From Candidatus Magnetomicrobium cryptolimnococcus (GTDB lineage: Bacteria; Nitrospirota; Thermodesulfovibrionia; Thermodesulfovibrionales; Magnetobacteriaceae): DNA of 64,000 nt. The translations under genes and the position numbers were made by a program. Under the pieces are notes generated by a model. It had not been told where the DNA came from, made no database searches, and saw only the letters and a program-made list of their open reading frames with translations. The DNA lies in assembly GCA_018606805.1 (NCBI GenBank), contig JAGYWI010000004.1:62001-126000 (forward strand), given 5' to 3'. Shown piece by piece: positions 1-64,000 of the stretch (positions within the stretch are counted from its first letter, which is position 1; every line of letters starts with the position of its first letter).

Positions 1-1209
1 GTTAACCCGCATAGAGGCAAATGTTCTATCGCTAAACGGTATTACGATGGTTATATCATTTGGTGCGGCTTGAAGAAGATATTTGGAAGCAGTGTCTTGG
101 AGTAAGAGGGTCTTCATGGCTTCTTTTAACTGTTGCTCACCGGAACCCGCCATGCTGCCTGAAAAATCAAGACAGTAGACAGTTAACGAGGGCTTCCTTA
201 GTGTAGTTTGATAAAGTGTAAGGGCTTCTTTGATAACCTCTGGAGCTGGCACACGCATAGCTGTAAGGATTTTATCAGTGCTTATGCCCCAGTTTGGGTT
301 AAAAATGCCTGTATCGGTCTTTGAAGAAACGCCGCTAACGCCTGTCCGTCTACCATAGGATGTGATAGTGTTTTGAGTTTGTTCTGATAAGAGGTAGTCT
401 TGGAGTTTTTCAAAAAACTCTTCTTTTTTAGGCTCGTTTCTGTGTATATATCCAAGGGGGGAGTCGGACATAGCCGTTGTGTTTTCTATATATATAACGT
501 GAAGGGGCTCTAAGCCTCGTTTTTCAAGCTCAAGGTTAGTTTCAATGATTAAAGCTTCATAGTTAACCATAGCATCAAAGCCCTCGGGGTGGCTTAAAAA
601 TAGTTCTTTTAAAAACCCGGAGCTTTCAGAGGAACGATTAACGCCCGAAAATATGAGTTTAATCCGCTCTTTCAAATCAGCCCTGTTGAGGTCTTCTTTT
701 GTAATGACATCCGGGTTTTCTAAAAGAGCGTATAGCAGGCTTAAGTATAAGGAAGCACCGCTATTTGACTGCGTTGCCGAGGTCATCATAAACTTAAGCT
801 TCTTTTCCTCTACAAGCTTTAAAATATCTTGAACATTAACCGTTTTATCAATTAAGCCAAGTTTTTGAGCAAGCCCTGCCTTTACACCAAGCACAACCGG
901 TGAGGTCATTATGGATTTAGCATTTTTCACCTTTTTTTGCTTATCACCTAAAGCTAACCAAAAGCTGTTGGCAGGCCATACGGCATCACCACTTATACTG
1001 TTACTTTCAAGTTCAAGCATGATGTCCACAGAGCCTTTGTAGTGGATTTCAACGTCATAGCCGTTTTTTTTGCCAAACTCCTTTACCAGCTCTTCAAGGG
1101 ATTTATTTTCAGAGCCTGATATTATTGTAAACTTATTAGTTTCAGAGGAGCAGTGGATGGAAAATAACGAACATAGCAATATAAATATTAACATTATATA
1201 ACGCTTCAT
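1..1209 (-). CDS. Substrate-binding/VWA domain lipoprotein, cut by the left edge
   Basis: The minus-strand frame is open from an ATG at 1209 to the window edge, giving 403 codons without a stop, so the C-terminus is missing. The first 20 residues are a hydrophobic signal peptide ending in a cysteine-containing stretch (FSIHCSS), which suggests a secreted or lipid-anchored protein. Residues of about 25-310 look like a periplasmic solute-binding fold (TIISGSENKSLEELVKEF, then SPVVLGVK). A von Willebrand factor A domain follows, with the MIDAS metal site DFSGS starting at Asp348. This solute-binding plus VWA arrangement is known in bacterial families of unknown ligand. It lies 49 bases after the lipid kinase on the same strand and may be the last gene of that operon. 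The function is not known; an exported metal-dependent adhesion or stress protein is a guess. Confidence 0.75.
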   Translation of the reverse strand, partial: MKRYIMLIFILLCSLFSIHCSSETNKFTIISGSENKSLEELVKEFGKKNGYDVEIHYKGSVDIMLELESNSISGDAVWPANSFWLALGDKQKKVKNAKSIMTSPVVLGVKAGLAQKLGLIDKTVNVQDILKLVEEKKLKFMMTSATQSNSGASLYLSLLYALLENPDVITKEDLNRADLKERIKLIFSGVNRSSESSGFLKELFLSHPEGFDAMVNYEALIIETNLELEKRGLEPLHVIYIENTTAMSDSPLGYIHRNEPKKEEFFEKLQDYLLSEQTQNTITSYGRRTGVSGVSSKTDTGIFNPNWGISTDKILTAMRVPAPEVIKEALTLYQTTLRKPSLTVYCLDFSGSMAGSGEQQLKEAMKTLLLQDTASKYLLQAAPNDITIVIPFSDRTFASMRVN

Positions 1210-1258
1210 AATATTTTTTCCCCTTTATGTTTGAATATTTCTGATACATAAGCAACAC

Positions 1259-2143
1259 TTATTTTATCTGTATCTTTATGGCATTAGGAACACTTTCTAT
1301 TTTACATGGTGTCATACCAAAGTACTCACCATCTATTTGAACATGTGATACACCTTCAACCTCTATAACTGTATTAGGTGTACACACCGCACTCATAACA
1401 TCCACAAAATAAAGGTGTCTTGACGTAATTATACCAAAGACGTATCTGAGGGTGTCAAGTTTACCGTTTTTTTGGAAAATAACTACATTTAGATTATCAC
1501 TTTCTATATTTGCATCAGGCGATATTATTAAATTGCCACCGTACTTTGCACCATTAGCTGCTATTAACCAGTATCCTGCATAAGACTGACCATTTAGCTT
1601 TATATTTAAAATTGGCTGATGATTACTAAAGGCTTTTAATCCACTGATAACATGGGCTAACCTGCTACTGATTCTCTTTATACGCGTATTTACTCCATAA
1701 ACCACTGCGGCATCAAACCCAATACCTGCCATCATTGAAAAATATCTAACTTTACCGTCTGAATTAGTTATCCGTCCAAGCGTTATATTGTGTGCCTTGC
1801 CATTTATTATTGTATTAATAGCGTTAGTTAAATGCCTATTTAGGCCAATCTCCCTGCCTAAAACGTTTTCACCACCAAAGGGCAGTACGCCAAGACATAC
1901 ATCAGTAAATGCTATACCATTTATTATCTCATTTATGGTACCATCGCCACCGGCTGCTATAATTAACGGATACCCTTCCTTAACCGCTTCTTGTGAGCGG
2001 GCTTGGGCATCACCTTTCTTTTTCGTATTAAACACATCAACCATATAACCATTTGCTCTAAAGGTGTTTAGCACATCTTTTAACATATGTTTTTTGTACG
2101 ATGAGGCCCGCTGATTAACTATTATAAGCGCTTGCAAACTCAT
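1259..2143 (-). CDS. Diacylglycerol/sphingoid-type lipid kinase (YegS/DagK family)
   Basis: The 294-residue protein has the nucleotide-binding signature of the diacylglycerol kinase catalytic domain: AAGGGDGTINEII, with GGDGT at residues 65-69. GFDAAVVYGV and QIDGEYFG in the C-terminal half also fit YegS-like lipid kinases. Such enzymes phosphorylate a membrane lipid using ATP at the inner face of the cytoplasmic membrane. The substrate cannot be read from the sequence. The start at 2143 overlaps the end of bioW by 29 bases, which suggests co-transcription and translational coupling with the biotin genes, although no metabolic link to biotin is evident. Confidence 0.88.
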   Translation of the reverse strand: MSLQALIIVNQRASSYKKHMLKDVLNTFRANGYMVDVFNTKKKGDAQARSQEAVKEGYPLIIAAGGDGTINEIINGIAFTDVCLGVLPFGGENVLGREIGLNRHLTNAINTIINGKAHNITLGRITNSDGKVRYFSMMAGIGFDAAVVYGVNTRIKRISSRLAHVISGLKAFSNHQPILNIKLNGQSYAGYWLIAANGAKYGGNLIISPDANIESDNLNVVIFQKNGKLDTLRYVFGIITSRHLYFVDVMSAVCTPNTVIEVEGVSHVQIDGEYFGMTPCKIESVPNAIKIQIK

Positions 2144-2915
2144 TTATATCTCCAAAATATACATTTTCACTGATTTCATTTATTAAAACTGGTACACTTT
2201 CAAGATAATTAACTAATCGTTCAAGATTAACCGTAGGTTTTATAAAAAACACCCTGCCGCCTACCGCTGAGCCTAATGCTTTTATATGAGGAATCCTCAC
2301 ATAACCTAAACGCCGAGATGCCACATATCCTGTTGTGTAACTAGGGTCATCTGAAACACAAAGCTCACACAAAACCTCATCAGCAAAAGCCACCTTACTT
2401 GCAAGCACCAGTGCTTCTTTTATCCGATAGTGGCTAAGCCCATAGCTACTTAGTAGCTTATCTAAACGTAAAGAAGCCTCTGCTTGAAATCCCATCCTTG
2501 AAACCCGAAACGTTTTCTTCTTAGTTTCAAGCCCTTGCCCACTACATATATCTAACATAAAGGCCCCTGCCTTCCCACCTGTAGTAAAGACCAACGCCTC
2601 CGCCTTTTCAATTGCAAAATGACTCACCCCTGCCATATCAAGCAACAAACGTACATTACCCCGTGAACACTCAACCCCTTCACTACTACACGTCCACACA
2701 GGAAGACTTTTTATAAATATCGGCTTACCCTCTATCTTTTCAATTGAAAGATGAATCTCCCCCGGCAGTCCCCTTTCATGTCCCATAGCCCTTTGAATAA
2801 ACCTAATGGCATGCTCATACACCTGCCCGTCATCGTATATACCCTCAGCACCGGAAATATGCCGCTGCCCATCCGCCGCCCTCATCCTCACACTATAAAG
2901 CACACCTAAACCCAA
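2115..2915 (-). CDS. bioW: 6-carboxyhexanoate-CoA ligase (pimeloyl-CoA synthetase)
   Basis: The 266-residue protein matches BioW along its length. It begins with LYSVRMRAADGQRHISGAEG, has RVSRMGFQA in the middle, then RIKEALVLASKVA and SDDPSYTTGYVASRRLGYVR, and ends with GGRVFFI. BioW joins pimelate to CoA using ATP, giving pimeloyl-CoA, the first dedicated precursor of biotin. It lies directly downstream of bioB, overlapping it by 23 bases, and its own end overlaps the lipid kinase. BioW implies that this organism makes biotin from free pimelate, not from the BioC/BioH methyl-ester route. bioF, bioA and bioD are not in the window. Confidence 0.93.
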   Translation of the reverse strand: MGLGVLYSVRMRAADGQRHISGAEGIYDDGQVYEHAIRFIQRAMGHERGLPGEIHLSIEKIEGKPIFIKSLPVWTCSSEGVECSRGNVRLLLDMAGVSHFAIEKAEALVFTTGGKAGAFMLDICSGQGLETKKKTFRVSRMGFQAEASLRLDKLLSSYGLSHYRIKEALVLASKVAFADEVLCELCVSDDPSYTTGYVASRRLGYVRIPHIKALGSAVGGRVFFIKPTVNLERLVNYLESVPVLINEISENVYFGDINEFASAYNS

Positions 2916-3852
2916 GCTCTCTTATCATCCAGACATCATCCTTTGGTGTCCGACCACTAAACGTGGTTAGATAATCCCCCACCATCAGCCCATCCGCTCC
3001 TGCCATAAAAATCAACGGGTGCAAATCCCCAAGTACATGCAAACGGCCACCACACACCCTTATTTCTTTCTCAGGCATTATAAGTCTATAAATACTGATT
3101 ATCCTTAGCGCTTCAAGAGGTTTTATTGTCTGTACATTAGCTAATTTAGTGCCTTTTATTGGAATTAGAAAATTTATAGGTACAGAGTCCACCTCCAAAG
3201 CTTTCAGCTCATAGGCCATATCAATTCTATCAGCCCACGTCTCACCAATGCCAAAAATCCCACCACAACAAACCGAAAGCCCTGCCTCACGTGCAGCTTT
3301 TAGCGTGCTCATTTTGTCATCATAGGTGTGGGTAGTACAAATATTTGGATAGTACCGTCTTGATGTCTCTAAATTATGGTGATACCTATTAAGTCCTGCT
3401 TTCTTTAAATAAATAAACTCTTCAACCCTTAAAAGCCCAGCAGATACGCATGGAAGTAGTCCAATGTCTTTAATTTTCATAACTATGGCTGCCAATACCT
3501 CAAGCTCATTCGTAGACACCCTCTTACCTGACATTACAACACTAAAGCGTCTAGCCCCATTAGCCTTTTGTACCCTTGCACAATCCAAAACCTTCTCTAC
3601 ACTCATCATCGGATAACGTTTAATGGCAGCACTACTTACAACCGATTGAGCACAAAAACTGCAATCCTCCGAACACCCACCAACCTTAGCACTAACTATG
3701 GAACATATATCTATAACCTTTTCATGAAAATGATTACACACATAAGCGGCTGCCCCAAAAAGCTCATACACATCAGTTTCTATTAAGCGATAAGCCTCAC
3801 CCTTCGATAAACACTTACTATCGAGTAAAACCTTAGATACAAGAGAGTGCAT
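2893..3852 (-). CDS. bioB: Biotin synthase
   Basis: This 319-residue radical SAM enzyme inserts sulfur into dethiobiotin to give biotin. The 4Fe-4S SAM cluster cysteines are C60, C64 and C67 in VGGCSEDCSFCAQS, the spacing and context typical of BioB. Further family motifs include SAGLLRVEEF, YHHNLETSRRYYP and CGGIFGIGET. The length is normal. The ATG shares one base with the stop codon of acylphosphatase in a TAATG arrangement, so the two are probably translationally coupled. The gene end overlaps bioW. Confidence 0.97.
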   Translation of the reverse strand: MHSLVSKVLLDSKCLSKGEAYRLIETDVYELFGAAAYVCNHFHEKVIDICSIVSAKVGGCSEDCSFCAQSVVSSAAIKRYPMMSVEKVLDCARVQKANGARRFSVVMSGKRVSTNELEVLAAIVMKIKDIGLLPCVSAGLLRVEEFIYLKKAGLNRYHHNLETSRRYYPNICTTHTYDDKMSTLKAAREAGLSVCCGGIFGIGETWADRIDMAYELKALEVDSVPINFLIPIKGTKLANVQTIKPLEALRIISIYRLIMPEKEIRVCGGRLHVLGDLHPLIFMAGADGLMVGDYLTTFSGRTPKDDVWMIRELGFRCAL

Positions 3853-4133
3853 TAATAACTAACCCCAAAAGAGCTAAATTCACCAACATAAGGCTGCCAA
3901 TTTATCTGAATATGAATGACAACACTTGCCGGTGGCCCCTTATAACAACGCCCAACCAGTGTTTCAAGGGCTTTCTTTTCACCTTCAAGCAGTACTTCTA
4001 CCGTACCGTCCGGCAGGTTGCGCACCCACCCTTTAACACCCAAATCAATAGCATTTTTCTTAACAAACGCCCTGAAATAGACCCCCTGCACCCTTCCTTC
4101 TATAATTAAGTGTACCCGTTTAAGTGTTTCCAT
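3852..4133 (-). CDS. acyP: Acylphosphatase
   Basis: The 93-residue protein is a standard acylphosphatase. It reads GRVQGVYFRAF with the phosphate-binding Arg21, then GWVRNLPDGTVEV with the catalytic Asn39. The family hydrolyses acyl phosphates such as acetyl phosphate and carbamoyl phosphate in the cytoplasm. It is the first gene of the acyP-bioB-bioW-lipid kinase run, and its stop overlaps the bioB start by one base. A TATAAT-like hexamer lies on the minus strand only about seven bases before the ATG, so the transcript leader, if that is the promoter, would be very short. Confidence 0.95.
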   Translation of the reverse strand: METLKRVHLIIEGRVQGVYFRAFVKKNAIDLGVKGWVRNLPDGTVEVLLEGEKKALETLVGRCYKGPPASVVIHIQINWQPYVGEFSSFGVSY

Positions 4134-4262
4134 AGGTTAATTATACCATAAGATATTACAAATTATCTTGACAAAGGGGTCCACTGTAGTGGTATTGAGT
4201 TTAATACGATGGTTGATACAATCACTGGTGAAATATTCCAATAATTAACAATCAGAAAAATG

Positions 4263-4295
4263 CTAAGGCGCACCTTTATATTAGTACGCCTTTAG
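4263..4295 (-). terminator. Intrinsic terminator-like hairpin downstream of cheV
   Basis: On the minus strand, 26 bases beyond the cheV stop, arms CTAAAGGCG and CGCCTTAG (one bulge) pair across a 16-base loop, followed by a run of T (ATTTTT). This is the form of a factor-independent terminator for the holA-cheV transcript. Confidence 0.55.
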
Positions 4296-4320
4296 TGTTT
4301 CTTATTTGAGCAAAGCAGCC

Positions 4321-5265
4321 CTATATATTTTTCTTATCTTTTATTTGCTGAATTGTTGCTAAAATCTCTTTAGCTAACTCATCTGGTCTGAATTTAGCGA
4401 TAAATACGTCAGCTCCAACCTGTTTTGCTTTATCCATGTTTGATGGATTACTCATTGAACTGTGGAGCATAATGTACATGTTTTTGAGCTTTTCGTTTTC
4501 CCGTATTTTTCTTGTAAATGTAAAACCATCCATGGTGGGCATTTCTATGTCGCAAATAATCATTGTGTATTTCTGTGCTGCTTTAGGGTCATTTATCAAA
4601 ATTTGTAGGGTTTCAGCGGCAGATTCCATAATTGTTGCACTATAGCCAAGTTGCGTTATAACTGACTCGTTAAGTCTCCGTGCTGTCTTAGAATCATCTA
4701 TGACCAGTATGTGTACGTCTTCGAAGTGTCCCACCTCTTTACTTTTTTCGATTATCTCCTGTGAAACCTCTTCCGGTATGCCAATAATTTCACCCAATAT
4801 GCGTTCAATATCAAGTATTTGAATCATCTCACCGCTATCCGTGTACGCTATTGCTACAAGAAAACCGGAATTGGACATCATCCCCGTAGGACTTTTTACC
4901 TCCTGCCAGCTTCTTGTTATGAGTGTATCAGGCATGCTTACGATAAAACCCTGTATGTTGTTGTTATACTCGCTTATAATAATGTAACTCAGTTTGTTCC
5001 TATAGTCTTGTTTTTCAAGCCCAAGGAAATCTGCCAAGTCTATGGTAACTACGGCTTTGCCTCTGAAATCTATGGTACCGCGGACCGTTGGATGGGAGTG
5101 GGGCATTTTTGTTATAACCGTTGGACACTCTATTACCTCTACTATCTTAAACACATTTATCCCATAGCGCTGCCCGTCGTTTAAGAAAAACACCAACATC
5201 TCCATCTGATTAGATAGTGCTAACTGTGTACGTTGATCAATTTCTTCAAAAATATTATCCTTCAT
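4321..5265 (-). CDS. cheV: CheV-type chemotaxis coupling protein (CheW domain plus receiver)
   Basis: The first 170 residues are a CheW-like coupling domain, beginning MKDNIFEEIDQRTQLALSNQ as CheV proteins do. Residues of about 185-305 are a receiver domain with acidic pair Asp190-Asp191 (VIDDSK), phospho-acceptor Asp239 (ICDIEMPTMDG) and conserved Lys291 (AKFRP). CheV links chemoreceptors to the CheA kinase and tunes the signal when phosphorylated. The ATG at 5265 was chosen because it follows a strong ribosome site (GGTGAAGGGGAA) and matches the family N-terminus. An upstream ATG at 5316 would overlap holA and add 17 residues. The chemoreceptor at 50.5 kb could be a partner. Confidence 0.93.
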   Translation of the reverse strand: MKDNIFEEIDQRTQLALSNQMEMLVFFLNDGQRYGINVFKIVEVIECPTVITKMPHSHPTVRGTIDFRGKAVVTIDLADFLGLEKQDYRNKLSYIIISEYNNNIQGFIVSMPDTLITRSWQEVKSPTGMMSNSGFLVAIAYTDSGEMIQILDIERILGEIIGIPEEVSQEIIEKSKEVGHFEDVHILVIDDSKTARRLNESVITQLGYSATIMESAAETLQILINDPKAAQKYTMIICDIEMPTMDGFTFTRKIRENEKLKNMYIMLHSSMSNPSNMDKAKQVGADVFIAKFRPDELAKEILATIQQIKDKKNI

Positions 5266-5297
5266 TTCCCCTTCACCTATATTATTTAAATAATTCT

Positions 5298-6155
5298 CTA
5301 ATTTTTCAAACTGCACAGCTCTGCTATGAGCATCTCTAACGGGTATTCAAGGCTAGTTTGCTTTAAATTTAGTTCTGTGTTTATGAGAGTTTCGTAGACC
5401 TTAAACGACTTCCTGTCTTTAGTACCCACTGTACTAACCTTCCAATTAATAGCACCAAGTATCATAAGAGGGTCTGATTTTTCCCTTATCTGACTATACA
5501 AAGAAAGTGCCTTTGCCCTTTCACCTTTTACTATTGCCTCCGGTAAACTGAAGGCATTGATGGTCTTCGTACCATAGAAAGACTCAAGCAATATATCTTT
5601 TGTTACTTTTTTGTGCCCAAGAAGCGATAGCTTTTCTATTTCATTGTCTAACATAGAAAGGTTTTCATCAAAAAACTCCTTTAAATAACTGACAGCATCA
5701 CTATCTAATATAAAACTGCGCCAAGCTGCCCTTTCTTTTAACCATCTGGTTATTTCACCCTTTTTCAATACCAAATCTATTGTCTTTACAGACTTTCCCT
5801 TCAGGTTTCTTAGTTTTTTTCCTTCTCCATAAACATATAAAAAAAGCACTGCCGTTGGTGATGGATTTTTCAAATATTGTTCTATTATCTCAAGTCCATT
5901 TTTTTTAATTTTTTGGAAATTAGTAATCACAACATATTTGGATGTTGAAAACAACGCAGGCATATTTAAACTCCCCGCTATAAGCTTAATATCCTGCTTT
6001 TCCTCAAGGTCATACATTTCAACTTTATTTTTATCGCTGCCACCAGCTATTACTTTGAGTGAGCTTCTTATAAAAAACTCATCGTTATAAAACAGCACAT
6101 AAACTCGCTCAGGGAAATTATTATTTTTTTCTTCTATTAATTCTTCTATGCCCAT
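5298..6155 (-). CDS. holA: DNA polymerase III delta subunit
   Basis: The 285-residue protein fits the delta subunit of the clamp loader. It opens with a short lead into VYVLFYNDEFFI, has a central helical stretch (YLKNPSPTAVLFLYVYGEGKKLR) and a C-terminal clamp-loader collar region (GAINWK). Delta opens the sliding clamp in the pol III holoenzyme. The protein is shorter than the usual 320-340 residues, and delta sequences are poorly conserved, so the call rests on overall pattern. It precedes cheV by 32 bases on the same strand. Confidence 0.8.
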   Translation of the reverse strand: MGIEELIEEKNNNFPERVYVLFYNDEFFIRSSLKVIAGGSDKNKVEMYDLEEKQDIKLIAGSLNMPALFSTSKYVVITNFQKIKKNGLEIIEQYLKNPSPTAVLFLYVYGEGKKLRNLKGKSVKTIDLVLKKGEITRWLKERAAWRSFILDSDAVSYLKEFFDENLSMLDNEIEKLSLLGHKKVTKDILLESFYGTKTINAFSLPEAIVKGERAKALSLYSQIREKSDPLMILGAINWKVSTVGTKDRKSFKVYETLINTELNLKQTSLEYPLEMLIAELCSLKN

Positions 6156-6284
6156 TTTATTATATCACAAACCCCCACGCTTAATAATAACACTCAGGCA
6201 ATAGAAGATTCAATAGTGTTAAACACGGTCTTAACAAATCAGTCCACCTTAGGCTATAGAAGGATAACTAATAAAGATAACAAA

Positions 6285-6385
6285 CTAAAAGTTTTTGGAA
6301 AGGGGGGGAAGAACAGGGAGGTGTGCTGCCGCACCTTTGGCGGGAGTGTGAGGGTAGCGCCCTCACTCTGTATTTGTTTCCTTGT
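6285..6385. repeat. Composite intergenic repeats in the 6156-6472 gap
   Basis: The 317-base gap between holA and the hybrid kinase contains two dispersed repeats side by side. Positions 6285-6337 (AAAGTTTTTGGAAAG, a G-run, then the hairpin GGTGTGCTGCCGCACC) match a family also present at 11.0-11.4 kb. Positions 6338-6385 (GGCGGGAGTGTGAGGG, then GCGCCCTCACT) match 21823-21870 with few differences and contain the hairpin arms GTGAGGG and CCCTCAC. A TATAAT hexamer at 6408-6413 could be the -10 box of the downstream kinase. Confidence 0.7.
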
Positions 6386-6472
6386 AGAACTCGAAAAATT
6401 TTTATGTTATAATTAGCGCATGGGTTTTGACTCTAAAATTTTATCTTGTTTGTTAGTACTTTTTATAGCTAA

Positions 6473-9400
6473 ATGACACATTTAAAAAATCAAGTAGGTG
6501 GCGCTCTTTTAAGAACCTTTGTTTTTATGTTTTTATTTAGTACATTAATTGTGGTTTGGTTTAACTTTTATATTTTTAGTAAATTTGATAATATAAAAAA
6601 ATATGACACAATTCAATACTATAGCAAAACAATCAATCGGCTTATGCAAGATGGGATACAAAGTGCTTTAGCTACTGCTGCACGGGTGAATTTGTCCCAG
6701 TATCTTGAAGATACTAATATGCTTAATAAAGACTTATCTGCTTACTTTCAAGACCATATTTTTACATATGTTTTCGTTGTAGATAAAGTTGGGAATATCT
6801 TATTTAGCTATGGTTTCGATGTTGATAAAATCAATTATAGATTAGATTTTAAGGAAAACATTTCTTGGTATTATGTCTCATCACTTAAAAGGCTTTTTGT
6901 AGTTTATCGCTCATCTTTAGAAGCTGGGGCGTATTTATTACTTTTTAAGCCGATAGATAGCTCTTTTCTTTCACAAATACTCTTGCCTGATACAACGCTG
7001 TATTTAAAGTGGCAGGATATGCCTGTAGCATCTTCTCTTGGCGACAGGGGTATTGAGGAGCTTTCAGCGGTGTATGGGAAGTCTAAAGTGGCAGGGGTGT
7101 ATCGGCAGTTTGAAATAGTATTGGGGAAACATTATAGTGGGATAGCACCTGTAATGGTGGTTAGGACACAGTTAAATCGGCCTTTTAGCATTTATGAACT
7201 AATTATTGCTAATTTAATGATAATTCTTATATTTATCGGCTTTATATGGCTTTTCCTTGGCAGGCGGTTTGCCTACGATATGCGTTCTATAGTTGCTTTG
7301 GAAAAAAATATACGTATGTTTACAACTTCCAAAATAGTAACGCCTGAACTTAAATATAATCTATTATCAGGTATGCCTAATGCCTCTGAGGAGATTAGTT
7401 TGCTGTCAAACTCTATCTTATCTATGATGATGTCAACAGAATATGCCGATAAGGCACACCATGAGTACGAGGCTAAGTTAGCCGAAAGTGAGCGCTCTTT
7501 AAGGGAAATTACAGCAAGTCTTGGCGAAGGGCTTATTGTCTTAGATAACAATGGGGTTGTGTGCTTTAGTAACATTAGGGCATCAAAGCTCCTTGGCTTA
7601 AAAGAAGAAGAGATGCTTGGCATGAGTGCTAATAACCTATTTCACTATGCTGGCGTTGACGGTGCTATGTGTGTCTTTGATGAATGCCAAATCCTTATGA
7701 AGGTCTTTAGCGGTGAGATAGCGATTAACAATGATGAGGTTTTTTATTGTAAAGACGATAGGTTTATGCCAGTGTCAATAGTGGCTTCACCTATAATTCG
7801 CCAACAAAAGATAACCGGTGCTGTTATTGCCTTTAACGATATTTCCGCTATAAAAGAAGCTCAGGAGGGATTATTAAAGGCAAAGGCGGAGGCGGAGCGA
7901 GCTAACAGGGCTAAAAGCGATTTTCTAGCAAATATGACTCATGAGATACGTACACCGATAAATGCCATCATCGGCTTAAGCTATATAACACTGAAAAACG
8001 CCTTAAATACTGAACAAAAAGATTATGTCAGGAAAATTCACTCATCTGCACAATCGCTTCTGGTTATTATTAATGATATATTGGATTTTTCAAAAATAGA
8101 GGCTGGCAGATTTGATCTGGAATCTATTAATTTTAACCTCGATGACGTACTTGAGCATATAGGTAGCTACGTATCCGTAACCATTGAGGAAAAAGACATT
8201 GAAGTCATATATAACTTATCACAATCCGTACCTAAAGGACTTATCGGCGACCCTATCAGATTAAACCAAATACTTATAAATATAGTTAATAACGCAATTA
8301 AGTTTACAATAAGGGGTGAGATTGTAATATCCGTGCAACTGCATAAGAAACTCAAAAAGACAGCTGTCTTGGAGTTTTCAGTAAGAGATACCGGTATTGG
8401 CATGACAGAAGAACAGATGGCAAACCTGTTTGTGCCCTTTACGCAAGTGGAAAGTCCTGCTAATAGAAAACAAAGTGGCGCTGGCTTAGGGCTTAGTATA
8501 GTGAAACGGCTTGTGGAAATGATGAGTGGTAACATTTGGGTTGACAGTAAAAAAGATAGCGGAAGCACTTTTACGTTTACTGTTACGCTTGGATTGCATG
8601 AAGTGCCACTAACAACCTTTGTCTTACCTAATGAACTGCAAGGTATGAAGGTCTTAGTTGTTGATGATAACGCTACAACAAGAACTATCTTTTTAGATAC
8701 CTTACGGTCTTTTTCTTTAAATCCAAAGGTGGTTGACTCAGGGGCTGCTGCTATTAGTGAGCTTGAAAGGACATTATCAAACTCAGCAGAGAAGCAGCCA
8801 TATGGGTTAGTGCTTATTGATTGGAAGATGCCAGGCATTGATGGCTTTGAAACAGCTAAACGGATTAAAGATAATGCGCATTTTGCCGATATCCCATTAG
8901 TAATAATGTTTACAGCCTATCGGCGTAATGATATAAAAAATAAGGCTATAGAACTTGGCGTCAATAGCTTTTTAATGAAACCCATACTTCCCAATATGCT
9001 TTATAAAACCATAGTGGAGTCCGCCGGCAGGCATAAGTTTATTGTAGATACTAAACACACCTTTGTGGTGGCTAAAGACAGGGTATACGAACGATTGGCT
9101 GGCCTTCGGGCACTAGTAGTAGAGCCTCATATTATAAATCAGCGTATAATATGCGAATTTCTTGAAAATGCTAAAATACTTGTCGAGGTAGCAAATAAAG
9201 GAGCTGATGCCGTTTATATCGTACAAAATAACCCAAAATACGATATTATTGTTATGGCCATAGATATGCCGGATTTGGATGGCTATGAAGTAGCTAAGAT
9301 TATACGTCGCAAAACAAACTATAAAGATGTGCCTATTGTCGGGTTAACCGACCACGCATTTAATGAAATAGATAAACACTTTGGCTCTGGTATTAATTAC

Positions 9401-11020
9401 TATGTGTCTAAACCTGTGGATATTGAACAACTTTATAATGTGTTGCTTAGATTGATTAAAGGTAGCTCCTATGCAGGTGCAATTCAACGCACTAAAGCAA
9501 GAGAGTCTTCTATTATTGAGGGGCTTCATGGTATAGACTTTGCCACAATGCTTAAAACCTTAGCAACCAATACCGAGCTTTTAAAAACCTTTCTTGTGCG
9601 CTTCCAAGAACACTGCTTGCTCGTAGCTGAAGATATACGTAAATCGCTTGAAGTCGGTGATGTTAAGGTAGCTAAAGACGTGTTTTATGTCTTTAAAACC
9701 GTGTGTGGTAATATTTCAATTAAAGAATTATATAATTTGTTTAAAAAATTAGAAAATACAATTATTGAAAATAAAGATGACATTGTAGACGGTATCGAAT
9801 ATCTATTAAAACAACTTACTAATGTCAGTGATAAGTTGGAATACTATAACCATGAAATAGCCCTGACCAAACAAGTGCCTATGGTAAAAAATGACAAAAC
9901 TCTGTATGCAGTAGATGAGTTGATAGAGCTTTTGAAATGTAATGATTTATATGCAATAAAAATCTTTAAAGACATAAAACCAATGCTGATTAACACTGGC
10001 TTTAGTGGTAACGTTGAAATGCTTGAAGGACGCTTAAGTAATTTTGACTTTAGCGGCGCTATTGATATTATAAATAGTTTTAAAAATAACATTTCCTTAA
10101 ATCCTATTATAGATGGAAAACATAGAGAACTTCAAAAAGTGTTTATAGCGGATGATTCAACTATTAATATACAAATACTAAATGCCGCTCTCGAATTTGA
10201 ATACAGGGTATCCTTTGCTACAAAAGGTAAAGAGGCTCTTGAACTAGTTAAACTAATAGTGCCAGACATTATCCTCCTTGACGTAATGATGCCAGAAATT
10301 GACGGCTATGAGCTGTGTCGAAAAATTAAGGCAGATAACTTATTGAAAAACATACCAGTAATTTTAATTACATCAAGTATAGAGTCAGAAAGCGAAACAA
10401 AAGGACTTGAAGCAGGTGCTGTAGACTACGTTACTAAACCATTTAACCCAACCGTCGTACATCTTAGAATAAAAAACCACCTCGAACTAAAACGCCAACG
10501 TGATATGCTTACCCGTTTGTCAACCCTCGACGGCTTAACCGGTATCGCAAACCGCCGTACCTTCGATGAATATTTTGAACGTGAATGGCGTAGAGCCGTT
10601 CGTCTACAAAAACCACTGTCAATTATTATGATTGATATTGATTTCTTTAAACAATATAATGATACCTATGGACACGTAGCTGGTGATGAATGCTTGAAAA
10701 AGGTGGCTAACGCCATAGCTTCAACACTAAAAAGACCCCTAGACCTTGCCGCCCGCTACGGCGGCGAAGAATTCGTTTGCCTCCTTCCTGAAACTGATAA
10801 AGACGGAGCTGTCTTTATATCAGAAAACTTACACTTAAACGTTAATAGTATGAATATACCACACGATAAATCCTCTGTATCTAAACACGTAACTATCAGT
10901 ATCGGTGCAGCAACAGCTAAGATATCTAATCAACAAACAATTATGGAAGCTGCTGATAAAATGCTGTATGAATCAAAACATACCGGCCGTAATAAATTCA
11001 CCCATACTTTGATAGAATAA
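6473..11020 (+). CDS. Hybrid sensor histidine kinase, three receivers, HPt-like and GGDEF domains
   Basis: This 1515-residue protein is anchored by two membrane segments (about 13-35 and 240-262) flanking a roughly 200-residue external sensor region. After them come PAS (about 345-460), HisKA with His490 in NMTHEIRTP, and HATPase with DTGIGM and GAGLGLSIV. Receiver 1 has Asp731-732 and Asp783. Receiver 2 has E884 where the acidic pair should be and Ala929 in place of the phospho-aspartate (VMAIDMPDLDG). An HPt-like domain has Tyr1072 where the phosphorylated His belongs (YVFKTVCGNIS). Receiver 3 is intact (Asp1227-1228, Asp1270), and a GGDEF cyclase with GGEEF at 1430-1434 ends the protein. 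The likely output is cyclic di-GMP synthesis driven by phosphorylation of receiver 3, which sits directly before the cyclase. It is not in an operon. Confidence 0.93.
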   Translation: MTHLKNQVGGALLRTFVFMFLFSTLIVVWFNFYIFSKFDNIKKYDTIQYYSKTINRLMQDGIQSALATAARVNLSQYLEDTNMLNKDLSAYFQDHIFTYVFVVDKVGNILFSYGFDVDKINYRLDFKENISWYYVSSLKRLFVVYRSSLEAGAYLLLFKPIDSSFLSQILLPDTTLYLKWQDMPVASSLGDRGIEELSAVYGKSKVAGVYRQFEIVLGKHYSGIAPVMVVRTQLNRPFSIYELIIANLMIILIFIGFIWLFLGRRFAYDMRSIVALEKNIRMFTTSKIVTPELKYNLLSGMPNASEEISLLSNSILSMMMSTEYADKAHHEYEAKLAESERSLREITASLGEGLIVLDNNGVVCFSNIRASKLLGLKEEEMLGMSANNLFHYAGVDGAMCVFDECQILMKVFSGEIAINNDEVFYCKDDRFMPVSIVASPIIRQQKITGAVIAFNDISAIKEAQEGLLKAKAEAERANRAKSDFLANMTHEIRTPINAIIGLSYITLKNALNTEQKDYVRKIHSSAQSLLVIINDILDFSKIEAGRFDLESINFNLDDVLEHIGSYVSVTIEEKDIEVIYNLSQSVPKGLIGDPIRLNQILINIVNNAIKFTIRGEIVISVQLHKKLKKTAVLEFSVRDTGIGMTEEQMANLFVPFTQVESPANRKQSGAGLGLSIVKRLVEMMSGNIWVDSKKDSGSTFTFTVTLGLHEVPLTTFVLPNELQGMKVLVVDDNATTRTIFLDTLRSFSLNPKVVDSGAAAISELERTLSNSAEKQPYGLVLIDWKMPGIDGFETAKRIKDNAHFADIPLVIMFTAYRRNDIKNKAIELGVNSFLMKPILPNMLYKTIVESAGRHKFIVDTKHTFVVAKDRVYERLAGLRALVVEPHIINQRIICEFLENAKILVEVANKGADAVYIVQNNPKYDIIVMAIDMPDLDGYEVAKIIRRKTNYKDVPIVGLTDHAFNEIDKHFGSGINYYVSKPVDIEQLYNVLLRLIKGSSYAGAIQRTKARESSIIEGLHGIDFATMLKTLATNTELLKTFLVRFQEHCLLVAEDIRKSLEVGDVKVAKDVFYVFKTVCGNISIKELYNLFKKLENTIIENKDDIVDGIEYLLKQLTNVSDKLEYYNHEIALTKQVPMVKNDKTLYAVDELIELLKCNDLYAIKIFKDIKPMLINTGFSGNVEMLEGRLSNFDFSGAIDIINSFKNNISLNPIIDGKHRELQKVFIADDSTINIQILNAALEFEYRVSFATKGKEALELVKLIVPDIILLDVMMPEIDGYELCRKIKADNLLKNIPVILITSSIESESETKGLEAGAVDYVTKPFNPTVVHLRIKNHLELKRQRDMLTRLSTLDGLTGIANRRTFDEYFEREWRRAVRLQKPLSIIMIDIDFFKQYNDTYGHVAGDECLKKVANAIASTLKRPLDLAARYGGEEFVCLLPETDKDGAVFISENLHLNVNSMNIPHDKSSVSKHVTISIGAATAKISNQQTIMEAADKMLYESKHTGRNKFTHTLIE

Positions 11021-11021
11021 A

Positions 11022-11118
11022 AGAAAAAAAAAAGATAGAGGATGCGGGGGAAAACTTTTTAGGCAAAAAGGTGCGAAGGCGCACCCGCCGTAAAGGTTTT
11101 CCCCCGCACCCCTTTTCA
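11022..11118. repeat. Hairpin repeat, left arm of a large inverted repeat
   Basis: Starting just after the hybrid kinase stop, this stretch has an outer stem (TGCGGGGGAAAAC pairing with GTTTTCCCCCGCA) around an inner perfect hairpin GGTGCG-AAGG-CGCACC. The same sequence, including its A-rich GATAGAGG lead, recurs in opposite orientation at about 11340-11440. It could end the kinase transcript. Confidence 0.75.
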
Positions 11119-11183
11119 AAAACTTTTAAACTGCACATAGTGGTTGTGTATGGTATATGGTTTGCAATAGCTTAGATAACAAC

Positions 11184-11265
11184 AATTAAGGGCAGACACA
11201 TAGGTCTGCCCCTACAATACACATATTTTTGTAGGGGCGAACCTTTCGAGTGTTCGCCCTTAATT
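11184..11265. repeat. Nested cruciform repeat
   Basis: Outer arms AATTAAGGGC (11184) and GCCCTTAATT (to 11265) enclose two hairpins, GGGCAGAC/GTCTGCCC and GGGCGAAC/GTTCGCCC, joined by CCCCTACAA/TTGTAGGGG. The whole unit is therefore palindromic at three levels. Related half-copies lie at 20635-20656 and 26158-26220. No coding potential is visible in this 464-base gap. Confidence 0.75.
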
Positions 11266-11334
11266 CTTGTTATTTATATTAGCAAAAATCTGTTAAAAAT
11301 ATAGCAAAAGATAAGAGGAATTACTAAAAAGATT

Positions 11335-11486
11335 ACAGTCCAAAAGTTTTCGGAAAGAGGGTGCGGGGGTTTGGGAGTGCGCCTACGCACCTTTTACCTA
11401 AAAGGGTTTTCCCCCGCTCCTCTATCTTTTTTTTCTTTTTCTTTTTTCTTTTTTTCTTTTTTTTTCCTTTTTCTTTTTTTTCCTTT
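11335..11486. repeat. Hairpin repeat, right arm (inverted) with a 62-base pyrimidine tract
   Basis: Positions 11335-11440 are an inverted, imperfect copy of 11022-11118 (hairpin GTGCGCCTACGCAC, then TTTTCCCCCGC and CCTCTATC). From 11425 to 11486 the plus strand is pure C and T, mostly T, running up to the cooS stop codon. On the cooS transcript this would be a homopurine tail. Confidence 0.75.
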
Positions 11487-13359
11487 ATATACCTAAAGCT
11501 TTTCTCTTCTTCATTATATGCTGCTCAATTCCATCAGCTATTTGTACAGGGTCATCACCAACGGCTACTTTTCCACCGGTTATATTTTCCACATCCTCAG
11601 TAAGTAGTTTAACCACATCTGGGGCTCCGGTAACAGCTGGCACTGGCGATACATGTGTATATAAACCAAATGCCACTGCAAATATGGCATCTATAGTTGC
11701 CTTTTGTTCCATGTATTCAGGGGCTGTAACAGCCACCGGCAAATCTTTAGTATCTACCCCAAGGGCATTGGCAACTGCCGTTACCAAATTAGCAAGTCTT
11801 CCTGTATCTGTACAGGTACCAAAACTAAGCACTGGTGGAATTCCTAGGGCATTACACACGGCCTTTAACCCAGCACCAGCCATTGATGCTGCCTCAGTCG
11901 TTTGCAGACCTGCTACTTGTAAGGCACCGTTACCACAGCCGGCGCTAAGCACCAAGATATCCCTTTTTATAAGCTCTTTAGCTACAGCTACAGTTACTGC
12001 ATCTTGTGGACCATTTGTAAGTGTTGTACAGCTTACAAGTGCTGTTACTCCCTTTATAGAGCCATTTTTAATTACATCTAAAAGGGGGTTTAAAGTACCG
12101 CCAAGTGCCTTCAGCACTGAACCAATAGAAAAACCAACGATGGCCTTTTGTGTTTTATTTGGAATAAGTGTATCCTTACCTTTTCTCTTTTTAAAGTTTT
12201 CTATAGCTAGTTTTATAAGTTCCATGGCAAGGGATTCTACTTTTTCCGGAATATATTCATAATTACGGTTAATGCCGGGTAATCTCACAAGCTTTGACAC
12301 ATTAGCAACGGTGGAATTATACTTTTGTTCATAAAGCGACAGTGTGGGCACAGAGCAGTTCATATCACAAGCAAACAAATCAACCGCACCAGTTGCCATC
12401 ACATATTCCTGATTTAACCAATTCCCTGTCATTCCAACAAACACATCATCAGTGGGAAATCTTTGTATCATCTCTTGTCCAGTTTCTATAGAACCAGCAA
12501 TCCTTATACCCTTAGCACCGGCATCTTTTGCCATTTGCTGTACCTCAGGACGCTTAGCAAGCTCTAACATGGCAACGCCAACAAAAGGTTCATGCCCATT
12601 TGGCACTATATTTACATAATCTTTGTCAAGGATTCCTAAATCCATCATAGTTTCATGTGGCTCAGGCATGCCAAAAAGTATGTCATGTATTATTTCAAGA
12701 ACTACTTGTGAGCAGTATGCCATTGATATGCTCATACGCATAGCCATCTTTGCTAAGGATACGTAGTCGGAATCTATATTGGTCATACATCTGCTTTCCG
12801 TATCAATCGTTTCATGCAGTGGACCGCCGGGAAAAATACCTAACTGTCTCCAGAGTTTTTTCCTTGATTCAGGGGCAAATATTTCAACCACTTTAGATTC
12901 TTCATCCGAGTCCCGGTGAAATTCACTCCAAAAGAAATCCGCAAGCTTAATCGCCGTATCAGCCACATTGCCATTCGTTGCAATTCCACACGCCTTAGCG
13001 GTGCTATTTAGGTCATCAACGTTTTTAATCTTAAAAGGCGTTTTACCTTCGGCTGTAGCCTTTAAGGTCTTAATAGCCTCCTTGGCATGATATGAATATG
13101 CCGCTGCGCCAAATATGTTTAAATGCACCATCTTCCTCATAACCATACCATTTGCATCTATGCCACACACACCGCGGTCTGCGTGTTTTGTAATACGGCA
13201 TGGGCCTTGGCTACAGAGCTGGCAGCTAATACCCTGTTTACAGTAAGAGCACCTTGTCTTTTCCTGAGCCTCAAACCGCTCAAATACCGATGTTATTCCA
13301 TCCTTCTTCACTTTCTCATGTAGAATGTTTACACTTTCATGTAGACTAACTTTTTCCAT
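11485..13359 (-). CDS. cooS: Anaerobic Ni-Fe carbon monoxide dehydrogenase, catalytic subunit
   Basis: The 624-residue protein oxidises CO to CO2, or the reverse, at a Ni-Fe-S C-cluster in a cytoplasmic homodimer. N-terminal cysteines are C37, C40, C46, C49, C54 and C65. The first two form the CX2C pair expected to hold the shared D-cluster, and the rest hold the B-cluster. C-cluster regions include NGHEPFVG, FACDMNCSVPT, SAGCGNGAL and SFGTCTDTGR, and the family ending EYMEQKA is present. Length is normal. The ferredoxin-like gene lies 39 bases upstream on the same strand and probably supplies or accepts electrons. No cooC, acsB or corrinoid Fe-S protein gene is next to it, so a respiratory or redox-balancing role is as likely as carbon fixation. 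Confidence 0.97.
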   Translation of the reverse strand: MEKVSLHESVNILHEKVKKDGITSVFERFEAQEKTRCSYCKQGISCQLCSQGPCRITKHADRGVCGIDANGMVMRKMVHLNIFGAAAYSYHAKEAIKTLKATAEGKTPFKIKNVDDLNSTAKACGIATNGNVADTAIKLADFFWSEFHRDSDEESKVVEIFAPESRKKLWRQLGIFPGGPLHETIDTESRCMTNIDSDYVSLAKMAMRMSISMAYCSQVVLEIIHDILFGMPEPHETMMDLGILDKDYVNIVPNGHEPFVGVAMLELAKRPEVQQMAKDAGAKGIRIAGSIETGQEMIQRFPTDDVFVGMTGNWLNQEYVMATGAVDLFACDMNCSVPTLSLYEQKYNSTVANVSKLVRLPGINRNYEYIPEKVESLAMELIKLAIENFKKRKGKDTLIPNKTQKAIVGFSIGSVLKALGGTLNPLLDVIKNGSIKGVTALVSCTTLTNGPQDAVTVAVAKELIKRDILVLSAGCGNGALQVAGLQTTEAASMAGAGLKAVCNALGIPPVLSFGTCTDTGRLANLVTAVANALGVDTKDLPVAVTAPEYMEQKATIDAIFAVAFGLYTHVSPVPAVTGAPDVVKLLTEDVENITGGKVAVGDDPVQIADGIEQHIMKKRKALGI

Positions 13360-13398
13360 TAATCCTCCTTATTTTTGATTAAATTAAAAAAAAACTAT

Positions 13399-14250
13399 TT
13401 ACACCCAATCATTAGCCAAAATATCCCCCTGCACTCCAACAACTATGGCCTTTATAGGCACCTTCCTTGAAGCTGCCTTAAGCGCCTCCTTGGCTATATG
13501 CAAAAGCCCGTTACAACAAGGTACTTGCATTATCATAACGGTCAGGGTGTTTATCTTTGCCTCATCTATTAAAAGCCGAATTTTTTCCACATAAACATCC
13601 AAATTACTATCAAGCTTAGGGCATGCAATAACAAGTTTTTTACCTTTTAGGTAATTTGCATGAAAATCCCCAAGTGCATAAGCAACGCAGTCAGCACTAA
13701 GCAGGACATCGCTTCCGTGAAAATACGGAGCAGCAGGGGAAATCAAATGTCCCTGCACAGGCCACTGGGTAAGCTGAGAGGCTCCGTTAATTTGTCCAGC
13801 GCTATTTGTAGTAGCCGGGGCAAAATCCCTCATCTGACTACCCGGACAACCACATGCCATGGGCTTGGGCGTACTACCTTCATCGCCGGTTTTTTCGCCA
13901 GTTAAAATATCAATATTGTGTTTTTTTAGAAATTCGAGAGCTTGAGTAAAATATTGAGTCTGACCGTGGGATTGTAAGTGGTGCAGGTGTTCCTTAATTA
14001 CGTTTACTCCCTGCTTTACAATGTTTTCCATAACCTTTGCCTCATCATAGGGTTCAGCCTCACGTTCTTCAATAGTGATAGCCCCCTCCGGACATTGCCC
14101 AAGACATGCACCAAGCCCATCACAAAACAGATCGCTAATTAGCCGTGCCTTACCATCTACTATACTGATAGCCCCCTCCGGACACCCCGGAATACATTGA
14201 CCACAGCCTGTACATTTTTCAGCATCAATGTTTATTATTTGCCTTTTCAT
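13399..14250 (-). CDS. 4Fe-4S ferredoxin-type protein linked to CO dehydrogenase
   Basis: The 283-residue protein starts with a ferredoxin domain. Cluster one is C13, C16, C19, C23 (CTGCGQCIPGCPEGAI). Cluster two has the less usual spacing C43, C49, C53 (CDGLGACLGQCPEGAI). The remaining 200 residues have more cysteines (ACGCPGSQM, ACPKLD, PCCNGL) and form a domain often found in stand-alone electron-transfer proteins near CODH or hybrid-cluster proteins; its exact role is unknown. It is transcribed with cooS (39-base gap), so it is the best candidate electron partner of CooS, although it is not a plain CooF. Confidence 0.85.
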   Translation of the reverse strand: MKRQIINIDAEKCTGCGQCIPGCPEGAISIVDGKARLISDLFCDGLGACLGQCPEGAITIEEREAEPYDEAKVMENIVKQGVNVIKEHLHHLQSHGQTQYFTQALEFLKKHNIDILTGEKTGDEGSTPKPMACGCPGSQMRDFAPATTNSAGQINGASQLTQWPVQGHLISPAAPYFHGSDVLLSADCVAYALGDFHANYLKGKKLVIACPKLDSNLDVYVEKIRLLIDEAKINTLTVMIMQVPCCNGLLHIAKEALKAASRKVPIKAIVVGVQGDILANDWV

Positions 14251-14375
14251 AAACTATTTACCTCTATATTTTTAAGTTTTTTGCAAAAAGCATTGTTATT
14301 TTTATCTTTTAGGTTGCACCTTTATAACAAATCTTACCATGTTTTTATCTTATCAGATTGCTATTTACAAAAAAC

Positions 14376-14389
14376 ATGATTACCATCAT
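14376..14389. promoter_or_regulatory. Candidate Crp/Fnr operator between the CODH operon and its divergent regulator
   Basis: The perfect dyad ATGAT-TACC-ATCAT has the N4 spacing and TGAT/ATCA core of an FNR-type site. It sits 66 bases before the regulator start and about 125 bases before the ferredoxin start, in the 205-base divergent gap. Control of cooS by the adjacent Crp/Fnr protein is inference from position. Confidence 0.5.
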
Positions 14390-14455
14390 AAAAGCACAAG
14401 CTTTTTACATTAATGTTATGATAAAATAATTTAATATATTTTTAAAAGTAGGCAA

Positions 14456-15145
14456 ATGAACTTAGAAAATGTAAGTATATTCAATAATCTCGAAAGCGCT
14501 ACTATCGAAAAGATAGCTAAGTGCTTCAAAGAGATTGATTTTAAGAAGAAACAGACTATATTTAACGAAGGAGACCCGTCCGAGTGGCTCTATATAGTTA
14601 AAAGTGGAATAGTAAAGATAACCAAAAATTCTAACGAAGGCAAAGAGTTTATTATTGAAATCATAAAAGAAGGAGAACTCTTTGGAGCAGTAGCAGTGTT
14701 AAACTCAATTCCATATCCAGCAAACGCTATTTCTATGGAAAATACTACATTACTAAGAATATCCCGTACCAATTTATTAGAATTAGTAGCTAAAATCCCA
14801 ACAATAATGTTTAACTTTGCATCTATTCTTGGAGATCGGGTGCTAAATTTTCATGATACATTAAAGCATATAGCCTTAGAAAAAGTGGAAGCAAGAATAG
14901 CCTCTGTGCTTATTAAATTTGCTAATCAAAACGTAATAAATGGTTTAAATTGCAACATGGTTGAGATTAGGCTTACAAAACAGGATATTGCAGATATGGT
15001 TGGCACTACGGTTGAAACCACCATACGTACAATTAGTAGATTTAAAAGACTTGGGTTTATAGAATATAAAGATGGGAAAATTGTTATTACCAATATAAAA
15101 GCCCTCACAAATTATGGCAAGCAAAATGATTGTAGACATATATGA
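14456..15145 (+). CDS. Crp/Fnr-family transcription regulator, divergent from the CODH operon
   Basis: The 229-residue protein has a cyclic-nucleotide-type sensor domain (about 10-115), a dimer helix and a winged helix-turn-helix (LTKQDIADMVGTTVETTIR, with Glu187 and Arg191 in the recognition helix). The recognition helix resembles FNR with Ile in place of the usual Ser. It is not CooA: it lacks the N-terminal proline and the cysteine/histidine haem ligands expected near residues 75-77. It has only one N-terminal cysteine (C23), so it cannot hold an FNR cluster. The sensed signal is unknown. The 4-base ATGA overlap with the next gene shows co-transcription. Confidence 0.92.
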   Translation: MNLENVSIFNNLESATIEKIAKCFKEIDFKKKQTIFNEGDPSEWLYIVKSGIVKITKNSNEGKEFIIEIIKEGELFGAVAVLNSIPYPANAISMENTTLLRISRTNLLELVAKIPTIMFNFASILGDRVLNFHDTLKHIALEKVEARIASVLIKFANQNVINGLNCNMVEIRLTKQDIADMVGTTVETTIRTISRFKRLGFIEYKDGKIVITNIKALTNYGKQNDCRHI

Positions 15146-15951
15146 AAAACCCACTATTAATAGTAGTTTTTGTTTTGATAGGGATAGCTAACGCTGATTT
15201 TTTAGCGATAACGAGGTGCTATGCAATGGAAGAAGTTCTTGTACTTGGCAAATGGACACAAAAAACTATAGATACATTACTAAGCGAGGCATCAACGATA
15301 ACTGATATTGGTGAGAAAATAGACTTCCTATCTAGTAAGCTTCTCAACACTAGCTATGTCAATCCAACGCTCATAGGTGATAAGGATACAAAGGAACGGC
15401 TGGTTATAAATCTCAATGAGATGGACTGTTTTACCTTTATTGATTACATTGAGGCAATGCGCATATCAAAATCATACGTAGAGTTTAAGAAAAACCTAAT
15501 AAGCTTACGTTACAAGGATGATACTGTGGAGTTTTTAAAAAGAAATCATTTTTTTACAGATTGGGCTTTATTTAATAAAGAACATGTTCATGATATTACC
15601 AAAGATATTGGACAAGATAATATCAAAACGGTTCAAAAAACGCTTAATGTAAAGGCTAATGGCAGCTTATACTTACAAGGCTTCCCTATCACCAATAGAC
15701 ATATTACATACATACCAGCCAAATCAGTAACAAAAGAAATGACGGATAAATTACAAACAGGTGATTACATGGGCGTATACTCACCGGAAAAGGGACTGGA
15801 CGTTTCACACGTAGGAATAATCATAAGAAAAAATGAGAAAATATATTTTCGAAACGCCTCGTCGCTTAAGAAAAATATGCAGGTTGTGGATTCTGAGTTT
15901 TTTAAGTATATATCCACGATACCAGGTATTGTAGTCCTTCGACCAATTTAA
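15142..15951 (+). CDS. Exported DUF1460 (NlpC/P60-like) putative peptidoglycan amidase
   Basis: The 269-residue protein has an N-terminal signal peptide (LLIVVFVLIGIANADFLA) and then the DUF1460 pattern. This includes LLNTSYVNPTLIGD, the cysteine motif NEMDCFTFIDYIEAM with Cys96 as probable nucleophile, and SHVGIII near the end carrying the partner histidine. The family is related to NlpC/P60 amidases, which cut peptide bonds in cell-wall peptides, and would act in the periplasm. It overlaps the Crp/Fnr gene by four bases, an unexpected operon partner for a CODH regulator. Confidence 0.85.
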   Translation: MKNPLLIVVFVLIGIANADFLAITRCYAMEEVLVLGKWTQKTIDTLLSEASTITDIGEKIDFLSSKLLNTSYVNPTLIGDKDTKERLVINLNEMDCFTFIDYIEAMRISKSYVEFKKNLISLRYKDDTVEFLKRNHFFTDWALFNKEHVHDITKDIGQDNIKTVQKTLNVKANGSLYLQGFPITNRHITYIPAKSVTKEMTDKLQTGDYMGVYSPEKGLDVSHVGIIIRKNEKIYFRNASSLKKNMQVVDSEFFKYISTIPGIVVLRPI

Positions 15952-15990
15952 CTTATACTGAACTCTACGCAGAAATAATAATAAAGATAG

Positions 15991-16266
15991 ATGTGGGAGG
16001 AAAACCAAAAACAAGAAAAGAGCCTTGACAAACTAATCGAATATCTGAAAAATATTAATGAAGTGAGTTTTAACGAATTAGTAAGATTACTTGAGAAGAA
16101 TGGCTTTAACATTGTAAAAGAAAAAGGCTCAATAAGATATTATGGAAAAGCCGGCTGCAATAACTTAGTTCGATTAGACTTTCATGGCTCAAAAGAAGTT
16201 CCTACAGGGACATGCTCTTCTATATTAAAATCAGCAGGGATTAGAATTGGAGGAAGACAATGGTAG
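15991..16266 (+). CDS. HicA-type toxin (mRNA interferase family)
   Basis: The 91-residue protein has the HicA core: LVRLLEKNGFNIVKEKGSIRYY followed by LVRLDFHGSKEVPTGTCSSI and ILKSAGI. The catalytic His of the usual GSH motif is Ile here (KGSI); the conserved His of DFHG remains. This may reflect a HicA subfamily, or a weakened toxin. It overlaps the downstream HicB gene by seven bases, the standard toxin-antitoxin arrangement, and lies beside a restriction-modification pair. Confidence 0.78.
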   Translation: MWEENQKQEKSLDKLIEYLKNINEVSFNELVRLLEKNGFNIVKEKGSIRYYGKAGCNNLVRLDFHGSKEVPTGTCSSILKSAGIRIGGRQW

Positions 16267-16505
16267 AATTAGAATATTCCTTAATAATTGAGGCCACAAT
16301 TGACCCTGATTATTTCGGATTTTATTCTCTTGAGTTAGAGGGCTTTACCGGCATTGGTCACTCTGTTGAAGATTGCCTATATAAAGCAAAGTGGGGAATG
16401 AAAGAACATATAGATTTGCTAAGAGGAAACGGATTACCAGTGCCAGCTAAAAATCCAAATCCAAAGATTATTATTCAGAATGAACAAGTTGTGTTTACTA
16501 CTTAA
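16260..16505 (+). CDS. HicB-type antitoxin
   Basis: The 81-residue protein has the HicB partial RNase H-like fold pattern: SLIIEATIDPDYFGFYSLEL, GFTGIGHSVEDCLYKAKWGM, and LPVPAKNPNPKI near the end. It would bind and neutralise the HicA encoded just upstream. No separate DNA-binding domain is evident in this short form. Confidence 0.8.
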   Translation: MVELEYSLIIEATIDPDYFGFYSLELEGFTGIGHSVEDCLYKAKWGMKEHIDLLRGNGLPVPAKNPNPKIIIQNEQVVFTT

Positions 16506-16548
16506 ATGGTTTGAGCACTAAGATTTATGTTTGCATAGTTTGTTAAGC

Positions 16549-16575
16549 TTATTTTTTTATCAGATAAAAAAATAA
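16549..16575. terminator. AT-only perfect palindrome between convergent genes
   Basis: Arms TTATTTTTTTATC and GATAAAAAAATAA pair perfectly over 13 bases with a one-base centre. It lies between hicB and the convergent methyltransferase gene and could end transcription from both sides, though a GC-free stem is weak. Confidence 0.45.
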
Positions 16576-16695
16576 CAGTTAATATTATGGTGGACTACTT
16601 TGTTATTGGGCACTGTTGGTGTGGATAATAACTGCACTTTTTTAAACATACAACACCCCTTTAATATTAGTTTGTTTATAGAATAATACTTTAAT

Positions 16696-17811
16696 TCATA
16701 GTTGTTGTATAAGCTCATATTCAACTTTTGAAAATAAATCATTTGGTAAATCATTTAACCGCTTTTGGCAAATTTTTATTGACTGCTCAGATTTGTCAAT
16801 ACCTATCCACCGGCGGTTAAGTAACTGTGCTGCGACAAGTGTTGTACCTGAACCACAAAAACAATCAAGCACCAAATCCCCAACATTTGATGATGCCTCA
16901 ATAATAAATTTCAATAAATCTAAACTCTTCTCTGTTGGATAGCTTGGATACTGAGGGTCTTTAAATTCCCAAATATCCTGCACTTTCTTACCTTCCTGTT
17001 CGTCAAGGAAGATTTTTTTTCGAGGTACGCCCTTTGATGACCACTCAATTAGACCTGCTTTATCCAATTCTTCTAAAACAGCAGGCTCACTGCGCCAATG
17101 GCGTCCTTTAGGCGGCTTTATACCTCTCCACTCTTTGCCAGTATTCCCATTTAATGTCTCACCAGGGGCATGCAGCGGAATTGTTGTATACTGCCGCCCG
17201 TCTTTGTCTACTTTTCTAAATAAACGCTCTGTATCTTCTTTAGAAAATTGTGCACGTGGATTATTCCAGACTATATTATCAGACTTTGAGTAAAACAGTA
17301 TCAAATCCTTTATATTACCATATGCCTTACGAGCAAAATTTTTTGGGTTACATTTTATACGTGTAATGTCATTGCGAAAATTATTACCTCCAAAGACTTC
17401 ATCCATAATAATCTTTACATAGTGTCCTATTTTGTAATCAATATGAAGATAGATAGACCCACGCTCCGATAAAAGCTCACGTAAAAATATTAATCGTTCA
17501 CGCAAAAATTCTAAAAACGCAGCACCAATAATAGTGTCGCTGTAGGCAACGCAATCCCCTTTACTGCTACTTATAGTATTTGCACGTCCCTCACTGATTG
17601 TGAAATACCCATTAGTTGCAAATGGTGGATCAATATATACTAAATCAACATTGCCTAAATAATCATCAAGTAATGTTTTAAGGATAAAAAGATTCTCACC
17701 ATAGATAAGCTTGTTTATAGCCCCTTTGCCAGTAATTGTCTCCAATTTTGCAGCAGGAGTTTTTTCAAAAATATCTTTTTTGGTTTTCTTATTATCATAA
17801 TTAATAATCAT
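16696..17811 (-). CDS. Site-specific DNA methyltransferase (N6-adenine/N4-cytosine)
   Basis: The 371-residue protein carries the catalytic motif IV DPPF (61-64, in LVYIDPPFATNG) before the SAM-binding motif I FCGSG (about 318-322, in LDCFCGSGTTLVAAQLL). This is the order of the beta class. A target recognition region lies between them. It modifies a specific DNA site and pairs with the restriction enzyme gene five bases upstream on the same strand. The recognition sequence cannot be read. Confidence 0.92.
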   Translation of the reverse strand: MIINYDNKKTKKDIFEKTPAAKLETITGKGAINKLIYGENLFILKTLLDDYLGNVDLVYIDPPFATNGYFTISEGRANTISSSKGDCVAYSDTIIGAAFLEFLRERLIFLRELLSERGSIYLHIDYKIGHYVKIIMDEVFGGNNFRNDITRIKCNPKNFARKAYGNIKDLILFYSKSDNIVWNNPRAQFSKEDTERLFRKVDKDGRQYTTIPLHAPGETLNGNTGKEWRGIKPPKGRHWRSEPAVLEELDKAGLIEWSSKGVPRKKIFLDEQEGKKVQDIWEFKDPQYPSYPTEKSLDLLKFIIEASSNVGDLVLDCFCGSGTTLVAAQLLNRRWIGIDKSEQSIKICQKRLNDLPNDLFSKVEYELIQQL

Positions 17812-17816
17812 AATAT

Positions 17817-18599
17817 TTATACTTGATAGAGAAATTCACGTAGAACAAGGGCACTCATAATGTTTTCATCTCTCAATCTTCCTGTAATTTCCTTATACAT
17901 TTTATTATTTCCCTTTATATATACGACACCATCAAGTATAGCAACTGTTATTGCCTTTACACCACTTGTTTTAATTGTTGCAATAGCATCATTAAACTGA
18001 GCATTTTGATGTCCACCAAAATCAGTTAAAAATTTTGCCTCTCCAATAACATATTTGCCATTAAAAAAGCCAATAAAATCCAATCCTTTATTGTGTCTAT
18101 AGTTTAAATGCTCTCTGGCAAAAGTCATCATCTCTTTATCACTTGCATCTAAAATTGCGTTACCTTTTATTTTCAGAAATTCTTCTATCTTTACTGGTTC
18201 AACCCCTATAGATTTTTTTCTAAGCCAGCGTTTAAAAAGAGGACCTATTTGTCGGTTGGTTTCTTTTGGTTCAGATGAGCGAAGATAAACCTTATCTAAT
18301 CCCATTTCGTACAAACGACCGCAAAGGCGATCAACTGTTGTAGGATTTCGTTTCAAGGCTTCTTTGTCGCGTTTTAAGTATGCAACATACGAATCTTTGA
18401 TTGGGAATAAGGCACACTTTAATAGGCTTTCAAGTAATGCGAGGTTGTCTCGATTTTTAAAAGCCTTTTCAACATTTTCCCAAAGTTTTATATCAACATC
18501 ACGGATTCCTTCTGGAATTGTTGGATATACTTGAAACAAATCGTCTAAGTAGCTCCTCTGGTTAGCATATTCAATACTTAATTCTGTCCAGTGGTTCAT
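17817..18599 (-). CDS. Type II restriction endonuclease, PD-(D/E)XK fold
   Basis: The 260-residue protein has a PD-(D/E)XK-like active site: Asp174 in KGLDFIGFF, then Glu187 and Lys189 in YVIGEAKFLTDFGGH. It sits five bases upstream of a DNA methyltransferase on the same strand, the classic restriction-modification pair. The named family and the recognition site are not identified. Alternatives are a nicking or Mrr-like nuclease, but the tight link to the methylase favours type II. Confidence 0.82.
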   Translation of the reverse strand: MNHWTELSIEYANQRSYLDDLFQVYPTIPEGIRDVDIKLWENVEKAFKNRDNLALLESLLKCALFPIKDSYVAYLKRDKEALKRNPTTVDRLCGRLYEMGLDKVYLRSSEPKETNRQIGPLFKRWLRKKSIGVEPVKIEEFLKIKGNAILDASDKEMMTFAREHLNYRHNKGLDFIGFFNGKYVIGEAKFLTDFGGHQNAQFNDAIATIKTSGVKAITVAILDGVVYIKGNNKMYKEITGRLRDENIMSALVLREFLYQV

Positions 18600-18832
18600 A
18601 AATATTTAAGTATATATTTGACTAACATATCATACCTTATTCATTTTTAAAAACATTATATAAAGATTTTACCAAGATTCTTTAAAATAGTAAATAGTGT
18701 TTATAAAATGATTTTTCAGTAGTCTTTAAAATAACATTAAGATAGTATATTATAGTTAAGCTATTTATGAAGACTTTATTTTTCATTTTTTTGCTTAATT
18801 TTTTATACCAGCATATTTATTTTCCTTATAAT

Positions 18833-20623
18833 TTATCTTTTAAACATCCGTTTTAAATCCTCTTGTGTAAAGTTTACAATAGTTGGACGGCCGTGTGGAC
18901 AGTGGCCAGGGTCTAACGTTTTTGACAAATCTAATAGGAGTTTGTCTATTTCTTCATCCTTAAGAATATGCTTACCCCTTACAGATTTATGGCATGCTAT
19001 TGTTTTTGAAAGCATATCCTTAACATCCTCAAGTACATTTTTATTTGTAGGCTCTACCATAAATGCCGCAACATCTGAAAGCAGGTTTGTCATGTCAACG
19101 CCGTCGAGTTCCTTTGGCAGTGCCCTTATTATAAAAGTATTTTTGCCAAACTCTTCAATTTCTATACCCATAGAGTGGAATTTATCTATATTACTAGCTA
19201 TAAAGGCATATTCTTTACTGTTTAGTGTAACATGTATTGGAAAAAGAAGCCTTACCTGATTAAAAGCAGCAATTTGGTTATCCCTTAACTGCTCATAAAG
19301 TACGCGTTCATGGCAGGCATGGTGGTCTATTATCTTCAGTTTGCTATTTTCAGCGTAGGCTACAAAGACATCCCCGATATATACGTATCTTCTTTTTAAT
19401 ATAACTGGCAGTATGGCTTGAACAGGTGAGGGCTTTGGCAATGGCGATGTTGGTTGCGGTGATGGTTGCGGTGATGACGGTTGAGATATTTGTGGCAGTT
19501 CTTCTTTTTCATTTAAAAATATAGCCGTACAACTTTCAACAAATCCGTGGTTTTGTGGTATTGCCTCCTCTATGCAAGTATTTGTGGAAGTTTCTACAGA
19601 AGTCTCCGTATATTTAACTGGTGGCAATGTTACTTCAACTGGTTTTTGCACTATACCCATAATGGCTGATTTAATAATCCTGTAGAGTCTTTCTTTTTCG
19701 ATAAATCTAGCCTCTTTTTTAGCTGGATGGACATTAAAATCAACCAAAAACGGGTCTATCGTTAGGTATATAAAAAACTGCGGGTGGGTATCCTTTGCAA
19801 GTAGGCTACCGTAACCATCATAAATAGCACGCCGTATAACACTATCCCTAATGGGTCGTTTGTTTATAAATAGGTATTGACCGGAGCGTATTCTTTTATA
19901 ATTTTCCGCACATGAAACAAAGCCCTCAATGATAATGTCATTTTCTGCTTTTTTAATTGCCAAAAGACGTTTAAAATAATCATAATCAAATAACTGCATA
20001 ATACGTTCAGCAATGTTGTTAGCCTTTGGTATATTAATAGTCTCCTTCTTGTCTATATACACACGAAAGCCTATTTGAGGATTAGCTAGTGCCAACTGCA
20101 TAACGGTATCCATAATGTTATAATTTTCTGTGGCATTAGCCTTTAGGAATTTTAATCTTACCGGTGTATTAAAAAAAATATCTCGTACCTCAACAGTTGT
20201 CCCAGATGCAGCCTTTAACTTTACATCTTTTATAGTGCCACCGTGCACCTCAACGAATGTCCCCTCTGTAGTACCCCTTTTAGCTGTTAGTATTTTCATA
20301 ACCGATATGGCCGAAATTGCAGCAAGCGCTTCCCCACGAAACCCCATCGTGGCGAGATTTGTGAGGTCTCTTTCGCTACCTATTTTGCTTGTTGCATAAC
20401 GCTCCACGCATTTAACGGCATCAGCGCTGTCCATGCCAACACCGTCATCGCTTACCTTTATAAGCCTCTTGCCACCACTGATTATTTCTATATCTACGTG
20501 GCTGCATTGGGCATCAAGGGAGTTTTCGACAAGCTCCTTTATAACAGAAGCTGGCCGCTCTACAACCTCGCCGGCTGCTATTTTGTTTATTACATCATCT
20601 GAAAGTAATTTTATATTAGACAT
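18833..20623 (-). CDS. mutL: DNA mismatch repair protein MutL, endonuclease type
   Basis: The 596-residue protein has the GHKL ATPase N-terminus (INKIAAGEVVERPASVIKEL, GVGMDSADA, GFRGEALAA), then a proline-rich linker at about 380-405. The C-terminal dimer domain carries the endonuclease motif DHHACHERVLYE at 433-444 (first Q replaced by H) and the zinc-site motif GHCPHGRP at 573-580. These features mark the MutL class that nicks DNA itself in organisms without MutH. It stands alone between two defence-type clusters; mutS is not in the window. The 233 AT-rich bases downstream hold nothing I recognise. Confidence 0.96.
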   Translation of the reverse strand: MSNIKLLSDDVINKIAAGEVVERPASVIKELVENSLDAQCSHVDIEIISGGKRLIKVSDDGVGMDSADAVKCVERYATSKIGSERDLTNLATMGFRGEALAAISAISVMKILTAKRGTTEGTFVEVHGGTIKDVKLKAASGTTVEVRDIFFNTPVRLKFLKANATENYNIMDTVMQLALANPQIGFRVYIDKKETINIPKANNIAERIMQLFDYDYFKRLLAIKKAENDIIIEGFVSCAENYKRIRSGQYLFINKRPIRDSVIRRAIYDGYGSLLAKDTHPQFFIYLTIDPFLVDFNVHPAKKEARFIEKERLYRIIKSAIMGIVQKPVEVTLPPVKYTETSVETSTNTCIEEAIPQNHGFVESCTAIFLNEKEELPQISQPSSPQPSPQPTSPLPKPSPVQAILPVILKRRYVYIGDVFVAYAENSKLKIIDHHACHERVLYEQLRDNQIAAFNQVRLLFPIHVTLNSKEYAFIASNIDKFHSMGIEIEEFGKNTFIIRALPKELDGVDMTNLLSDVAAFMVEPTNKNVLEDVKDMLSKTIACHKSVRGKHILKDEEIDKLLLDLSKTLDPGHCPHGRPTIVNFTQEDLKRMFKR

Positions 20624-20634
20624 CCACTACACAT

Positions 20635-20656
20635 GGGCGAACCTCTGTGTTCACCC
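20635..20656. repeat. Hairpin repeat (GGGCGAAC family)
   Basis: Arms GGGCGAAC and GTTCACCC (one mismatch) pair over a short loop, followed on the plus strand by a T-rich run. It is a half-copy of the element at 11184-11265. Confidence 0.6.
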
Positions 20657-20688
20657 TTATTTTTTTTGTATACCTATCGCTTTTTTTA

Positions 20689-20877
20689 TTATATTAACCT
20701 ATGTAACCCCTCTTTAGGAGTAGGTGTAAGGGCAGCATAAGCAGTATCCCTCGAAGATGCTAACGGACGCCTAGCCCACCATATGTGAAGAGTTGATATA
20801 TGACCGTGCCGTATATACTTTTCCCGAACAGACTCAGCGCTTACTCCTTTAACAGGGAATGAGTCTTCTATCTTCAT
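20689..20877 (-). pseudogene. N-terminal remnant of a DUF1156 DNA methylase
   Basis: The 62 residues include IRHGHISTLHIWWARRPLAS, the hallmark start of DUF1156 adenine-type methylases, which are normally about 900 residues. The frame ends soon after ALTPTP and nothing of the catalytic domain follows, so this is a truncated, dead copy. Members of this family occur in anti-phage operons with helicases and DUF3883 proteins, and a DUF3883 remnant lies 0.7 kb upstream on the same strand. Confidence 0.8.
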
Positions 20878-20924
20878 TATCCATTTATACTCTCTATATG
20901 CCCACTAAATATCCCTAATATCCA

Positions 20925-21155
20925 TTACAACTCTTCCAAAATTGCAAAATATTCTTCTCTGTTTATACACCCTGTTCTTAGATTATTTTTAATTATAAAA
21001 ACAGGCACTTCTTTTCTATTTGGAATAACCACAGGTCTGAGTATACCATCTTTTGTATAAACAAAATGATCGCCTTCGATCCTAGTACATTCAAAACCTA
21101 ATTTTTCAAATACTTTCCTCAATTTATCAGATGGAAGAGGGACTATTCTTGGCAT
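20925..21155 (-). CDS. HicA-family toxin (second pair)
   Basis: The 76-residue protein matches HicA: LRKVFEKLGFECTRIEGDHF, with the catalytic His retained, then RPVVIPNRKEVPVFIIKNNL and a REEYFAIL tail. The HicB-like antitoxin gene ends six bases upstream on the same strand. Unlike the pair at 16 kb, the antitoxin comes first. Both genes are intact though they sit between two broken genes. Confidence 0.82.
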   Translation of the reverse strand: MPRIVPLPSDKLRKVFEKLGFECTRIEGDHFVYTKDGILRPVVIPNRKEVPVFIIKNNLRTGCINREEYFAILEEL

Positions 21156-21161
21156 TTGAAT

Positions 21162-21425
21162 TTATATACTTACTAATTCAGATGTTATTATTTTTGGTGG
21201 AATCCATCTATCGGTCTTATCTTTCCTATAATTAGACTCTGCTAATATCTCTTCAAGTGTTCCCATGCTCTCGGCTTCCTCAATAAAAAGCATAATAGCG
21301 GTTTTTAACATTTCTTTAGAATTCTCAATACTATCTCCACAGCTTGATATGTCCAACTCTGGACAATAGGCTATAAAATCATATCCTTCTTTGAACACTA
21401 TCATATCGTAATCAATTTTTATCAT
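21162..21425 (-). CDS. HicB-family antitoxin (second pair)
   Basis: The 87-residue protein has the HicB fold pattern YDMIVFKEGYDFIAYCPELD, SSCGDSIENSKEMLKTAI and a tail MGTLEEILAES. It would neutralise the HicA downstream. The pair is the only intact part of an otherwise eroded locus. Confidence 0.8.
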   Translation of the reverse strand: MIKIDYDMIVFKEGYDFIAYCPELDISSCGDSIENSKEMLKTAIMLFIEEAESMGTLEEILAESNYRKDKTDRWIPPKIITSELVSI

Positions 21426-21464
21426 TACAGCCTCCGTATTTTAAACTATAAGTAAAATAAATGC

Positions 21465-21822
21465 CTATATCAATTTGCCTATAGCCTTGATGTCATCACT
21501 ACCAACAATGTACCGAACCATTTCATTTTTCTCTTCTGATTGTATGTTCTTAGCAGGATTGCAAATGCTATATAGAGTCAAGGCAACAGAGCCGACCCCG
21601 CACGAGCCTTTACTTCGATATACCTTATAGTACCTTGCCTCTATCACTACCAGTTGAACGAATATCGTAGCACAAATTCTCAGACGATACATTAACAGGC
21701 AGCCGACCGTTGTCTTTTTCATACTCAATGGATACCTTCATACCTATAATCTCTATCTCCTTATCACTGTACATTGTAAGGCTTTTTCCTACTGTTATAT
21801 CTATTTCCCTTAATATATCATC
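21465..21822 (-). pseudogene. Frameshifted DUF3883 domain remnant
   Basis: Read across three minus-strand frames, this stretch gives a DUF3883-type domain. Frame one reads IGMKVSIEYEKDNGRLPVNV then YDIRSTGSDRG (to about 21625). Frame two continues GTIRYIEVKARAGS (to about 21595). Frame three continues GSVALTLYS and runs to a stop at 21465. Two small indels therefore broke the gene. The N-terminal side ends where a dispersed repeat begins at 21823. DUF3883 commonly forms the C-terminus of helicase-type defence proteins. The 87-codon open frame here is part of this wreck, not an independent gene. Confidence 0.75.
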
Positions 21823-21870
21823 TGGCGGGAGAGTGAGGGCAGCGCCATCACTGTGTATTTGTTTCCTTAT
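21823..21870. repeat. Dispersed hairpin repeat abutting the DUF3883 remnant
   Basis: This copy matches 6338-6385 over 48 bases with about five differences. Shared blocks are GGCGGGAG, GTGAGGG, AGCGCC and TGTATTTGTTTCCTT. The stem GTGAGGG/CCATCAC has one mismatch here. A partial copy lies at 26312-26343. Confidence 0.75.
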
Positions 21871-21894
21871 TATTTTTAATGGTGTCTTGCAAAC

Positions 21895-23799
21895 CTAATT
21901 TATTTGGTATAAATATTTACCTATTTCATCCTTAATAGAAGGAAACACCGATAAATCCGTATGAGGAATAAACATAGCCGACATATACTCATCCATATAG
22001 CCAGCGATTACGGATAATTCAATATACGTCATCTTAGAGGCAATTTCCTCAAGCTCATAACGCAGCTCATCACACATAAGCGAAAGATACGCCCCAACTA
22101 TTGAAGTATTACCTAAAAACACATACTTTTCTACAGGTAGATCCGGAATCATACCAAGCATCTTCGTTTGTTCCACATTTAGGGAGTTTCCAAAGCCACC
22201 GGCTATATATACCTTCTCTATTGCATCAACAGGAAGCCCAACCTCCTTCAAAAGCAGCGTAACCCCTGCAAAAATGGCAGCCTTTGCCCTTATCAGGTTT
22301 TCTATGTCAACCTTTGTAAGTACAATATCGCGTTTAAGTTCCTTATCGGAATATATAAGAAACTCAAGGCCTTCCTCCCCTTCTCGTATTCTGTTAGTCT
22401 TACCCTGTGCAAAAATACCTTTTTGGTTGATAAGACCTGTTTTAAACATCTCAACTATGGCATCAATCATACCAGAGCCACAAATCCCCATAGGTGTTAC
22501 CCCACCGATAACGCTTATTATTGGCTCATAAGTGTTTGGATCAATTTTTATGGACTCAATAGCGCCCGGGGTTGCACGCATACCGTTTTTAATGCCGCCT
22601 CCTTCAAAGCACGGTCCTGCTGAACAGGCCGCCGTCATCAACCATTCGTTATTGCCGATGACTATTTCCGCATTAGTGCCTATATCCATAAATAGGGCTA
22701 TTTCACTATTTCTGTACATTTTTGATGCAAGTATGCCAGCTGCTATATCGCCACCGACGTAGCTAGCCACACAGGGCGACGTATAGACGGGGGATTGCGG
22801 ATTGATTTTAAGCCCCGATGTTTTACCTTTCCATAACGGATAATAGTTGATAGTTGGTATGTATGGGTCTTCTCTGATAGTTTCAGGGTTAAGTCCCCAA
22901 AATATTTGAGACATTGTCGTATTGCCAGAAACAGCACAGGCGTCTATTTCACACATCTCTATACCGTGTCTATCTGATAAAGAATCCAGTATGGTATTAA
23001 TATCTGAAACAACCGCCTCTCTTAGGTCATTTAGCCCGCCCCCTTCGGTTGCAAACACTATTCTTGTAATGACATCATCGCCAAAACGCGTCTGGGAATT
23101 ATAAGTAGAGCCTATATCTATTATGCGGCCACTTACAAGGTCTATTAAATAAACAACCACAGTAGTTGTGCCAATATCTACGGCTATACCGTATCTGCGT
23201 GAACATTCATCTTGTGAAAACAAGGAAAGGGCTTCAAACGTATTTATATTTTCCTCCTCGGCGTAGGAAAGTGTGACGTTCCAGTTAGCAGTTCTTAATG
23301 TTTCCCCTAAAGTAGCAACTAATTCGTATGAAAACCGCATATTTTCAAGCGCAGCCTCTAAAACAGCTCGCTTTAGCCTTTCAAGGTCGCTAATATTATC
23401 TTCTATTGATGGCGGTGGTAGCTTAAGAAAAACACGTTTAACGATTGGGTTTATTTCAAAATTATAGGATTTAAGGTACTCAGCAGGCTCTTTAAATGCC
23501 GTTGATGCAATCTTACCACCAAGCGTAAGGCGTGATTGTCTGGGAATTTCTATGGTAAGGTCTGTCTTTGCATTAGTTTGACAGGCTAATACCACCCCTT
23601 CAAGTCTTTCTTTTTGTTCAAGACGACCGTAACTTTTACAGTCAACTTTTCCATCAAGTATGCGCACCTTGCATTTACCACAGGTCCCCTTGCCACCACA
23701 CGGTGCCACAAGGTAAGTACCCTGCCCTTTGAGCGTGTTGTATAAATCCTCCTTAGCTCCTACTTCTATGGTCTTGTCGCCAAAAATCTTTAATTCCAT
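21895..23799 (-). CDS. RACo-type ATP-dependent reductive activator of corrinoid proteins (2Fe-2S plus ASKHA)
   Basis: The 634-residue protein begins with a plant-type 2Fe-2S ferredoxin domain (C34, C40, C43, C73; CGGKGTCGKC). A linker and an ASKHA ATPase domain follow (GIAVDIGTTTVVVYLIDL, ACSAGPCFEGGGI, YIAGGFGNSLN). This is the DUF4445 family including RACo/AcsV, which uses ATP to drive uphill electron transfer reactivating Co(II) corrinoids. The expected partner, a corrinoid Fe-S protein or methyltransferase, is not in the window. With cooS 8.5 kb away, a Wood-Ljungdahl or methyl-transfer function elsewhere in the genome is plausible. Confidence 0.9.
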   Translation of the reverse strand: MELKIFGDKTIEVGAKEDLYNTLKGQGTYLVAPCGGKGTCGKCKVRILDGKVDCKSYGRLEQKERLEGVVLACQTNAKTDLTIEIPRQSRLTLGGKIASTAFKEPAEYLKSYNFEINPIVKRVFLKLPPPSIEDNISDLERLKRAVLEAALENMRFSYELVATLGETLRTANWNVTLSYAEEENINTFEALSLFSQDECSRRYGIAVDIGTTTVVVYLIDLVSGRIIDIGSTYNSQTRFGDDVITRIVFATEGGGLNDLREAVVSDINTILDSLSDRHGIEMCEIDACAVSGNTTMSQIFWGLNPETIREDPYIPTINYYPLWKGKTSGLKINPQSPVYTSPCVASYVGGDIAAGILASKMYRNSEIALFMDIGTNAEIVIGNNEWLMTAACSAGPCFEGGGIKNGMRATPGAIESIKIDPNTYEPIISVIGGVTPMGICGSGMIDAIVEMFKTGLINQKGIFAQGKTNRIREGEEGLEFLIYSDKELKRDIVLTKVDIENLIRAKAAIFAGVTLLLKEVGLPVDAIEKVYIAGGFGNSLNVEQTKMLGMIPDLPVEKYVFLGNTSIVGAYLSLMCDELRYELEEIASKMTYIELSVIAGYMDEYMSAMFIPHTDLSVFPSIKDEIGKYLYQIN

Positions 23800-23809
23800 G
23801 TAAAAACCT

Positions 23810-24949
23810 CTATCTATTTTTTCTTACTTTAACTATTAAAAAAACCAAAAGCCCTATAGCCCCTGCAGCCATAGGCACTGATAGCAACGGCCGATAAAAC
23901 ACCCACGCTATGGCAATCGTTATCAAACTAAATATGCCAGATATTAAAAATGAAATGATACCAGCCCCTGTTTCAGCAATGTTGCCAAAGAAAGGAATCA
24001 CATCCATAACCACAGATAGTGGCTTAAATATCATGGTAAAGCCTATAAACATAAGGAAAAAACCAGCTATGCGCAATACCCACGTGAGTAGCTTATTTTC
24101 CTTTTGTGCCTCTGTAAACAGGCTCTCGGCAGTATGCGTGCCAGTTTTAATTATCTCTATTTCCCGCCCATTAGATGTTAGGTAAGGCGTAAAACTCCCT
24201 GAAAACTGCTTTGCTATAATGCTTACAGGTTGTGGTGCTATAAATTGAAAATCTATTTTTATATCTCCAATTATAGGATTATTTGGCTCGCCCCTACCAA
24301 CGTATATACCTCCTTCTACAATTCGCCCATTACGAATGGAAGTCATATCCGATGGATTTAACACAAACGGCTTATAATCATTAAGCTTAGAGATTAGGCC
24401 TTCAGAAAGTGTGAAGGCATCAACTGTAACTTTAGTGGCAGTAAGCTCTTTACTTACATAGGGCATATGTTTAGGGTTCTCGTGTCCTAATGTTTTTTTG
24501 AACTTATCTGAGTCTATAAGCGTAGATGCCCATGTCTTTAAGTATGTATAGGTTTTTTTGGTTGTAGTCCCCCCACCAAGGTCCTTTTCTGTAGTGCTTT
24601 CTTCCTTTTCCTCCCACTGGTACATCTTAACAACGCGCTTCAGCTTAATGGCATTTAAGGATATACCAAAGTCTTGGTCTGATAACACGTCATTCGTATT
24701 AGCTTGACCGGCAAGGTGTATAAGCTTGCCTTCATGTTTTAGTTCAACCTCAGCACTTCCAACAGAAACAACAACGCTAGCCCCCTCTTTTAAAGACTTA
24801 TAAGTACTTACGGCACGTCCTTCATTCCAAAACAACAACACAAAGGAAGCTATTATAAAGATTAATCCAACAACTATTCCCTTAAAAGCCCCTCCAAGTC
24901 TACCAAACCAAGACTGTCTCGACACCTCTGTGTATGAATCTTCTGACAT
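23810..24949 (-). CDS. TMEM43-family membrane protein
   Basis: The 379-residue protein has an N-terminal membrane segment (GIVVGLIFIIASFVLLFWNE) leading into the family block NEGRAVSTYKSLKEGASVVV. A large external domain and three or four C-terminal membrane segments follow. The family occurs in bacteria and as TMEM43 in animals; its function in bacteria is unknown. The ATG at 24949 is preferred because GGGGAGG lies just before it; the ATG at 24964 would put that ribosome site inside the gene. It precedes the RACo gene by ten bases and is probably co-transcribed. Confidence 0.85.
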   Translation of the reverse strand: MSEDSYTEVSRQSWFGRLGGAFKGIVVGLIFIIASFVLLFWNEGRAVSTYKSLKEGASVVVSVGSAEVELKHEGKLIHLAGQANTNDVLSDQDFGISLNAIKLKRVVKMYQWEEKEESTTEKDLGGGTTTKKTYTYLKTWASTLIDSDKFKKTLGHENPKHMPYVSKELTATKVTVDAFTLSEGLISKLNDYKPFVLNPSDMTSIRNGRIVEGGIYVGRGEPNNPIIGDIKIDFQFIAPQPVSIIAKQFSGSFTPYLTSNGREIEIIKTGTHTAESLFTEAQKENKLLTWVLRIAGFFLMFIGFTMIFKPLSVVMDVIPFFGNIAETGAGIISFLISGIFSLITIAIAWVFYRPLLSVPMAAGAIGLLVFLIVKVRKNR

Positions 24950-25192
24950 ATATCCTCCCCACATTCTATAAAAAGATAAAAAAACAAAAATGCACTTAAA
25001 TATTTTATCATAACTTTATCATACAATTTATTTTATAATACCATAAACAAAGTAAAAATCAGCACTTATATAATCATAATAATACTCAAGGGCTGTGGCA
25101 TAAGTTTTATAATAAACAGTGCAGGTATAAGCACATGTGCTCACATAGTTGATAGATAAATGTCGTATTAATTATAAAAAAGGTAAAAAAAA

Positions 25193-26053
25193 ATGTCCAA
25201 AGAATTTGATAAAATATTGAAAGAAACCGTAATTGATATTGTAGATGTATTAATCAGTAAAATATTAGCTATAAACGCTATAAAGACAACACCAATAACA
25301 ACAAAGATGCAAATTACCAATGAAAGAGAGGTAGACCTTCTGTATGAAATTATTGATAAATCTGGCACAGTATATATACTCCATATAGAGTTGCAAAGTA
25401 CAAATGATGGTGATATGCCCTACAGAATGCTTAGATATTGGGTATATATATCTCAAATATACAAAAAACCTGTAAGGCAGTGTTTATTCTATATAGGAAA
25501 AGAACCCTTAAGGATGTCTAACAGAATAGTTGCACCTAATATATCGTATGAATACGAAATAATAGACTTTAAGGACATAGACTGTGAGACGTTTTTAAAC
25601 TCAAAGAATCCCAAAGAAATCATTATATCAATATTATGCAGTTATAAGGGTAAAGATGTTACACTATTTGTAAGAGAAATTCTTGAAAACATAAAAAGGC
25701 ATGTAAGTGAGGAGACACTTCGCAGTAAGTATATAAGACAGTTAGAAGTGCTGTCTCAATTAAGAAACTTACAAGATGAAGTATGTAAAGAGGAGGAAAA
25801 TATGGCACTAATATATGATATAGAAAGGGATGTTCGCTTTCGACAGGGATTAGAGAGGGGAATAGAAAAAGGACTCAGTGGCTTAAGAAGGGGTATAGAG
25901 TTGGCGCTCAAACTTAAATTTGGCAATGAAAGTCTTAGCTTAATAAACAAAATAAGGGGAATAGGGGATGTTGAGAAATTGGAAAAGATACAAGATAGCA
26001 TAGAAGAGGCTGCTAATCTAAGCGAATTTATAGCCCTTGCAGGCCTCAATTAG
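25193..26053 (+). CDS. Rpn-family (PD-(D/E)XK) putative recombination-promoting nuclease/transposase-like protein
   Basis: The 286-residue protein has the Rpn core NEREVDLLYEIIDKSGTVYI and LHIELQST, whose E-x-Q lies at the nuclease site, then YRMLRYWVYISQIYKKPVRQ. The C-terminal third is helical and charged (FRQGLERGIEKGLSGLRRGI), typical of this family. Rpn proteins promote RecA-independent recombination and spread in many copies. The dyad AGCACATGTGCT lies 51 bases upstream. A decayed piece of a second copy lies at 26265-26312. It is not part of an operon. Confidence 0.8.
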   Translation: MSKEFDKILKETVIDIVDVLISKILAINAIKTTPITTKMQITNEREVDLLYEIIDKSGTVYILHIELQSTNDGDMPYRMLRYWVYISQIYKKPVRQCLFYIGKEPLRMSNRIVAPNISYEYEIIDFKDIDCETFLNSKNPKEIIISILCSYKGKDVTLFVREILENIKRHVSEETLRSKYIRQLEVLSQLRNLQDEVCKEEENMALIYDIERDVRFRQGLERGIEKGLSGLRRGIELALKLKFGNESLSLINKIRGIGDVEKLEKIQDSIEEAANLSEFIALAGLN

Positions 26054-26157
26054 TGTAGCATGGTTAGCTGGCTAAAATTATTTTGGTTTATTACACTCGA
26101 TGATCAAGTTTCTTTAAGTTGACAAATAATCATGTGTTGTTATTGCAAGCAAAGCAA

Positions 26158-26220
26158 GGGCTTGCCACATAGGTTCGCCCCTACAAATAGATGTATAGGG
26201 GCAGACCTATGAGGCTCCCT
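26158..26220. repeat. Hairpin repeat (GTAGGGGC family)
   Basis: The stretch contains AGGTTCGCCCCTACAA, a spacer, then TATAGGGGCAGACCTATGA. The central arms CCCCTA and TAGGGG pair, as in the larger element at 11184-11265. It lies downstream of the Rpn gene. Confidence 0.6.
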
Positions 26221-26264
26221 ATGTTCCTTAGTTATTCTAAAATATAAGGTCTGTATTACGTTTC

Positions 26265-26312
26265 ATATGTAAAGAGAAGGAAAATATGGCACTGATATAT
26301 AATATATAAAAG
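26265..26312 (+). pseudogene. Vestige of a second Rpn-family gene
   Basis: These 48 bases match an internal part of the intact Rpn gene (25781-25828) at roughly 85 percent by eye. They would read VCKEKENMALIYNI followed by a stop, against VCKEEENMALIYDI in the intact gene. The match ends exactly where a partial dispersed repeat begins, so most of a paralogue was deleted. Confidence 0.6.
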
Positions 26313-26343
26313 GCACTGCCCTCACTGTGCATTTATTTCCTTC
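26312..26343. repeat. Partial dispersed repeat at the end of the Rpn vestige
   Basis: It holds the right half of the element at 6338-6385 and 21823-21870 (GCCCTCACTGTG, then ATTTATTTCCTT), without the left arm. Confidence 0.6.
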
Positions 26344-27224
26344 TATAAATCAATTTCTAAACCTTCCTGTGCCAGAAAATATTTTACTTTATCATTGCCT
26401 CTGGTTTGTATGATTTCGTTATATATTCTTTCAATGTCATCATCACTTCTCATAGGCTCATGATGTGTAAAATATAGGTTTTTAACATTAGCCTTATTTG
26501 CTAATTCCATACATGAATCAAAAGTACCATGTCCCCAGCCTTTTTTTGAGGCATACTCTGCCGTTGTATACGATGAATCACATATAAGCACATCCACGCC
26601 CGAAATAAAATCAATAATAGCCTGCTCTTTTTGTGTAATCAACTCCTCATATTCCTTATAGTATTCATCTTCTGGCGTATAGATGTTATGCGGTGGTTCG
26701 TGATCACCTGTAAAGAACATACTCTTGCCATTATATTCTACCTTATAACCAAAATCAAGTATTGGATGGCTCATGAGTATACCAGTAACCTTGGTTTCTC
26801 CTATCTTGACCGTCTGTCTTTCTTTAAGTGTTACATACCGCATTGTGGCTTTTAGTTCAGCCTCTCTCACTGGGAAATAGTAATAAACCAACTGATTAGT
26901 AAGTATCTCACCAATATTTTTTTTATAAACTGGCTCAAAAGCGCCAAATACTGTTATAGTGTTACCCGGTATAAATATAGGCACAAAAAATGGCAAGCCA
27001 TTAATATGGTCCCAATGGGTATGGGTTATAAATAGTGCACATTTAACAGGCAACTTCTTTAATAAGTGTTGACCAAGCACGTTTATGCCTGTGCCAGCAT
27101 CTAATATTATTTGGTACTGACCATCTGTTTCAACACTTATACATGTAGTGTTACCACCATACTTAACAGTCCTTGGTCCTGGTGATGCTATAGAGCCTCG
27201 AACCCCCCAAAATCGTATCTTCAT
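26343..27224 (-). CDS. MBL-fold metallo-hydrolase
   Basis: The 293-residue protein has the metallo-beta-lactamase motif HTHWDH (H68, H70, D72, H73), a leading RFWGVRGSIASPGP block and later metal ligands (TGDHEPPH, TSY-containing strand, TFTHHEP-like YFTHHEP). The N-terminal pattern is shared with cyclic-nucleotide phosphodiesterase-like and response-linked MBL proteins. The substrate is unknown. It follows the HDOD gene by 20 bases on the same strand, so the pair may work in one signalling pathway. Confidence 0.85.
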   Translation of the reverse strand: MKIRFWGVRGSIASPGPRTVKYGGNTTCISVETDGQYQIILDAGTGINVLGQHLLKKLPVKCALFITHTHWDHINGLPFFVPIFIPGNTITVFGAFEPVYKKNIGEILTNQLVYYYFPVREAELKATMRYVTLKERQTVKIGETKVTGILMSHPILDFGYKVEYNGKSMFFTGDHEPPHNIYTPEDEYYKEYEELITQKEQAIIDFISGVDVLICDSSYTTAEYASKKGWGHGTFDSCMELANKANVKNLYFTHHEPMRSDDDIERIYNEIIQTRGNDKVKYFLAQEGLEIDL

Positions 27225-27244
27225 AAGTTCTAATCCTAATTGTT

Positions 27245-28102
27245 TTACATTATTGAAAAGTTTTTTGATTTTTCTATTTCGTTATCCAAATCCTCTAAGC
27301 CTGCCCAAATTTCATCAAGTCCCATACCAAAGCGCTCTTTCATTTCATTTGGCATATCCTGAAAAAAGAAGTTCCCGCTGTAACCAGCTTGCAGTTTTTT
27401 GCACAGTTGATTAGCTATGTAGACGTAATCTGTGTGGAGTGGTTTTTTGGAGTCGGTCTTGATAATGTCGTGATGATGACGTATTGCCTCCCCCAGTGTT
27501 TTTGGTAAATTCCACCTTGCACTTATAAAATACCCCATTTGTGCGTGGTCTATGCCGATTATCTTTCTTTCTATTTTATGAAGTGGCTGCTTACCATCTT
27601 TAGCAAGTTCCAGAGCCTTTTTAAATTTCTCCGGCATAAACCTTAGAAACACTACTTTGCCTATATCGTGTAAAAGCCCCGTTAAAAAGTAGTCAAATAT
27701 TTCCTCGTGCGGTACCCTTTGCTTCTTAGCCACTAGCTTTGATATAGTAGCAGCCAGTATACAGTGAAGCAAAAAACCATTGGTATCAAAACCAGCACTA
27801 TTTGAGCGTGGCAGCATACCAATTGTAACTGTAGTTAAGGCTATGTTTTTTACAGCATTCAAACCTAAATAGACAACAGCATGGTTTATGGACGTTATCT
27901 TGGATGCCAGACCAAAGTATGCGGAGTTCACTGTCTTTAGTATTTTCATCACGAGTACCGGGTCGTGCTCTATTACCGCAACAAGCTCCCTTGGGCTACA
28001 GTTTATGTCCGAGGTCATTTCAAGCACACGCTGTACACTTTTTGGAAAGGCTGGCATCTTTTCAACCAATTTTATTATTTCTTTCTTCTTATCTTCGGTC
28101 AT
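27245..28102 (-). CDS. HDOD-domain signalling protein
   Basis: The 285-residue protein is an HDOD domain: KMPAFPKSVQRVLEMTSD, IEHDPVLVMKILKTVNSAYF, INHAVVYLGLNAVKNIALT, and the HD-like LLHDIGKVVF. HDOD proteins are degenerate HD domains that act as signalling scaffolds, often in chemotaxis and c-di-GMP networks. The LLHDIGK pair is retained, which is unusual for HDOD, so residual metal binding is possible. It is the first gene of an operon with the MBL hydrolase. Confidence 0.88.
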   Translation of the reverse strand: MTEDKKKEIIKLVEKMPAFPKSVQRVLEMTSDINCSPRELVAVIEHDPVLVMKILKTVNSAYFGLASKITSINHAVVYLGLNAVKNIALTTVTIGMLPRSNSAGFDTNGFLLHCILAATISKLVAKKQRVPHEEIFDYFLTGLLHDIGKVVFLRFMPEKFKKALELAKDGKQPLHKIERKIIGIDHAQMGYFISARWNLPKTLGEAIRHHHDIIKTDSKKPLHTDYVYIANQLCKKLQAGYSGNFFFQDMPNEMKERFGMGLDEIWAGLEDLDNEIEKSKNFSIM

Positions 28103-28306
28103 TTGCTCTTTGCATTTTTTTCTGTTTTACTTAATTATAATATGTTTTTAGAATTATAATAAAGTTTTTTTTTGGATCCCCTATTAGTGCAATAACTTGC
28201 TTGTAATTATTAATAATAATTTGAGTATTAATATCGGTTATAATAATATAAAACTTAAACATGCAATCTGGGATTATAATTATTACACGCAGGGGATAGC
28301 TTTCCA

Positions 28307-29428
28307 ATGACAGGATTATTAAAAAGAAAAGTCAGAAAAAAAGAAGCTGTTACAAGAAAAAAAGTAAAGATTTTAGAAAAAAGGTCTCAAACGAAGGAGC
28401 TTGTTCCGGGTACAGCTTTTTATGTTGGGGAGATAAAAACAGAACGGGTTAAAATTGAAGAAATTTGTTATGGTGAGACTTGGTATGAGGAAAAAGAATT
28501 TGATAGCGCAAAGGACTGTATTAGCTTTAAGGAACGAAAAGGCATAACATGGATAAACATTGAAGGATTACATGACGTATCGTATATAGCTCAAATATGT
28601 AATCACTATAACCTTCATAATCTTACAGTAGAAGACATCGTTATCATGGGACAAAGACCAAAGATAGATATTTTTGAAGACTATGTCTTTATGGTATTAC
28701 CTATGCACATTTATGATAAGGAATACTTTGCGTTAGACTTAGAACAAATAAGTATTATTCTTGGTAAAGACTATGTGCTAACATTTAAAGAATCTGCAAA
28801 GTGTAGTTTGAATGGAATCAGAAGGCATATTAGGGAAAATATGGGCAAAATAAGAAAAATGGGGGCTGATTATCTTGTATATTATATTATAGATACAATT
28901 CTTGATAATGACTTTAAAGTACTTGAAGATATAAGCGAAGAAGTAGAGGCTGTTGAAGAAGCAGCTAGCGATGCCAACTGGAATGAAGCTATGCTTAAAA
29001 AAATCCATTATCTAAAAAGAAATTTAATTATATTAAGGAAATCTTTGTGGCCTCTAAGGGAAATACTTAAACATTTTGAGCAGTTGGGAACTCTATTTAT
29101 TAAAGAGGTTACAACAGTATACATAAAAGACCTTTCAGACTTATGTATACAGTTAGTTGAAAACATCGAAATGCTTCGAGATATGGTTTCAGATGTACAC
29201 GAAATTTATTTGGCTTCCAGTAATAATCGGTTAAATGAAATAATGAAATTTCTAACAATTTACGCATCTATATTTATCCCACCTACACTTATAGCCAGCA
29301 TATATGGAATGAACTTTGAGTATATGCCGGAACTCCAGTGGAAACACGGATACTCTTTTGTCCTACTTTTTATGATATTTATAGTAAGTGGATTATTTAT
29401 ATTTTTTAAGAAAAAGAAGTGGATGTAA
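28307..29428 (+). CDS. corA: CorA-family magnesium/divalent metal channel
   Basis: The 373-residue protein has a large cytoplasmic domain and the two C-terminal membrane helices of CorA. The signature GMN is at 334-336 (IYGMNFEYMP), followed by the second helix (FVLLFMIFIVSGLFIFF) and a basic tail. It passively imports Mg2+ or Co2+ as a pentamer in the inner membrane. The N-terminal 25 residues are very lysine-rich. AGGGGAT precedes the start. It is transcribed alone, divergent from the HDOD gene. Confidence 0.94.
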   Translation: MTGLLKRKVRKKEAVTRKKVKILEKRSQTKELVPGTAFYVGEIKTERVKIEEICYGETWYEEKEFDSAKDCISFKERKGITWINIEGLHDVSYIAQICNHYNLHNLTVEDIVIMGQRPKIDIFEDYVFMVLPMHIYDKEYFALDLEQISIILGKDYVLTFKESAKCSLNGIRRHIRENMGKIRKMGADYLVYYIIDTILDNDFKVLEDISEEVEAVEEAASDANWNEAMLKKIHYLKRNLIILRKSLWPLREILKHFEQLGTLFIKEVTTVYIKDLSDLCIQLVENIEMLRDMVSDVHEIYLASSNNRLNEIMKFLTIYASIFIPPTLIASIYGMNFEYMPELQWKHGYSFVLLFMIFIVSGLFIFFKKKKWM

Positions 29429-29600
29429 GTGCTATAGCAACTTTCAATTGCATTATAGTTCCTTGTAAGACTGAAATATCAGGTTTTTATTGCGTTTCAT
29501 CAGTTTGTAAAACATGAAGAAAAAACGATTTGAGCATCGAGTATAAGGTAATTTTCCGTGGGAGATATGTTTTTGGCAATTAAAAAACGATAGACTATGT

Positions 29601-29606
29601 TATAAT
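29601..29606 (+). promoter_or_regulatory. Candidate -10 box of the REC-kinase operon
   Basis: A perfect TATAAT lies one base before an ATG at 29608. Transcription would start at or after that ATG, which argues for the downstream GTG at 29650 as the true start of the kinase. No good -35 hexamer is visible at normal spacing. Confidence 0.4.
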
Positions 29607-29649
29607 TATGAAGGTTATGTGTATGTGTCAAAGACAGTGGGAGGAGGGT

Positions 29650-30855
29650 GTGTCAGCAAAGATATTGGTAGTGGAAGATGAGTGGATAATTGCTGCCAAT
29701 CTAAAGTCAACCCTCGAAGAGTTGGGATATGCAGTAGTGGCTATAGTAACAACAGGGGAGGCTGCTGTTGAAAGTGCACGTTTACAAACCCCTGATTTAG
29801 TCTTAATGGATATAACGCTTAAAGGCTCAATGGATGGCATAGAGGCTGCCACCAAAATATACAATGAGCTTAATATTCCGATAATATATGTAACCTCTCA
29901 TGTTGATGAACGGGTAATCAAAAGGGCTAAAACCTCTAAACCTTTTGCTTATTTAATAAAACCCTATGAAAAGGCATCTTTGATATCTAGTATAGAAATG
30001 GCACTTTATAATCATAGGATAGATAAAGAGTTGCAAGAAAAAACTCTACAATTAGAAGAACTCAACAGAAATCTTGAGCACCGTGTAAAGGAAGAAGTGG
30101 AAAAGGGAAGACAGCAGGAGTATATGTTAATACACCAATCAAAACTTGCCTCTATGGGGGAGATGATAGGCGCAATAGCACATCAGTGGCGTCAACCTCT
30201 AAACATAATAGGGCTTTTGATTCAAGACTTGGAAGAGGCTTATCAGTTTGGAGAAATGGACAGCGAATACTTAAAGAAAATGGTTAACGAGGCTATGGCA
30301 AATCTAAATAACATGTCTAATACAATTGCGGAGTTTAGAAATTTCTTTAAACCCAAACATGAAAAGACCACATTTAATGTTATAAAATCTGTTGAGAAGG
30401 TGCTTGCCTTACTTCGAACACAATTTGAAAACTACAACATTCAAATTAATGTAGCTTATCCATCTTGTAACCAATTGAATAATAGCATAAGTATATTTGG
30501 TTACGTTGATGAATTTCAACAAGTAGTATTAAATGTATTAAATAATGCAAAGGACTCCATACTGACGAAAAGGGGCAAACATGCTACCAATGAAAAAGGC
30601 GAGATAGAGCTTTCGCTCCTACTTGTAAAAGATAAAATACTACTAATAATAAAAGATAATGGCACTGGTGTACCAGAAGAAATCAAAGATAGGATATTTG
30701 AACCATATTTTTCAACAAAACAAGAAGGTGATGGCACTGGTATAGGGCTTTATATGTCAAAAATGATTATCGAAAATCATATGGGTGGCAAAATGTATGT
30801 AGAAAATAACGGAAACGGTGCAACCTTCACTGTAGAATTAAAAAAAGACCGATGA
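29650..30855 (+). CDS. Receiver-linked sensor histidine kinase
   Basis: The 401-residue protein begins with a receiver domain (VVEDEW, phospho-Asp in LVLMDITLKG, Lys in LIKPYEK), then a coiled coil (about 130-160). The kinase core has the H-box GAIAHQWRQPLN and an ATPase domain (DNGTGVPEEI, GDGTGIGLYMSK). No membrane segment is present, so it is a cytoplasmic kinase controlled by another kinase through its receiver. The GTG at 29650 has GGGAGG five bases before it. The ATG at 29608 would add 14 residues but lies at the -10 box. A stand-alone receiver and a hemerythrin follow on the same strand. Confidence 0.88.
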   Translation: MSAKILVVEDEWIIAANLKSTLEELGYAVVAIVTTGEAAVESARLQTPDLVLMDITLKGSMDGIEAATKIYNELNIPIIYVTSHVDERVIKRAKTSKPFAYLIKPYEKASLISSIEMALYNHRIDKELQEKTLQLEELNRNLEHRVKEEVEKGRQQEYMLIHQSKLASMGEMIGAIAHQWRQPLNIIGLLIQDLEEAYQFGEMDSEYLKKMVNEAMANLNNMSNTIAEFRNFFKPKHEKTTFNVIKSVEKVLALLRTQFENYNIQINVAYPSCNQLNNSISIFGYVDEFQQVVLNVLNNAKDSILTKRGKHATNEKGEIELSLLLVKDKILLIIKDNGTGVPEEIKDRIFEPYFSTKQEGDGTGIGLYMSKMIIENHMGGKMYVENNGNGATFTVELKKDR

Positions 30856-30900
30856 ATCAGCAATGAACTCTGTATTAAAATCATGAAGGAGGTTTTGTAA

Positions 30901-31296
30901 ATGAAAGCTTTAGTTGTGGAGGATGAATTTAAAAGCCGTACACTTTTACAGAGGATACTTTCCCGTTACGGTGAATGTGATGTTGCAATAAACGGTCAAG
31001 AGGCAGTAGAGGCTTTTGTTCATGCTTGGAAGGATGGCGAACCATACGACCTTATTACAATGGATATAATGATGCCTGAAATGGATGGGCAACAAGCACT
31101 CAAAGATATTAGACAACTTGAGGAAAAGGCAGGTGTTAACATGGAGCACCGTGTTAAAGTTATTATGTCTACCGCATACGATTTGCCGGAGGAAAAGGAA
31201 GAGGCTTTCGATTGGGGTTGTACCGAGTATCTTGTAAAACCTATTGATAAAAACAAGCTTTTAGATATATTAAGAAAATATAGTTTTATAGAATAA
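30901..31296 (+). CDS. Single-domain response regulator
   Basis: The 131-residue protein is a CheY-like receiver only: LVVEDEFKSRTLLQRIL, phospho-Asp in LITMDIMMPEMDG, and YLVKPIDK. A strong AAGGAGG site lies before the ATG. It is encoded between the REC-kinase and a hemerythrin, so it is the likely phosphorylation target of the kinase. Its partner could be the flagellar motor or an enzyme. Confidence 0.93.
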   Translation: MKALVVEDEFKSRTLLQRILSRYGECDVAINGQEAVEAFVHAWKDGEPYDLITMDIMMPEMDGQQALKDIRQLEEKAGVNMEHRVKVIMSTAYDLPEEKEEAFDWGCTEYLVKPIDKNKLLDILRKYSFIE

Positions 31297-31337
31297 GTAA
31301 AACCAAACAGTAAATATATTTTTAAGGAGGAATTAAT

Positions 31338-31745
31338 ATGGCATTTATAGCTTGGACAGAGGAATGGGAGATTAAAATACCCCAACTTGATGCTCATCAT
31401 AAACAGTTGGTTTCCTTTATCAACAGCTTTCACGATGCCATAGAGAAAGGGAAGGGGGATATCGCTGTTTATACTATATTACCAGAGCTTTTGAATTATA
31501 CAATGTACCACTTTGTAGCAGAAGAGGAAATTATGGAAAAATATTCATATCCACAATATAAGGCTCATAAAGAAGAACATAAGTTCTTAGTAAATAAGAC
31601 TATTAATTTCTATGAAAAATATAATGCTGGTGATATAAATATTACTGCTGCCGTCTTTGACTTTATGAATGAATGGTTTACTAAACATATAAAGGGAACA
31701 GATAAGCTAATCTATCCGTTTCTAAAGAGTAAGGGCTATGTATAA
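31338..31745 (+). CDS. Bacteriohemerythrin
   Basis: The 135-residue protein has the full di-iron ligand set of hemerythrins: His21, His58, Glu62, His77, His81, His117 and Asp122. Family motifs are LDAHHKQLV, HFVAEEEIM, YKAHKEEH and HIKGTDK. It binds O2 reversibly at a di-iron site, acting in oxygen sensing, storage or delivery. An AAGGAGG site precedes the start. It is the last gene after the kinase and receiver genes, suggesting an oxygen-related signalling module. Confidence 0.95.
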   Translation: MAFIAWTEEWEIKIPQLDAHHKQLVSFINSFHDAIEKGKGDIAVYTILPELLNYTMYHFVAEEEIMEKYSYPQYKAHKEEHKFLVNKTINFYEKYNAGDINITAAVFDFMNEWFTKHIKGTDKLIYPFLKSKGYV

Positions 31746-31759
31746 TGCTTTGAAAATGC

Positions 31760-32914
31760 TTAGTTACCTCTTAGAAATGAAATATGTCGTAACCGCTCAA
31801 TTAACTGTGGCAATATGCCAATTAAAGCATCAACTTCCTCTTCGCTATTGTAAGGACTAAGTGAAAAGCGCACAGAGCTGCGGATATATTCCTGCGGTAT
31901 ATTCATAGCCCGAAGCACATGGCTTGGTTGTCCTGAGCCAGATGAACACGCTGAGCCAGATGAGGCATAAATCCCCTCTTTATCTAACATCATAAGGATA
32001 GCCTCACCATCAACGTAAGCAAAGCTAATATTAGACGTATTGGAGAGCCTTGGTGATGAAGCACCATTTACTATAGTGTTAGAACACTTATTAAGTAAAC
32101 CAGCTTCTAACCTATCCCTTAAATGCTGAACCTTTAGAGTTTCTGAGTCAAGGAAAGTCTTAGCAATATCACACGCCTTACCAAGCCCAACAATAGCGGC
32201 TACATTTTCCGTACCAGCTCTACGGCCATTTTCCTGATGTCCTCCTATAATGTATGGATAAAACTCAGTCCCTTTTTTAACATAAAGCGCACCTACGCCC
32301 TTCGGGGCATGTAGCTTATGTCCTGAAATAGATAACATCTGTACACCTAAATCATTAACATTAATTGGAAGCTTACCAACAGCCTGTACTGCATCTGTAT
32401 GTAAAACCACATTCTTACTGCTTGCAATCCTACTTATCTTATCAATTGGAAAGATAACGCCTGTTTCGTTATTTGCATACATGATTGATAGTATTGCCGT
32501 GTTAGCGTCAATTATCTGAGCCATGTAATCCAAATCAATCATTCCGGCATTATCCACCGGCAACTCAGTATATGTATAGCCAAAGGTTTGCAGGTATTTA
32601 CACAAATTTAAAACGGCAGGATGCTCCACAGCTGTGGTTACTATATGTTTTCCTGCATTTTTAAACCTCAAGGCACTCATAATAGCAGTATTATCACTTT
32701 CCGTACCGCTACTTGTAAAGATAATCTCCTCTTCTTTAGCACCTATCAACGAGGCAACCTGTCCCCGAGCCCTCTCAACACTATCTCTAACCTTTCGACC
32801 AAAAGAATACGCTGTTGAAGGATTGCCATAGGCTTCTTTCAGATATGGCAGCATTGCCTCCAAAACCTCTAGTGCTACTGAAGTAGTAGCATTATTGTCA
32901 AAATATATGTTCAT
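31760..32914 (-). CDS. Cysteine desulfurase (NifS/IscS type)
   Basis: The 384-residue PLP enzyme removes sulfur from cysteine for Fe-S cluster assembly. The PLP lysine is K200 (SGHKLHAPKG), the HTDAVQAVGK motif is at 172-181, and the active-site cysteine is C323 in SSGSACSSGSGQPS. Start MNIYFDNNATT is typical. The length and Cys loop fit the group I (NifS/IscS) class. No iscU or nifU lies next to it; it is convergent with the hemerythrin gene across 14 bases. Confidence 0.94.
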   Translation of the reverse strand: MNIYFDNNATTSVALEVLEAMLPYLKEAYGNPSTAYSFGRKVRDSVERARGQVASLIGAKEEEIIFTSSGTESDNTAIMSALRFKNAGKHIVTTAVEHPAVLNLCKYLQTFGYTYTELPVDNAGMIDLDYMAQIIDANTAILSIMYANNETGVIFPIDKISRIASSKNVVLHTDAVQAVGKLPINVNDLGVQMLSISGHKLHAPKGVGALYVKKGTEFYPYIIGGHQENGRRAGTENVAAIVGLGKACDIAKTFLDSETLKVQHLRDRLEAGLLNKCSNTIVNGASSPRLSNTSNISFAYVDGEAILMMLDKEGIYASSGSACSSGSGQPSHVLRAMNIPQEYIRSSVRFSLSPYNSEEEVDALIGILPQLIERLRHISFLRGN

Positions 32915-32984
32915 TAATTATTTATATCATGGATTGGCAGGCATAGTCAATAGATAAGTGCCTGCGCATTTAAAGATAAAGATT

Positions 32985-33090
32985 AAAAAAGTTGTGGGGA
33001 GAAAACCCTTGTAAGCAAAAGAAAAAAGGGTAATAGTTCAGCCCCCCCGTATAGTCATTGCGAGGAGCATAAGCGACGAAGCAATCTCAC
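32985..33090. repeat. Composite intergenic repeat
   Basis: Positions 32985-33030 (GTTGTGGGGAGAAAACCC, then an A/G-rich run) relate to the G-rich repeats at 11 kb. Positions 33031-33090 (AATAGTTCAGCCCC, TCATTGCGAG, GCATAAGCGACGAAGCAAT) belong to the family with full palindromic copy at 33901-33982. Short repeats with the GACGAAGCAAT core are widespread in bacterial genomes. Confidence 0.65.
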
Positions 33091-33163
33091 CTTTTATACC
33101 AAAAGAAAAATGGTTTGCAAAAAAAAATAAATTATGGTGGACCTGTTATGTTATACTAACCAT

Positions 33164-33424
33164 ATGGAAGTATTAACATTTGAGACAACTGAACAAGAAA
33201 AACAGATATATAATGATAAGGTAGAAGTAATCAAGGAAGCGTTAAAAGAGTTATCCCCACCGTTGATAGATTCACTCCATGAGTATGTAACTTTTCTTCT
33301 TGAGAAAGAAAAGAGACATAGGGCTTTTGTAAAAGAAACGCTTGATGCAGCAGCAGACCCAGATTATCTTGAGTTTGACAGTGTAGAAGAAGCAATGGAA
33401 GCTATTCGTAATTGGAGTGAATAA
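33164..33424 (+). CDS. Putative antitoxin of a YafQ/RelE-like pair
   Basis: The 86-residue acidic protein (LKELSPPLIDSLHEYVTFLL, with a charged helical middle and the tail EEAMEAIRNWSE) resembles antitoxins that precede YafQ-like toxins, but I do not recognise a named family. The ATG at 33164 is preferred; an upstream ATG at 33134 would add ten residues lying over a TATACT-like -10 box. The toxin gene begins three bases after the stop. Confidence 0.6.
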   Translation: MEVLTFETTEQEKQIYNDKVEVIKEALKELSPPLIDSLHEYVTFLLEKEKRHRAFVKETLDAAADPDYLEFDSVEEAMEAIRNWSE

Positions 33425-33426
33425 TT

Positions 33427-33693
33427 CTGTATAGGCTTATACTCAAGAAAACTTTTATACGTAACACAACTAAGCTATTAAATGGATTACCTATGGTAGA
33501 TAGTAAGCTCACTAAGGTACTGAGTATACTTAAAAACAACCCCTTTGGACCTTCACTTAAAACACATGCGCTAAGTGGTAATCTAAAAGGTAGTTATGCT
33601 TGTTCATTGACTCACGAGCTAAGGATTATATTTAAGATTACTGAAGGCACTATACACCTGTTAAATATCGGGACTCATGATGAAGTCTATTAG
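33427..33693 (+). CDS. YafQ/RelE-type mRNA interferase toxin with a non-ATG start
   Basis: From the CTG at 33427 the frame reads LYRLILKKTFIRN, then LLNGLPMVDSKL, PFGPSLKTHALSGNLKGSYA and a C-terminal LTHELRIIFK and NIGTHDEVY. This aligns with YafQ/RelE toxins, whose N-terminus is usually MYRLxxxK. The expected initiating ATG is a CTG here, and the next ATG (33493) would drop 22 residues. Either CTG is used, or the toxin has been silenced at its start. It lies two bases after the antitoxin stop. Confidence 0.7.
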   Translation: MYRLILKKTFIRNTTKLLNGLPMVDSKLTKVLSILKNNPFGPSLKTHALSGNLKGSYACSLTHELRIIFKITEGTIHLLNIGTHDEVY

Positions 33694-33778
33694 ACCGTAT
33701 ACACTGCTATTCATACTTATTGAGTATAACTTTATATCAAAGCAGGCTTAAAAGCTCATCTATATGCTACAATATTTT

Positions 33779-33900
33779 ATGGACAACCCAAATACCATAA
33801 CACATATAACCAACACAAACACAGAGCAATCATTGTATGAGCGTGATTTTTATCAATGGGGTTTGTATAACGCTGAACTATTGAGACAATGTAGATTTAG
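33779..33900 (+). pseudogene. N-terminal remnant of a DUF29 gene
   Basis: From an ATG at 33779 the frame reads a short lead, then LYERDFYQWGLYNAELLRQ and CRFS, the opening of DUF29 proteins (usually about 150 residues). The reading frame then runs into a palindromic repeat at 33901 and stops at 33937 with no further DUF29 sequence. The other side of the repeat shows no continuation, so the rest was lost. Confidence 0.65.
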
Positions 33901-33982
33901 CGTAGTAGTTCAGCCCCAACACTGTCATTGCGAGTAGCATAAGCGACGAAGCAATGACGAGACAGGGGGCTGAACTACTACG
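33901..33982. repeat. 82-base palindromic repeat
   Basis: Perfect 17-base arms CGTAGTAGTTCAGCCCC and GGGGCTGAACTACTACG enclose second arms GTCATTGC and GCAATGAC around AAGCGACGAA. It is the most complete copy of the family at 33031-33090 and 45221-45438. It occupies the break point of the DUF29 remnant. Confidence 0.85.
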
Positions 33983-34017
33983 TAAAATGTTTTCTTCAGC
34001 TATTTTCTTTCCTTTGC

Positions 34018-36009
34018 TTATCCATTTAGCATGTTGTATGCAGTTTGTAATACATTTTCAACAGTAAATCCATAAGTTTCAAAAAGCACCTTAGCTGGTG
34101 CTGATACTGCAAATCTATCAATACCTATGGCTTTACCCTTAAGGCCGATATATTTATACCAGCAATAGGTAGCACCGGCTTCTATGGATATTCTTTTTTC
34201 CACGTTAGACGGTAGTACCGATTCTTTATATTCATCCGATTGCTTATCAAATAACTCCATACATGGCATAGCTACTGCTCGTACAGCGAAGCCTTCGCTT
34301 ACAAGTTTTTCATAAGCAGCTATCATAAGGTGTACCTCTGAGCCGGAGGCTATTAGTATCAGTTGTGGTTCTTTGCCGGAGTCTGCTAATACGTAAGCAC
34401 CGTTTTTAATTCCTTCGTGGCTTGCATATTTTTGTCTATCTATCACGGGCACGCTTTGTCTTGTAAATATCATGGCAATTGGTCCGTCTTTGTACTGGAG
34501 TGCAAACTCCCATGTAATTACCGTTTCATTAGCGTCGGAGGGGCGTATAACAACCAGATTTGGTATGGTTCTTAATGTGGTTAGCTGTTCTATTGGGTGG
34601 TGGCTTGGTCCGTCTTCGCCGACACCGATAGAGTCGTGTGTTAGTATAAATAAAGCGGGGACTTTCATCATAGATGCCATTCTTATGGCCGATAGCATAT
34701 AACCACTAAATACCAAGTATGTACCAGCATAGGGGATTAACATCTTACTTAATGCCATGCCAATAACGATAGCGCCCATGGCGTGTTCCCTGACGCCGAA
34801 GTGGATGTTGCGGCTTGCCTTTAGCGCTGAAAAGGGCGGATATTTCTTTATATATGTCATGTTTGATGGTGAAAGGTCTGCAGAGCCACCGAGTAGTTGT
34901 GGGATAAAGTCGGACATGGAGTTTACAATGTTACCGGAAGCGCTTCTTGTTGCAACACTACCGGCACCTGGTTCAAACACCGGCATGTATTCTTTCCATT
35001 TTTCATTAAACTGTCTGGTTATAAATAGCTGCCAAAGGGCTGCCTCTGATTGATATGCCTTTTCATATCTACTAAAAAGCTCATGCCACTCCTCCTCGCG
35101 CTCTTTACCGGTGGCGATGGCTTTGCGGAAATTTTCAAGTACATCATTAGGTATGTAAAACTCCTTATCTGGCCAGCCTAAGTTTTCTTTTGTTAAGCGC
35201 AGCTCCTCATCACCAAGCGGGGCTCCGTGTATGTCCGAGGCATCTTGTTTATTGGGGCTGCCATAACCTAAATGTGTTCGCACTATTAAAATGGAGGGTT
35301 TGTCCTTTTCGTTTTTAGCGGCTTGGAGGGCGCTTTCTATCTCTTCTAAGTTATAGCCGCTCACTTCTTGTACGTGCCAGTGCTGGGCTTCAAAACGCTG
35401 TCGTACGTTTTCCGTAAATGTTAGGTTGGTTGAACCATCTATTGTTGTCTTATTATCTGAATACAAGTATATGAGCTTACCAAGCTTAAGGTGGCCTGCT
35501 AACGATGCTGCTTCATAGGAGACCCCCTCCATAATATCTCCATCGCTCACTATTGCATAAATATAATAATCAACAATATTAAACCCCGGCTTATTAAAAA
35601 TCTCTGATAGATACCTTTCAGCCATAGCCATGCCAACTCCAACGGAAAATCCAAACCCTAGTGGGCCGGTGGATACTTCAATGCCGGACTCTGGGCAATA
35701 CTCCGGATGCCCCGGTGTTTTACTGCCTATTTGTCTGAATTGTTTAATATCGTCTAAGGTTATGTTGTACCCTGTTAGGTGTAAAAGACTATATAAGAGC
35801 ATAGAGCCATGCCCAGCAGACAGTACAAATCTATCTCTATTTGGCCAAGCAGGGTTTTTGGGATTGTGCTTTAAAAAGCGCGTCCATAAGACATAAGCCA
35901 TATCGGCATCGCCCATAGGCATACCGGGGTGTCCTGATTTTGCCTTTTGCACTGCATCCGCTGCCAGCATCCTTATAGTATTTATGCTCTTGATGTGTAA
36001 TGAGTTCAT
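34018..36009 (-). CDS. tkt: Transketolase
   Basis: The 663-residue protein is a full-length thiamine-diphosphate transketolase. N-terminal [18 protein letters not shown], the cofactor motif [19 protein letters not shown], the middle block [19 protein letters not shown] and the C-terminal domain are all present. It moves two-carbon units between sugar phosphates in the pentose phosphate pathway. No other pathway gene lies beside it; tpiA is at 61 kb. Confidence 0.97.
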
Positions 36010-36089
36010 TTATGAGCCTCCATTTTTATTGTCCATAAGTGTTTATTAAGCGCACTTTAGTTTAGTCAATCCGTGCAAGTTTGAGTTAC

Positions 36090-36635
36090 CTACATCTTAG
36101 CAAGCGCTGAAATATCCATATTAACGCTCAAGTCTACAGGATTGGCGTAGTTGACTATTTTAATATCAAGTTTTTTTATTAAAAGAACCGGTGTTTTTTT
36201 TTCTATTTCATAAACAATATCGTTTAGGGCTGTTATGTTAGGCACCGATAGGTCTACATCCATGATGACTATCTGATAGGGGGGCAGCTTTTCTGTTTTT
36301 TTAACGTTACTTCTTCTTAAGTTACCGCCATAGGCTTGAATTATCTGCCCAAGTGCCGACTGCACCTGAGCTGCCGCCAGTGAGTCCGTTTGCTCGTTTA
36401 TTATATAGCTATTTATTTCTTGTGCCTTTTTTTCTACCTCTTCCTTACTTTTTTCAAGGTCCTTTGAACGGCTAATTGCTGATTTATATTTTTTAAGCAT
36501 ACTTATTTTGGAATCCCTTAAATCTTCAATCGCCTCTCTTTGCTCACTAAGCATGGTATATAGCTTGTCATACACAATGGCTACTGATAAAATAACAATT
36601 AATACTATAAAAATAATCTTTTTTCTCTTGTCCAT
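36090..36635 (-). CDS. gspM: GspM-like type II secretion inner-membrane protein
   Basis: The 181-residue protein has one N-terminal membrane helix (KIIFIVLIVILSVAIVYDKL), a coiled coil (about 35-75) and a C-terminal ferredoxin-like domain (IVIMDVDLSVPNITALNDIV). This fits GspM or PilO, which are related. Its place last after gspL decides for the GspM role in the type II secretion platform. Sequence conservation in this family is low. Confidence 0.72.
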   Translation of the reverse strand: MDKRKKIIFIVLIVILSVAIVYDKLYTMLSEQREAIEDLRDSKISMLKKYKSAISRSKDLEKSKEEVEKKAQEINSYIINEQTDSLAAAQVQSALGQIIQAYGGNLRRSNVKKTEKLPPYQIVIMDVDLSVPNITALNDIVYEIEKKTPVLLIKKLDIKIVNYANPVDLSVNMDISALAKM

Positions 36636-36676
36636 AGCGTTAGCCCATTATTTATAATTCTGATAAAGCATATAGT

Positions 36677-38170
36677 TTACTCATTTGGCCTTATATTTAC
36701 AATAGTAGCCTTTATCTTAAATCTATCTTTTTGAAGTCTTGGGTCTTTTACTGTTGTTGCCGTAAACTGAGCCTTTTCAAAAAACGGTGATTTTTCTACA
36801 AGGGCTAAAAACTCCGAGGCATTTGATGAATATCCCTCCATGGTGGCATTTTCATCTGTAATTTCAAGCCTTATAAGCCAAGTATCTATCGGTGTTATTC
36901 TGGATAGCTCTGCTAACACTTCTGAGTGCAGTACCTCTTTATCTATAAAAGCGTTATAGGCAATGATTTCTTCCTCGGTTTTTTTGGCCTTACTCTTTAG
37001 CGTATCTATTTTATCTATCTCCGGTTTTAGTTGCTTTAATTGTCTGTCAAGTTCCTCAATGCTTTGCTCAGCCTTCCATATTGGTATATATAAAGTGGCA
37101 GCATATATGGCTGTTATAATAATGCCGATTATTATAGAAAGAACAAACGGGGGACTTTTCTTTTGTTTTTTTCCCAGTGTTAGAAGATTTAATGGGTGGA
37201 CGTTGTACTCATTGGTTAGTACGCCAAGGGCAGCACTATAAAAGTGCGAAGGCCTTTCTTTTATACCCATGGGTAATTCATCTATCTTTACAGTGTCAAA
37301 CTTTACAGCGTTAAAAGACATAGCCCTTATTATACCGTCATAGTGCTCATCATCAGCATTAACTACCACCTTTACTGTGCCCTTTACGCGTTTAGAGAGA
37401 AACTCCACCAAGCCCTCCACCTTGTCTTTAGGAAAGTTATAGGTGCCAGTAAGTATGCCAGTATTGTTTGCCATGTTTAATTCAAACTTGTCATCTTTAA
37501 CTTTTATTAAAACTATGCCGTCATAGTTTTGCCCTTTAAGCGTAAAGGCACAAAGCTGAGTGAGAGAATATGCCGTTGGTATGATAGCCGATACGACGTA
37601 ACCATTGTCTTTTAAAACACTTAAGTATTGATTGACAGGCTGTTTATTTAGTACATACAAGGTTATGTTAACCATGGAGTTTTCTTTGCTTATAATATTA
37701 TAATCAAAAAACACCTCTTCATTAGTAAAAGGTGTTAGATTGTCCATATCATAGCTTAACACTGTATCAAGATTATCAATGACGGCATCCGGTAATTGAA
37801 CGGTTTTAATAATGCACCACTCTTTAGGTACGGTTAAAATGAACTTTGCCGTTTTTACATTGTGCTCAGCATTAAGCACATCAATAAGCTCGGCTGGCTT
37901 AATGTAAGCGCCATGTTCACCGGAAATAGCGCTTTTTCTAATAATTGATGGTCTTTGCAAAGTGCCCTTTACTATGGCAGCTGTTGATTCGCCTTTTTCT
38001 ATTGTCAGGACAAAAAACCGTCTCTCCTGTACTGACCTATAGAGCGGGGTTTTTAGTAAAAAATCTTTTAATGAAAATAATAAACCTAATAATGAAAGCC
38101 GTTTTTTTTGTCCATCGGTATCTTCACAAGGGACAGCGCTGTTGTTATCCTGAAGTTTAGTTATAGCCAC
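36677..38170 (-). CDS. gspL: GspL-like type II secretion protein (PilM/PilN-type fusion)
   Basis: The 497-residue protein has a cytoplasmic actin-like domain (FVLTIEKGESTAAIVKG, then ILTVPKEWCIIKTVQLPD), one membrane helix at about 340-360 (FVLSIIIGIIITAIYAATLY) and a periplasmic domain with a coiled coil. This is the GspL layout, equal to PilM and PilN fused. GspL recruits the secretion ATPase GspE. The N-terminal 60 residues are extra. It follows gspK by 14 bases. Confidence 0.8.
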   Translation of the reverse strand: MAITKLQDNNSAVPCEDTDGQKKRLSLLGLLFSLKDFLLKTPLYRSVQERRFFVLTIEKGESTAAIVKGTLQRPSIIRKSAISGEHGAYIKPAELIDVLNAEHNVKTAKFILTVPKEWCIIKTVQLPDAVIDNLDTVLSYDMDNLTPFTNEEVFFDYNIISKENSMVNITLYVLNKQPVNQYLSVLKDNGYVVSAIIPTAYSLTQLCAFTLKGQNYDGIVLIKVKDDKFELNMANNTGILTGTYNFPKDKVEGLVEFLSKRVKGTVKVVVNADDEHYDGIIRAMSFNAVKFDTVKIDELPMGIKERPSHFYSAALGVLTNEYNVHPLNLLTLGKKQKKSPPFVLSIIIGIIITAIYAATLYIPIWKAEQSIEELDRQLKQLKPEIDKIDTLKSKAKKTEEEIIAYNAFIDKEVLHSEVLAELSRITPIDTWLIRLEITDENATMEGYSSNASEFLALVEKSPFFEKAQFTATTVKDPRLQKDRFKIKATIVNIRPNE

Positions 38171-38184
38171 ATCTACCCTTTTTA

Positions 38185-39195
38185 TTATTCATATTCTTCT
38201 TTCATGTCATTATACTTAATAACCTCTGGCGTTTTATAAAACAAAAAAGAATACTCATTTGTTATCTCAACAGCTGCTCGTATACCAACCTCTGTTTTAA
38301 AGTCCTTGACCCGTCCTATGGATTCAATGGAAAAAACAGTAGCTGCCTTGATACCAGTACCTACGTATCTACGTATTGCCATAAAATGTGCCGGTATTAA
38401 TAATTGCACATCATTTACATTTTGTATTTCATTAGTTTTGCGAAACTCCAATATCTTATCAGCATCCTCTTCTTCAATACCCGGTATAGCCATAAGCACT
38501 TCCTTTGGTGCTGAGTTAAAATCTATAACAAAAGATGAGCTATACACAGTTACTAAGTCTTTTAAGCCTTTTTTTTCACCTGTACCATAAAATATCTCCT
38601 GAGTTACACCTTTAACCAAAAGGAGCTCCTCTATGCTTGTGAAATAACTATCCGCTGGCTTATAGGGAGTTGGTAACGACATGTAGTAGTCCTCCTCCGC
38701 TCCATTTAGCTTGTGGAGGTTATCCTCATCCTTCCAATCCATGATGGAGTCAACAATAGTACTTCTGTCAGCCCCCTCCGGTACGCCAATGGCATCAAGC
38801 AGCCTATCTAATATTACTTCATCGGCAAAGTTTAAATCTACCCTGCTGTTTTCCGGTACAACCTTAACAATGAACTGTCCATCGTCAAAGTTCAGCTCAT
38901 TAAACTCACCATTGAAAAGCCAATCCTCCTCGCTTTCTACCTGATTAGTGGCAGCATCAGCAGTAACAGTATTTTTTTTATTAAGGATTTGCAAAATTGC
39001 CATATTAATGCCAGCCTCTGCTAAGTACCTAGCCTTTGCAGCCATCTTAATATTATATCCGCTTTGTACCTCAAGCCGCGAGGTATAGGAAAATGCCGTA
39101 GCTACACCTATTAGCATAGCCAACACCCATATGGAAAGCAACAGGGCTACCCCATCTTTATTAGCTATTAGTTTATTGTTCAAGACTGTCTTCAT
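38185..39195 (-). CDS. gspK: GspK-type minor pseudopilin
   Basis: The 336-residue protein has a short basic leader ending NKDG then VALLLSIWVLAMLIGVATAF, the prepilin cleavage and membrane helix. The long GspK domain follows with SRVDLNFADEVILDRLLDAI and two helix-hairpin-helix-like blocks (FNSAPKEVLMAIPGIEEEDA). GspK caps the pseudopilus tip. Glu at position +5 of the mature protein is absent, as in other GspK. The ATG at 39195 is chosen; a TTG at 39225 would extend the overlap with gspJ from 23 to 53 bases. Confidence 0.87.
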   Translation of the reverse strand: MKTVLNNKLIANKDGVALLLSIWVLAMLIGVATAFSYTSRLEVQSGYNIKMAAKARYLAEAGINMAILQILNKKNTVTADAATNQVESEEDWLFNGEFNELNFDDGQFIVKVVPENSRVDLNFADEVILDRLLDAIGVPEGADRSTIVDSIMDWKDEDNLHKLNGAEEDYYMSLPTPYKPADSYFTSIEELLLVKGVTQEIFYGTGEKKGLKDLVTVYSSSFVIDFNSAPKEVLMAIPGIEEEDADKILEFRKTNEIQNVNDVQLLIPAHFMAIRRYVGTGIKAATVFSIESIGRVKDFKTEVGIRAAVEITNEYSFLFYKTPEVIKYNDMKEEYE

Positions 39196-39820
39196 TTTTA
39201 AAGGTATTCTTTTTAGGGCGCACAAGCTTACTTACCTGAGCCATCACCGGTATCACTATACTTTGTTGACCAAACTTCGTACTGTCAAGATTAATCTTCA
39301 ACATCTTTATAACCGTGTCCGTCTCATCAACCTCCGATACCCACTCACCTTGGGCATCAGTTGTTTTCTTAACATAATACTCAAAATCAATTTTCTTATA
39401 CCCTTCAAAAAGGTAAGCCTGTCTTTCTTTTTTAAAAAACATGTCCTTTTCTTTTAAAAGCAAAGATACAGCATTATTTGCCTGTGTAACACTATACGTT
39501 ACATTGATAGTGTTCATAGCCCTACCCCACAATGAAATTGTTGAATAAAAAGTAAAAGAATTATCCTTAGCCTCATAAGCATATAACCTCTTGCCAAGGT
39601 CATCATACATAATCGGCACAAAAGATTCCACCTGCGCATTAATGATTCTAAAAGAAGCCCTAAGCCTTTCAAGAAACTCCACCTTAGCCTCGCCCTTTTC
39701 AACACTCCTTACACTTAAACGCATGGTTAATCCTAAAATAATTACGATCAAGGATAATATGGAAAAGGCTATGATAATTTCTATTAATGTAAATCCACTT
39801 TTTGTATATTTCTTTATCAT
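39173..39820 (-). CDS. gspJ: GspJ-type minor pseudopilin
   Basis: The 215-residue protein has the type IV prepilin signal SGFTLIEIIIAFSILSLIVI with Glu at +5, then a variable globular domain (VKKTTDAQGEWVSEVDETDT). Pseudopilin GspJ sits beneath GspK at the pseudopilus tip. The 4-base ATGA overlap with gspI supports an operon. The assignment between GspJ and GspH relies on gene order and length. Confidence 0.82.
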   Translation of the reverse strand: MIKKYTKSGFTLIEIIIAFSILSLIVIILGLTMRLSVRSVEKGEAKVEFLERLRASFRIINAQVESFVPIMYDDLGKRLYAYEAKDNSFTFYSTISLWGRAMNTINVTYSVTQANNAVSLLLKEKDMFFKKERQAYLFEGYKKIDFEYYVKKTTDAQGEWVSEVDETDTVIKMLKINLDSTKFGQQSIVIPVMAQVSKLVRPKKNTFKNEDSLEQ

Positions 39821-40215
39821 GATACTACAGCAATAGTATCCTTTTTCTTTAAAGCCAACGTGCTAAGTGAAAAACTCCGCTGCCTTATACCATTACGCCA
39901 CGTTATCTTTATCGTAATTGAATACAGGTCGTACAAAGTGGACTCAGCTTCATCGGAATCAACTTGCTCTATAAAAACATCAACGGAGTACTTTCCCTCT
40001 ACGTCTTTATTGTAAGCATCTTCCTTAAGGTCATCGTTTGTTCTGACTTCATTCATTGTCTGCCCTGCAATAAGTACCGCATGCGTATAATCCTCAGAAT
40101 TTGTGATGCTTTTTAATGAACCAGAGAAAAGCTGTATAAGTGCAGTAATACCTATAGCTAAAATAGAGATAGCTACTATTACTTCTATTAAAGTGAATCC
40201 TCTTTTATTCATCAA
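39817..40215 (-). CDS. gspI: GspI-type minor pseudopilin
   Basis: The 132-residue protein has the prepilin signal NKRGFTLIEVIVAISILAIG, then SGSLKSITNSEDYTHAVLIA and GQTMNEVRT, the pattern of GspI. GspI starts assembly of the minor pseudopilin tip with GspJ and GspK. It is the first of the gspI-J-K-L-M run. gspC to gspH and the ATPase are not in the window. Confidence 0.85.
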   Translation of the reverse strand: MMNKRGFTLIEVIVAISILAIGITALIQLFSGSLKSITNSEDYTHAVLIAGQTMNEVRTNDDLKEDAYNKDVEGKYSVDVFIEQVDSDEAESTLYDLYSITIKITWRNGIRQRSFSLSTLALKKKDTIAVVS

Positions 40216-40288
40216 AGAATTATTTTACCATAAACAACAATTTTTTTTGGATGATTTAGGTAAAAGAAAAAAGGCATAAAATGCTTCA

Positions 40289-41833
40289 TCAAAAATTACT
40301 GTGGTTTCTTCTTAGCCCAAATTTTTTTAACTTGGAGTCAAAGGTTGATCTATTAAGCCTTGCGTGTTCGGCTGCTTTTGATATATTCCACCTGTATTTT
40401 TCAAGTAGGTAGAGTGCATAGCGCTCTTCAAGTTCCCGCCAGGCATATTTGTCAAAAATACGGGTATTATCAAGGGTATTATCTGTTGAAGGGTGATTTA
40501 ATTGTGGATTTAATATCGTATCTGGTTGTATCGTTGGCTTAGAAAAATCAATAAAGAGTTGAGGGGTTTTCATATGTTCAGGTAAGTCACTTATTGTAAT
40601 TACATCGCCCTTAGAGGTAACCACAATAAATTTTGTGAAGTTTTCAAGCTCTCTGATATTGCCCCGCCAAGGGTACTCTAACAAAGTTTTCAAAGCCTCT
40701 GCCGAAAAGGTTTTAGACGAAATGCCTAAAACCTTACACTGTCTTTTAACAAAAAAATCCAGTAAAAGTTCAATATCGTCTTGCCTGTAACGAAGCGGGG
40801 GTACACTTACTGGCAGTACATTTAACCTATAGTATAGGTCTTCACGAAATTTCTTTTGCTGTATAGCATCTTTTAAGTCTACGTTGGTAGCTGCAATGAG
40901 TCTGACATTTACCTTTATAGTTGTAGTGCTTCCAACTGGCTTGACCTCCCCGCTTTGAATAAAACGAAGGATTTTAGCCTGTAAACCAAATGGCATATCC
41001 CCTATTTCATCCAAAAAAACAGTACCACCACAAGCATCTTCAAAAAGCCCCTTTCTACTTTCAATAGCGCCAGTAAATGAGCCCTTCTTATGCCCAAACA
41101 ATTCACTTTCAAGTAAATGCTCCGGTATAGTGCTACAGTTTTGTACAAGGTATTTTTCACCGCTTCGTTTACTTAGGCGATGTATTTGTCTTGCAATAAG
41201 CTCCTTACCTGTACCACTTTCGCCGGTTATTAACACTGGAAAGTCGGTTTGTGCATAACTTTCCACCGTGTGCATCAGGTCAAGAAAATTTTTGCTTTTA
41301 CCTACAATAATATTTTGTTCTGTTAATTGCTCAATTGTCCTTTTAAGCTCCTTAGTTTTTTGACTTTCCACACTGCACGCCATATGCTTACTAATAGCTA
41401 TTGAGCATATGTTTATAATGTTTTCAATTAAAGCTATGTGGCTTTCATCTGTGTGGATTTGCTCCTTCGTGCTGCTTGTCTCTATAAGCTGGATAGCTCC
41501 GTACACCTCACCAGCTTCGAGAATAAGGGGAAAACAGAGAATGACCTTACTTTTTACCTCAAAATCGTTTTCTATTTCAAAATAGTGCCGCTCATCAACC
41601 CCGGCATCTGCTATAGCCTTCTGGCCATTTTCTATAACCCATCCCACTATGCTCTTACGAAAGGCTCCTATACGCAGTCCCTTGATTTTCTCACTCTCAC
41701 GCCCTGATGCCTCAAGGCAAACATATTCGCCTTCATCCTTAACCCAAATAGAGCCCCTCTCTACATTATGAAGCTTAAGTAGTGCACTTAAAAAAAGACA
41801 GAGCATTTCAGTTGGATTTGATAACCATTTCAT
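40289..41833 (-). CDS. Sigma-54-dependent activator with GAF sensor
   Basis: The 514-residue protein has an N-terminal GAF-like domain (about 10-150), a central AAA+ domain with Walker A GESGTGKE (204-211), the sigma-54 contact loop GSFTGA (251-256, one change from GAFTGA) and Walker B FLDEIG. A Fis-type helix-turn-helix ends it (ISKAAEHARLNRSTFDSKLK). No receiver is present, so a small molecule bound to GAF probably controls it. It lies 73 bases upstream of gspI on the same strand and may regulate the secretion genes. Confidence 0.92.
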   Translation of the reverse strand: MKWLSNPTEMLCLFLSALLKLHNVERGSIWVKDEGEYVCLEASGRESEKIKGLRIGAFRKSIVGWVIENGQKAIADAGVDERHYFEIENDFEVKSKVILCFPLILEAGEVYGAIQLIETSSTKEQIHTDESHIALIENIINICSIAISKHMACSVESQKTKELKRTIEQLTEQNIIVGKSKNFLDLMHTVESYAQTDFPVLITGESGTGKELIARQIHRLSKRSGEKYLVQNCSTIPEHLLESELFGHKKGSFTGAIESRKGLFEDACGGTVFLDEIGDMPFGLQAKILRFIQSGEVKPVGSTTTIKVNVRLIAATNVDLKDAIQQKKFREDLYYRLNVLPVSVPPLRYRQDDIELLLDFFVKRQCKVLGISSKTFSAEALKTLLEYPWRGNIRELENFTKFIVVTSKGDVITISDLPEHMKTPQLFIDFSKPTIQPDTILNPQLNHPSTDNTLDNTRIFDKYAWRELEERYALYLLEKYRWNISKAAEHARLNRSTFDSKLKKFGLRRNHSNF

Positions 41834-41859
41834 GTCTTCACATAACCCTTACACCACAG

Positions 41860-42198
41860 CTAGCGTGTTATTAACATAATTATCGCAATAATTATCGCAA
41901 ACATCAACAAAAAAGAAAATGTCCCAAACGCTATGAGAACCCACTTAATTTTCCAAACAGCTGACTTGACATCATCCTGATTATGGAGTAACGTCTTTTC
42001 TATAAAGTTAATAATAGCAGCCACCGTTATCAACAGGTCATCAACCCACCCAACGACAGGCACATCAGGTATAAAATCAAATGGCATCAAGTCATATATC
42101 AGGGCTACAATCAACACCAAAAAAGGAACTATTATTGGTCTTCTCTTCTTGGGGCGACTTAGTACCGTTACATTACCGTCTTTCAATTCATACTCCAA
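41860..42198 (-). CDS. YkvA-family (DUF1232) membrane protein
   Basis: The 112-residue protein has the DUF1232 motif YDLMPFDFIPDVPVVGWVDD in its first half and a C-terminal membrane helix (VLIAFGTFSFLLMFAIIIAI). Function is unknown; family members are small integral membrane proteins. It lies 26 bases upstream of the sigma-54 activator on the same strand but shows no functional link. Confidence 0.8.
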   Translation of the reverse strand: MEYELKDGNVTVLSRPKKRRPIIVPFLVLIVALIYDLMPFDFIPDVPVVGWVDDLLITVAAIINFIEKTLLHNQDDVKSAVWKIKWVLIAFGTFSFLLMFAIIIAIIMLITR

Positions 42199-42409
42199 CT
42201 ATAAGGTTCACTTATTTTTTTACTTTCTCACATATATAAACATAGTAAGGTATTTCACGTTATTATGTCTATAAAATATACTATAAAAAAAACTAAAATT
42301 GATATAATATTATATTAATTGCAATGCGCAAGAAAGTCAAATGAGCCTACTTAGCACAGGGACATTAGTAGGGTGTAATTACTGTTTTTTTTAAGGGGAT
42401 ACTATAGCA

Positions 42410-43306
42410 GTGTTATCAGCTGAAATTAAAGACCCACGGGGCATACATTTTGGTCAACACCTAATAGAGCAAGGCTTGGTTACAGAGGTTGACGTGCTTG
42501 AAGCACTTGAGATACAAAAAAGCAGAGAGATACCTTTTGAAAAGATAGCCCTTGAAATGCGCTATCTCAATATGAAGCAAATCTACCAAATCCTTACTTA
42601 TCAGGTAGATACAACCTTAAGCTTTGAAAACGTAGCACTAAAGAAAGGTTATCTGAGGAAAGATGAGGCTAATGTTATAAACGAGTACATATCGAAATAT
42701 CGCCCGATGATCGGTAATATACTTGTAGAGCAAAAGAAAATCAAACAATATGTCTTGGAGAGGGAATTAGAAGGATTTGGAAAACTAACTAAATATTACC
42801 AAAAGGCGGCTGCATTTTTAAAACATATAAATATTTTTAGTAATCTTGCTGATAACACACTATTGGCACTTTCTTACATTTCAAAAATGCTTATACACAA
42901 GGCAGGTGAAATCGTACTTAAAGAAGGTGAAAAGGCAGAGCATTTTTACTGTGTTGTATCAGGTACATTAAGAATAACCAAGGATAACCCCAACAAAGAA
43001 GGCAAGGAGATATATATAACAAACATAGGTGAACATGAAGTTTTTGGGGAGGCCTGTATCTTAGAAGGAGGTATAAGAACAGCCAATGTTATAGCAGAAA
43101 CAGATGTAGTGTTAATTGTATTTAATCGGTATGATTTTATCGAATTTATAAAGAATAACCCCCAAGCAGCACTTAAATTTCTGCTGATGATTATTCAGCG
43201 GCTAATGCTGCGGCTTGGAAATACAAATAAAGAACTTGCCTTTGATAGACGAGAGTTTTCTTCACAAGATGAAATAGATAATTTGATTGACAGTTTATTT
43301 GATTAA
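42410..43306 (+). CDS. Cyclic nucleotide-binding protein with MshEN-like N-terminus
   Basis: The 298-residue protein starts with a region like the N-terminal domain of type II/IV secretion ATPases (FGQHLIEQGLVTEVDVLEAL, then LNMKQIYQILTYQ). MshEN domains of this kind can bind c-di-GMP. Residues of about 140-255 are a cyclic-nucleotide-binding fold (GEIVLKEGEKAEHFYCVVSG, FGEACILEGGIRTANVIAE). No DNA-binding domain is present. The GTG start at 42410 follows AAGGGGA. It may bind two second messengers; the target is unknown. A nucleotidyltransferase gene follows by 17 bases. Confidence 0.75.
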   Translation: MLSAEIKDPRGIHFGQHLIEQGLVTEVDVLEALEIQKSREIPFEKIALEMRYLNMKQIYQILTYQVDTTLSFENVALKKGYLRKDEANVINEYISKYRPMIGNILVEQKKIKQYVLERELEGFGKLTKYYQKAAAFLKHINIFSNLADNTLLALSYISKMLIHKAGEIVLKEGEKAEHFYCVVSGTLRITKDNPNKEGKEIYITNIGEHEVFGEACILEGGIRTANVIAETDVVLIVFNRYDFIEFIKNNPQAALKFLLMIIQRLMLRLGNTNKELAFDRREFSSQDEIDNLIDSLFD

Positions 43307-43322
43307 AGGAATGTTTATATAA

Positions 43323-43649
43323 ATGAAACACAAAGAACCTGATGCTTATATTAAAGAAGCGCTCTTTAAGATTATATCAAACTTTAATCCTGAAAAGATA
43401 ATACTGTTTGGTTCTTTTGCTTATGGACATCCTGATTTTAACAGTGACATTGATTTACTTGTCGTTATGAATACAGCGTTACCACCATACGAAAGAGCTG
43501 TACCAATAAGGAAGGCATTAAGAGACATTGGTTTTCCTTTTGACATTATTGTTAAAACACCTCATGAACTTATATGCTATCAAGATATTGTGGGAACTAT
43601 TGCATATACTGCTATACATAAAGGAAAAATTCTCTATGAGCATACCTAA
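43323..43649 (+). CDS. MNT-type nucleotidyltransferase, partner of a HEPN protein
   Basis: The 108-residue protein has the minimal nucleotidyltransferase motif GSFAYGHPDFNSDIDLLVV with Gly30-Ser31 and Asp42/Asp44. Such proteins pair with HEPN proteins, often as toxin-antitoxin modules in which the MNT adds nucleotides to and inactivates the HEPN partner. Its end overlaps the HEPN start by 14 bases. Confidence 0.88.
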   Translation: MKHKEPDAYIKEALFKIISNFNPEKIILFGSFAYGHPDFNSDIDLLVVMNTALPPYERAVPIRKALRDIGFPFDIIVKTPHELICYQDIVGTIAYTAIHKGKILYEHT

Positions 43650-44058
43650 AATGGATGTAGTGCGTGCTTGGTTCAAAAGGGCAGACAATGATCTAAGGGC
43701 CGCAGAGATGGCTTTTACACTAGAGAGTCCGCTTTATGATATAGCTTGTTTTCACGCCCAACAATGTGCAGAAAAATACCTAAAAGGATTTCTTGTATAT
43801 AACGAAATAGATTTTCCTAAAACACATGTTATCGAATATCTTGTATCCATTTGTAAGCCTTTTGCACCTTCAATTCAATCAATGCTTAATAACGTGGAAA
43901 TATTATCTAATTACGCAGTAGAATCACGTTATCCAATGGATAACTCTTCTCTTTACGAAATCCCAAGACACAAAGCCAAAGAAGCTATTACGATGGCAAA
44001 AAAAGTCAGGTCTACCATAATCACTTTAATGGGAAGCAATATGACAGTTATTTTATAA
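43636..44058 (+). CDS. HEPN-domain protein
   Basis: The 140-residue protein reads AWFKRADNDLRAAEMAF, then YDIACFHAQQCAEKYLKGFL and FPKTHVIEYL, the HEPN pattern. The usual RNase motif R-x(4-6)-H is not obvious, so RNA cleavage is not supported by the sequence alone. The ATG at 43636 is chosen because an AAAGGA site precedes it; an upstream in-frame start is inside the MNT gene, and the ATG at 43651 lacks a ribosome site. The MNT-HEPN pair is the common mobile arrangement. Confidence 0.85.
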   Translation: MSIPKMDVVRAWFKRADNDLRAAEMAFTLESPLYDIACFHAQQCAEKYLKGFLVYNEIDFPKTHVIEYLVSICKPFAPSIQSMLNNVEILSNYAVESRYPMDNSSLYEIPRHKAKEAITMAKKVRSTIITLMGSNMTVIL

Positions 44059-44119
44059 ATTTAAAAACATTTTTATAGAACATAATAAATTTATATTATT
44101 AATAAAACAGAGGTTAAAT

Positions 44120-45208
44120 ATGTTATTTGAACCATTAAACATAAAAAATATTGTCTTAAAAAATAGACTTATAAGGTCTGCAACCTATGAAAAACTTGCA
44201 GATAAAAATGGCTATGTAACATCAGGGCTTATTAAGATATATGAAGCGCTTGCAAGTGGTGGGATCGGATTAATAATAACCGGCAACGCCCTTGTCCATC
44301 CATCTGGTATGTCCGTACCACAGATATTGTCAATTCATAACGACTCCTACATTGCAGGCTTAAAAACCTTGACAAATGCTGTACACAATGCAGGCGGTAC
44401 TATATTTATTCAGCTTGTGCATGGCGGCCGTCAATGCTATCCAGAGCTTTTGGGCGGTAAACCACCAATAGCACCTTCGGCAGTTTTTGAATCTCTCTTA
44501 CGTGTGATGCCAAAACAAATGACAGAGGAAGAGGTATGGGAAATCATTGCGGCTTTTGGTGAATCTGCACACAGGGCAAAAGAGGCAGGATTTGACGGCA
44601 TCCAAATACATGGAGCACACGGCTATCTTGTTAGTGAGTTCTTATCATCATATACAAATAAAAGGAATGACTACTGGGGCGGAGATGAGAATAGACGCTT
44701 TCATTTTGTTGAGAAGTTGATGAGGGCAGTGAGAAACGCCGTTGGGAACGATTACCCCGTAATTATAAAAATGAATGCTGCTGATTTTATAAATGGTGGG
44801 CTTGAAGGTGATGAAAGCCTTAGAATAGCCAAAAGGCTTGAAGAGATTTCATTTGATGCCGTTGAGGTGAGCGGTGGTATGTATGAATCTGATCTAAAAC
44901 CTGCAAGGGAACAGATTCTAAAGGAAGAAGATGAGGCTTATTTTAGGGCTTATACCAAAGACTTTAAAAAACTACTAAACATTCCAGTGATTTTAGTTGG
45001 AGGAATACGCTCAAAGAATGTTGCTGAGGCTATTTTAAAAAATCATGAGGCCGATTTTATTTCCATGTCCAGACCCTTAATTAGGGAACCGGATTTGCCA
45101 AATAAGTTTAAAGAGTCAAAGGAAAAAGCAGATTGCATCTCTTGCAATGGATGTATGCGTTTTAGGAAACTTGATTTTGTTAAATGTATACATGAAGAAA
45201 ATAAGTAA
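44120..45208 (+). CDS. NADH:flavin oxidoreductase (old yellow enzyme family)
   Basis: The 362-residue FMN enzyme has FEPLNIKNIVLKNRLIRSAT at the start, VHGGRQCYPE and GIQIHGAHGYLVSEFLSSYT for flavin and substrate binding, and NRRFHFVEKLMRAVR. The C-terminus has CISCNGCMR and FVKC, but the multi-cysteine 4Fe-4S domain of the larger 2-enoate reductases is not fully present. It reduces activated alkenes using NAD(P)H. Substrate is unknown. It stands alone. Confidence 0.9.
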   Translation: MLFEPLNIKNIVLKNRLIRSATYEKLADKNGYVTSGLIKIYEALASGGIGLIITGNALVHPSGMSVPQILSIHNDSYIAGLKTLTNAVHNAGGTIFIQLVHGGRQCYPELLGGKPPIAPSAVFESLLRVMPKQMTEEEVWEIIAAFGESAHRAKEAGFDGIQIHGAHGYLVSEFLSSYTNKRNDYWGGDENRRFHFVEKLMRAVRNAVGNDYPVIIKMNAADFINGGLEGDESLRIAKRLEEISFDAVEVSGGMYESDLKPAREQILKEEDEAYFRAYTKDFKKLLNIPVILVGGIRSKNVAEAILKNHEADFISMSRPLIREPDLPNKFKESKEKADCISCNGCMRFRKLDFVKCIHEENK

Positions 45209-45220
45209 AAATAGAAATAT

Positions 45221-45438
45221 AGTAATAGTTCAGCCCCCATGCCTTGTCATTACGAGAAACACAAGCGACGAAGGGTGCGTAGGAGCACCTCCCTCAATCC
45301 CGCCTTTTAAAATAGAGATTGCAGGGAGGTGTACCTCCACACTTTACGGGAGTGCGCCTACGCACTTTACGGGAGTGCGCCTACGCACTTTACGGGAGTG
45401 CGCCTACGCACCTTCGCTGCGCTCGCAATGACAGTGTA
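45221..45438. repeat. Repeat inserted in a repeat, with three perfect 23-base tandem units
   Basis: The 336-base gap before hisH holds a composite. Outer halves (AGTAATAGTTCAGCCCC with AAGCGACGAAGG on the left, CGCTCGCAATGACAG on the right) belong to the 33901 palindrome family. Between them lies a G-rich hairpin sequence and three identical units starting ACTTTACGGGAGTGCGCCTA (45341-45363, 45364-45386, 45387-45409). Nothing coding is visible. Confidence 0.8.
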
Positions 45439-45544
45439 TAAATATTATATGACCACTACCAATTCAGGACTACCAAACTTTTAGCGTGTTATCTCTTTAG
45501 TTATACTTCTACGTTTGCTATACTCTAAGTAAAAATTCCTTAAC

Positions 45545-46162
45545 TTACTGGCAATGTTTCACAAAATGACTAAAATTTTTTAATATTAAAAGCCCTGCCT
45601 TATCGCTCTTTTCAGGATGAAACTGAGTAGCCATAATATTATCCTTCCATATCATAGAAGTAAACTCATACCCATAATCCGTAACAGCTGCAACAACTGC
45701 TGAGTCATCACAAACCACATGATAAGAGTGCACAAAATAAAAAAATTGTCCATCATCGATGTTATCAAAAACAGGTGGCTTTCTTATTATTTTGACTTTA
45801 TTCCAACCCATGTGCGGCACTTTTAAATTACTTTGAGGAAAGCGTACGACTTTACCTTTTATAATATCAAGCCCATGGGTCAACCCAAACTCTTCAGAGT
45901 CAGACATAAGTATTTGCAATCCAAGACATATTCCAAGGTATGGCTTCCCTTTTTCAACGTCCCTTATAACAGCATCAACAAATCCAAGTCTACTAAGGTT
46001 GGCCATGCAATCCCTAAAAGCTCCAACCCCTGGAAGCACTATACCAGATGCCTCTTGAAGGTCTACCGGCTTAGAAGTAACAACAGCATCAGCCCCAACC
46101 TTCTGAAAAGCCTTCTGCACACTTTTTAAATTACCCATACCATAATCAATTATTGCTATCAT
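45545..46162 (-). CDS. hisH: Imidazole glycerol phosphate synthase glutaminase subunit
   Basis: The 205-residue class I glutamine amidotransferase starts MIAIIDYGMGNLKSVQKAFQ, with the nucleophile Cys79 (YLGICLGLQIL), HSYH, and the His-Glu pair in HPEKS. It supplies ammonia to HisF in histidine synthesis. The ATG at 46162 fits the family; an ATG at 46180 would add six residues. No other his gene lies in the window, so this copy is separated from hisF. Confidence 0.92.
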   Translation of the reverse strand: MIAIIDYGMGNLKSVQKAFQKVGADAVVTSKPVDLQEASGIVLPGVGAFRDCMANLSRLGFVDAVIRDVEKGKPYLGICLGLQILMSDSEEFGLTHGLDIIKGKVVRFPQSNLKVPHMGWNKVKIIRKPPVFDNIDDGQFFYFVHSYHVVCDDSAVVAAVTDYGYEFTSMIWKDNIMATQFHPEKSDKAGLLILKNFSHFVKHCQ

Positions 46163-46223
46163 AAGATATGTATTGTACATAAAACAGTTACTTTATACAA
46201 TACTGTTCTTTCCTCCTTAAATA

Positions 46224-47759
46224 CTATTTATATATAATAACATATGAGGGGGAAGGACAAAGTACCCCCTTTTCTTCTATATTTTTCTCTATGTTTTGTT
46301 TATCTGCACATTCCAAAGATATAGTCAAAAACTCCTCTTCAACGGCAATGAATGCCTCTACTATATCGGGATCAAAGTGTTTACCTTTGCCTTCTTGTAT
46401 AATCCGAGACGCTTCCTCATGGGAGAAAGCCCCTTTATACACGCGCTTGCTTCTAAGGGCATCGTAAACATCTGCTATAGCCATGAGTCTTCCAGATAGT
46501 GGAATGTTATTTCCCTTCAGTCCTTCTGGGTATCCTGTTCCATCCCATTTTTCATGATGAGAGTATGCTATTTCGCCAGCTAATTTTAAAAACGAGTTGG
46601 TGCCAAGTATCCCCTCTGCTGATTTCAGGGCATCGCGGCCGTAAATAGTATGTTTTTTCATCTCTTCAAACTCCTCATCAGTTAGCCGTCCGGGCTTTTT
46701 TAGTATGTTATCCTTTACGCCTACCTTTCCTATATCATGTAGTGGGGCAGATTTAAACAATAAATCTATTGTTGCAGGTATTAGTATATCCTTAAATCGT
46801 GCATCTTTTTTCAAGCAATTAGCCAGTGAGCGTATATATCGTTGGGTACGGATAATGTGTGCGCCGGTTTCTCCATCTCTTGTTTCAGCCAAAGAGGCTA
46901 ATGTTTGAATAGTAACATCCTGAGTTAATTGCAATTCATCGGTGCGTTCTTTTAGTTTTTGAATCATCTTATTTGTATATAATGCCATGATACCAAATTC
47001 ATCGTTTGTGCTTACTGTAACCTTACTTTGTAGGTTTCCATTAGCTACTGAAGTTAGGGCGTTATTTTGATTATAAAAAAATAGATTTAGATTTTTAGAG
47101 TAAGAAATTATAAGGTTGATTATTTCAATTAGTATAACAGAGCTTACGTAAACTACCTCAAATAACACGGCTCGTTGCAAATAAGCAATGTTTGCCGTAT
47201 TGGCATGAACGAGCAATTTAAGGTGTAGGGACACCACTAAAAAAATTACAGTTGTGGAAAAAACTACACTACATGTAGCCACAAGTGCAAATTTTTTGGT
47301 CATCGTAAATGGTTTATCCTTTAACATTATATCCAGTCCCTGTTGGGCAAGCTCTTTTGATATATTTCTTTCTCTTTCAAGCACCATATCTATAGCTGCA
47401 AAAAACCCCAAAGTAAGTGAACCTATGATAAGTTTAAATCCGCTTTCAAAGGGAATATCATTAAAAAACATATTGTACATGGCTACTAAAAAAGCAGCGG
47501 TTAAAAACATGGCTTTTTCTATTATAAACTGTCTAAACAACTGTTTATCATAAGGAGCGCTTTCTACATATGCTTTCAAAAACCAATTCCTCACAATAAA
47601 AACAATACCATGGCTAACAACAAGCGAAACGATAAGTCCCGACACCTCAAGACGTGCCATGTATGGGCAGACCTTACCTGAATACACACTTAAGATTAAG
47701 GCTGCTAATGCGTAATGTATGATAGCCCGTAAAGGTACAGGCTTAGCTAATAGTTTCAT
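46224..47759 (-). CDS. Membrane HD-GYP phosphodiesterase
   Basis: The 511-residue protein has six or more membrane segments in the first 240 residues, a HAMP-like linker (NGNLQSKVTVSTNDEFGIMA), then the HD-GYP domain. Catalytic motifs are HIIRTQRYI, HDIGKVGVKDNILKKPG and HHEKWDGTGYPEGLKG. HD-GYP enzymes degrade cyclic di-GMP, opposing the GGDEF output of the hybrid kinase at 6.5 kb. It lies between hisH and cysK with no obvious operon link. Confidence 0.92.
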   Translation of the reverse strand: MKLLAKPVPLRAIIHYALAALILSVYSGKVCPYMARLEVSGLIVSLVVSHGIVFIVRNWFLKAYVESAPYDKQLFRQFIIEKAMFLTAAFLVAMYNMFFNDIPFESGFKLIIGSLTLGFFAAIDMVLERERNISKELAQQGLDIMLKDKPFTMTKKFALVATCSVVFSTTVIFLVVSLHLKLLVHANTANIAYLQRAVLFEVVYVSSVILIEIINLIISYSKNLNLFFYNQNNALTSVANGNLQSKVTVSTNDEFGIMALYTNKMIQKLKERTDELQLTQDVTIQTLASLAETRDGETGAHIIRTQRYIRSLANCLKKDARFKDILIPATIDLLFKSAPLHDIGKVGVKDNILKKPGRLTDEEFEEMKKHTIYGRDALKSAEGILGTNSFLKLAGEIAYSHHEKWDGTGYPEGLKGNNIPLSGRLMAIADVYDALRSKRVYKGAFSHEEASRIIQEGKGKHFDPDIVEAFIAVEEEFLTISLECADKQNIEKNIEEKGVLCPSPSYVIIYK

Positions 47760-47817
47760 ACCTTTAACAAACCGCCTGTGTTATAAAGGTTCAGGTATCA
47801 GTCCTTTCATGTTTTTT

Positions 47818-48738
47818 TTAAGGAGGGCAAGCTGCACACACTGACTTAAACAAGGCCGTACTTAAATATCTATCTCCCCTATCTGGTAAAACAACCACGA
47901 TGACACCGTCTTGAAGTTCTTTTGCCTTATTGATGGCAACACGCATGGCACAACCGCTGCTCATTCCAACAAAGAGTCCTTCTTTGTATGCCAGCTCTCT
48001 TGCCGTATCATAGGCAACTTCATCGTCTACGTTGTGTTTTTCGTCTATTCTGGATGGGTCAAATATCCCCGGTACAATAGATTCCGCCATGTTTTTAAGC
48101 CCCTGTATCTTATGTCCTAGGTGGGGTTCGGCTGCTACTATTTGTATGGACTTATCGTATTCTTTAAGCCTTCGGCTTGTACCCATAACAGTTCCACTTG
48201 TACCGATACCACCAATAAAGACACTAATTTCCCTGTTGGTTTGTTCATAAACCTCTATGCCTGTTGTTTCATAATGTGCCCGCCAGTTTGCAGCGTTATT
48301 GAACTGATCTGGCATGAAGTATATGTCCTTATTTTCTTCGTATATTTTATGTGCCATTCTAATAGCGCCATCTGTGCCCTCTTTACCCGGACTAAGTATC
48401 AACTCAGCACCAAAGGCCTCCAGTGTTCTGCGCCTTTCAAGACTTACGCACTCAGGCATCACAAGTTTTACCTTATATCCCTTAGCAGCCGCAACCATTG
48501 CAAGCCCAATACCGGTATTTCCACTTGTTGGTTCAAATATGATTTTATTTTTAGTTAAAAGACCTTTCTCCTCGGCGTCTTTTACCATGTTTAAAGCTAT
48601 CCTGTCTTTTACCGAACCCCCAGGATTACTTCCCTCAAGTTTTGCATACAACCGAACCCTCGGATTTGGATTTATGTTGTTTAGCAACACTATTGGCGTG
48701 TTTCCTATAGCATCAAGCACACTCATATTTTTTAACAT
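47818..48738 (-). CDS. cysK: Cysteine synthase (O-acetylserine sulfhydrylase)
   Basis: The 306-residue PLP enzyme carries EGSNPGGSVKDRIAL with the PLP lysine, EPTSGNTGIGLAMVAAAKGY, and GGIGTSGTVMGTSRRLKEY. It makes cysteine from O-acetylserine and sulfide. CysK and CysM are hard to tell apart by sequence; CysK is the default. cysE is not adjacent. Confidence 0.92.
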   Translation of the reverse strand: MLKNMSVLDAIGNTPIVLLNNINPNPRVRLYAKLEGSNPGGSVKDRIALNMVKDAEEKGLLTKNKIIFEPTSGNTGIGLAMVAAAKGYKVKLVMPECVSLERRRTLEAFGAELILSPGKEGTDGAIRMAHKIYEENKDIYFMPDQFNNAANWRAHYETTGIEVYEQTNREISVFIGGIGTSGTVMGTSRRLKEYDKSIQIVAAEPHLGHKIQGLKNMAESIVPGIFDPSRIDEKHNVDDEVAYDTARELAYKEGLFVGMSSGCAMRVAINKAKELQDGVIVVVLPDRGDRYLSTALFKSVCAACPP

Positions 48739-48939
48739 GCCTCCTTAAAAAAGCAAATTTTGATTCATTATAACATTAAATAATACTTTAATACACTATC
48801 TATAAATAAAGCTTGCGGTATTATATACGAAAACAAACACGGTTATATGGTTAGATTAAGAAAAAAAGTTTTTTCATTTACATATAAGAATCAAATACTA
48901 TAAAATAGAAACGTAAGTGAATTTGGTGCAAAGAAAGAA

Positions 48940-49449
48940 ATGTTTTATAACAGAAGAAATTATTTGCGTGAAGATACTTATCTACCCTTTGAGGCGAGGT
49001 TATTAACAGTCGCCGAGAGGGACAATATCAGTGCCAAAATTTCGGATAAGGCGGTCATTATTGATTTTAGCTCATTACATAGCTTTAATGGTAAAAGCGT
49101 TAATGACTGGTTGAAGATTCTTATTGCAAGGTTTGAATCGCTATCAAAAATGATGGATGACCCCGATGACAAAGAAAAGTTTCAGATGCTTAAGTTTAAG
49201 AGGATTAATTTAGGGGGAGGGGGGCTAAAGTTTATATCAGAGGTTGAATATAAACTGGACGATATAGTAGAAATTAAAATATTACTACCGCTTATTCCTC
49301 CGCTACCGCTTTATGTGTACGGCGAGGTAACGAGAATCGTAAAAGACAACGATGAGTATGATGTAGGTGTTAAATTTATTGCAGTTGATGAGGCTATTCG
49401 CGATGAAATAGATAGCTTTGTTGCTAAGATAATAGAAAGAGAGTATTGA
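48940..49449 (+). CDS. PilZ-like c-di-GMP-binding protein
   Basis: The 169-residue protein has RNYLR at residues 6-10 (the PilZ RxxxR motif) near the start and, after an insert, RINLGGGGLKF (N-x-G-x-x-G in place of the usual S) followed by the strand-rich end (PLPLYVYGEVTRIVKDNDEY). This is a PilZ variant with about 70 extra residues between motifs, so binding is likely but not certain. It stands alone near the HD-GYP gene. A short GTGAGGGCAGCGC fragment of a dispersed repeat lies just after the stop at 49474. Confidence 0.72.
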   Translation: MFYNRRNYLREDTYLPFEARLLTVAERDNISAKISDKAVIIDFSSLHSFNGKSVNDWLKILIARFESLSKMMDDPDDKEKFQMLKFKRINLGGGGLKFISEVEYKLDDIVEIKILLPLIPPLPLYVYGEVTRIVKDNDEYDVGVKFIAVDEAIRDEIDSFVAKIIEREY

Positions 49450-49496
49450 CAGGGTAATCTTATACACTGTATTGTGAGGGCAGCGCTCCAATGTCA

Positions 49497-50372
49497 TTAA
49501 ATCTCTTTCCTTAGTGTTATAACAACAATTTCCGGACGTGCAAAAAACCTCATAGGCAAAAATACCGTACCAATACCCTTAGTAACAAAAACCTGAGTAA
49601 ACCCCAGATTAATTAAACCATGTCTAAACTTACCATCGGTATAATTACTGTAAATCCTGTCGTATGCCCAAAGGCCAAAGAAGGTTATCTGTCCACCGTG
49701 GCTATGTCCACTTAGGACTAAATCCACAAGGTCTGTTGATAGCGTGCGTGCGTAGTCTGGATTGTGCGATAAAAGTATAACAAAATCATGACTGTTGACA
49801 TCTGTTGTGGTTGGTGAAAGTGTTTGAATATCATGCCATAAGTCCCCAACGCCACCTATTTTAATCCGCTCATGTTTTATGTAAACCCACGTGGCTTTAT
49901 TGTCTAATAATTGAATGTTAGCTTTTTTTATAGATACCTTTGTTAAATATAGGTATTGTGTGTGATCATGGTTACCAAGTACAGCATATACACCAAGTGG
50001 GGCATTAAGCGTGGCAAGCTCACTAAATACTGATTCTATATACTGTGGCTCACCATGTGTTGTGTAGTCCCCACCTAATAGGATAATGTCTGGGGAATTG
50101 GCATTTACCATAGAAATAAGCTTTTTTAATCTATTTTGCGAAAAAAAATGGCTGCGATGTATATCTGCAATAAAAACTATCCTCTTGCCATCAAAAGCCG
50201 CCGGTATGTCCTTATCAAAGAAAGAGAATTTTTCATATTTTATCAAATATGGTTCGACAAAGGCATAAACCGACGTTACGATAGCTATTGAAGCAACAAC
50301 TGTGGTGAAAAATCTTTTTTTGTTTTTACTAATGATATGTGCCCTGCCTTGCATTAAAGTATTTGAATACAA
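49497..50372 (-). CDS. Membrane-anchored calcineurin-like metallophosphoesterase
   Basis: The 291-residue protein has one N-terminal membrane helix (RFFTTVVASIAIVTSVYAFV) and the metal ligands of the calcineurin fold: VFIADIHRSH, GGDYTTHG, GNHDHT, and SGHSHGGQ. It resembles YkuE/YaeI-type phosphodiesterases that act on lipids or nucleotides; the substrate is unknown. It is divergent from the chemoreceptor. Confidence 0.88.
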   Translation of the reverse strand: MYSNTLMQGRAHIISKNKKRFFTTVVASIAIVTSVYAFVEPYLIKYEKFSFFDKDIPAAFDGKRIVFIADIHRSHFFSQNRLKKLISMVNANSPDIILLGGDYTTHGEPQYIESVFSELATLNAPLGVYAVLGNHDHTQYLYLTKVSIKKANIQLLDNKATWVYIKHERIKIGGVGDLWHDIQTLSPTTTDVNSHDFVILLSHNPDYARTLSTDLVDLVLSGHSHGGQITFFGLWAYDRIYSNYTDGKFRHGLINLGFTQVFVTKGIGTVFLPMRFFARPEIVVITLRKEI

Positions 50373-50471
50373 AATGGGTTTATTATATTATAATACGTGA
50401 AAAAGTAACAGAGATTAGATAAGAAAGTAAATTAAACGCATGTTTAATAAAACGTTTGGAGCAGTGAATGT

Positions 50472-52556
50472 ATGAAAATAAAACATAAATTAATATTAAA
50501 TTCCACCGTGTGCCTTACGCTCATAGTATTAACAGGGATGTTTGGGTATGTTTATTCAGATAGATATGCAAAAGATATGGATACCATAAAGAAAAGACAT
50601 TTCCCGCTGTATGCAACGTGCAAGGATTTGAAGTTTGATGTCGTGCAAGTCCAACAGTGGTTAACGGATATAAGTGCAACACGTGGTCTTAACGGTTTGA
50701 ATGATGGCATAGAGAAAGCCGCACAATTTAAAAAAGAAGGCGTGCAGAAGATACAAGAAATTGGCGCACTTGTAAAGGGCAGCTCCTTTGCTTTGGATGC
50801 CATAAAAACAGCCTTTGAAACATACTATAATGTAGGCTTAGAAATGGCAAGTGGGTATATCCAGTATGGGCCTGAGGTAGGAAACAAGCTGATGCTAAAG
50901 TTTGATAGTGCCTCCGAGTCAATCAACACTAAAGTTGACGATATATGCCATCAAATAAGTAAAGAATTTGAAGACATACTCATCATGCAAGTAAAGGAAG
51001 CGGAAAGGGCACAAAAGATATATCTATTTTTAGTAATTTTTGCCTGTGTAGCCGGGTTATCGGCAGCTGTTATTGTTGGGCTGCATGTTACTAAACCTTT
51101 AGGCGATTTCATAAACGCACTAGAAGGCTTTAATCAGGAAGAAGGGAATTTGCAAGTAAGGATTAATGAGGACAGAAAAGATGAAATGGGCGCTATGGCA
51201 AGCTTATTTAATAGATTTGTTGAAAAGCTAAATACGATGGTATTAAAATTTACAAGAGTAAACGAGCAGGTAACATCCTCGGCGGCTGAGCTTTATATGA
51301 TAGCCGAAGAAACAGCTAAGGCTGCTGTTACGCAGCATGAAAAGATAGATTCAGTTTTAAGCTCTATGACCCAAATGAGTGAAAAGACAATGGAGGTTGC
51401 CAAAAACGCCCATGAGGCTTCTGAAACCGCTAAAAACGCTACAAGTATTGCCTTAAAGGGAAGGGACCTTGTTAATCAAGCAATTAATGTAATGGACAAT
51501 ATCCGTGATAGGACTGAAAACTCTGCTAATATAATAGAAACCCTGGGGACTCATTCAAATGAAATTGGAGATATTGTAAAGGTAATTAACGAAATAGCGG
51601 AACAAACTAATCTATTAGCCCTAAATGCCGCAATAGAGGCAGCAAGAGCCGGTGAACAAGGTAGAGGGTTTGCCGTTGTTGCAGATGAGGTGCGGAAACT
51701 TTCGGAAAACACCAGCACTGCAACTAATAAGATAGATAAAATGATTAAAACCATACAACAAAACTCTAGCTCAGCAGTGGTGTCCATGAAGGAAGCTACA
51801 AAGGAAGTGCTAAATGGTGTAAATTATATTAATCAAGCCGGTATCACGCTTAAAGATATAGTGAGTATGAGTGAGGATGTTACTGAGAAAATCGTCAAAA
51901 TAGCATCAGCAACCGAGCATCAATCATCAACGGCAGATGAAATAGCTAACTATATGGAAATCATAGCCGATGTTTCAAAGGAACTTGTTAAAAACGCTAA
52001 GCGTAACGCAGGGGCATCACAGGAACTGTCCGTTGACTTAACATCTCAACTGGAAACAGTATTTAACCAATTTATGATTGCCGAAAATGCTGTACAACTG
52101 TCCCATGATGAGATAGACAATATAATTAAATCTGTACAACCGCTTATAGAATGGAAGGATGAGTACTCCGTTGGTATACAGAAATTTGATGACCAACACA
52201 AGGAACTATTTAGAATAATAAATAATCTGTATGCTGCTATGAAAAAAAGAGTTGGTAATCAGGTTATTTATGATATATTGAGTAGCCTATTTGAATATAC
52301 ATATACCCACTTTGGTGCCGAGGAGGAAGTTATGAATATTTACGGTTACCCACAAGCAAGCATTAGAGGGCACTTAGAAGAACATTTACGGTTTATTATT
52401 ACTCTAAATAAAATCAAAGATGGTTTAAAAAAAGGATATGGCGGTGTCAATCTCCAGCTCTTAAACACTCTAAAGGACTGGACAAACGAACATATATTGA
52501 AAATTGATAAACAATATGGCGAATTTTTCAAAAAAAGAGGTATTAAAATTAAATAA
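50472..52556 (+). CDS. Methyl-accepting chemotaxis protein with a C-terminal hemerythrin domain
   Basis: The 694-residue protein has a four-helix-bundle sensor between two membrane segments (about 7-28 and 185-207), HAMP (about 210-260) and the signalling hairpin ([40 protein letters not shown]). A hemerythrin domain of about 135 residues ends it, with ligands in [27 protein letters not shown] and NEHILKIDK. Such chemoreceptors (DcrH type) sense oxygen in the cytoplasm through the di-iron site. Two inputs, one external, are possible. CheV at 4.3 kb could couple it to CheA. Confidence 0.95.
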
Positions 52557-52625
52557 CAAAGTGTTAACTGAGAAAAATAAAAAAAGTATGAACGAATTGA
52601 ATAAGTAGACAGGATATTAGCAATA

Positions 52626-55600
52626 ATGAAAACACAGCACTGGGATGATTCTTTATGGTACAAGGATGCGATAATCTATGAGCTTCATGTAAAGGCATTT
52701 TTTGATTCGAATGAAGATGGGATGGGGGACTTTAAAGGACTAATCCAAAAGCTAGATTATTTATATGAATTAGGAATAACTGCCATATGGCTACTTCCAT
52801 TTTATCCATCACCACTTAAGGATGATGGCTATGATATTGCTGATTATTATGACGTACATAAAGATTATGGCAATCTAAAAGATTTTAAATACTTTTTAAA
52901 TGAAGCCCATGAAAGAGGGATTAATGTTATAACAGAAATGGTCTTAAATCATACATCTGACCAGCATGTATGGTTTAAGCGTTCGAAAGAGGCTAAAAAA
53001 ACTTCTCGTTGGCGTAACTATTATGTTTGGAGCAATACAAACGACAAGTATAAAGAGGCGAGAGTTATTTTTAAAGATTTTGAGAAATCCAATTGGACGT
53101 TTGATGATAATGCAAAGTTGTACTATTGGCATCGTTTTTATTCTCACCAACCAGACCTAAATTATGACAATCCGCATGTGCAGAAAGAAAGCCTAAAGGT
53201 GTTAGACTATTGGTTTAAGATGGGGGTGGATGGTATGCGTCTTGATGCAATTCCATATCTATATGAAAGAGAAGGCAGTAACTGTGAAAATCTACCTGAA
53301 ACCTTTGAGTTTCTTAAAAAAATAAGGATTCATGTAGAAACTCATCATAAGGGTAAGATGTTGTTATCTGAGGCAAATCAGTGGCCAGAGGATGCGATAA
53401 AATATTTTGGATACGGTGATGCCTCTCACATGTGTTTTCATTTTCCATTGATGCCCAGAATGTTTATGTCCGTGTGGTTAGAGGATAAGTTTCCAATTAT
53501 GGATATTTTGGAGCAAACACCAGCGATACACGATAGCTGTCAGTGGGCTTTGTTTCTTAGAAATCACGACGAATTAACTCTTGAAATGGTATCTGATGAG
53601 GAAAGAGACTATATGTACAAGGTTTATGCTCAGGACCCAATGGCAAGGATAAACTTTGGAATAAGACGACGTCTTGCGCCACTTATGCGAAATAACAGAA
53701 AACTTATTGAGTTAATGAACGTGATGTTGTTTACACTACCAGGCACTCCGATTATCTACTATGGAGATGAAATTGGTATGGGTGATAACTACTATTTAGG
53801 AGATCGGAATAGTGTAAGGACACCGATGCAGTGGAATGCAAATAGAAATGCAGGTTTTTCAAATTGTAACCCGCAAAAACTGTATTTGCCTTTGATAATT
53901 GATCCTGTTTATCATTATGAAAATATTAATGTGGAAAATCAACGATATGATCAGGATTCCCTTATTTGGTGGATGAGAAAGTTTATAAGAATGAGAAAGG
54001 GTTTTAAGGCATTTGGTAGAGGCTCAATAGAGTTTATACAGTCGGAAAATCGTAAGCTGCTTTCGTATATTCGGAAAATAGACGATGAGATAATCTTAAT
54101 AATAGTGAATCTTTCAAGATTCCCGCAAGTTGGCGAGCTTAACCTTTCTACCTATGCTGGCTATTTGCCTATAGAAATAGAAGGGAAAACAGTTTTTCCA
54201 ATTATTAAAGACAACCTTTACACCATAACAGCCGGTCCTCATGGGTATTACTTATTTTCCCTTAAAAAATCACAAGCCTCTGTTGCACGTGATGAACAGA
54301 CAGATATTAACGAAATAAGAGTGTTTGGTTCATGGGAAGGAATATTTGAAGAAAATATTTTGGATAGATTTCAAAACACAATTCTTCCCAAATTCTTATA
54401 CAAAAACCGATGGTTTAAAGGCAAAGGTAAGGTCATTCAAGATATAAAGTTGATTGAAAACTTCAGATTGGCAAAGAAATCTGAGGCAATTCACATTGCT
54501 TTTTTTGAGCTTACATATACGGAGGGATTACCTGAAATATTACAGTTGCCTATTGCTTTTGTCAATGACGAGTTATCAGGCAATATTAAAGAACAATTTC
54601 CTCACAGTATAATATGTCATCTATCAATAGTGGTAGATAAAGGCAATTTAGCAAATCCTAACACAGTTCATAGGGTATTAAATGGCGTTTTATATGATGG
54701 CGTTTATAATAAAAATTTTCAACTATATATGCTTTCATTTGCGCTTAAAGGATATGAAACGAAGGGATTAACCGGTAAATTAATAGGGTATCAAGGGAAG
54801 TTTATAAAAGAGCTGAAAAAACAATTAAGACTTGGTATGGATTTGGAGCCAAGGGTATTACACGTTGATCAGAGTAACTCTTCAATAGTTTACGGAGAGC
54901 AGTTATTTTTTAAGTATTATAGATTCATAGAGCAAGGTGTAAATCCTGAAGAAGAGATGATGATGTACTTAAGTGAACAAAAAATATATAAACACTCTCC
55001 TCTTTTTTATGGTTCTATACGATATGCAAAAGAAAAACAAGAATCTGTAACACTAGGAACATTGCAAGAATTTATGCAAGGTTATACCAACTGCTGGACA
55101 TATACTGTTGATGAAATTAAAAGGTATTTCGAAAGAGTAAGGGCATCAGAGATTAGTACTGAAAACCTTGCAAGCCATAGCTGTTCTTTGATTGACTTTG
55201 AATGTGATTTATCTGATATTGCAAAGGAATTAATTGGATATGCCTATATTGAGCTAGCTTCATTACTTGGCGTAAGGATTGCTGAGCTACACCTAAATCT
55301 AGCAGATGAAAATGGCAACACAGATTTTAAAACTGAGCCATTTACCTCTTTATATCAACGGGCGCTCTATCAATCTATATACACAAGCGCTAAACAGGTG
55401 CTAAGACAATTAGAAAGAATGAAAAATATACCGGATGAATTTCAAAAAGATGTCAAAGATTTACTTTCATGTAGCAATACATTGTTTACACACTTAAAAA
55501 TTCTTATGACAAAACAAATTGATTCAAAAAAAATAAGAACTCATGGGGATTTACACATAGGACAAATACTCTATAGTGGAAAGGATTTCTTTATAATAGA

Positions 55601-55997
55601 TTTTGAGGGTGAACCTATGAAGACTATAAATGAAAAAAGAACTAAACGCTCACCGTTAAGAGATGTAGCTGGAATAATAAGGTCTTTCCATTATGCGATT
55701 TTTTCTCAATATATAGCTCACTGTAAAAACTATGACTACGCTCTCCCGCAACTTAGGCAGTGGACAAAGAGCTGGTACTATTGTATATCTAGAACATTTT
55801 TAGGTTCATATATTAACAGACTTGCTCAAAGTAACTTAATTCCTACGGATAAAACGGACATAAACGATTTCCTGACAGTGCTTCTTATAGAAAAGGCTTT
55901 ATACGAAATTAACTATGAAATTAATAACAGACCTTCATGGGTAAACATACCAATCAACGGTTTATTGGAGATATTAAAATCTGGCAACACTCCATAA
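52626..55997 (+). CDS. treS: Trehalose synthase (GH13) fused to maltokinase
   Basis: The 1123-residue protein has a GH13 catalytic domain (about 10-560) with nucleophile Asp207 (MRLDAIP), Glu249 (LLSEANQWP) and Asp315 (LRNHDE). This is the TreS class that interconverts maltose and trehalose. The C-terminal half is a maltokinase-like domain (LPKFLYKNRWFKGKG) with kinase Asp975 in THGDLHIGQ, then FFIIDFEGEP. The fusion makes maltose 1-phosphate from trehalose plus ATP, the feed for GlgE in alpha-glucan synthesis. glgE is not in the window. It is convergent with treY. Confidence 0.93.
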   Translation: MKTQHWDDSLWYKDAIIYELHVKAFFDSNEDGMGDFKGLIQKLDYLYELGITAIWLLPFYPSPLKDDGYDIADYYDVHKDYGNLKDFKYFLNEAHERGINVITEMVLNHTSDQHVWFKRSKEAKKTSRWRNYYVWSNTNDKYKEARVIFKDFEKSNWTFDDNAKLYYWHRFYSHQPDLNYDNPHVQKESLKVLDYWFKMGVDGMRLDAIPYLYEREGSNCENLPETFEFLKKIRIHVETHHKGKMLLSEANQWPEDAIKYFGYGDASHMCFHFPLMPRMFMSVWLEDKFPIMDILEQTPAIHDSCQWALFLRNHDELTLEMVSDEERDYMYKVYAQDPMARINFGIRRRLAPLMRNNRKLIELMNVMLFTLPGTPIIYYGDEIGMGDNYYLGDRNSVRTPMQWNANRNAGFSNCNPQKLYLPLIIDPVYHYENINVENQRYDQDSLIWWMRKFIRMRKGFKAFGRGSIEFIQSENRKLLSYIRKIDDEIILIIVNLSRFPQVGELNLSTYAGYLPIEIEGKTVFPIIKDNLYTITAGPHGYYLFSLKKSQASVARDEQTDINEIRVFGSWEGIFEENILDRFQNTILPKFLYKNRWFKGKGKVIQDIKLIENFRLAKKSEAIHIAFFELTYTEGLPEILQLPIAFVNDELSGNIKEQFPHSIICHLSIVVDKGNLANPNTVHRVLNGVLYDGVYNKNFQLYMLSFALKGYETKGLTGKLIGYQGKFIKELKKQLRLGMDLEPRVLHVDQSNSSIVYGEQLFFKYYRFIEQGVNPEEEMMMYLSEQKIYKHSPLFYGSIRYAKEKQESVTLGTLQEFMQGYTNCWTYTVDEIKRYFERVRASEISTENLASHSCSLIDFECDLSDIAKELIGYAYIELASLLGVRIAELHLNLADENGNTDFKTEPFTSLYQRALYQSIYTSAKQVLRQLERMKNIPDEFQKDVKDLLSCSNTLFTHLKILMTKQIDSKKIRTHGDLHIGQILYSGKDFFIIDFEGEPMKTINEKRTKRSPLRDVAGIIRSFHYAIFSQYIAHCKNYDYALPQLRQWTKSWYYCISRTFLGSYINRLAQSNLIPTDKTDINDFLTVLLIEKALYEINYEINNRPSWVNIPINGLLEILKSGNTP

Positions 55998-56020
55998 CAC
56001 CATATTTCATGATAAATAAC

Positions 56021-56043
56021 AAAAAATATAGCTATTATTTTTT
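56021..56043. terminator. AT-rich hairpin between convergent treS and treY
   Basis: Arms AAAAAATA and TATTTTTT pair across a seven-base loop in the 72-base gap between two convergent stops. A GC-free stem makes terminator function uncertain, though its position fits. Confidence 0.35.
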
Positions 56044-56069
56044 GCAAACCATTTTTATTCAGGTATATT

Positions 56070-59036
56070 TTAATAGGTTTCTAACATAGCAATTGGAAAA
56101 TTTATAAATATGTTTGAAACGTAAATTATATCTCGCTGTTTATTTTTTTGTGGTACGACTATTTCATCTGTAAAAATGTTTTTATAGCCTATAGCCTTTA
56201 TTTCATTTGGTAGTACTATAAATGTTTTTCTCCAAACACTTTCTCCAAAAGGCAAACAATCGGATTGTCGAACCAATTTAGTAAAAAAACGAGGGACTAC
56301 CACAAGAACAATCTTATTTTTCAAAACCCGTGCATATGCACAAATACAGTTAGACTTATCTCCTCTAGCATAAACAGGTACATAATCCCCTTCTTCAAAA
56401 ACCATACGGTTGGTTTTACGATAATTAAGTGCTTTATATATAAGATACATTTTAATTCTATCATCCCACATGTTTTCTGTAAGCTGCTTTGCTAGTATCT
56501 TTCGGTCAAACTCTTGTTCTGATTTTTTTAATTCCGCTAAGGTTTGTATCCTTTTATCGTAATCAATAGCCCTTCTATTGTCAGGGTCTACTAAAGTATA
56601 TGTCCAAAACTCTGTACCTTGGTAAAAGTCTGGTACACCAACGGAGGTTATTTTCAGAAGCATTTGAGAAATGGAGTTAAACATACCAAATAATGATATT
56701 TGTTTTTTTAAAGCAATAAATTCCCTAAGAAATATATTTTCCGGTATTGGACTGAAAATATCGTTAATAAAACCCACGACATAATGTTCATAGGTATAAT
56801 CTGGATTAATCCAATTGGAATTTATCTTGGCTTCCCTGATAGCTTTTACCATATATTCTTTAATTCTATTTTTAAAACCTTCATACTGTTTATTATCCAT
56901 CTCTTCATTTGGCCATGCCCCTAAGAGGGTTTGATAAAGCAAATATTCCTCGTTATCATTTGGGACAAGACTTTCACCAAGTAGCGATTTTTTCCTCATA
57001 TTAAGACTCCTCCAACTAGTGAGACTTTGTCTCCATAGCTCAGGTAGTTCAGAAAGAACATTAATACGAGAGCGTAAATCCTCACCTCTTTTGGTGTCAT
57101 GAGTGGAAGTTGCTAAGAGGGCATATGACCAGTTCATAGCCCTATCAATGTTTTCATTATGGAACTCTTCAACGGTTATGCCAAATATTTCTGGATCGCC
57201 TCCAACTTCGTTTAGAGAAATCAAACGGTTATATATATAAAATGCGGTATCTTCAACTCCTTTTGCCATAACAGGGCTGGTTACCTGTTGAAAGTTCATA
57301 ACAAACTTGAACCATTCCTCTTTTATTTCATCGTCATAATAGTAAGGGAAATTAAGCGTTAACACATCTTTCAAAAAATCAAAGACAAATACGCTTAATG
57401 AGTGGTTTTTCTTTTTAGCACACTCTATAGCATATTCTATATAATTGACATCCCTTTCTAAGACTTCGAAGGAGTTTATGTATGTCCTATACACTGGAAA
57501 ACAAGCTATGGTATCCTTTAGGGCTTTTGTTAAGCTGAGCAGTGTAAAATCTCTTGTATTTCTATCATATTCTGAGAGCCGGTTTAAGTGATAAGCAAGC
57601 ATGTTTATTTCGCTTGATAAGCTATCTTCTATTATCAGCTTCTTGCTTTTATACACAAGACAATCAAAGCGTAGTTCTTTTTTTATAAATTCATGGTATA
57701 TGCTCTTAAAGACATCACTGTTTTTAGTTTCTACAAAGATATTGTTAATTGTATTTAAGAAACGGTAGCCTGTCAAACTATATATAGGCCACTCCTGAGG
57801 TTGTTTTTCCTCGCCTGATAGTATTTTCTCGCCAAGTATATAAAAAGGTATGTAAGAGGGATTTTTAACATATTCGTTATCAAACTTTTTTCCTAATGTT
57901 TCATGCGTCTGATTATCCGGTGAAGTTTCTTCTGACAAACAAAGCTGTATAAAGGCATCTCTTTGTAAATTATATAAATATGCAGAAGGGTCATAAAGCC
58001 CGTCTGGATGATCAACCCTTAGTCCAGTTACCTTACCTTCTCTTATAAGTTTAAAGATTAACTTATGAGTATCATTATATACATCAGGGTCCTCCACTCG
58101 TACTGCTGCCAATTCATTAATATCAAAGAAGCGCCGGTAGTTTATCTCTTCTATTGCAACGCACCAGAAGGATAAACGATAAACTTGTTGTCTTAGTAGA
58201 TTATCCAGTAGATCAAAGTTATGAATATTACCCTTTTCCCCATTAAAAATCATTACGTTTTTATCTATAAATGCCTTAATCTGTTGCGATGAATCATATA
58301 GTCTGCCAAGCCGTTGTTTAACAATTTCTTTTTCTCTGTATCTTTCTTTAATCTTTACCTGGTCTTTTTCTGTGTAATCAGGAAGATAATGTAATGCTGT
58401 AATAATACTCAATAATTCTATTAAAATCGGGTCATCTTCATCAAGTAATGATTTCAAATTTTCTATTTCATGGTTTAATATTAACAGATATGTCTTAGGT
58501 TGTATGGGGAGAACATGCTCATAGTATGAAATAAAAAAAGTGCCATCTTTAAAGCATAATTTGAGTTCCTGATTTTCAAGCACCTTGCCATACTGCTCTC
58601 CTAATATAGGCAGGAGAACCTTTTGTTCGAGCTCCTTTTTAGCTGGTTGCCAATTTATATCAAAAAATTTAGCATAATGGGCACTTGGACCATTTTCAAG
58701 TACGTCCATCCACCATTGATTCTCTTTGCTTGTAACACACATGTGGTTTGGTACAATATCAAGGATTTGACCCATATTGTACTTGGCTATTTCGTCTATC
58801 ATTTCATTGTATTCTTTAAGTGAACCTAACTCAGAGTTTAGCTCATTATAATCAACCACATTATAACCATGAGTGCTGCCTTCTTTTGCTTTTAGATAAG
58901 GCGAGGAGTATATATCTGTAATTCCAAGCTCATGAAGATACGATATAATTTTTGTAGCATCTTTAAATCTAAAATCAGGGGTAAATTGCAACCTATATGT
59001 TGCAATAGGAATTCTGGCTTTTGGTAAATTTTTCAT
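56070..59036 (-). CDS. treY: Malto-oligosyltrehalose synthase
   Basis: The 988-residue GH13 enzyme opens with IPIATYRLQFTPDFRFKDA, then YSSPYLKAKEGSTHGYNVVD, VPNHMC, the nucleophile block LRVDHPDGLYDPS and SVGVPDFYQGTEFW near the end. TreY turns the reducing end of maltodextrin into a trehalosyl unit. It precedes its partner in the pathway: treZ lies seven bases upstream on the same strand, and the two act in sequence to release trehalose from glycogen. Confidence 0.95.
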   Translation of the reverse strand: MKNLPKARIPIATYRLQFTPDFRFKDATKIISYLHELGITDIYSSPYLKAKEGSTHGYNVVDYNELNSELGSLKEYNEMIDEIAKYNMGQILDIVPNHMCVTSKENQWWMDVLENGPSAHYAKFFDINWQPAKKELEQKVLLPILGEQYGKVLENQELKLCFKDGTFFISYYEHVLPIQPKTYLLILNHEIENLKSLLDEDDPILIELLSIITALHYLPDYTEKDQVKIKERYREKEIVKQRLGRLYDSSQQIKAFIDKNVMIFNGEKGNIHNFDLLDNLLRQQVYRLSFWCVAIEEINYRRFFDINELAAVRVEDPDVYNDTHKLIFKLIREGKVTGLRVDHPDGLYDPSAYLYNLQRDAFIQLCLSEETSPDNQTHETLGKKFDNEYVKNPSYIPFYILGEKILSGEEKQPQEWPIYSLTGYRFLNTINNIFVETKNSDVFKSIYHEFIKKELRFDCLVYKSKKLIIEDSLSSEINMLAYHLNRLSEYDRNTRDFTLLSLTKALKDTIACFPVYRTYINSFEVLERDVNYIEYAIECAKKKNHSLSVFVFDFLKDVLTLNFPYYYDDEIKEEWFKFVMNFQQVTSPVMAKGVEDTAFYIYNRLISLNEVGGDPEIFGITVEEFHNENIDRAMNWSYALLATSTHDTKRGEDLRSRINVLSELPELWRQSLTSWRSLNMRKKSLLGESLVPNDNEEYLLYQTLLGAWPNEEMDNKQYEGFKNRIKEYMVKAIREAKINSNWINPDYTYEHYVVGFINDIFSPIPENIFLREFIALKKQISLFGMFNSISQMLLKITSVGVPDFYQGTEFWTYTLVDPDNRRAIDYDKRIQTLAELKKSEQEFDRKILAKQLTENMWDDRIKMYLIYKALNYRKTNRMVFEEGDYVPVYARGDKSNCICAYARVLKNKIVLVVVPRFFTKLVRQSDCLPFGESVWRKTFIVLPNEIKAIGYKNIFTDEIVVPQKNKQRDIIYVSNIFINFPIAMLETY

Positions 59037-59043
59037 TGTAAAC

Positions 59044-60912
59044 TCATATTTCTGTTTTTATATTTGTACCCCTATAAAGCATAACACCATAAGGGGATAT
59101 GTTTATATCAATGCCTTCTTTGTCTACAGACCAAACATCGTCGTGTTTTTCCCCTTCACCACCCCATAGAGGTGATGAAGATTCTATTACTTTAACCCAT
59201 GTTCCACTTGGTAGTTCAGCTCTAAGTGCGCTTTCTTTTTCACTAAAGTTAAATACGCACCATAGTTGTTCGTCTTCAAACCATCGCCTATAGGCCAGTA
59301 CTTTTTTCGATTTGAAGAGGAATGTTTCCATATTGGATTTATCTATAAATGAGAGAGCTGGGAGCTCTTTTCTTAATGAGATAAGTTTCTTATAAAATTC
59401 AAATAATATCTTGTGGCTATTCTTGTTGTAAGCAGACAAGTTTAATTTTGAATTAAAAAAGGTATCTTCAGCCTGTGGGTCTGGGACCTCTCCATGCCAA
59501 TTAAAAGCAGCAAACTCCTCTTTGCGACCCTTCCTTACGGCTTCTATGAGCCAAGTATCGCTGTGACTTACAAAGTATTGAAAAGGTGCTTTCTCTCCAT
59601 ACTCTTCACCCATAAATAAAAGAGGAATGTAAGGGGAAAGCATTACCATTGCTGCAGCAAGTTTCATTTGTTCCATATCCATTAACTGACTTAATCGCTC
59701 TCCCATCATTCTATTGCCAACTTGATCGTGATTTTGAGCAAACACTAAAAATCTGTACGGTGGATAATTCTCAGCCGATGTCCCGTGGGAGCGCTTTCTG
59801 TATCTTGAATACTGTCCTGAATATACAAACCCTCTTGAAAGGGCTTTTTTCATATGCCATAAATCGCCAAAGTCCTTGTAATACCCATTTTTTTCGCCAG
59901 TTAATAATGCATGGAGACAGTGGTGGAAGTCATCATTCCATTGAGCATCAAAACCAAAGCCGCCTTTATTTACTGGATTTATAACCCTTGTATCGTTAAG
60001 GTCGCTTTCTGCTATTATGTAAACGTTTTTATTTAATGCCTTTGATACCCTGCGAATGTTTTCTGTTAGGTTAATAAGAAAGTGATTAGCACTGAAATCA
60101 TACATGCCATGCACTGCATCTACCCTGAAGGCATCCACATGGTATTCAACCATCCAGTATAAGGCGTTTTGAATAAAAAAGCTCTTCACATCATCGCTAT
60201 ATGGACCATCAAAGTTAATTGCACTTCCCCACGGGGTTTTATACTTATCAGTGAAATAATAGCCATAGTTATTTAGATAATTACCTTCTGGTCCCAAATG
60301 GTTATAAACCACATCCAATATAACAGCTATATTATTTTTATGGCATGCGTTAATTAATCTTTTAAGCCCATTAGGTCCGCCATAAGTATTTTGTGGGGCA
60401 TATATATAAACACCGTCGTAGCCCCAATTCCTTTCACCGGGAAACTGCCCTACAGGCATTATTTCAATTGCTGTTATACCGAGTTCTCTTAGGTAGCCTA
60501 TATATGGTATCAAGGCATCGAAGGTTCCTTCTTTTGTGAAAGTCCCAATGTGCAGTTCATAGATTATGTAATCTGTAAAGGGTATATTATGCCAACTGCC
60601 ATCTTCCCATAAAAAATCTTTTGGCGAAATTATTTGTGAAACTCCATGGACACCGTATGGTTGGTGTCGGGACGCAGGGTCGGGGTAGTGGTCTTTGCCA
60701 TTTAACAAATATTTGTAACAGCCCCCTGCCTGTACACTATCAGTAATTACCTCATAATACCCAAACTCATCGTGTTTCATTGTAAGTATATTAGTGTTAC
60801 CTTCTTTTATAGTAAGAAGAGCCATCTCTTGCACTTTTGGCGCCCATACACGAAAGCGTACAGATTTATTACTTAATACCTCTGCACCTATATTCAATAT
60901 CCACTGGCTCAC
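59044..60912 (-). CDS. treZ: Malto-oligosyltrehalose trehalohydrolase
   Basis: The 622-residue GH13 enzyme has an N-terminal beta-sandwich (SVRFRVWAPKVQEMALL), the catalytic block VDAFRVDAVHGMYDFSANHF with nucleophile Asp, acid Glu in YIIAESDLND and QNHDQVGNRMMGERL. TreZ cuts trehalose from the end produced by TreY. With treY it forms the TreYZ route from glycogen. The 290-base upstream gap holds the divergent tpiA promoter and no gene. Confidence 0.95.
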   Translation of the reverse strand: MSQWILNIGAEVLSNKSVRFRVWAPKVQEMALLTIKEGNTNILTMKHDEFGYYEVITDSVQAGGCYKYLLNGKDHYPDPASRHQPYGVHGVSQIISPKDFLWEDGSWHNIPFTDYIIYELHIGTFTKEGTFDALIPYIGYLRELGITAIEIMPVGQFPGERNWGYDGVYIYAPQNTYGGPNGLKRLINACHKNNIAVILDVVYNHLGPEGNYLNNYGYYFTDKYKTPWGSAINFDGPYSDDVKSFFIQNALYWMVEYHVDAFRVDAVHGMYDFSANHFLINLTENIRRVSKALNKNVYIIAESDLNDTRVINPVNKGGFGFDAQWNDDFHHCLHALLTGEKNGYYKDFGDLWHMKKALSRGFVYSGQYSRYRKRSHGTSAENYPPYRFLVFAQNHDQVGNRMMGERLSQLMDMEQMKLAAAMVMLSPYIPLLFMGEEYGEKAPFQYFVSHSDTWLIEAVRKGRKEEFAAFNWHGEVPDPQAEDTFFNSKLNLSAYNKNSHKILFEFYKKLISLRKELPALSFIDKSNMETFLFKSKKVLAYRRWFEDEQLWCVFNFSEKESALRAELPSGTWVKVIESSSPLWGGEGEKHDDVWSVDKEGIDINISPYGVMLYRGTNIKTEI

Positions 60913-61120
60913 TTTTAATACCTCTTTGTACTTAATTGGGCTACCAATTACTTAATAGTTATACTTAAAACTTGTCTTTGCAAAACACTTGCGCATTAAA
61001 AATACTTTAATTTCTCTATTGTTACATTTTATATATATTTTGTCAAGTATTTTTTTCTGATACGTAATCATTTAGAACCTCTTAATCTGAAAGAAAACTC
61101 AATTCATATGTTCCTTGTTA

Positions 61121-61150
61121 TTGACAGATAATCAGTTTTTAGGTTAATAT
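61121..61150 (+). promoter_or_regulatory. Candidate promoter of tpiA
   Basis: TTGACA at 61121 and TAATAT at 61145 are 18 bases apart; an overlapping TATAAT lies at 61150. The tpiA start follows with AAGGAG ten bases before it. Confidence 0.5.
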
Positions 61151-61202
61151 ATAATGCTTTTTATCAAAATTCTAACATTATCTTTAGGAAGGAGAATCGG
61201 AT

Positions 61203-61946
61203 ATGCGTAAACCATGTATTGCAGCTAATTGGAAAATGTATAAAACTATGGGGGAGACTGAGGCTTTTCTTAAAGCATTTATTCCAGCAGTTTCTTCAGT
61301 AGGTGATGTGGATATAGTAGTAGCTCCACCTTTTACTTCACTCTACACAGCTTCACAATTGTTAAAGGGAACTAACATTAAATTAAGTGCTCAGAATGTT
61401 TATTATGAAGCAGAAGGGGCATACACCGGTGAGGTGTCAACTAAGATGATTCTTGATATTGGTTGCACACACGTCATCATAGGGCATTCTGAAAGAAGAC
61501 AATACTTTGGTGAAACCGATGAGATTTTGAATAAGAAGGCTAAGGCTGCAAAAGCTGCCGGTCTTAGCGTGATATTTTGCATCGGTGAGTCTTTAGAAGA
61601 AAGAAACACAGGAAAAACCTTTGACATTATTAAAAGAGAGATAGAAGGTGGCCTAAAGGATATTGATAGTGATAATCTGGTTATTGCCTATGAGCCTATT
61701 TGGGCAATCGGTACTGGCATAACAGCAACACCAGAACAAGCACAGGAAGCCCATGCTTATGTGCGTGATATGTTGAGGAACCTTTATGCTAATAAGGCAG
61801 ATGAGATACGGATTTTGTACGGTGGGAGTATTAAGCCTGAAAATATCAAAGAGATTATGTCAAAACCGGATGTAGATGGTGGTTTGGTTGGCGGCGCTAG
61901 CTTAAAGGCTGATAGTTTTGAAAAAATCGTAAAGTTTAATAAATAA
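61203..61946 (+). CDS. tpiA: Triosephosphate isomerase
   Basis: The 247-residue enzyme has the N-terminal AANWKMYKT, the catalytic His block VIIGHSERRQYF, the Glu loop VIAYEPIWAIGTG and ILYGGSIKPENI with GLVGGASLKAD. It interconverts glyceraldehyde 3-phosphate and dihydroxyacetone phosphate. Length is normal. secG follows by 12 bases, a common neighbour. Confidence 0.98.
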   Translation: MRKPCIAANWKMYKTMGETEAFLKAFIPAVSSVGDVDIVVAPPFTSLYTASQLLKGTNIKLSAQNVYYEAEGAYTGEVSTKMILDIGCTHVIIGHSERRQYFGETDEILNKKAKAAKAAGLSVIFCIGESLEERNTGKTFDIIKREIEGGLKDIDSDNLVIAYEPIWAIGTGITATPEQAQEAHAYVRDMLRNLYANKADEIRILYGGSIKPENIKEIMSKPDVDGGLVGGASLKADSFEKIVKFNK

Positions 61947-61958
61947 AGAGTGTAAATA

Positions 61959-62474
61959 ATGCATACAGCTATAACAGTAATACACCTAACTGCGTGTGTG
62001 GTGTTGATTTTTGTAGTTTTAATTCAAAGCTCAAAGGGGGCACAGATGGGTGCTGCCTTTGGTGGGTCAAGTCAGACAGTGTTTGGTACGCGTGGGGCTG
62101 CTACGTTTTTAAGTAAAATGACAACCGTTATGGCTATACTTTTTATGTTTACATCGCTTTTTCTTGCCATAAGCGGCGGAACCTCAACGTCAGTTGTAAG
62201 CCCTTCTGGATTATCTACAGGTGGTGGTGCTCCTATGAAAAAATCCCCTATTGATTCAAAGGGCTTTGATGTAAAAGGCAGCTTTGGTGCTATTAATGCT
62301 TCAACTACCTCGGCTGTTAACGATGTAACCCCCACCCAGCCTAATGAATCCACTAATGAATCCATTGATGAAGATGCAGGCAGTGTAAATTCTACCAGCA
62401 GCCAGCCTGTAGATTCTGAAATAAATAATAATAGCGCCGCCAATGACAATGCAAGCGCTAACATAAAACAATAA
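61959..62474 (+). CDS. secG: Preprotein translocase subunit SecG, extended C-terminus
   Basis: The first 75 residues are SecG: a membrane helix (VIHLTACVVLIFVVLIQSSK), GAQMGAAFGGSSQTVFG and a second helix (LSKMTTVMAILFMFTSLFLA). Then comes a 90-residue Ser/Thr/Asn-rich tail with no recognised domain, longer than usual. SecG helps SecYE move proteins across the inner membrane. It follows tpiA by 12 bases. Confidence 0.92.
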   Translation: MHTAITVIHLTACVVLIFVVLIQSSKGAQMGAAFGGSSQTVFGTRGAATFLSKMTTVMAILFMFTSLFLAISGGTSTSVVSPSGLSTGGGAPMKKSPIDSKGFDVKGSFGAINASTTSAVNDVTPTQPNESTNESIDEDAGSVNSTSSQPVDSEINNNSAANDNASANIKQ

Positions 62475-62483
62475 AACCATAAT

Positions 62484-62518
62484 AGGGGCATTGTCTTTTA
62501 GTATGCAACAATGCCCCT
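62484..62518 (+). terminator. Perfect hairpin after secG
   Basis: Arms AGGGGCATTGT and ACAATGCCCCT (11 of 11 pairs) close a 13-base loop nine bases after the secG stop. It would end or attenuate the tpiA-secG transcript, and it covers the only upstream start of the next frame, so that gene begins at 62539. Confidence 0.6.
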
Positions 62519-62538
62519 TCTTGAGGAAGTTAATTAAA

Positions 62539-63312
62539 ATGAATCCAATCCAAATGTATAAGGAATTGCCAAAAACAAATTGTGGGCAGTGCGGCCATAG
62601 CACATGTATGGCATTTGCTGTTGCTGTAAATAAGGGTGATGACCGTGTACAAGCCTGTCCATACATTAGCAGTGAAAAGGCTGAAGCTCTTGGCAAACTG
62701 GTAAAGATTGTTGATTGGAGAGAAAACATTATAAAGCAGCTAATAGAAGACATTAAAAATATTGATATTTGTAAAATGGCTGAAGATTTAGGGGCTATTA
62801 TTAAAAAAAATAGAGCAATAGAGATAAGATGTATAGGCAGGGACTATATTATTTCTGAGGATAGACAGATTAGCGCTGATGGCAAGGTCTCTCCATGGGA
62901 GAAAATACTGCTATTGTTATACATAAAAACGGGTGGTAGCGGTGTGCTTACTAATGAGTGGGTATCTTTTGCAGAGCTTAAAGGTGGAGGTGTAAAGGTA
63001 GAGGCAATTATAAAAGAATGTGAAGCACCGCTTTCAGAGATGTTTTCTAAAAATGCTAAAGCAGCCGCAGGCGCTATTGAAAAGCTTGGTGCAAAACAGA
63101 TAGATTTTCAAGCATCACAACATACGTGGATTTTTTACTTACTGCCCAAAATCCCTATTTTAATTCTCTATTGGCCAGCTAATGACGAATTTCAAGCAAG
63201 CGTTAAACTCCTTTTTGATAGAACTGCTGATCGTTTCCTTGATGTTGAATCAATTGTATTTCTTTGCGAAAATTTTACTGATGTTATCGAGCGTGCTTGT
63301 CTGTTGTATTAA
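62539..63312 (+). CDS. Fe-S cluster and DUF3786 domain protein
   Basis: The 257-residue protein has an N-terminal 4Fe-4S domain (TNCGQCGHSTCMAFAVAV with a fourth Cys in VQACPY) of the type found in RnfB and corrinoid Fe-S proteins. A DUF3786 domain follows (YWPANDEFQASVKLLFDRTA). The family is found in anaerobes and its role is unknown; it may work with corrinoid or CODH chemistry. The ATG at 62539 with GAGGAAG before it is preferred over a TTG at 62491 that lies inside a hairpin. Confidence 0.85.
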   Translation: MNPIQMYKELPKTNCGQCGHSTCMAFAVAVNKGDDRVQACPYISSEKAEALGKLVKIVDWRENIIKQLIEDIKNIDICKMAEDLGAIIKKNRAIEIRCIGRDYIISEDRQISADGKVSPWEKILLLLYIKTGGSGVLTNEWVSFAELKGGGVKVEAIIKECEAPLSEMFSKNAKAAAGAIEKLGAKQIDFQASQHTWIFYLLPKIPILILYWPANDEFQASVKLLFDRTADRFLDVESIVFLCENFTDVIERACLLY

Positions 63313-63337
63313 ATATATGTTAAATAAAAAGGATAGA

Positions 63338-63360
63338 AGGGGGAGAGTTTTTCTCCCCCT
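63338..63360 (+). terminator. GC-rich hairpin after the DUF3786 gene
   Basis: Arms AGGGGGAGA and TCTCCCCCT (9 of 9 pairs) close a five-base loop (GTTTT) 26 bases past the stop. There is no long T-run after it. Confidence 0.55.
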
Positions 63361-63362
63361 CT

Positions 63363-63911
63363 GCACATTATCGCTATCTACACGAAAAAGATATTATTCC
63401 TATTATCCCTCTTTCTGCAAACAACAAACACAACACCTTTAGTCAACTTCCAGATAATCCTAACACTTTACTTGATTCCGATGGTACTCCTCTATGCTCA
63501 GCTGGCGCTAAAATGCGACACCACCAATACAACACACAACGACAACTTCACGTATTCTGTTGTCCGGTTAAACGCAATACCCATCGAAACGGTAAGTCTA
63601 CTTACGTTGCTCATATAGATGAATGTCCACAACACCAAGACTACTGTCTTGATAGCACACTTGGTCCTCTTATTCACGCAGACAATGACCTCAGACTCTT
63701 CCACCTATACCGCGCAACAGCAAACAATTCAAAACCCCTTATGAATCTGCGCAGCGCTAACAAACGCCTTAACTCCGTTACTGACAGCTATCATATTGAT
63801 AGGTCTTGTCGAAATGTTTTTTATGGTTTAATACGCTTAACTTTAGTCAGTATTGCCCAACATGCCATTATTCGATATGCTGCTTCACCTATTAATATAA
63901 AATCAAGATAA
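63363..63911 (+). pseudogene. C-terminal transposase remnant
   Basis: The open frame gives 182 codons reading HYRYLHEKDIIPIIPL, DSDGTPLCSAGAKMR, CPVKRNTHRNGKSTYVAH, then LMNLRSANKRLNS and FYGLIRLTLVSIAQHAIIRY. This is the C-terminal half of a DDE-type transposase; the catalytic N-terminal part is absent and no start precedes it. The insertion-sequence family is not assigned. A hairpin (ATAAAAGGT/ACCTTTTAT, 63909-63929) follows at the stop. The remaining 70 bases to the edge hold no gene. Confidence 0.75.
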
Positions 63912-64000
63912 AAGGTATCACCTTTTATATAAACCTCTTTTTTGTCTAAAACCGGCCGTATAACATAAATATAAATACCTGAGCATAATCATTCTCATAC

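Follow-up and report, generated by a model that had tools for sequence, protein, structure and literature searches.

Unorthodox hybrid kinases of the TRRP type (HK-REC-REC-HPt; BarA-like) are expected to relay phosphate through their last receiver and HPt. In a 2010 survey they were reported as the commonest four-domain combination, with 196 proteins, of which 83 have a single regulator gene next to them; only 20 five-domain proteins were reported among 43,426, ten of these being PPPTR (PMC3018481). An open reading frame at 6473..11020 on the + strand of the window (the whole 64,000-nucleotide stretch of Candidatus Magnetomicrobium cryptolimnococcus DNA that was analysed) has an ATG start and encodes a protein of 1515 amino acids, as read from the DNA, with its kinase, receivers and HPt ordered as in TRRP kinases, with two receivers and then an HPt after HisKA-HATPase (Pfam, local HMM and leave-one-out profiles). 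It differs from these kinases in having a regulator fused on (TRRPR) and in the disabling of REC2 and HPt, neither of which retains its phosphate-carrying residue, and so, judged from its residues, is kin of the TRRP kinases yet unable to work as their relay. The best NCBIfam match is BarA, which scores 482.8 bits and so stays under its cut-off of 890; the DgcR model, at 227.7 bits, likewise falls short of its cut-off of 500. Three receivers are also found in RodK of Myxococcus xanthus which, to our knowledge, has no HPt or GGDEF domain. RodK phosphate goes selectively to the third receiver, and receivers without Asp, such as REC2 here, are not stated for RodK in the available account (PMC3868531). 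In the Bacteroides HTCS, kinase and response regulator likewise share one chain, but these proteins end in a DNA-binding domain and are described with no mention of a receiver-HPt arm, whereas here a disabled arm lies between kinase and regulator and the output is a GGDEF domain (PMC11253607). SgmT of M. xanthus is, similarly, a hybrid kinase with a C-terminal receiver and GGDEF, but its GGDEF is reported to be degenerate and to bind c-di-GMP, whereas the GGEEF here is intact (PMC3509222). PleD, which is among the structural matches of the protein model, also combines a pseudo-receiver with a live receiver and a cyclase domain (PMC12632262) but, unlike the protein encoded here, is without kinase or HPt and has its live and pseudo receivers adjacent. 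In the Spo0 system of Firmicutes, direct phosphorylation of the last regulator has taken the place of a relay, as we propose here, but that remodelling was reported among separate proteins and not within a single polypeptide that retains its disabled parts (PMC6136694).

The domain order is sensor-PAS-HisKA/HATPase-REC1-REC2-HPt-helical tail-REC3-GGDEF, all on the + strand. The N-terminal sensor (residues ~1-340; 6473..7492) is likely membrane-bound, with hydrophobic stretches near 13-33 and 241-262 recognized by eye in the translation, and is followed by a PAS domain (343-457; 7499..7843; PF00989, PF13426), the HisKA and HATPase kinase core (480-709; 7910..8599; PF00512, PF02518) and REC1 (724-846; 8642..9010), delimited by three stretches matching PF00072, a local HMM and alignment. 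As the preliminary description had it, His490, receivers 1 and 3 and GGEEF are intact: the DNA encodes the kinase His490 (CAT), Asp731, Asp732, Asp783 and Lys836 in REC1, and Asp1227, Asp1228, Asp1270, Thr1300 and Lys1322 in REC3 (1222-1340; 10136..10492; Pfam, alignment and residue check). The GGDEF domain (1348-1510; 10514..11002; PF00990, alignment and residues) has the active site GGEEF at 1430-1434 and an RPLD at 1421-1424 that fits the RxxD I-site motif. With a receiver Asp (Asp1270) and a GG(D/E)EF site, REC3-GGDEF has the makeup of a REC-GGDEF regulator (PleD/WspR/DgcR type), although it is not a separate protein but lies in a single open frame with the kinase. There is no in-frame ATG from codon 1184 to 1231; translation might in principle restart at a GTG, codon 1223, and yield a separate REC3-GGDEF protein.

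The middle of the protein is where residues are lost. REC2 (876-998; 9098..9466), delimited by alignments, a leave-one-out HMM and its predicted fold, has Ala929 (GCC) at the phospho-Asp site and Pro885 (GAG CCT, Glu884-Pro885) in the acidic pair. Ala929 had been recognized in the preliminary description, but Glu884, named there as a second defect, is the usual residue in REC-HPt kinases and so is ruled out as a lesion; the acidic pair is E-D in 115 of 123 proteins, D-D in 7 and E-P in one, the window protein, so that the acidic residue lost is the following one, which is Pro885 here. Thr959 (read from the translation; the alignment column headed 956 is not the conserved Thr), Lys980 (read from the DNA) and Tyr977, at the K-3 position, are kept. 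REC2 scores 112.3 bits against a profile of its relatives, and its predicted fold (pLDDT about 85-97) superimposes on CheY4 with a Z of 21.0 and an rmsd of 1.3 Å over 119 residues. It therefore has a receiver fold without the phospho-Asp and second acidic residue, and is a pseudo-receiver (PsR). The HPt (1014-1120; 9512..9832; leave-one-out HMM, alignments and helices in the model) has Tyr1072 (TAT) in place of the phospho-His, as had been claimed, and so is a pseudo-HPt; this column has His in 41 of 43 aligned proteins, the other Tyr being in C35, a paralogue from the same genome. The Pfam Hpt model does not detect this HPt at E≤1, and a profile of its relatives scores it at 53.6 bits; the local HMMs and profile A1 included the window protein, whereas both leave-one-out scores come from separate profiles without it. 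A substitute His on the same helix is ruled out, as only His1019, His1047 and His1127 occur within 1005-1139 and Tyr1072 lies inside a predicted helix of residues 1064-1080 (model positions 195-211). The HPt is followed by a helical tail domain (1140-1208; 9890..10096), identified by profile and model and common to many relatives, for which no Pfam match was found in the window protein at E≤1. Both REC2 and HPt are predicted to be folded, the HPt helices with block pLDDT mostly 81-94, but matches to PDB structures cover mainly the receiver part. As Foldseek and VIA matches of the REC2-HPt-tail model fall mainly on the receiver rather than on the HPt or tail, the predicted folds of the latter two are without support from solved structures; phmmer searches of PDB with the HPt-tail gave two matches (E 0.035 and 0.54) too weak to use, and of 241 PDB matches of profile A4 the 60 listed fall on the receiver part. 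With Pro885, Ala929 and Tyr1072, the sequence leaves no passage for a His-Asp-His-Asp relay through REC2 or the HPt, in agreement with the earlier claim for the HPt.

Dead receivers are already known, as are dead HPts; 2.0% of receivers are reported to be without Asp and 0.9% of Hpt domains without His (PMC12632262). No bacterial kinase-cyclase described as having a dead receiver together with a dead HPt was found among the open-licence papers listed, judged mostly from the listings. For a survey of relatives, 138 loci were typed, 30 from the whole-genome protein search and 28 plus 80 by position, the 80 being picked among the matches listed, of 423 in 19 genomes, many of which are probably receivers without an HPt. 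The whole-genome protein searches scored the best 9, 5 or 4 candidates per genome, depending on the search. Removal of identical sequences reduced 128 HPt kinase ORFs to 123, which include related species and paralogues and so are not independent; the kinase His is unreadable in two of them. The last-receiver Asp is kept in 122 of the 123 and the HPt His in 121, both exceptions to the latter being from this genome (the window protein and C35), and one protein has Arg at the last-receiver Lys. Only the window protein has lost both sites, and the REC2-HPt double loss is thus seen in one genome only. In the surveyed kinases it is REC1 that usually decays (41 of 110) and REC2-HPt that stays, so that the window protein inverts the family pattern. 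Sequencing error is unlikely to be the sole cause: three sites are affected, at least four base changes separate them from Asp and His codons, and the 1515-codon frame is otherwise open. A search of 19 family genomes with sensor residues 1-335 (E≤0.001) returned only the self-match, and so no orthologue with the same sensor, and a scan of genome contigs with REC2-HPt-tail, which may omit records very near the window's genome, gave one distant Virgibacillus match. The preliminary description took retention of Asp and His in orthologues as a sign of recent decay or sequencing error here; more distant homologues do retain both, which by that standard points to a lineage-specific loss and not to a conserved state.

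In 20 distinct relatives, a kinase with receiver(s) and HPt is followed by a separate, adjacent gene for a REC-GGDEF regulator. Spacing is -35 to +134 nt in 19 of these pairs (22 rows minus 3 duplicate loci; the twentieth pair is in genome G235), with five overlapping by exactly 4 nt. REC3-GGDEF shares 44-56% identity with 19 stand-alone REC-GGDEF proteins, of which 15 come from kinase-regulator pairs, and sequence comparison identifies the window protein as such a split pair fused in one frame, through a linker at 1209-1221 (10097..10135) placed by alignment with split relatives and codon reading. As the REC3-GGDEF counterpart is a separate neighbour gene in the 20 relatives, REC3 would be a natural target of the kinase in the window protein. 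Three other fused proteins, L011-L013, keep the Asp and HPt His, ruling out that fusion always kills the HPt; that fusion by itself does not bring loss is also a point against direct transfer. A clade of ten relatives, in which split and fused forms both occur, excludes the window protein (UFBoot 90; 92 when REC3 is left out; 55 with REC3 alone); L011-L013 (UFBoot 100) join the split L024, L032 and L034 (100) at 80. With the window protein outside this mixed clade, the simplest account is a split ancestor followed by two fusions; the position with respect to L075 is poorly supported (UFBoot 75; 49 when REC3 is left out). The terminal branch of the window protein is long (HK core 0.61, rank 6/64; REC2 rank 2/64; HPt rank 1/64). 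Relative to the kinase core, REC2 is fast (ratio 1.5, median 0.92, rank 6/37), the HPt unremarkable (rank 12/37) and REC1 slow (rank 29/37). The long branch and fast REC2 also fit decay, and so count against direct transfer.

The reading that we favour, with moderate confidence, is that a His-Asp-His-Asp relay has collapsed to direct kinase-to-REC3 transfer, aided by tethering, with REC2 and HPt retained as a folded scaffold. A membrane hybrid kinase (HK-REC1-REC2-HPt-tail) would have fused with the REC-GGDEF regulator encoded directly behind it. Before fusion, phosphate presumably passed from the kinase His to a receiver, the HPt and then the regulator's receiver; after fusion, kinase and REC3 shared one chain, and direct transfer from His490 to Asp1270 would have become possible. 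This would have made the REC2-HPt arm superfluous for transfer, and its acidic residue, Asp and His would then have been lost, while the domains themselves stayed as spacers or docking surfaces that still fold. Once phosphorylated, REC3 would turn on c-di-GMP synthesis by the GGDEF domain, which may be subject to product inhibition through the RxxD motif, and REC1 may serve as a competing acceptor or phosphate sink. REC1 is nearer the kinase, looks live and could accept the phosphate instead, an observation that runs against direct transfer. Consistent with direct transfer, His490, REC1, REC3 and GGEEF are intact, and the dead REC2 and HPt still match the leave-one-out profiles and are predicted to be folded. 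There are precedents in the selective labelling by RodK of its third receiver (PMC3868531), the repeated remodelling of Spo0 relays to direct phosphorylation (PMC6136694) and the single-chain kinase and regulator of HTCS (PMC11253607). Significant kinase-receiver covariation is found even in tethered hybrid kinases, so that tethering need not turn any receiver into a substrate (PMC9981736). We regard as tentative the fuller proposal that, after fusion had reduced the four-step relay to a two-step switch, the disabled REC2-HPt was repurposed as a non-catalytic regulatory module (a REC3 clamp or a site for c-di-GMP feedback), contrary to the usual course in the family, where it is REC1 that decays.

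Alternatively, an HPt belonging to another protein might supply REC3 in trans, in which case the cyclase would respond to several kinases while its own kinase works mainly on REC1. The genome could supply such HPts: besides the window protein and C35, four of its six full-length REC-HPt kinases keep the HPt His (C39, C5, C43 and C38), and three further Pfam Hpt matches lie in frames 656-767 aa long. Use of a borrowed HPt has precedent (PMC12471899), and the REC3 counterpart adjoins an HPt kinase in other genomes. C39, C5 and C38, however, each adjoin their own receiver gene, C43 stops near a contig end, and no small stand-alone HPt was detected with Pfam Hpt at E≤0.001, a search that also missed the window's own HPt. 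Tethering favours transfer within the protein; we consider feeding in trans unlikely and infer the kinase, rather than another HPt, as the source of the REC3 phosphate.

It is less probable still that the protein is decaying, with relaxed selection having taken the relay sites, other domains to follow and an output no longer dependent on phosphate. The long terminal branch, the failure of both searches to find an orthologue and the state of C35, which has lost the His of both kinase and HPt as well as part of REC1, would fit such decay, but the frame stays open over 1515 codons, kinase, REC1, REC3 and GGDEF retain those key residues that were checked, and the rates of HPt and REC1 relative to the kinase core are, respectively, not unusual and low. 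The plant pseudo-HPt AHP6 competes for partners. That the dead REC2 or HPt has here gained an active role, binding c-di-GMP for feedback or clamping REC3 until the kinase fires, is the most doubtful alternative: the ShkA pseudo-receiver is reported to bind c-di-GMP (PMC7010744), ShkA is the top match by E-value of the 1056-aa model, and Tyr977 and Thr959 are kept, but c-di-GMP binding by REC2 would be by analogy with ShkA rather than by residue-by-residue comparison of the site, and the mere retention of REC2 and HPt would fit a spacer too.

The protein appears to be a sensor kinase joined to an enzyme for c-di-GMP synthesis that is probably under its control, and the signal may skip the two disabled relay stations and go directly from kinase to switch domain of the enzyme. 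The window protein offers a natural experiment on the need for an HPt in phosphorelays, as split relatives with relay residues intact can be compared directly with a fused protein with a disabled receiver-HPt arm. If tethering truly lets the kinase skip this arm, a relay would have become a direct switch without the loss of a protein, and the system could be used to ask what roles remain for receivers and HPts that are dead yet folded.

The ORF at window 6473–11020 (+) encodes a fused kinase-cyclase of 1,515 residues in which Pfam recognises PAS, HisKA, HATPase_c, three Response_reg stretches and GGDEF, with no match to Pfam Hpt at E≤1. Local profiles, which had the window protein itself among their sequences, place the kinase core at residues 481–709, REC1 at 724–846, REC2 at 877–996, HPt at 1016–1118, a helical tail at 1141–1207, REC3 at 1222–1340 and GGDEF at 1348–1510; leave-one-out profiles, built from relatives alone, score REC2 and HPt at 112.3 and 53.6 bits. 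In the window protein, the helical domain that follows HPt (~70 aa; window 9890–10096) is not matched by any Pfam model at E≤1; it recurs in 75 of the other 122 kinases surveyed. Shortly upstream of the ORF, the other strand carries a CheW-receiver (CheV-like) gene that overlaps a DNA polymerase III delta-like gene (4321–6155, −). The window also has a Prismane/CO dehydrogenase family gene with a 4Fe-4S protein (11485–14250, −), an AcsV-like corrinoid activator (21895–23799, −; 679.7 bits vs a cut-off of 800) and a methyl-accepting chemotaxis protein with a bacteriohemerythrin domain at its end (50472–52556, +).

Reading the DNA confirmed the preliminary description in that His490, REC1 (Asp731, Asp732, Asp783, Lys836), REC3 (Asp1227, Asp1228, Asp1270, Lys1322) and GGEEF are intact, that Ala929 occupies the REC2 phospho-site and that HPt has Tyr1072, with Lys1075 kept. 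Glu884, also listed there as a defect, is ruled out as a lesion: Glu is usual at the first acidic position (E-D in 115, D-D in 7 and E-P in 1 of 123 proteins), and the true acidic-pair lesion is Pro885, which had not been named. REC2 retains Tyr977 and Lys980 (from DNA) and Thr959 (from translation). Judged from these residues, REC2 and HPt are unable to carry phosphate. In the survey of 123 distinct REC-HPt kinases, which are neither independent nor a random draw, 122 have the phospho-Asp of the last receiver before HPt, 122 its acidic pair and 121 the HPt His; only the window protein lacks both this Asp and the His. An acidic residue or Asp of REC1 is missing from 41 of the 110 proteins with a recognisable REC1 (none was recognised in the other 13), so that in this sample REC1, and not REC2-HPt, is the part that often decays. 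The window protein reverses this pattern.

The second HPt without His, also replaced by Tyr, is in C35, a paralogous hybrid kinase of the same genome (L097:3577–6669, −) with Gln at the kinase His, Asp-Asn in REC1, an intact last receiver and no receiver gene recognised beside it; it is a candidate pseudo-hybrid kinase. REC1 is disabled in two further kinases of this genome, C5 (L100; Asp to His) and C43 (L098; Asp-Asp to Ser-Ser), giving a lost site in four of its six REC-HPt kinases. The HPt hybrid kinases L175, L177, L178 and L181 of one genus (genomes G008, G002, G014 and G011) form a shared pseudo-REC1 class, with a D-S acidic pair, Ser for phospho-Asp, Met for Lys, and intact REC2-HPt.

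The disabled domains appear to remain folded. In a 342-aa AlphaFold model (mean pLDDT 86.5), REC2 is predicted with the full (beta-alpha)5 fold, and both HPt and the tail come out helical; in a 1056-aa model (mean 81.0), HPt reaches only ~60. CheY4 matches the predicted REC2 with Z 21.0 and rmsd 1.3 Å over 119 residues; no PDB match confirming the HPt fold was obtained. The terminal branch of the window protein, taken domain by domain on a fixed 64-protein tree, measures 0.61 in the kinase core (rank 6), 0.63 in REC1 (17), 0.92 in REC2 (2), 1.47 in HPt (1) and 1.32 in the tail (8). Set against the core, this branch is elevated for REC2 (1.5; median 0.92; rank 6 of 37), within the usual range for HPt (2.41; 2.06; rank 12) and low for REC1 (1.04; 1.42; rank 29), consistent with some acceleration of REC2 and no collapse.

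Whole-genome searches of 60 relatives and of 230 genomes of the class, scoring the best candidates per genome, listed for the C-terminal half mostly stand-alone REC-GGDEF regulators of ~300 aa with 45–58% identity. When ORFs in the DNA surrounding the matches were typed with local profiles, a REC-GGDEF gene lay at −35 to +134 nt behind 22 of 128 HPt hybrid kinase ORFs, duplicates included (19 pairs once three duplicate loci were removed); the ORF behind another 22 had only a REC3-like receiver recognised, and behind 68 no receiver was recognised within the DNA taken. One further pair is present in G235. The window protein is such a pair joined into a single reading frame by a 13-residue linker; the junction has no in-frame ATG, and a GTG lies nearby at codon 1223.

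A 23-protein tree, spanning kinase to tail with REC3 added, was repeated without REC3 and on REC3 alone, and UFBoot values are given in that order. Ten relatives form a clade excluding the window protein (90, 92, 55): L011–L013, the split L024, L032 and L034, L033 with no partner seen, and the split L020, L022 and L078. The window protein joins these ten at 75, 49 and 65, and the group of these eleven together with L075 has 99, 87 and 89. L011, L012 and L013 (genomes G001, G013 and G007) are single chains of at least 1528 aa, kinase-REC-REC-HPt-tail-REC-second kinase core, with last-REC Asp and HPt His intact. They (100) group with L024/L032/L034 (100) at 80 and their fusion, next to these split relatives, was probably independent; a split ancestor and two separate fusions is the simplest account. 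Across 395 phylum genomes, with four candidates scored per genome, uninterrupted REC2-HPt-tail-REC3 at E≤1e-110 was found among the matches listed only in the window protein and in two proteins of the L011 type; the third protein of that type belongs to G013, a genome absent from those matches.

Asp1270 of REC3 might receive phosphate from a small phosphodonor, from the HPt of another protein or directly from His490. Direct transfer seems the simplest, as REC3 is tethered to the kinase and corresponds to the paired regulator of the family, and by analogy with RodK, reported as a kinase selecting its third receiver (PMC3868531). Reports cited in PMC9981736 have tethering relax specificity; that study's own result is significant covariation in tethered kinase-receiver pairs. 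For Spo0, relays are described as able to turn into direct phosphorylation systems (PMC6136694). Pseudo-receivers are reported to be common, with Hpt domains lacking His at 0.9% (PMC12632262), and SgmT is a known example of a kinase with a degenerate GGDEF fused to it (PMC3509222). Searches of an open-licence library turned up no described equivalent with both stations lost, and the feature that looks new is that a kinase-cyclase has lost two relay stations together, both of which its split relatives retain.
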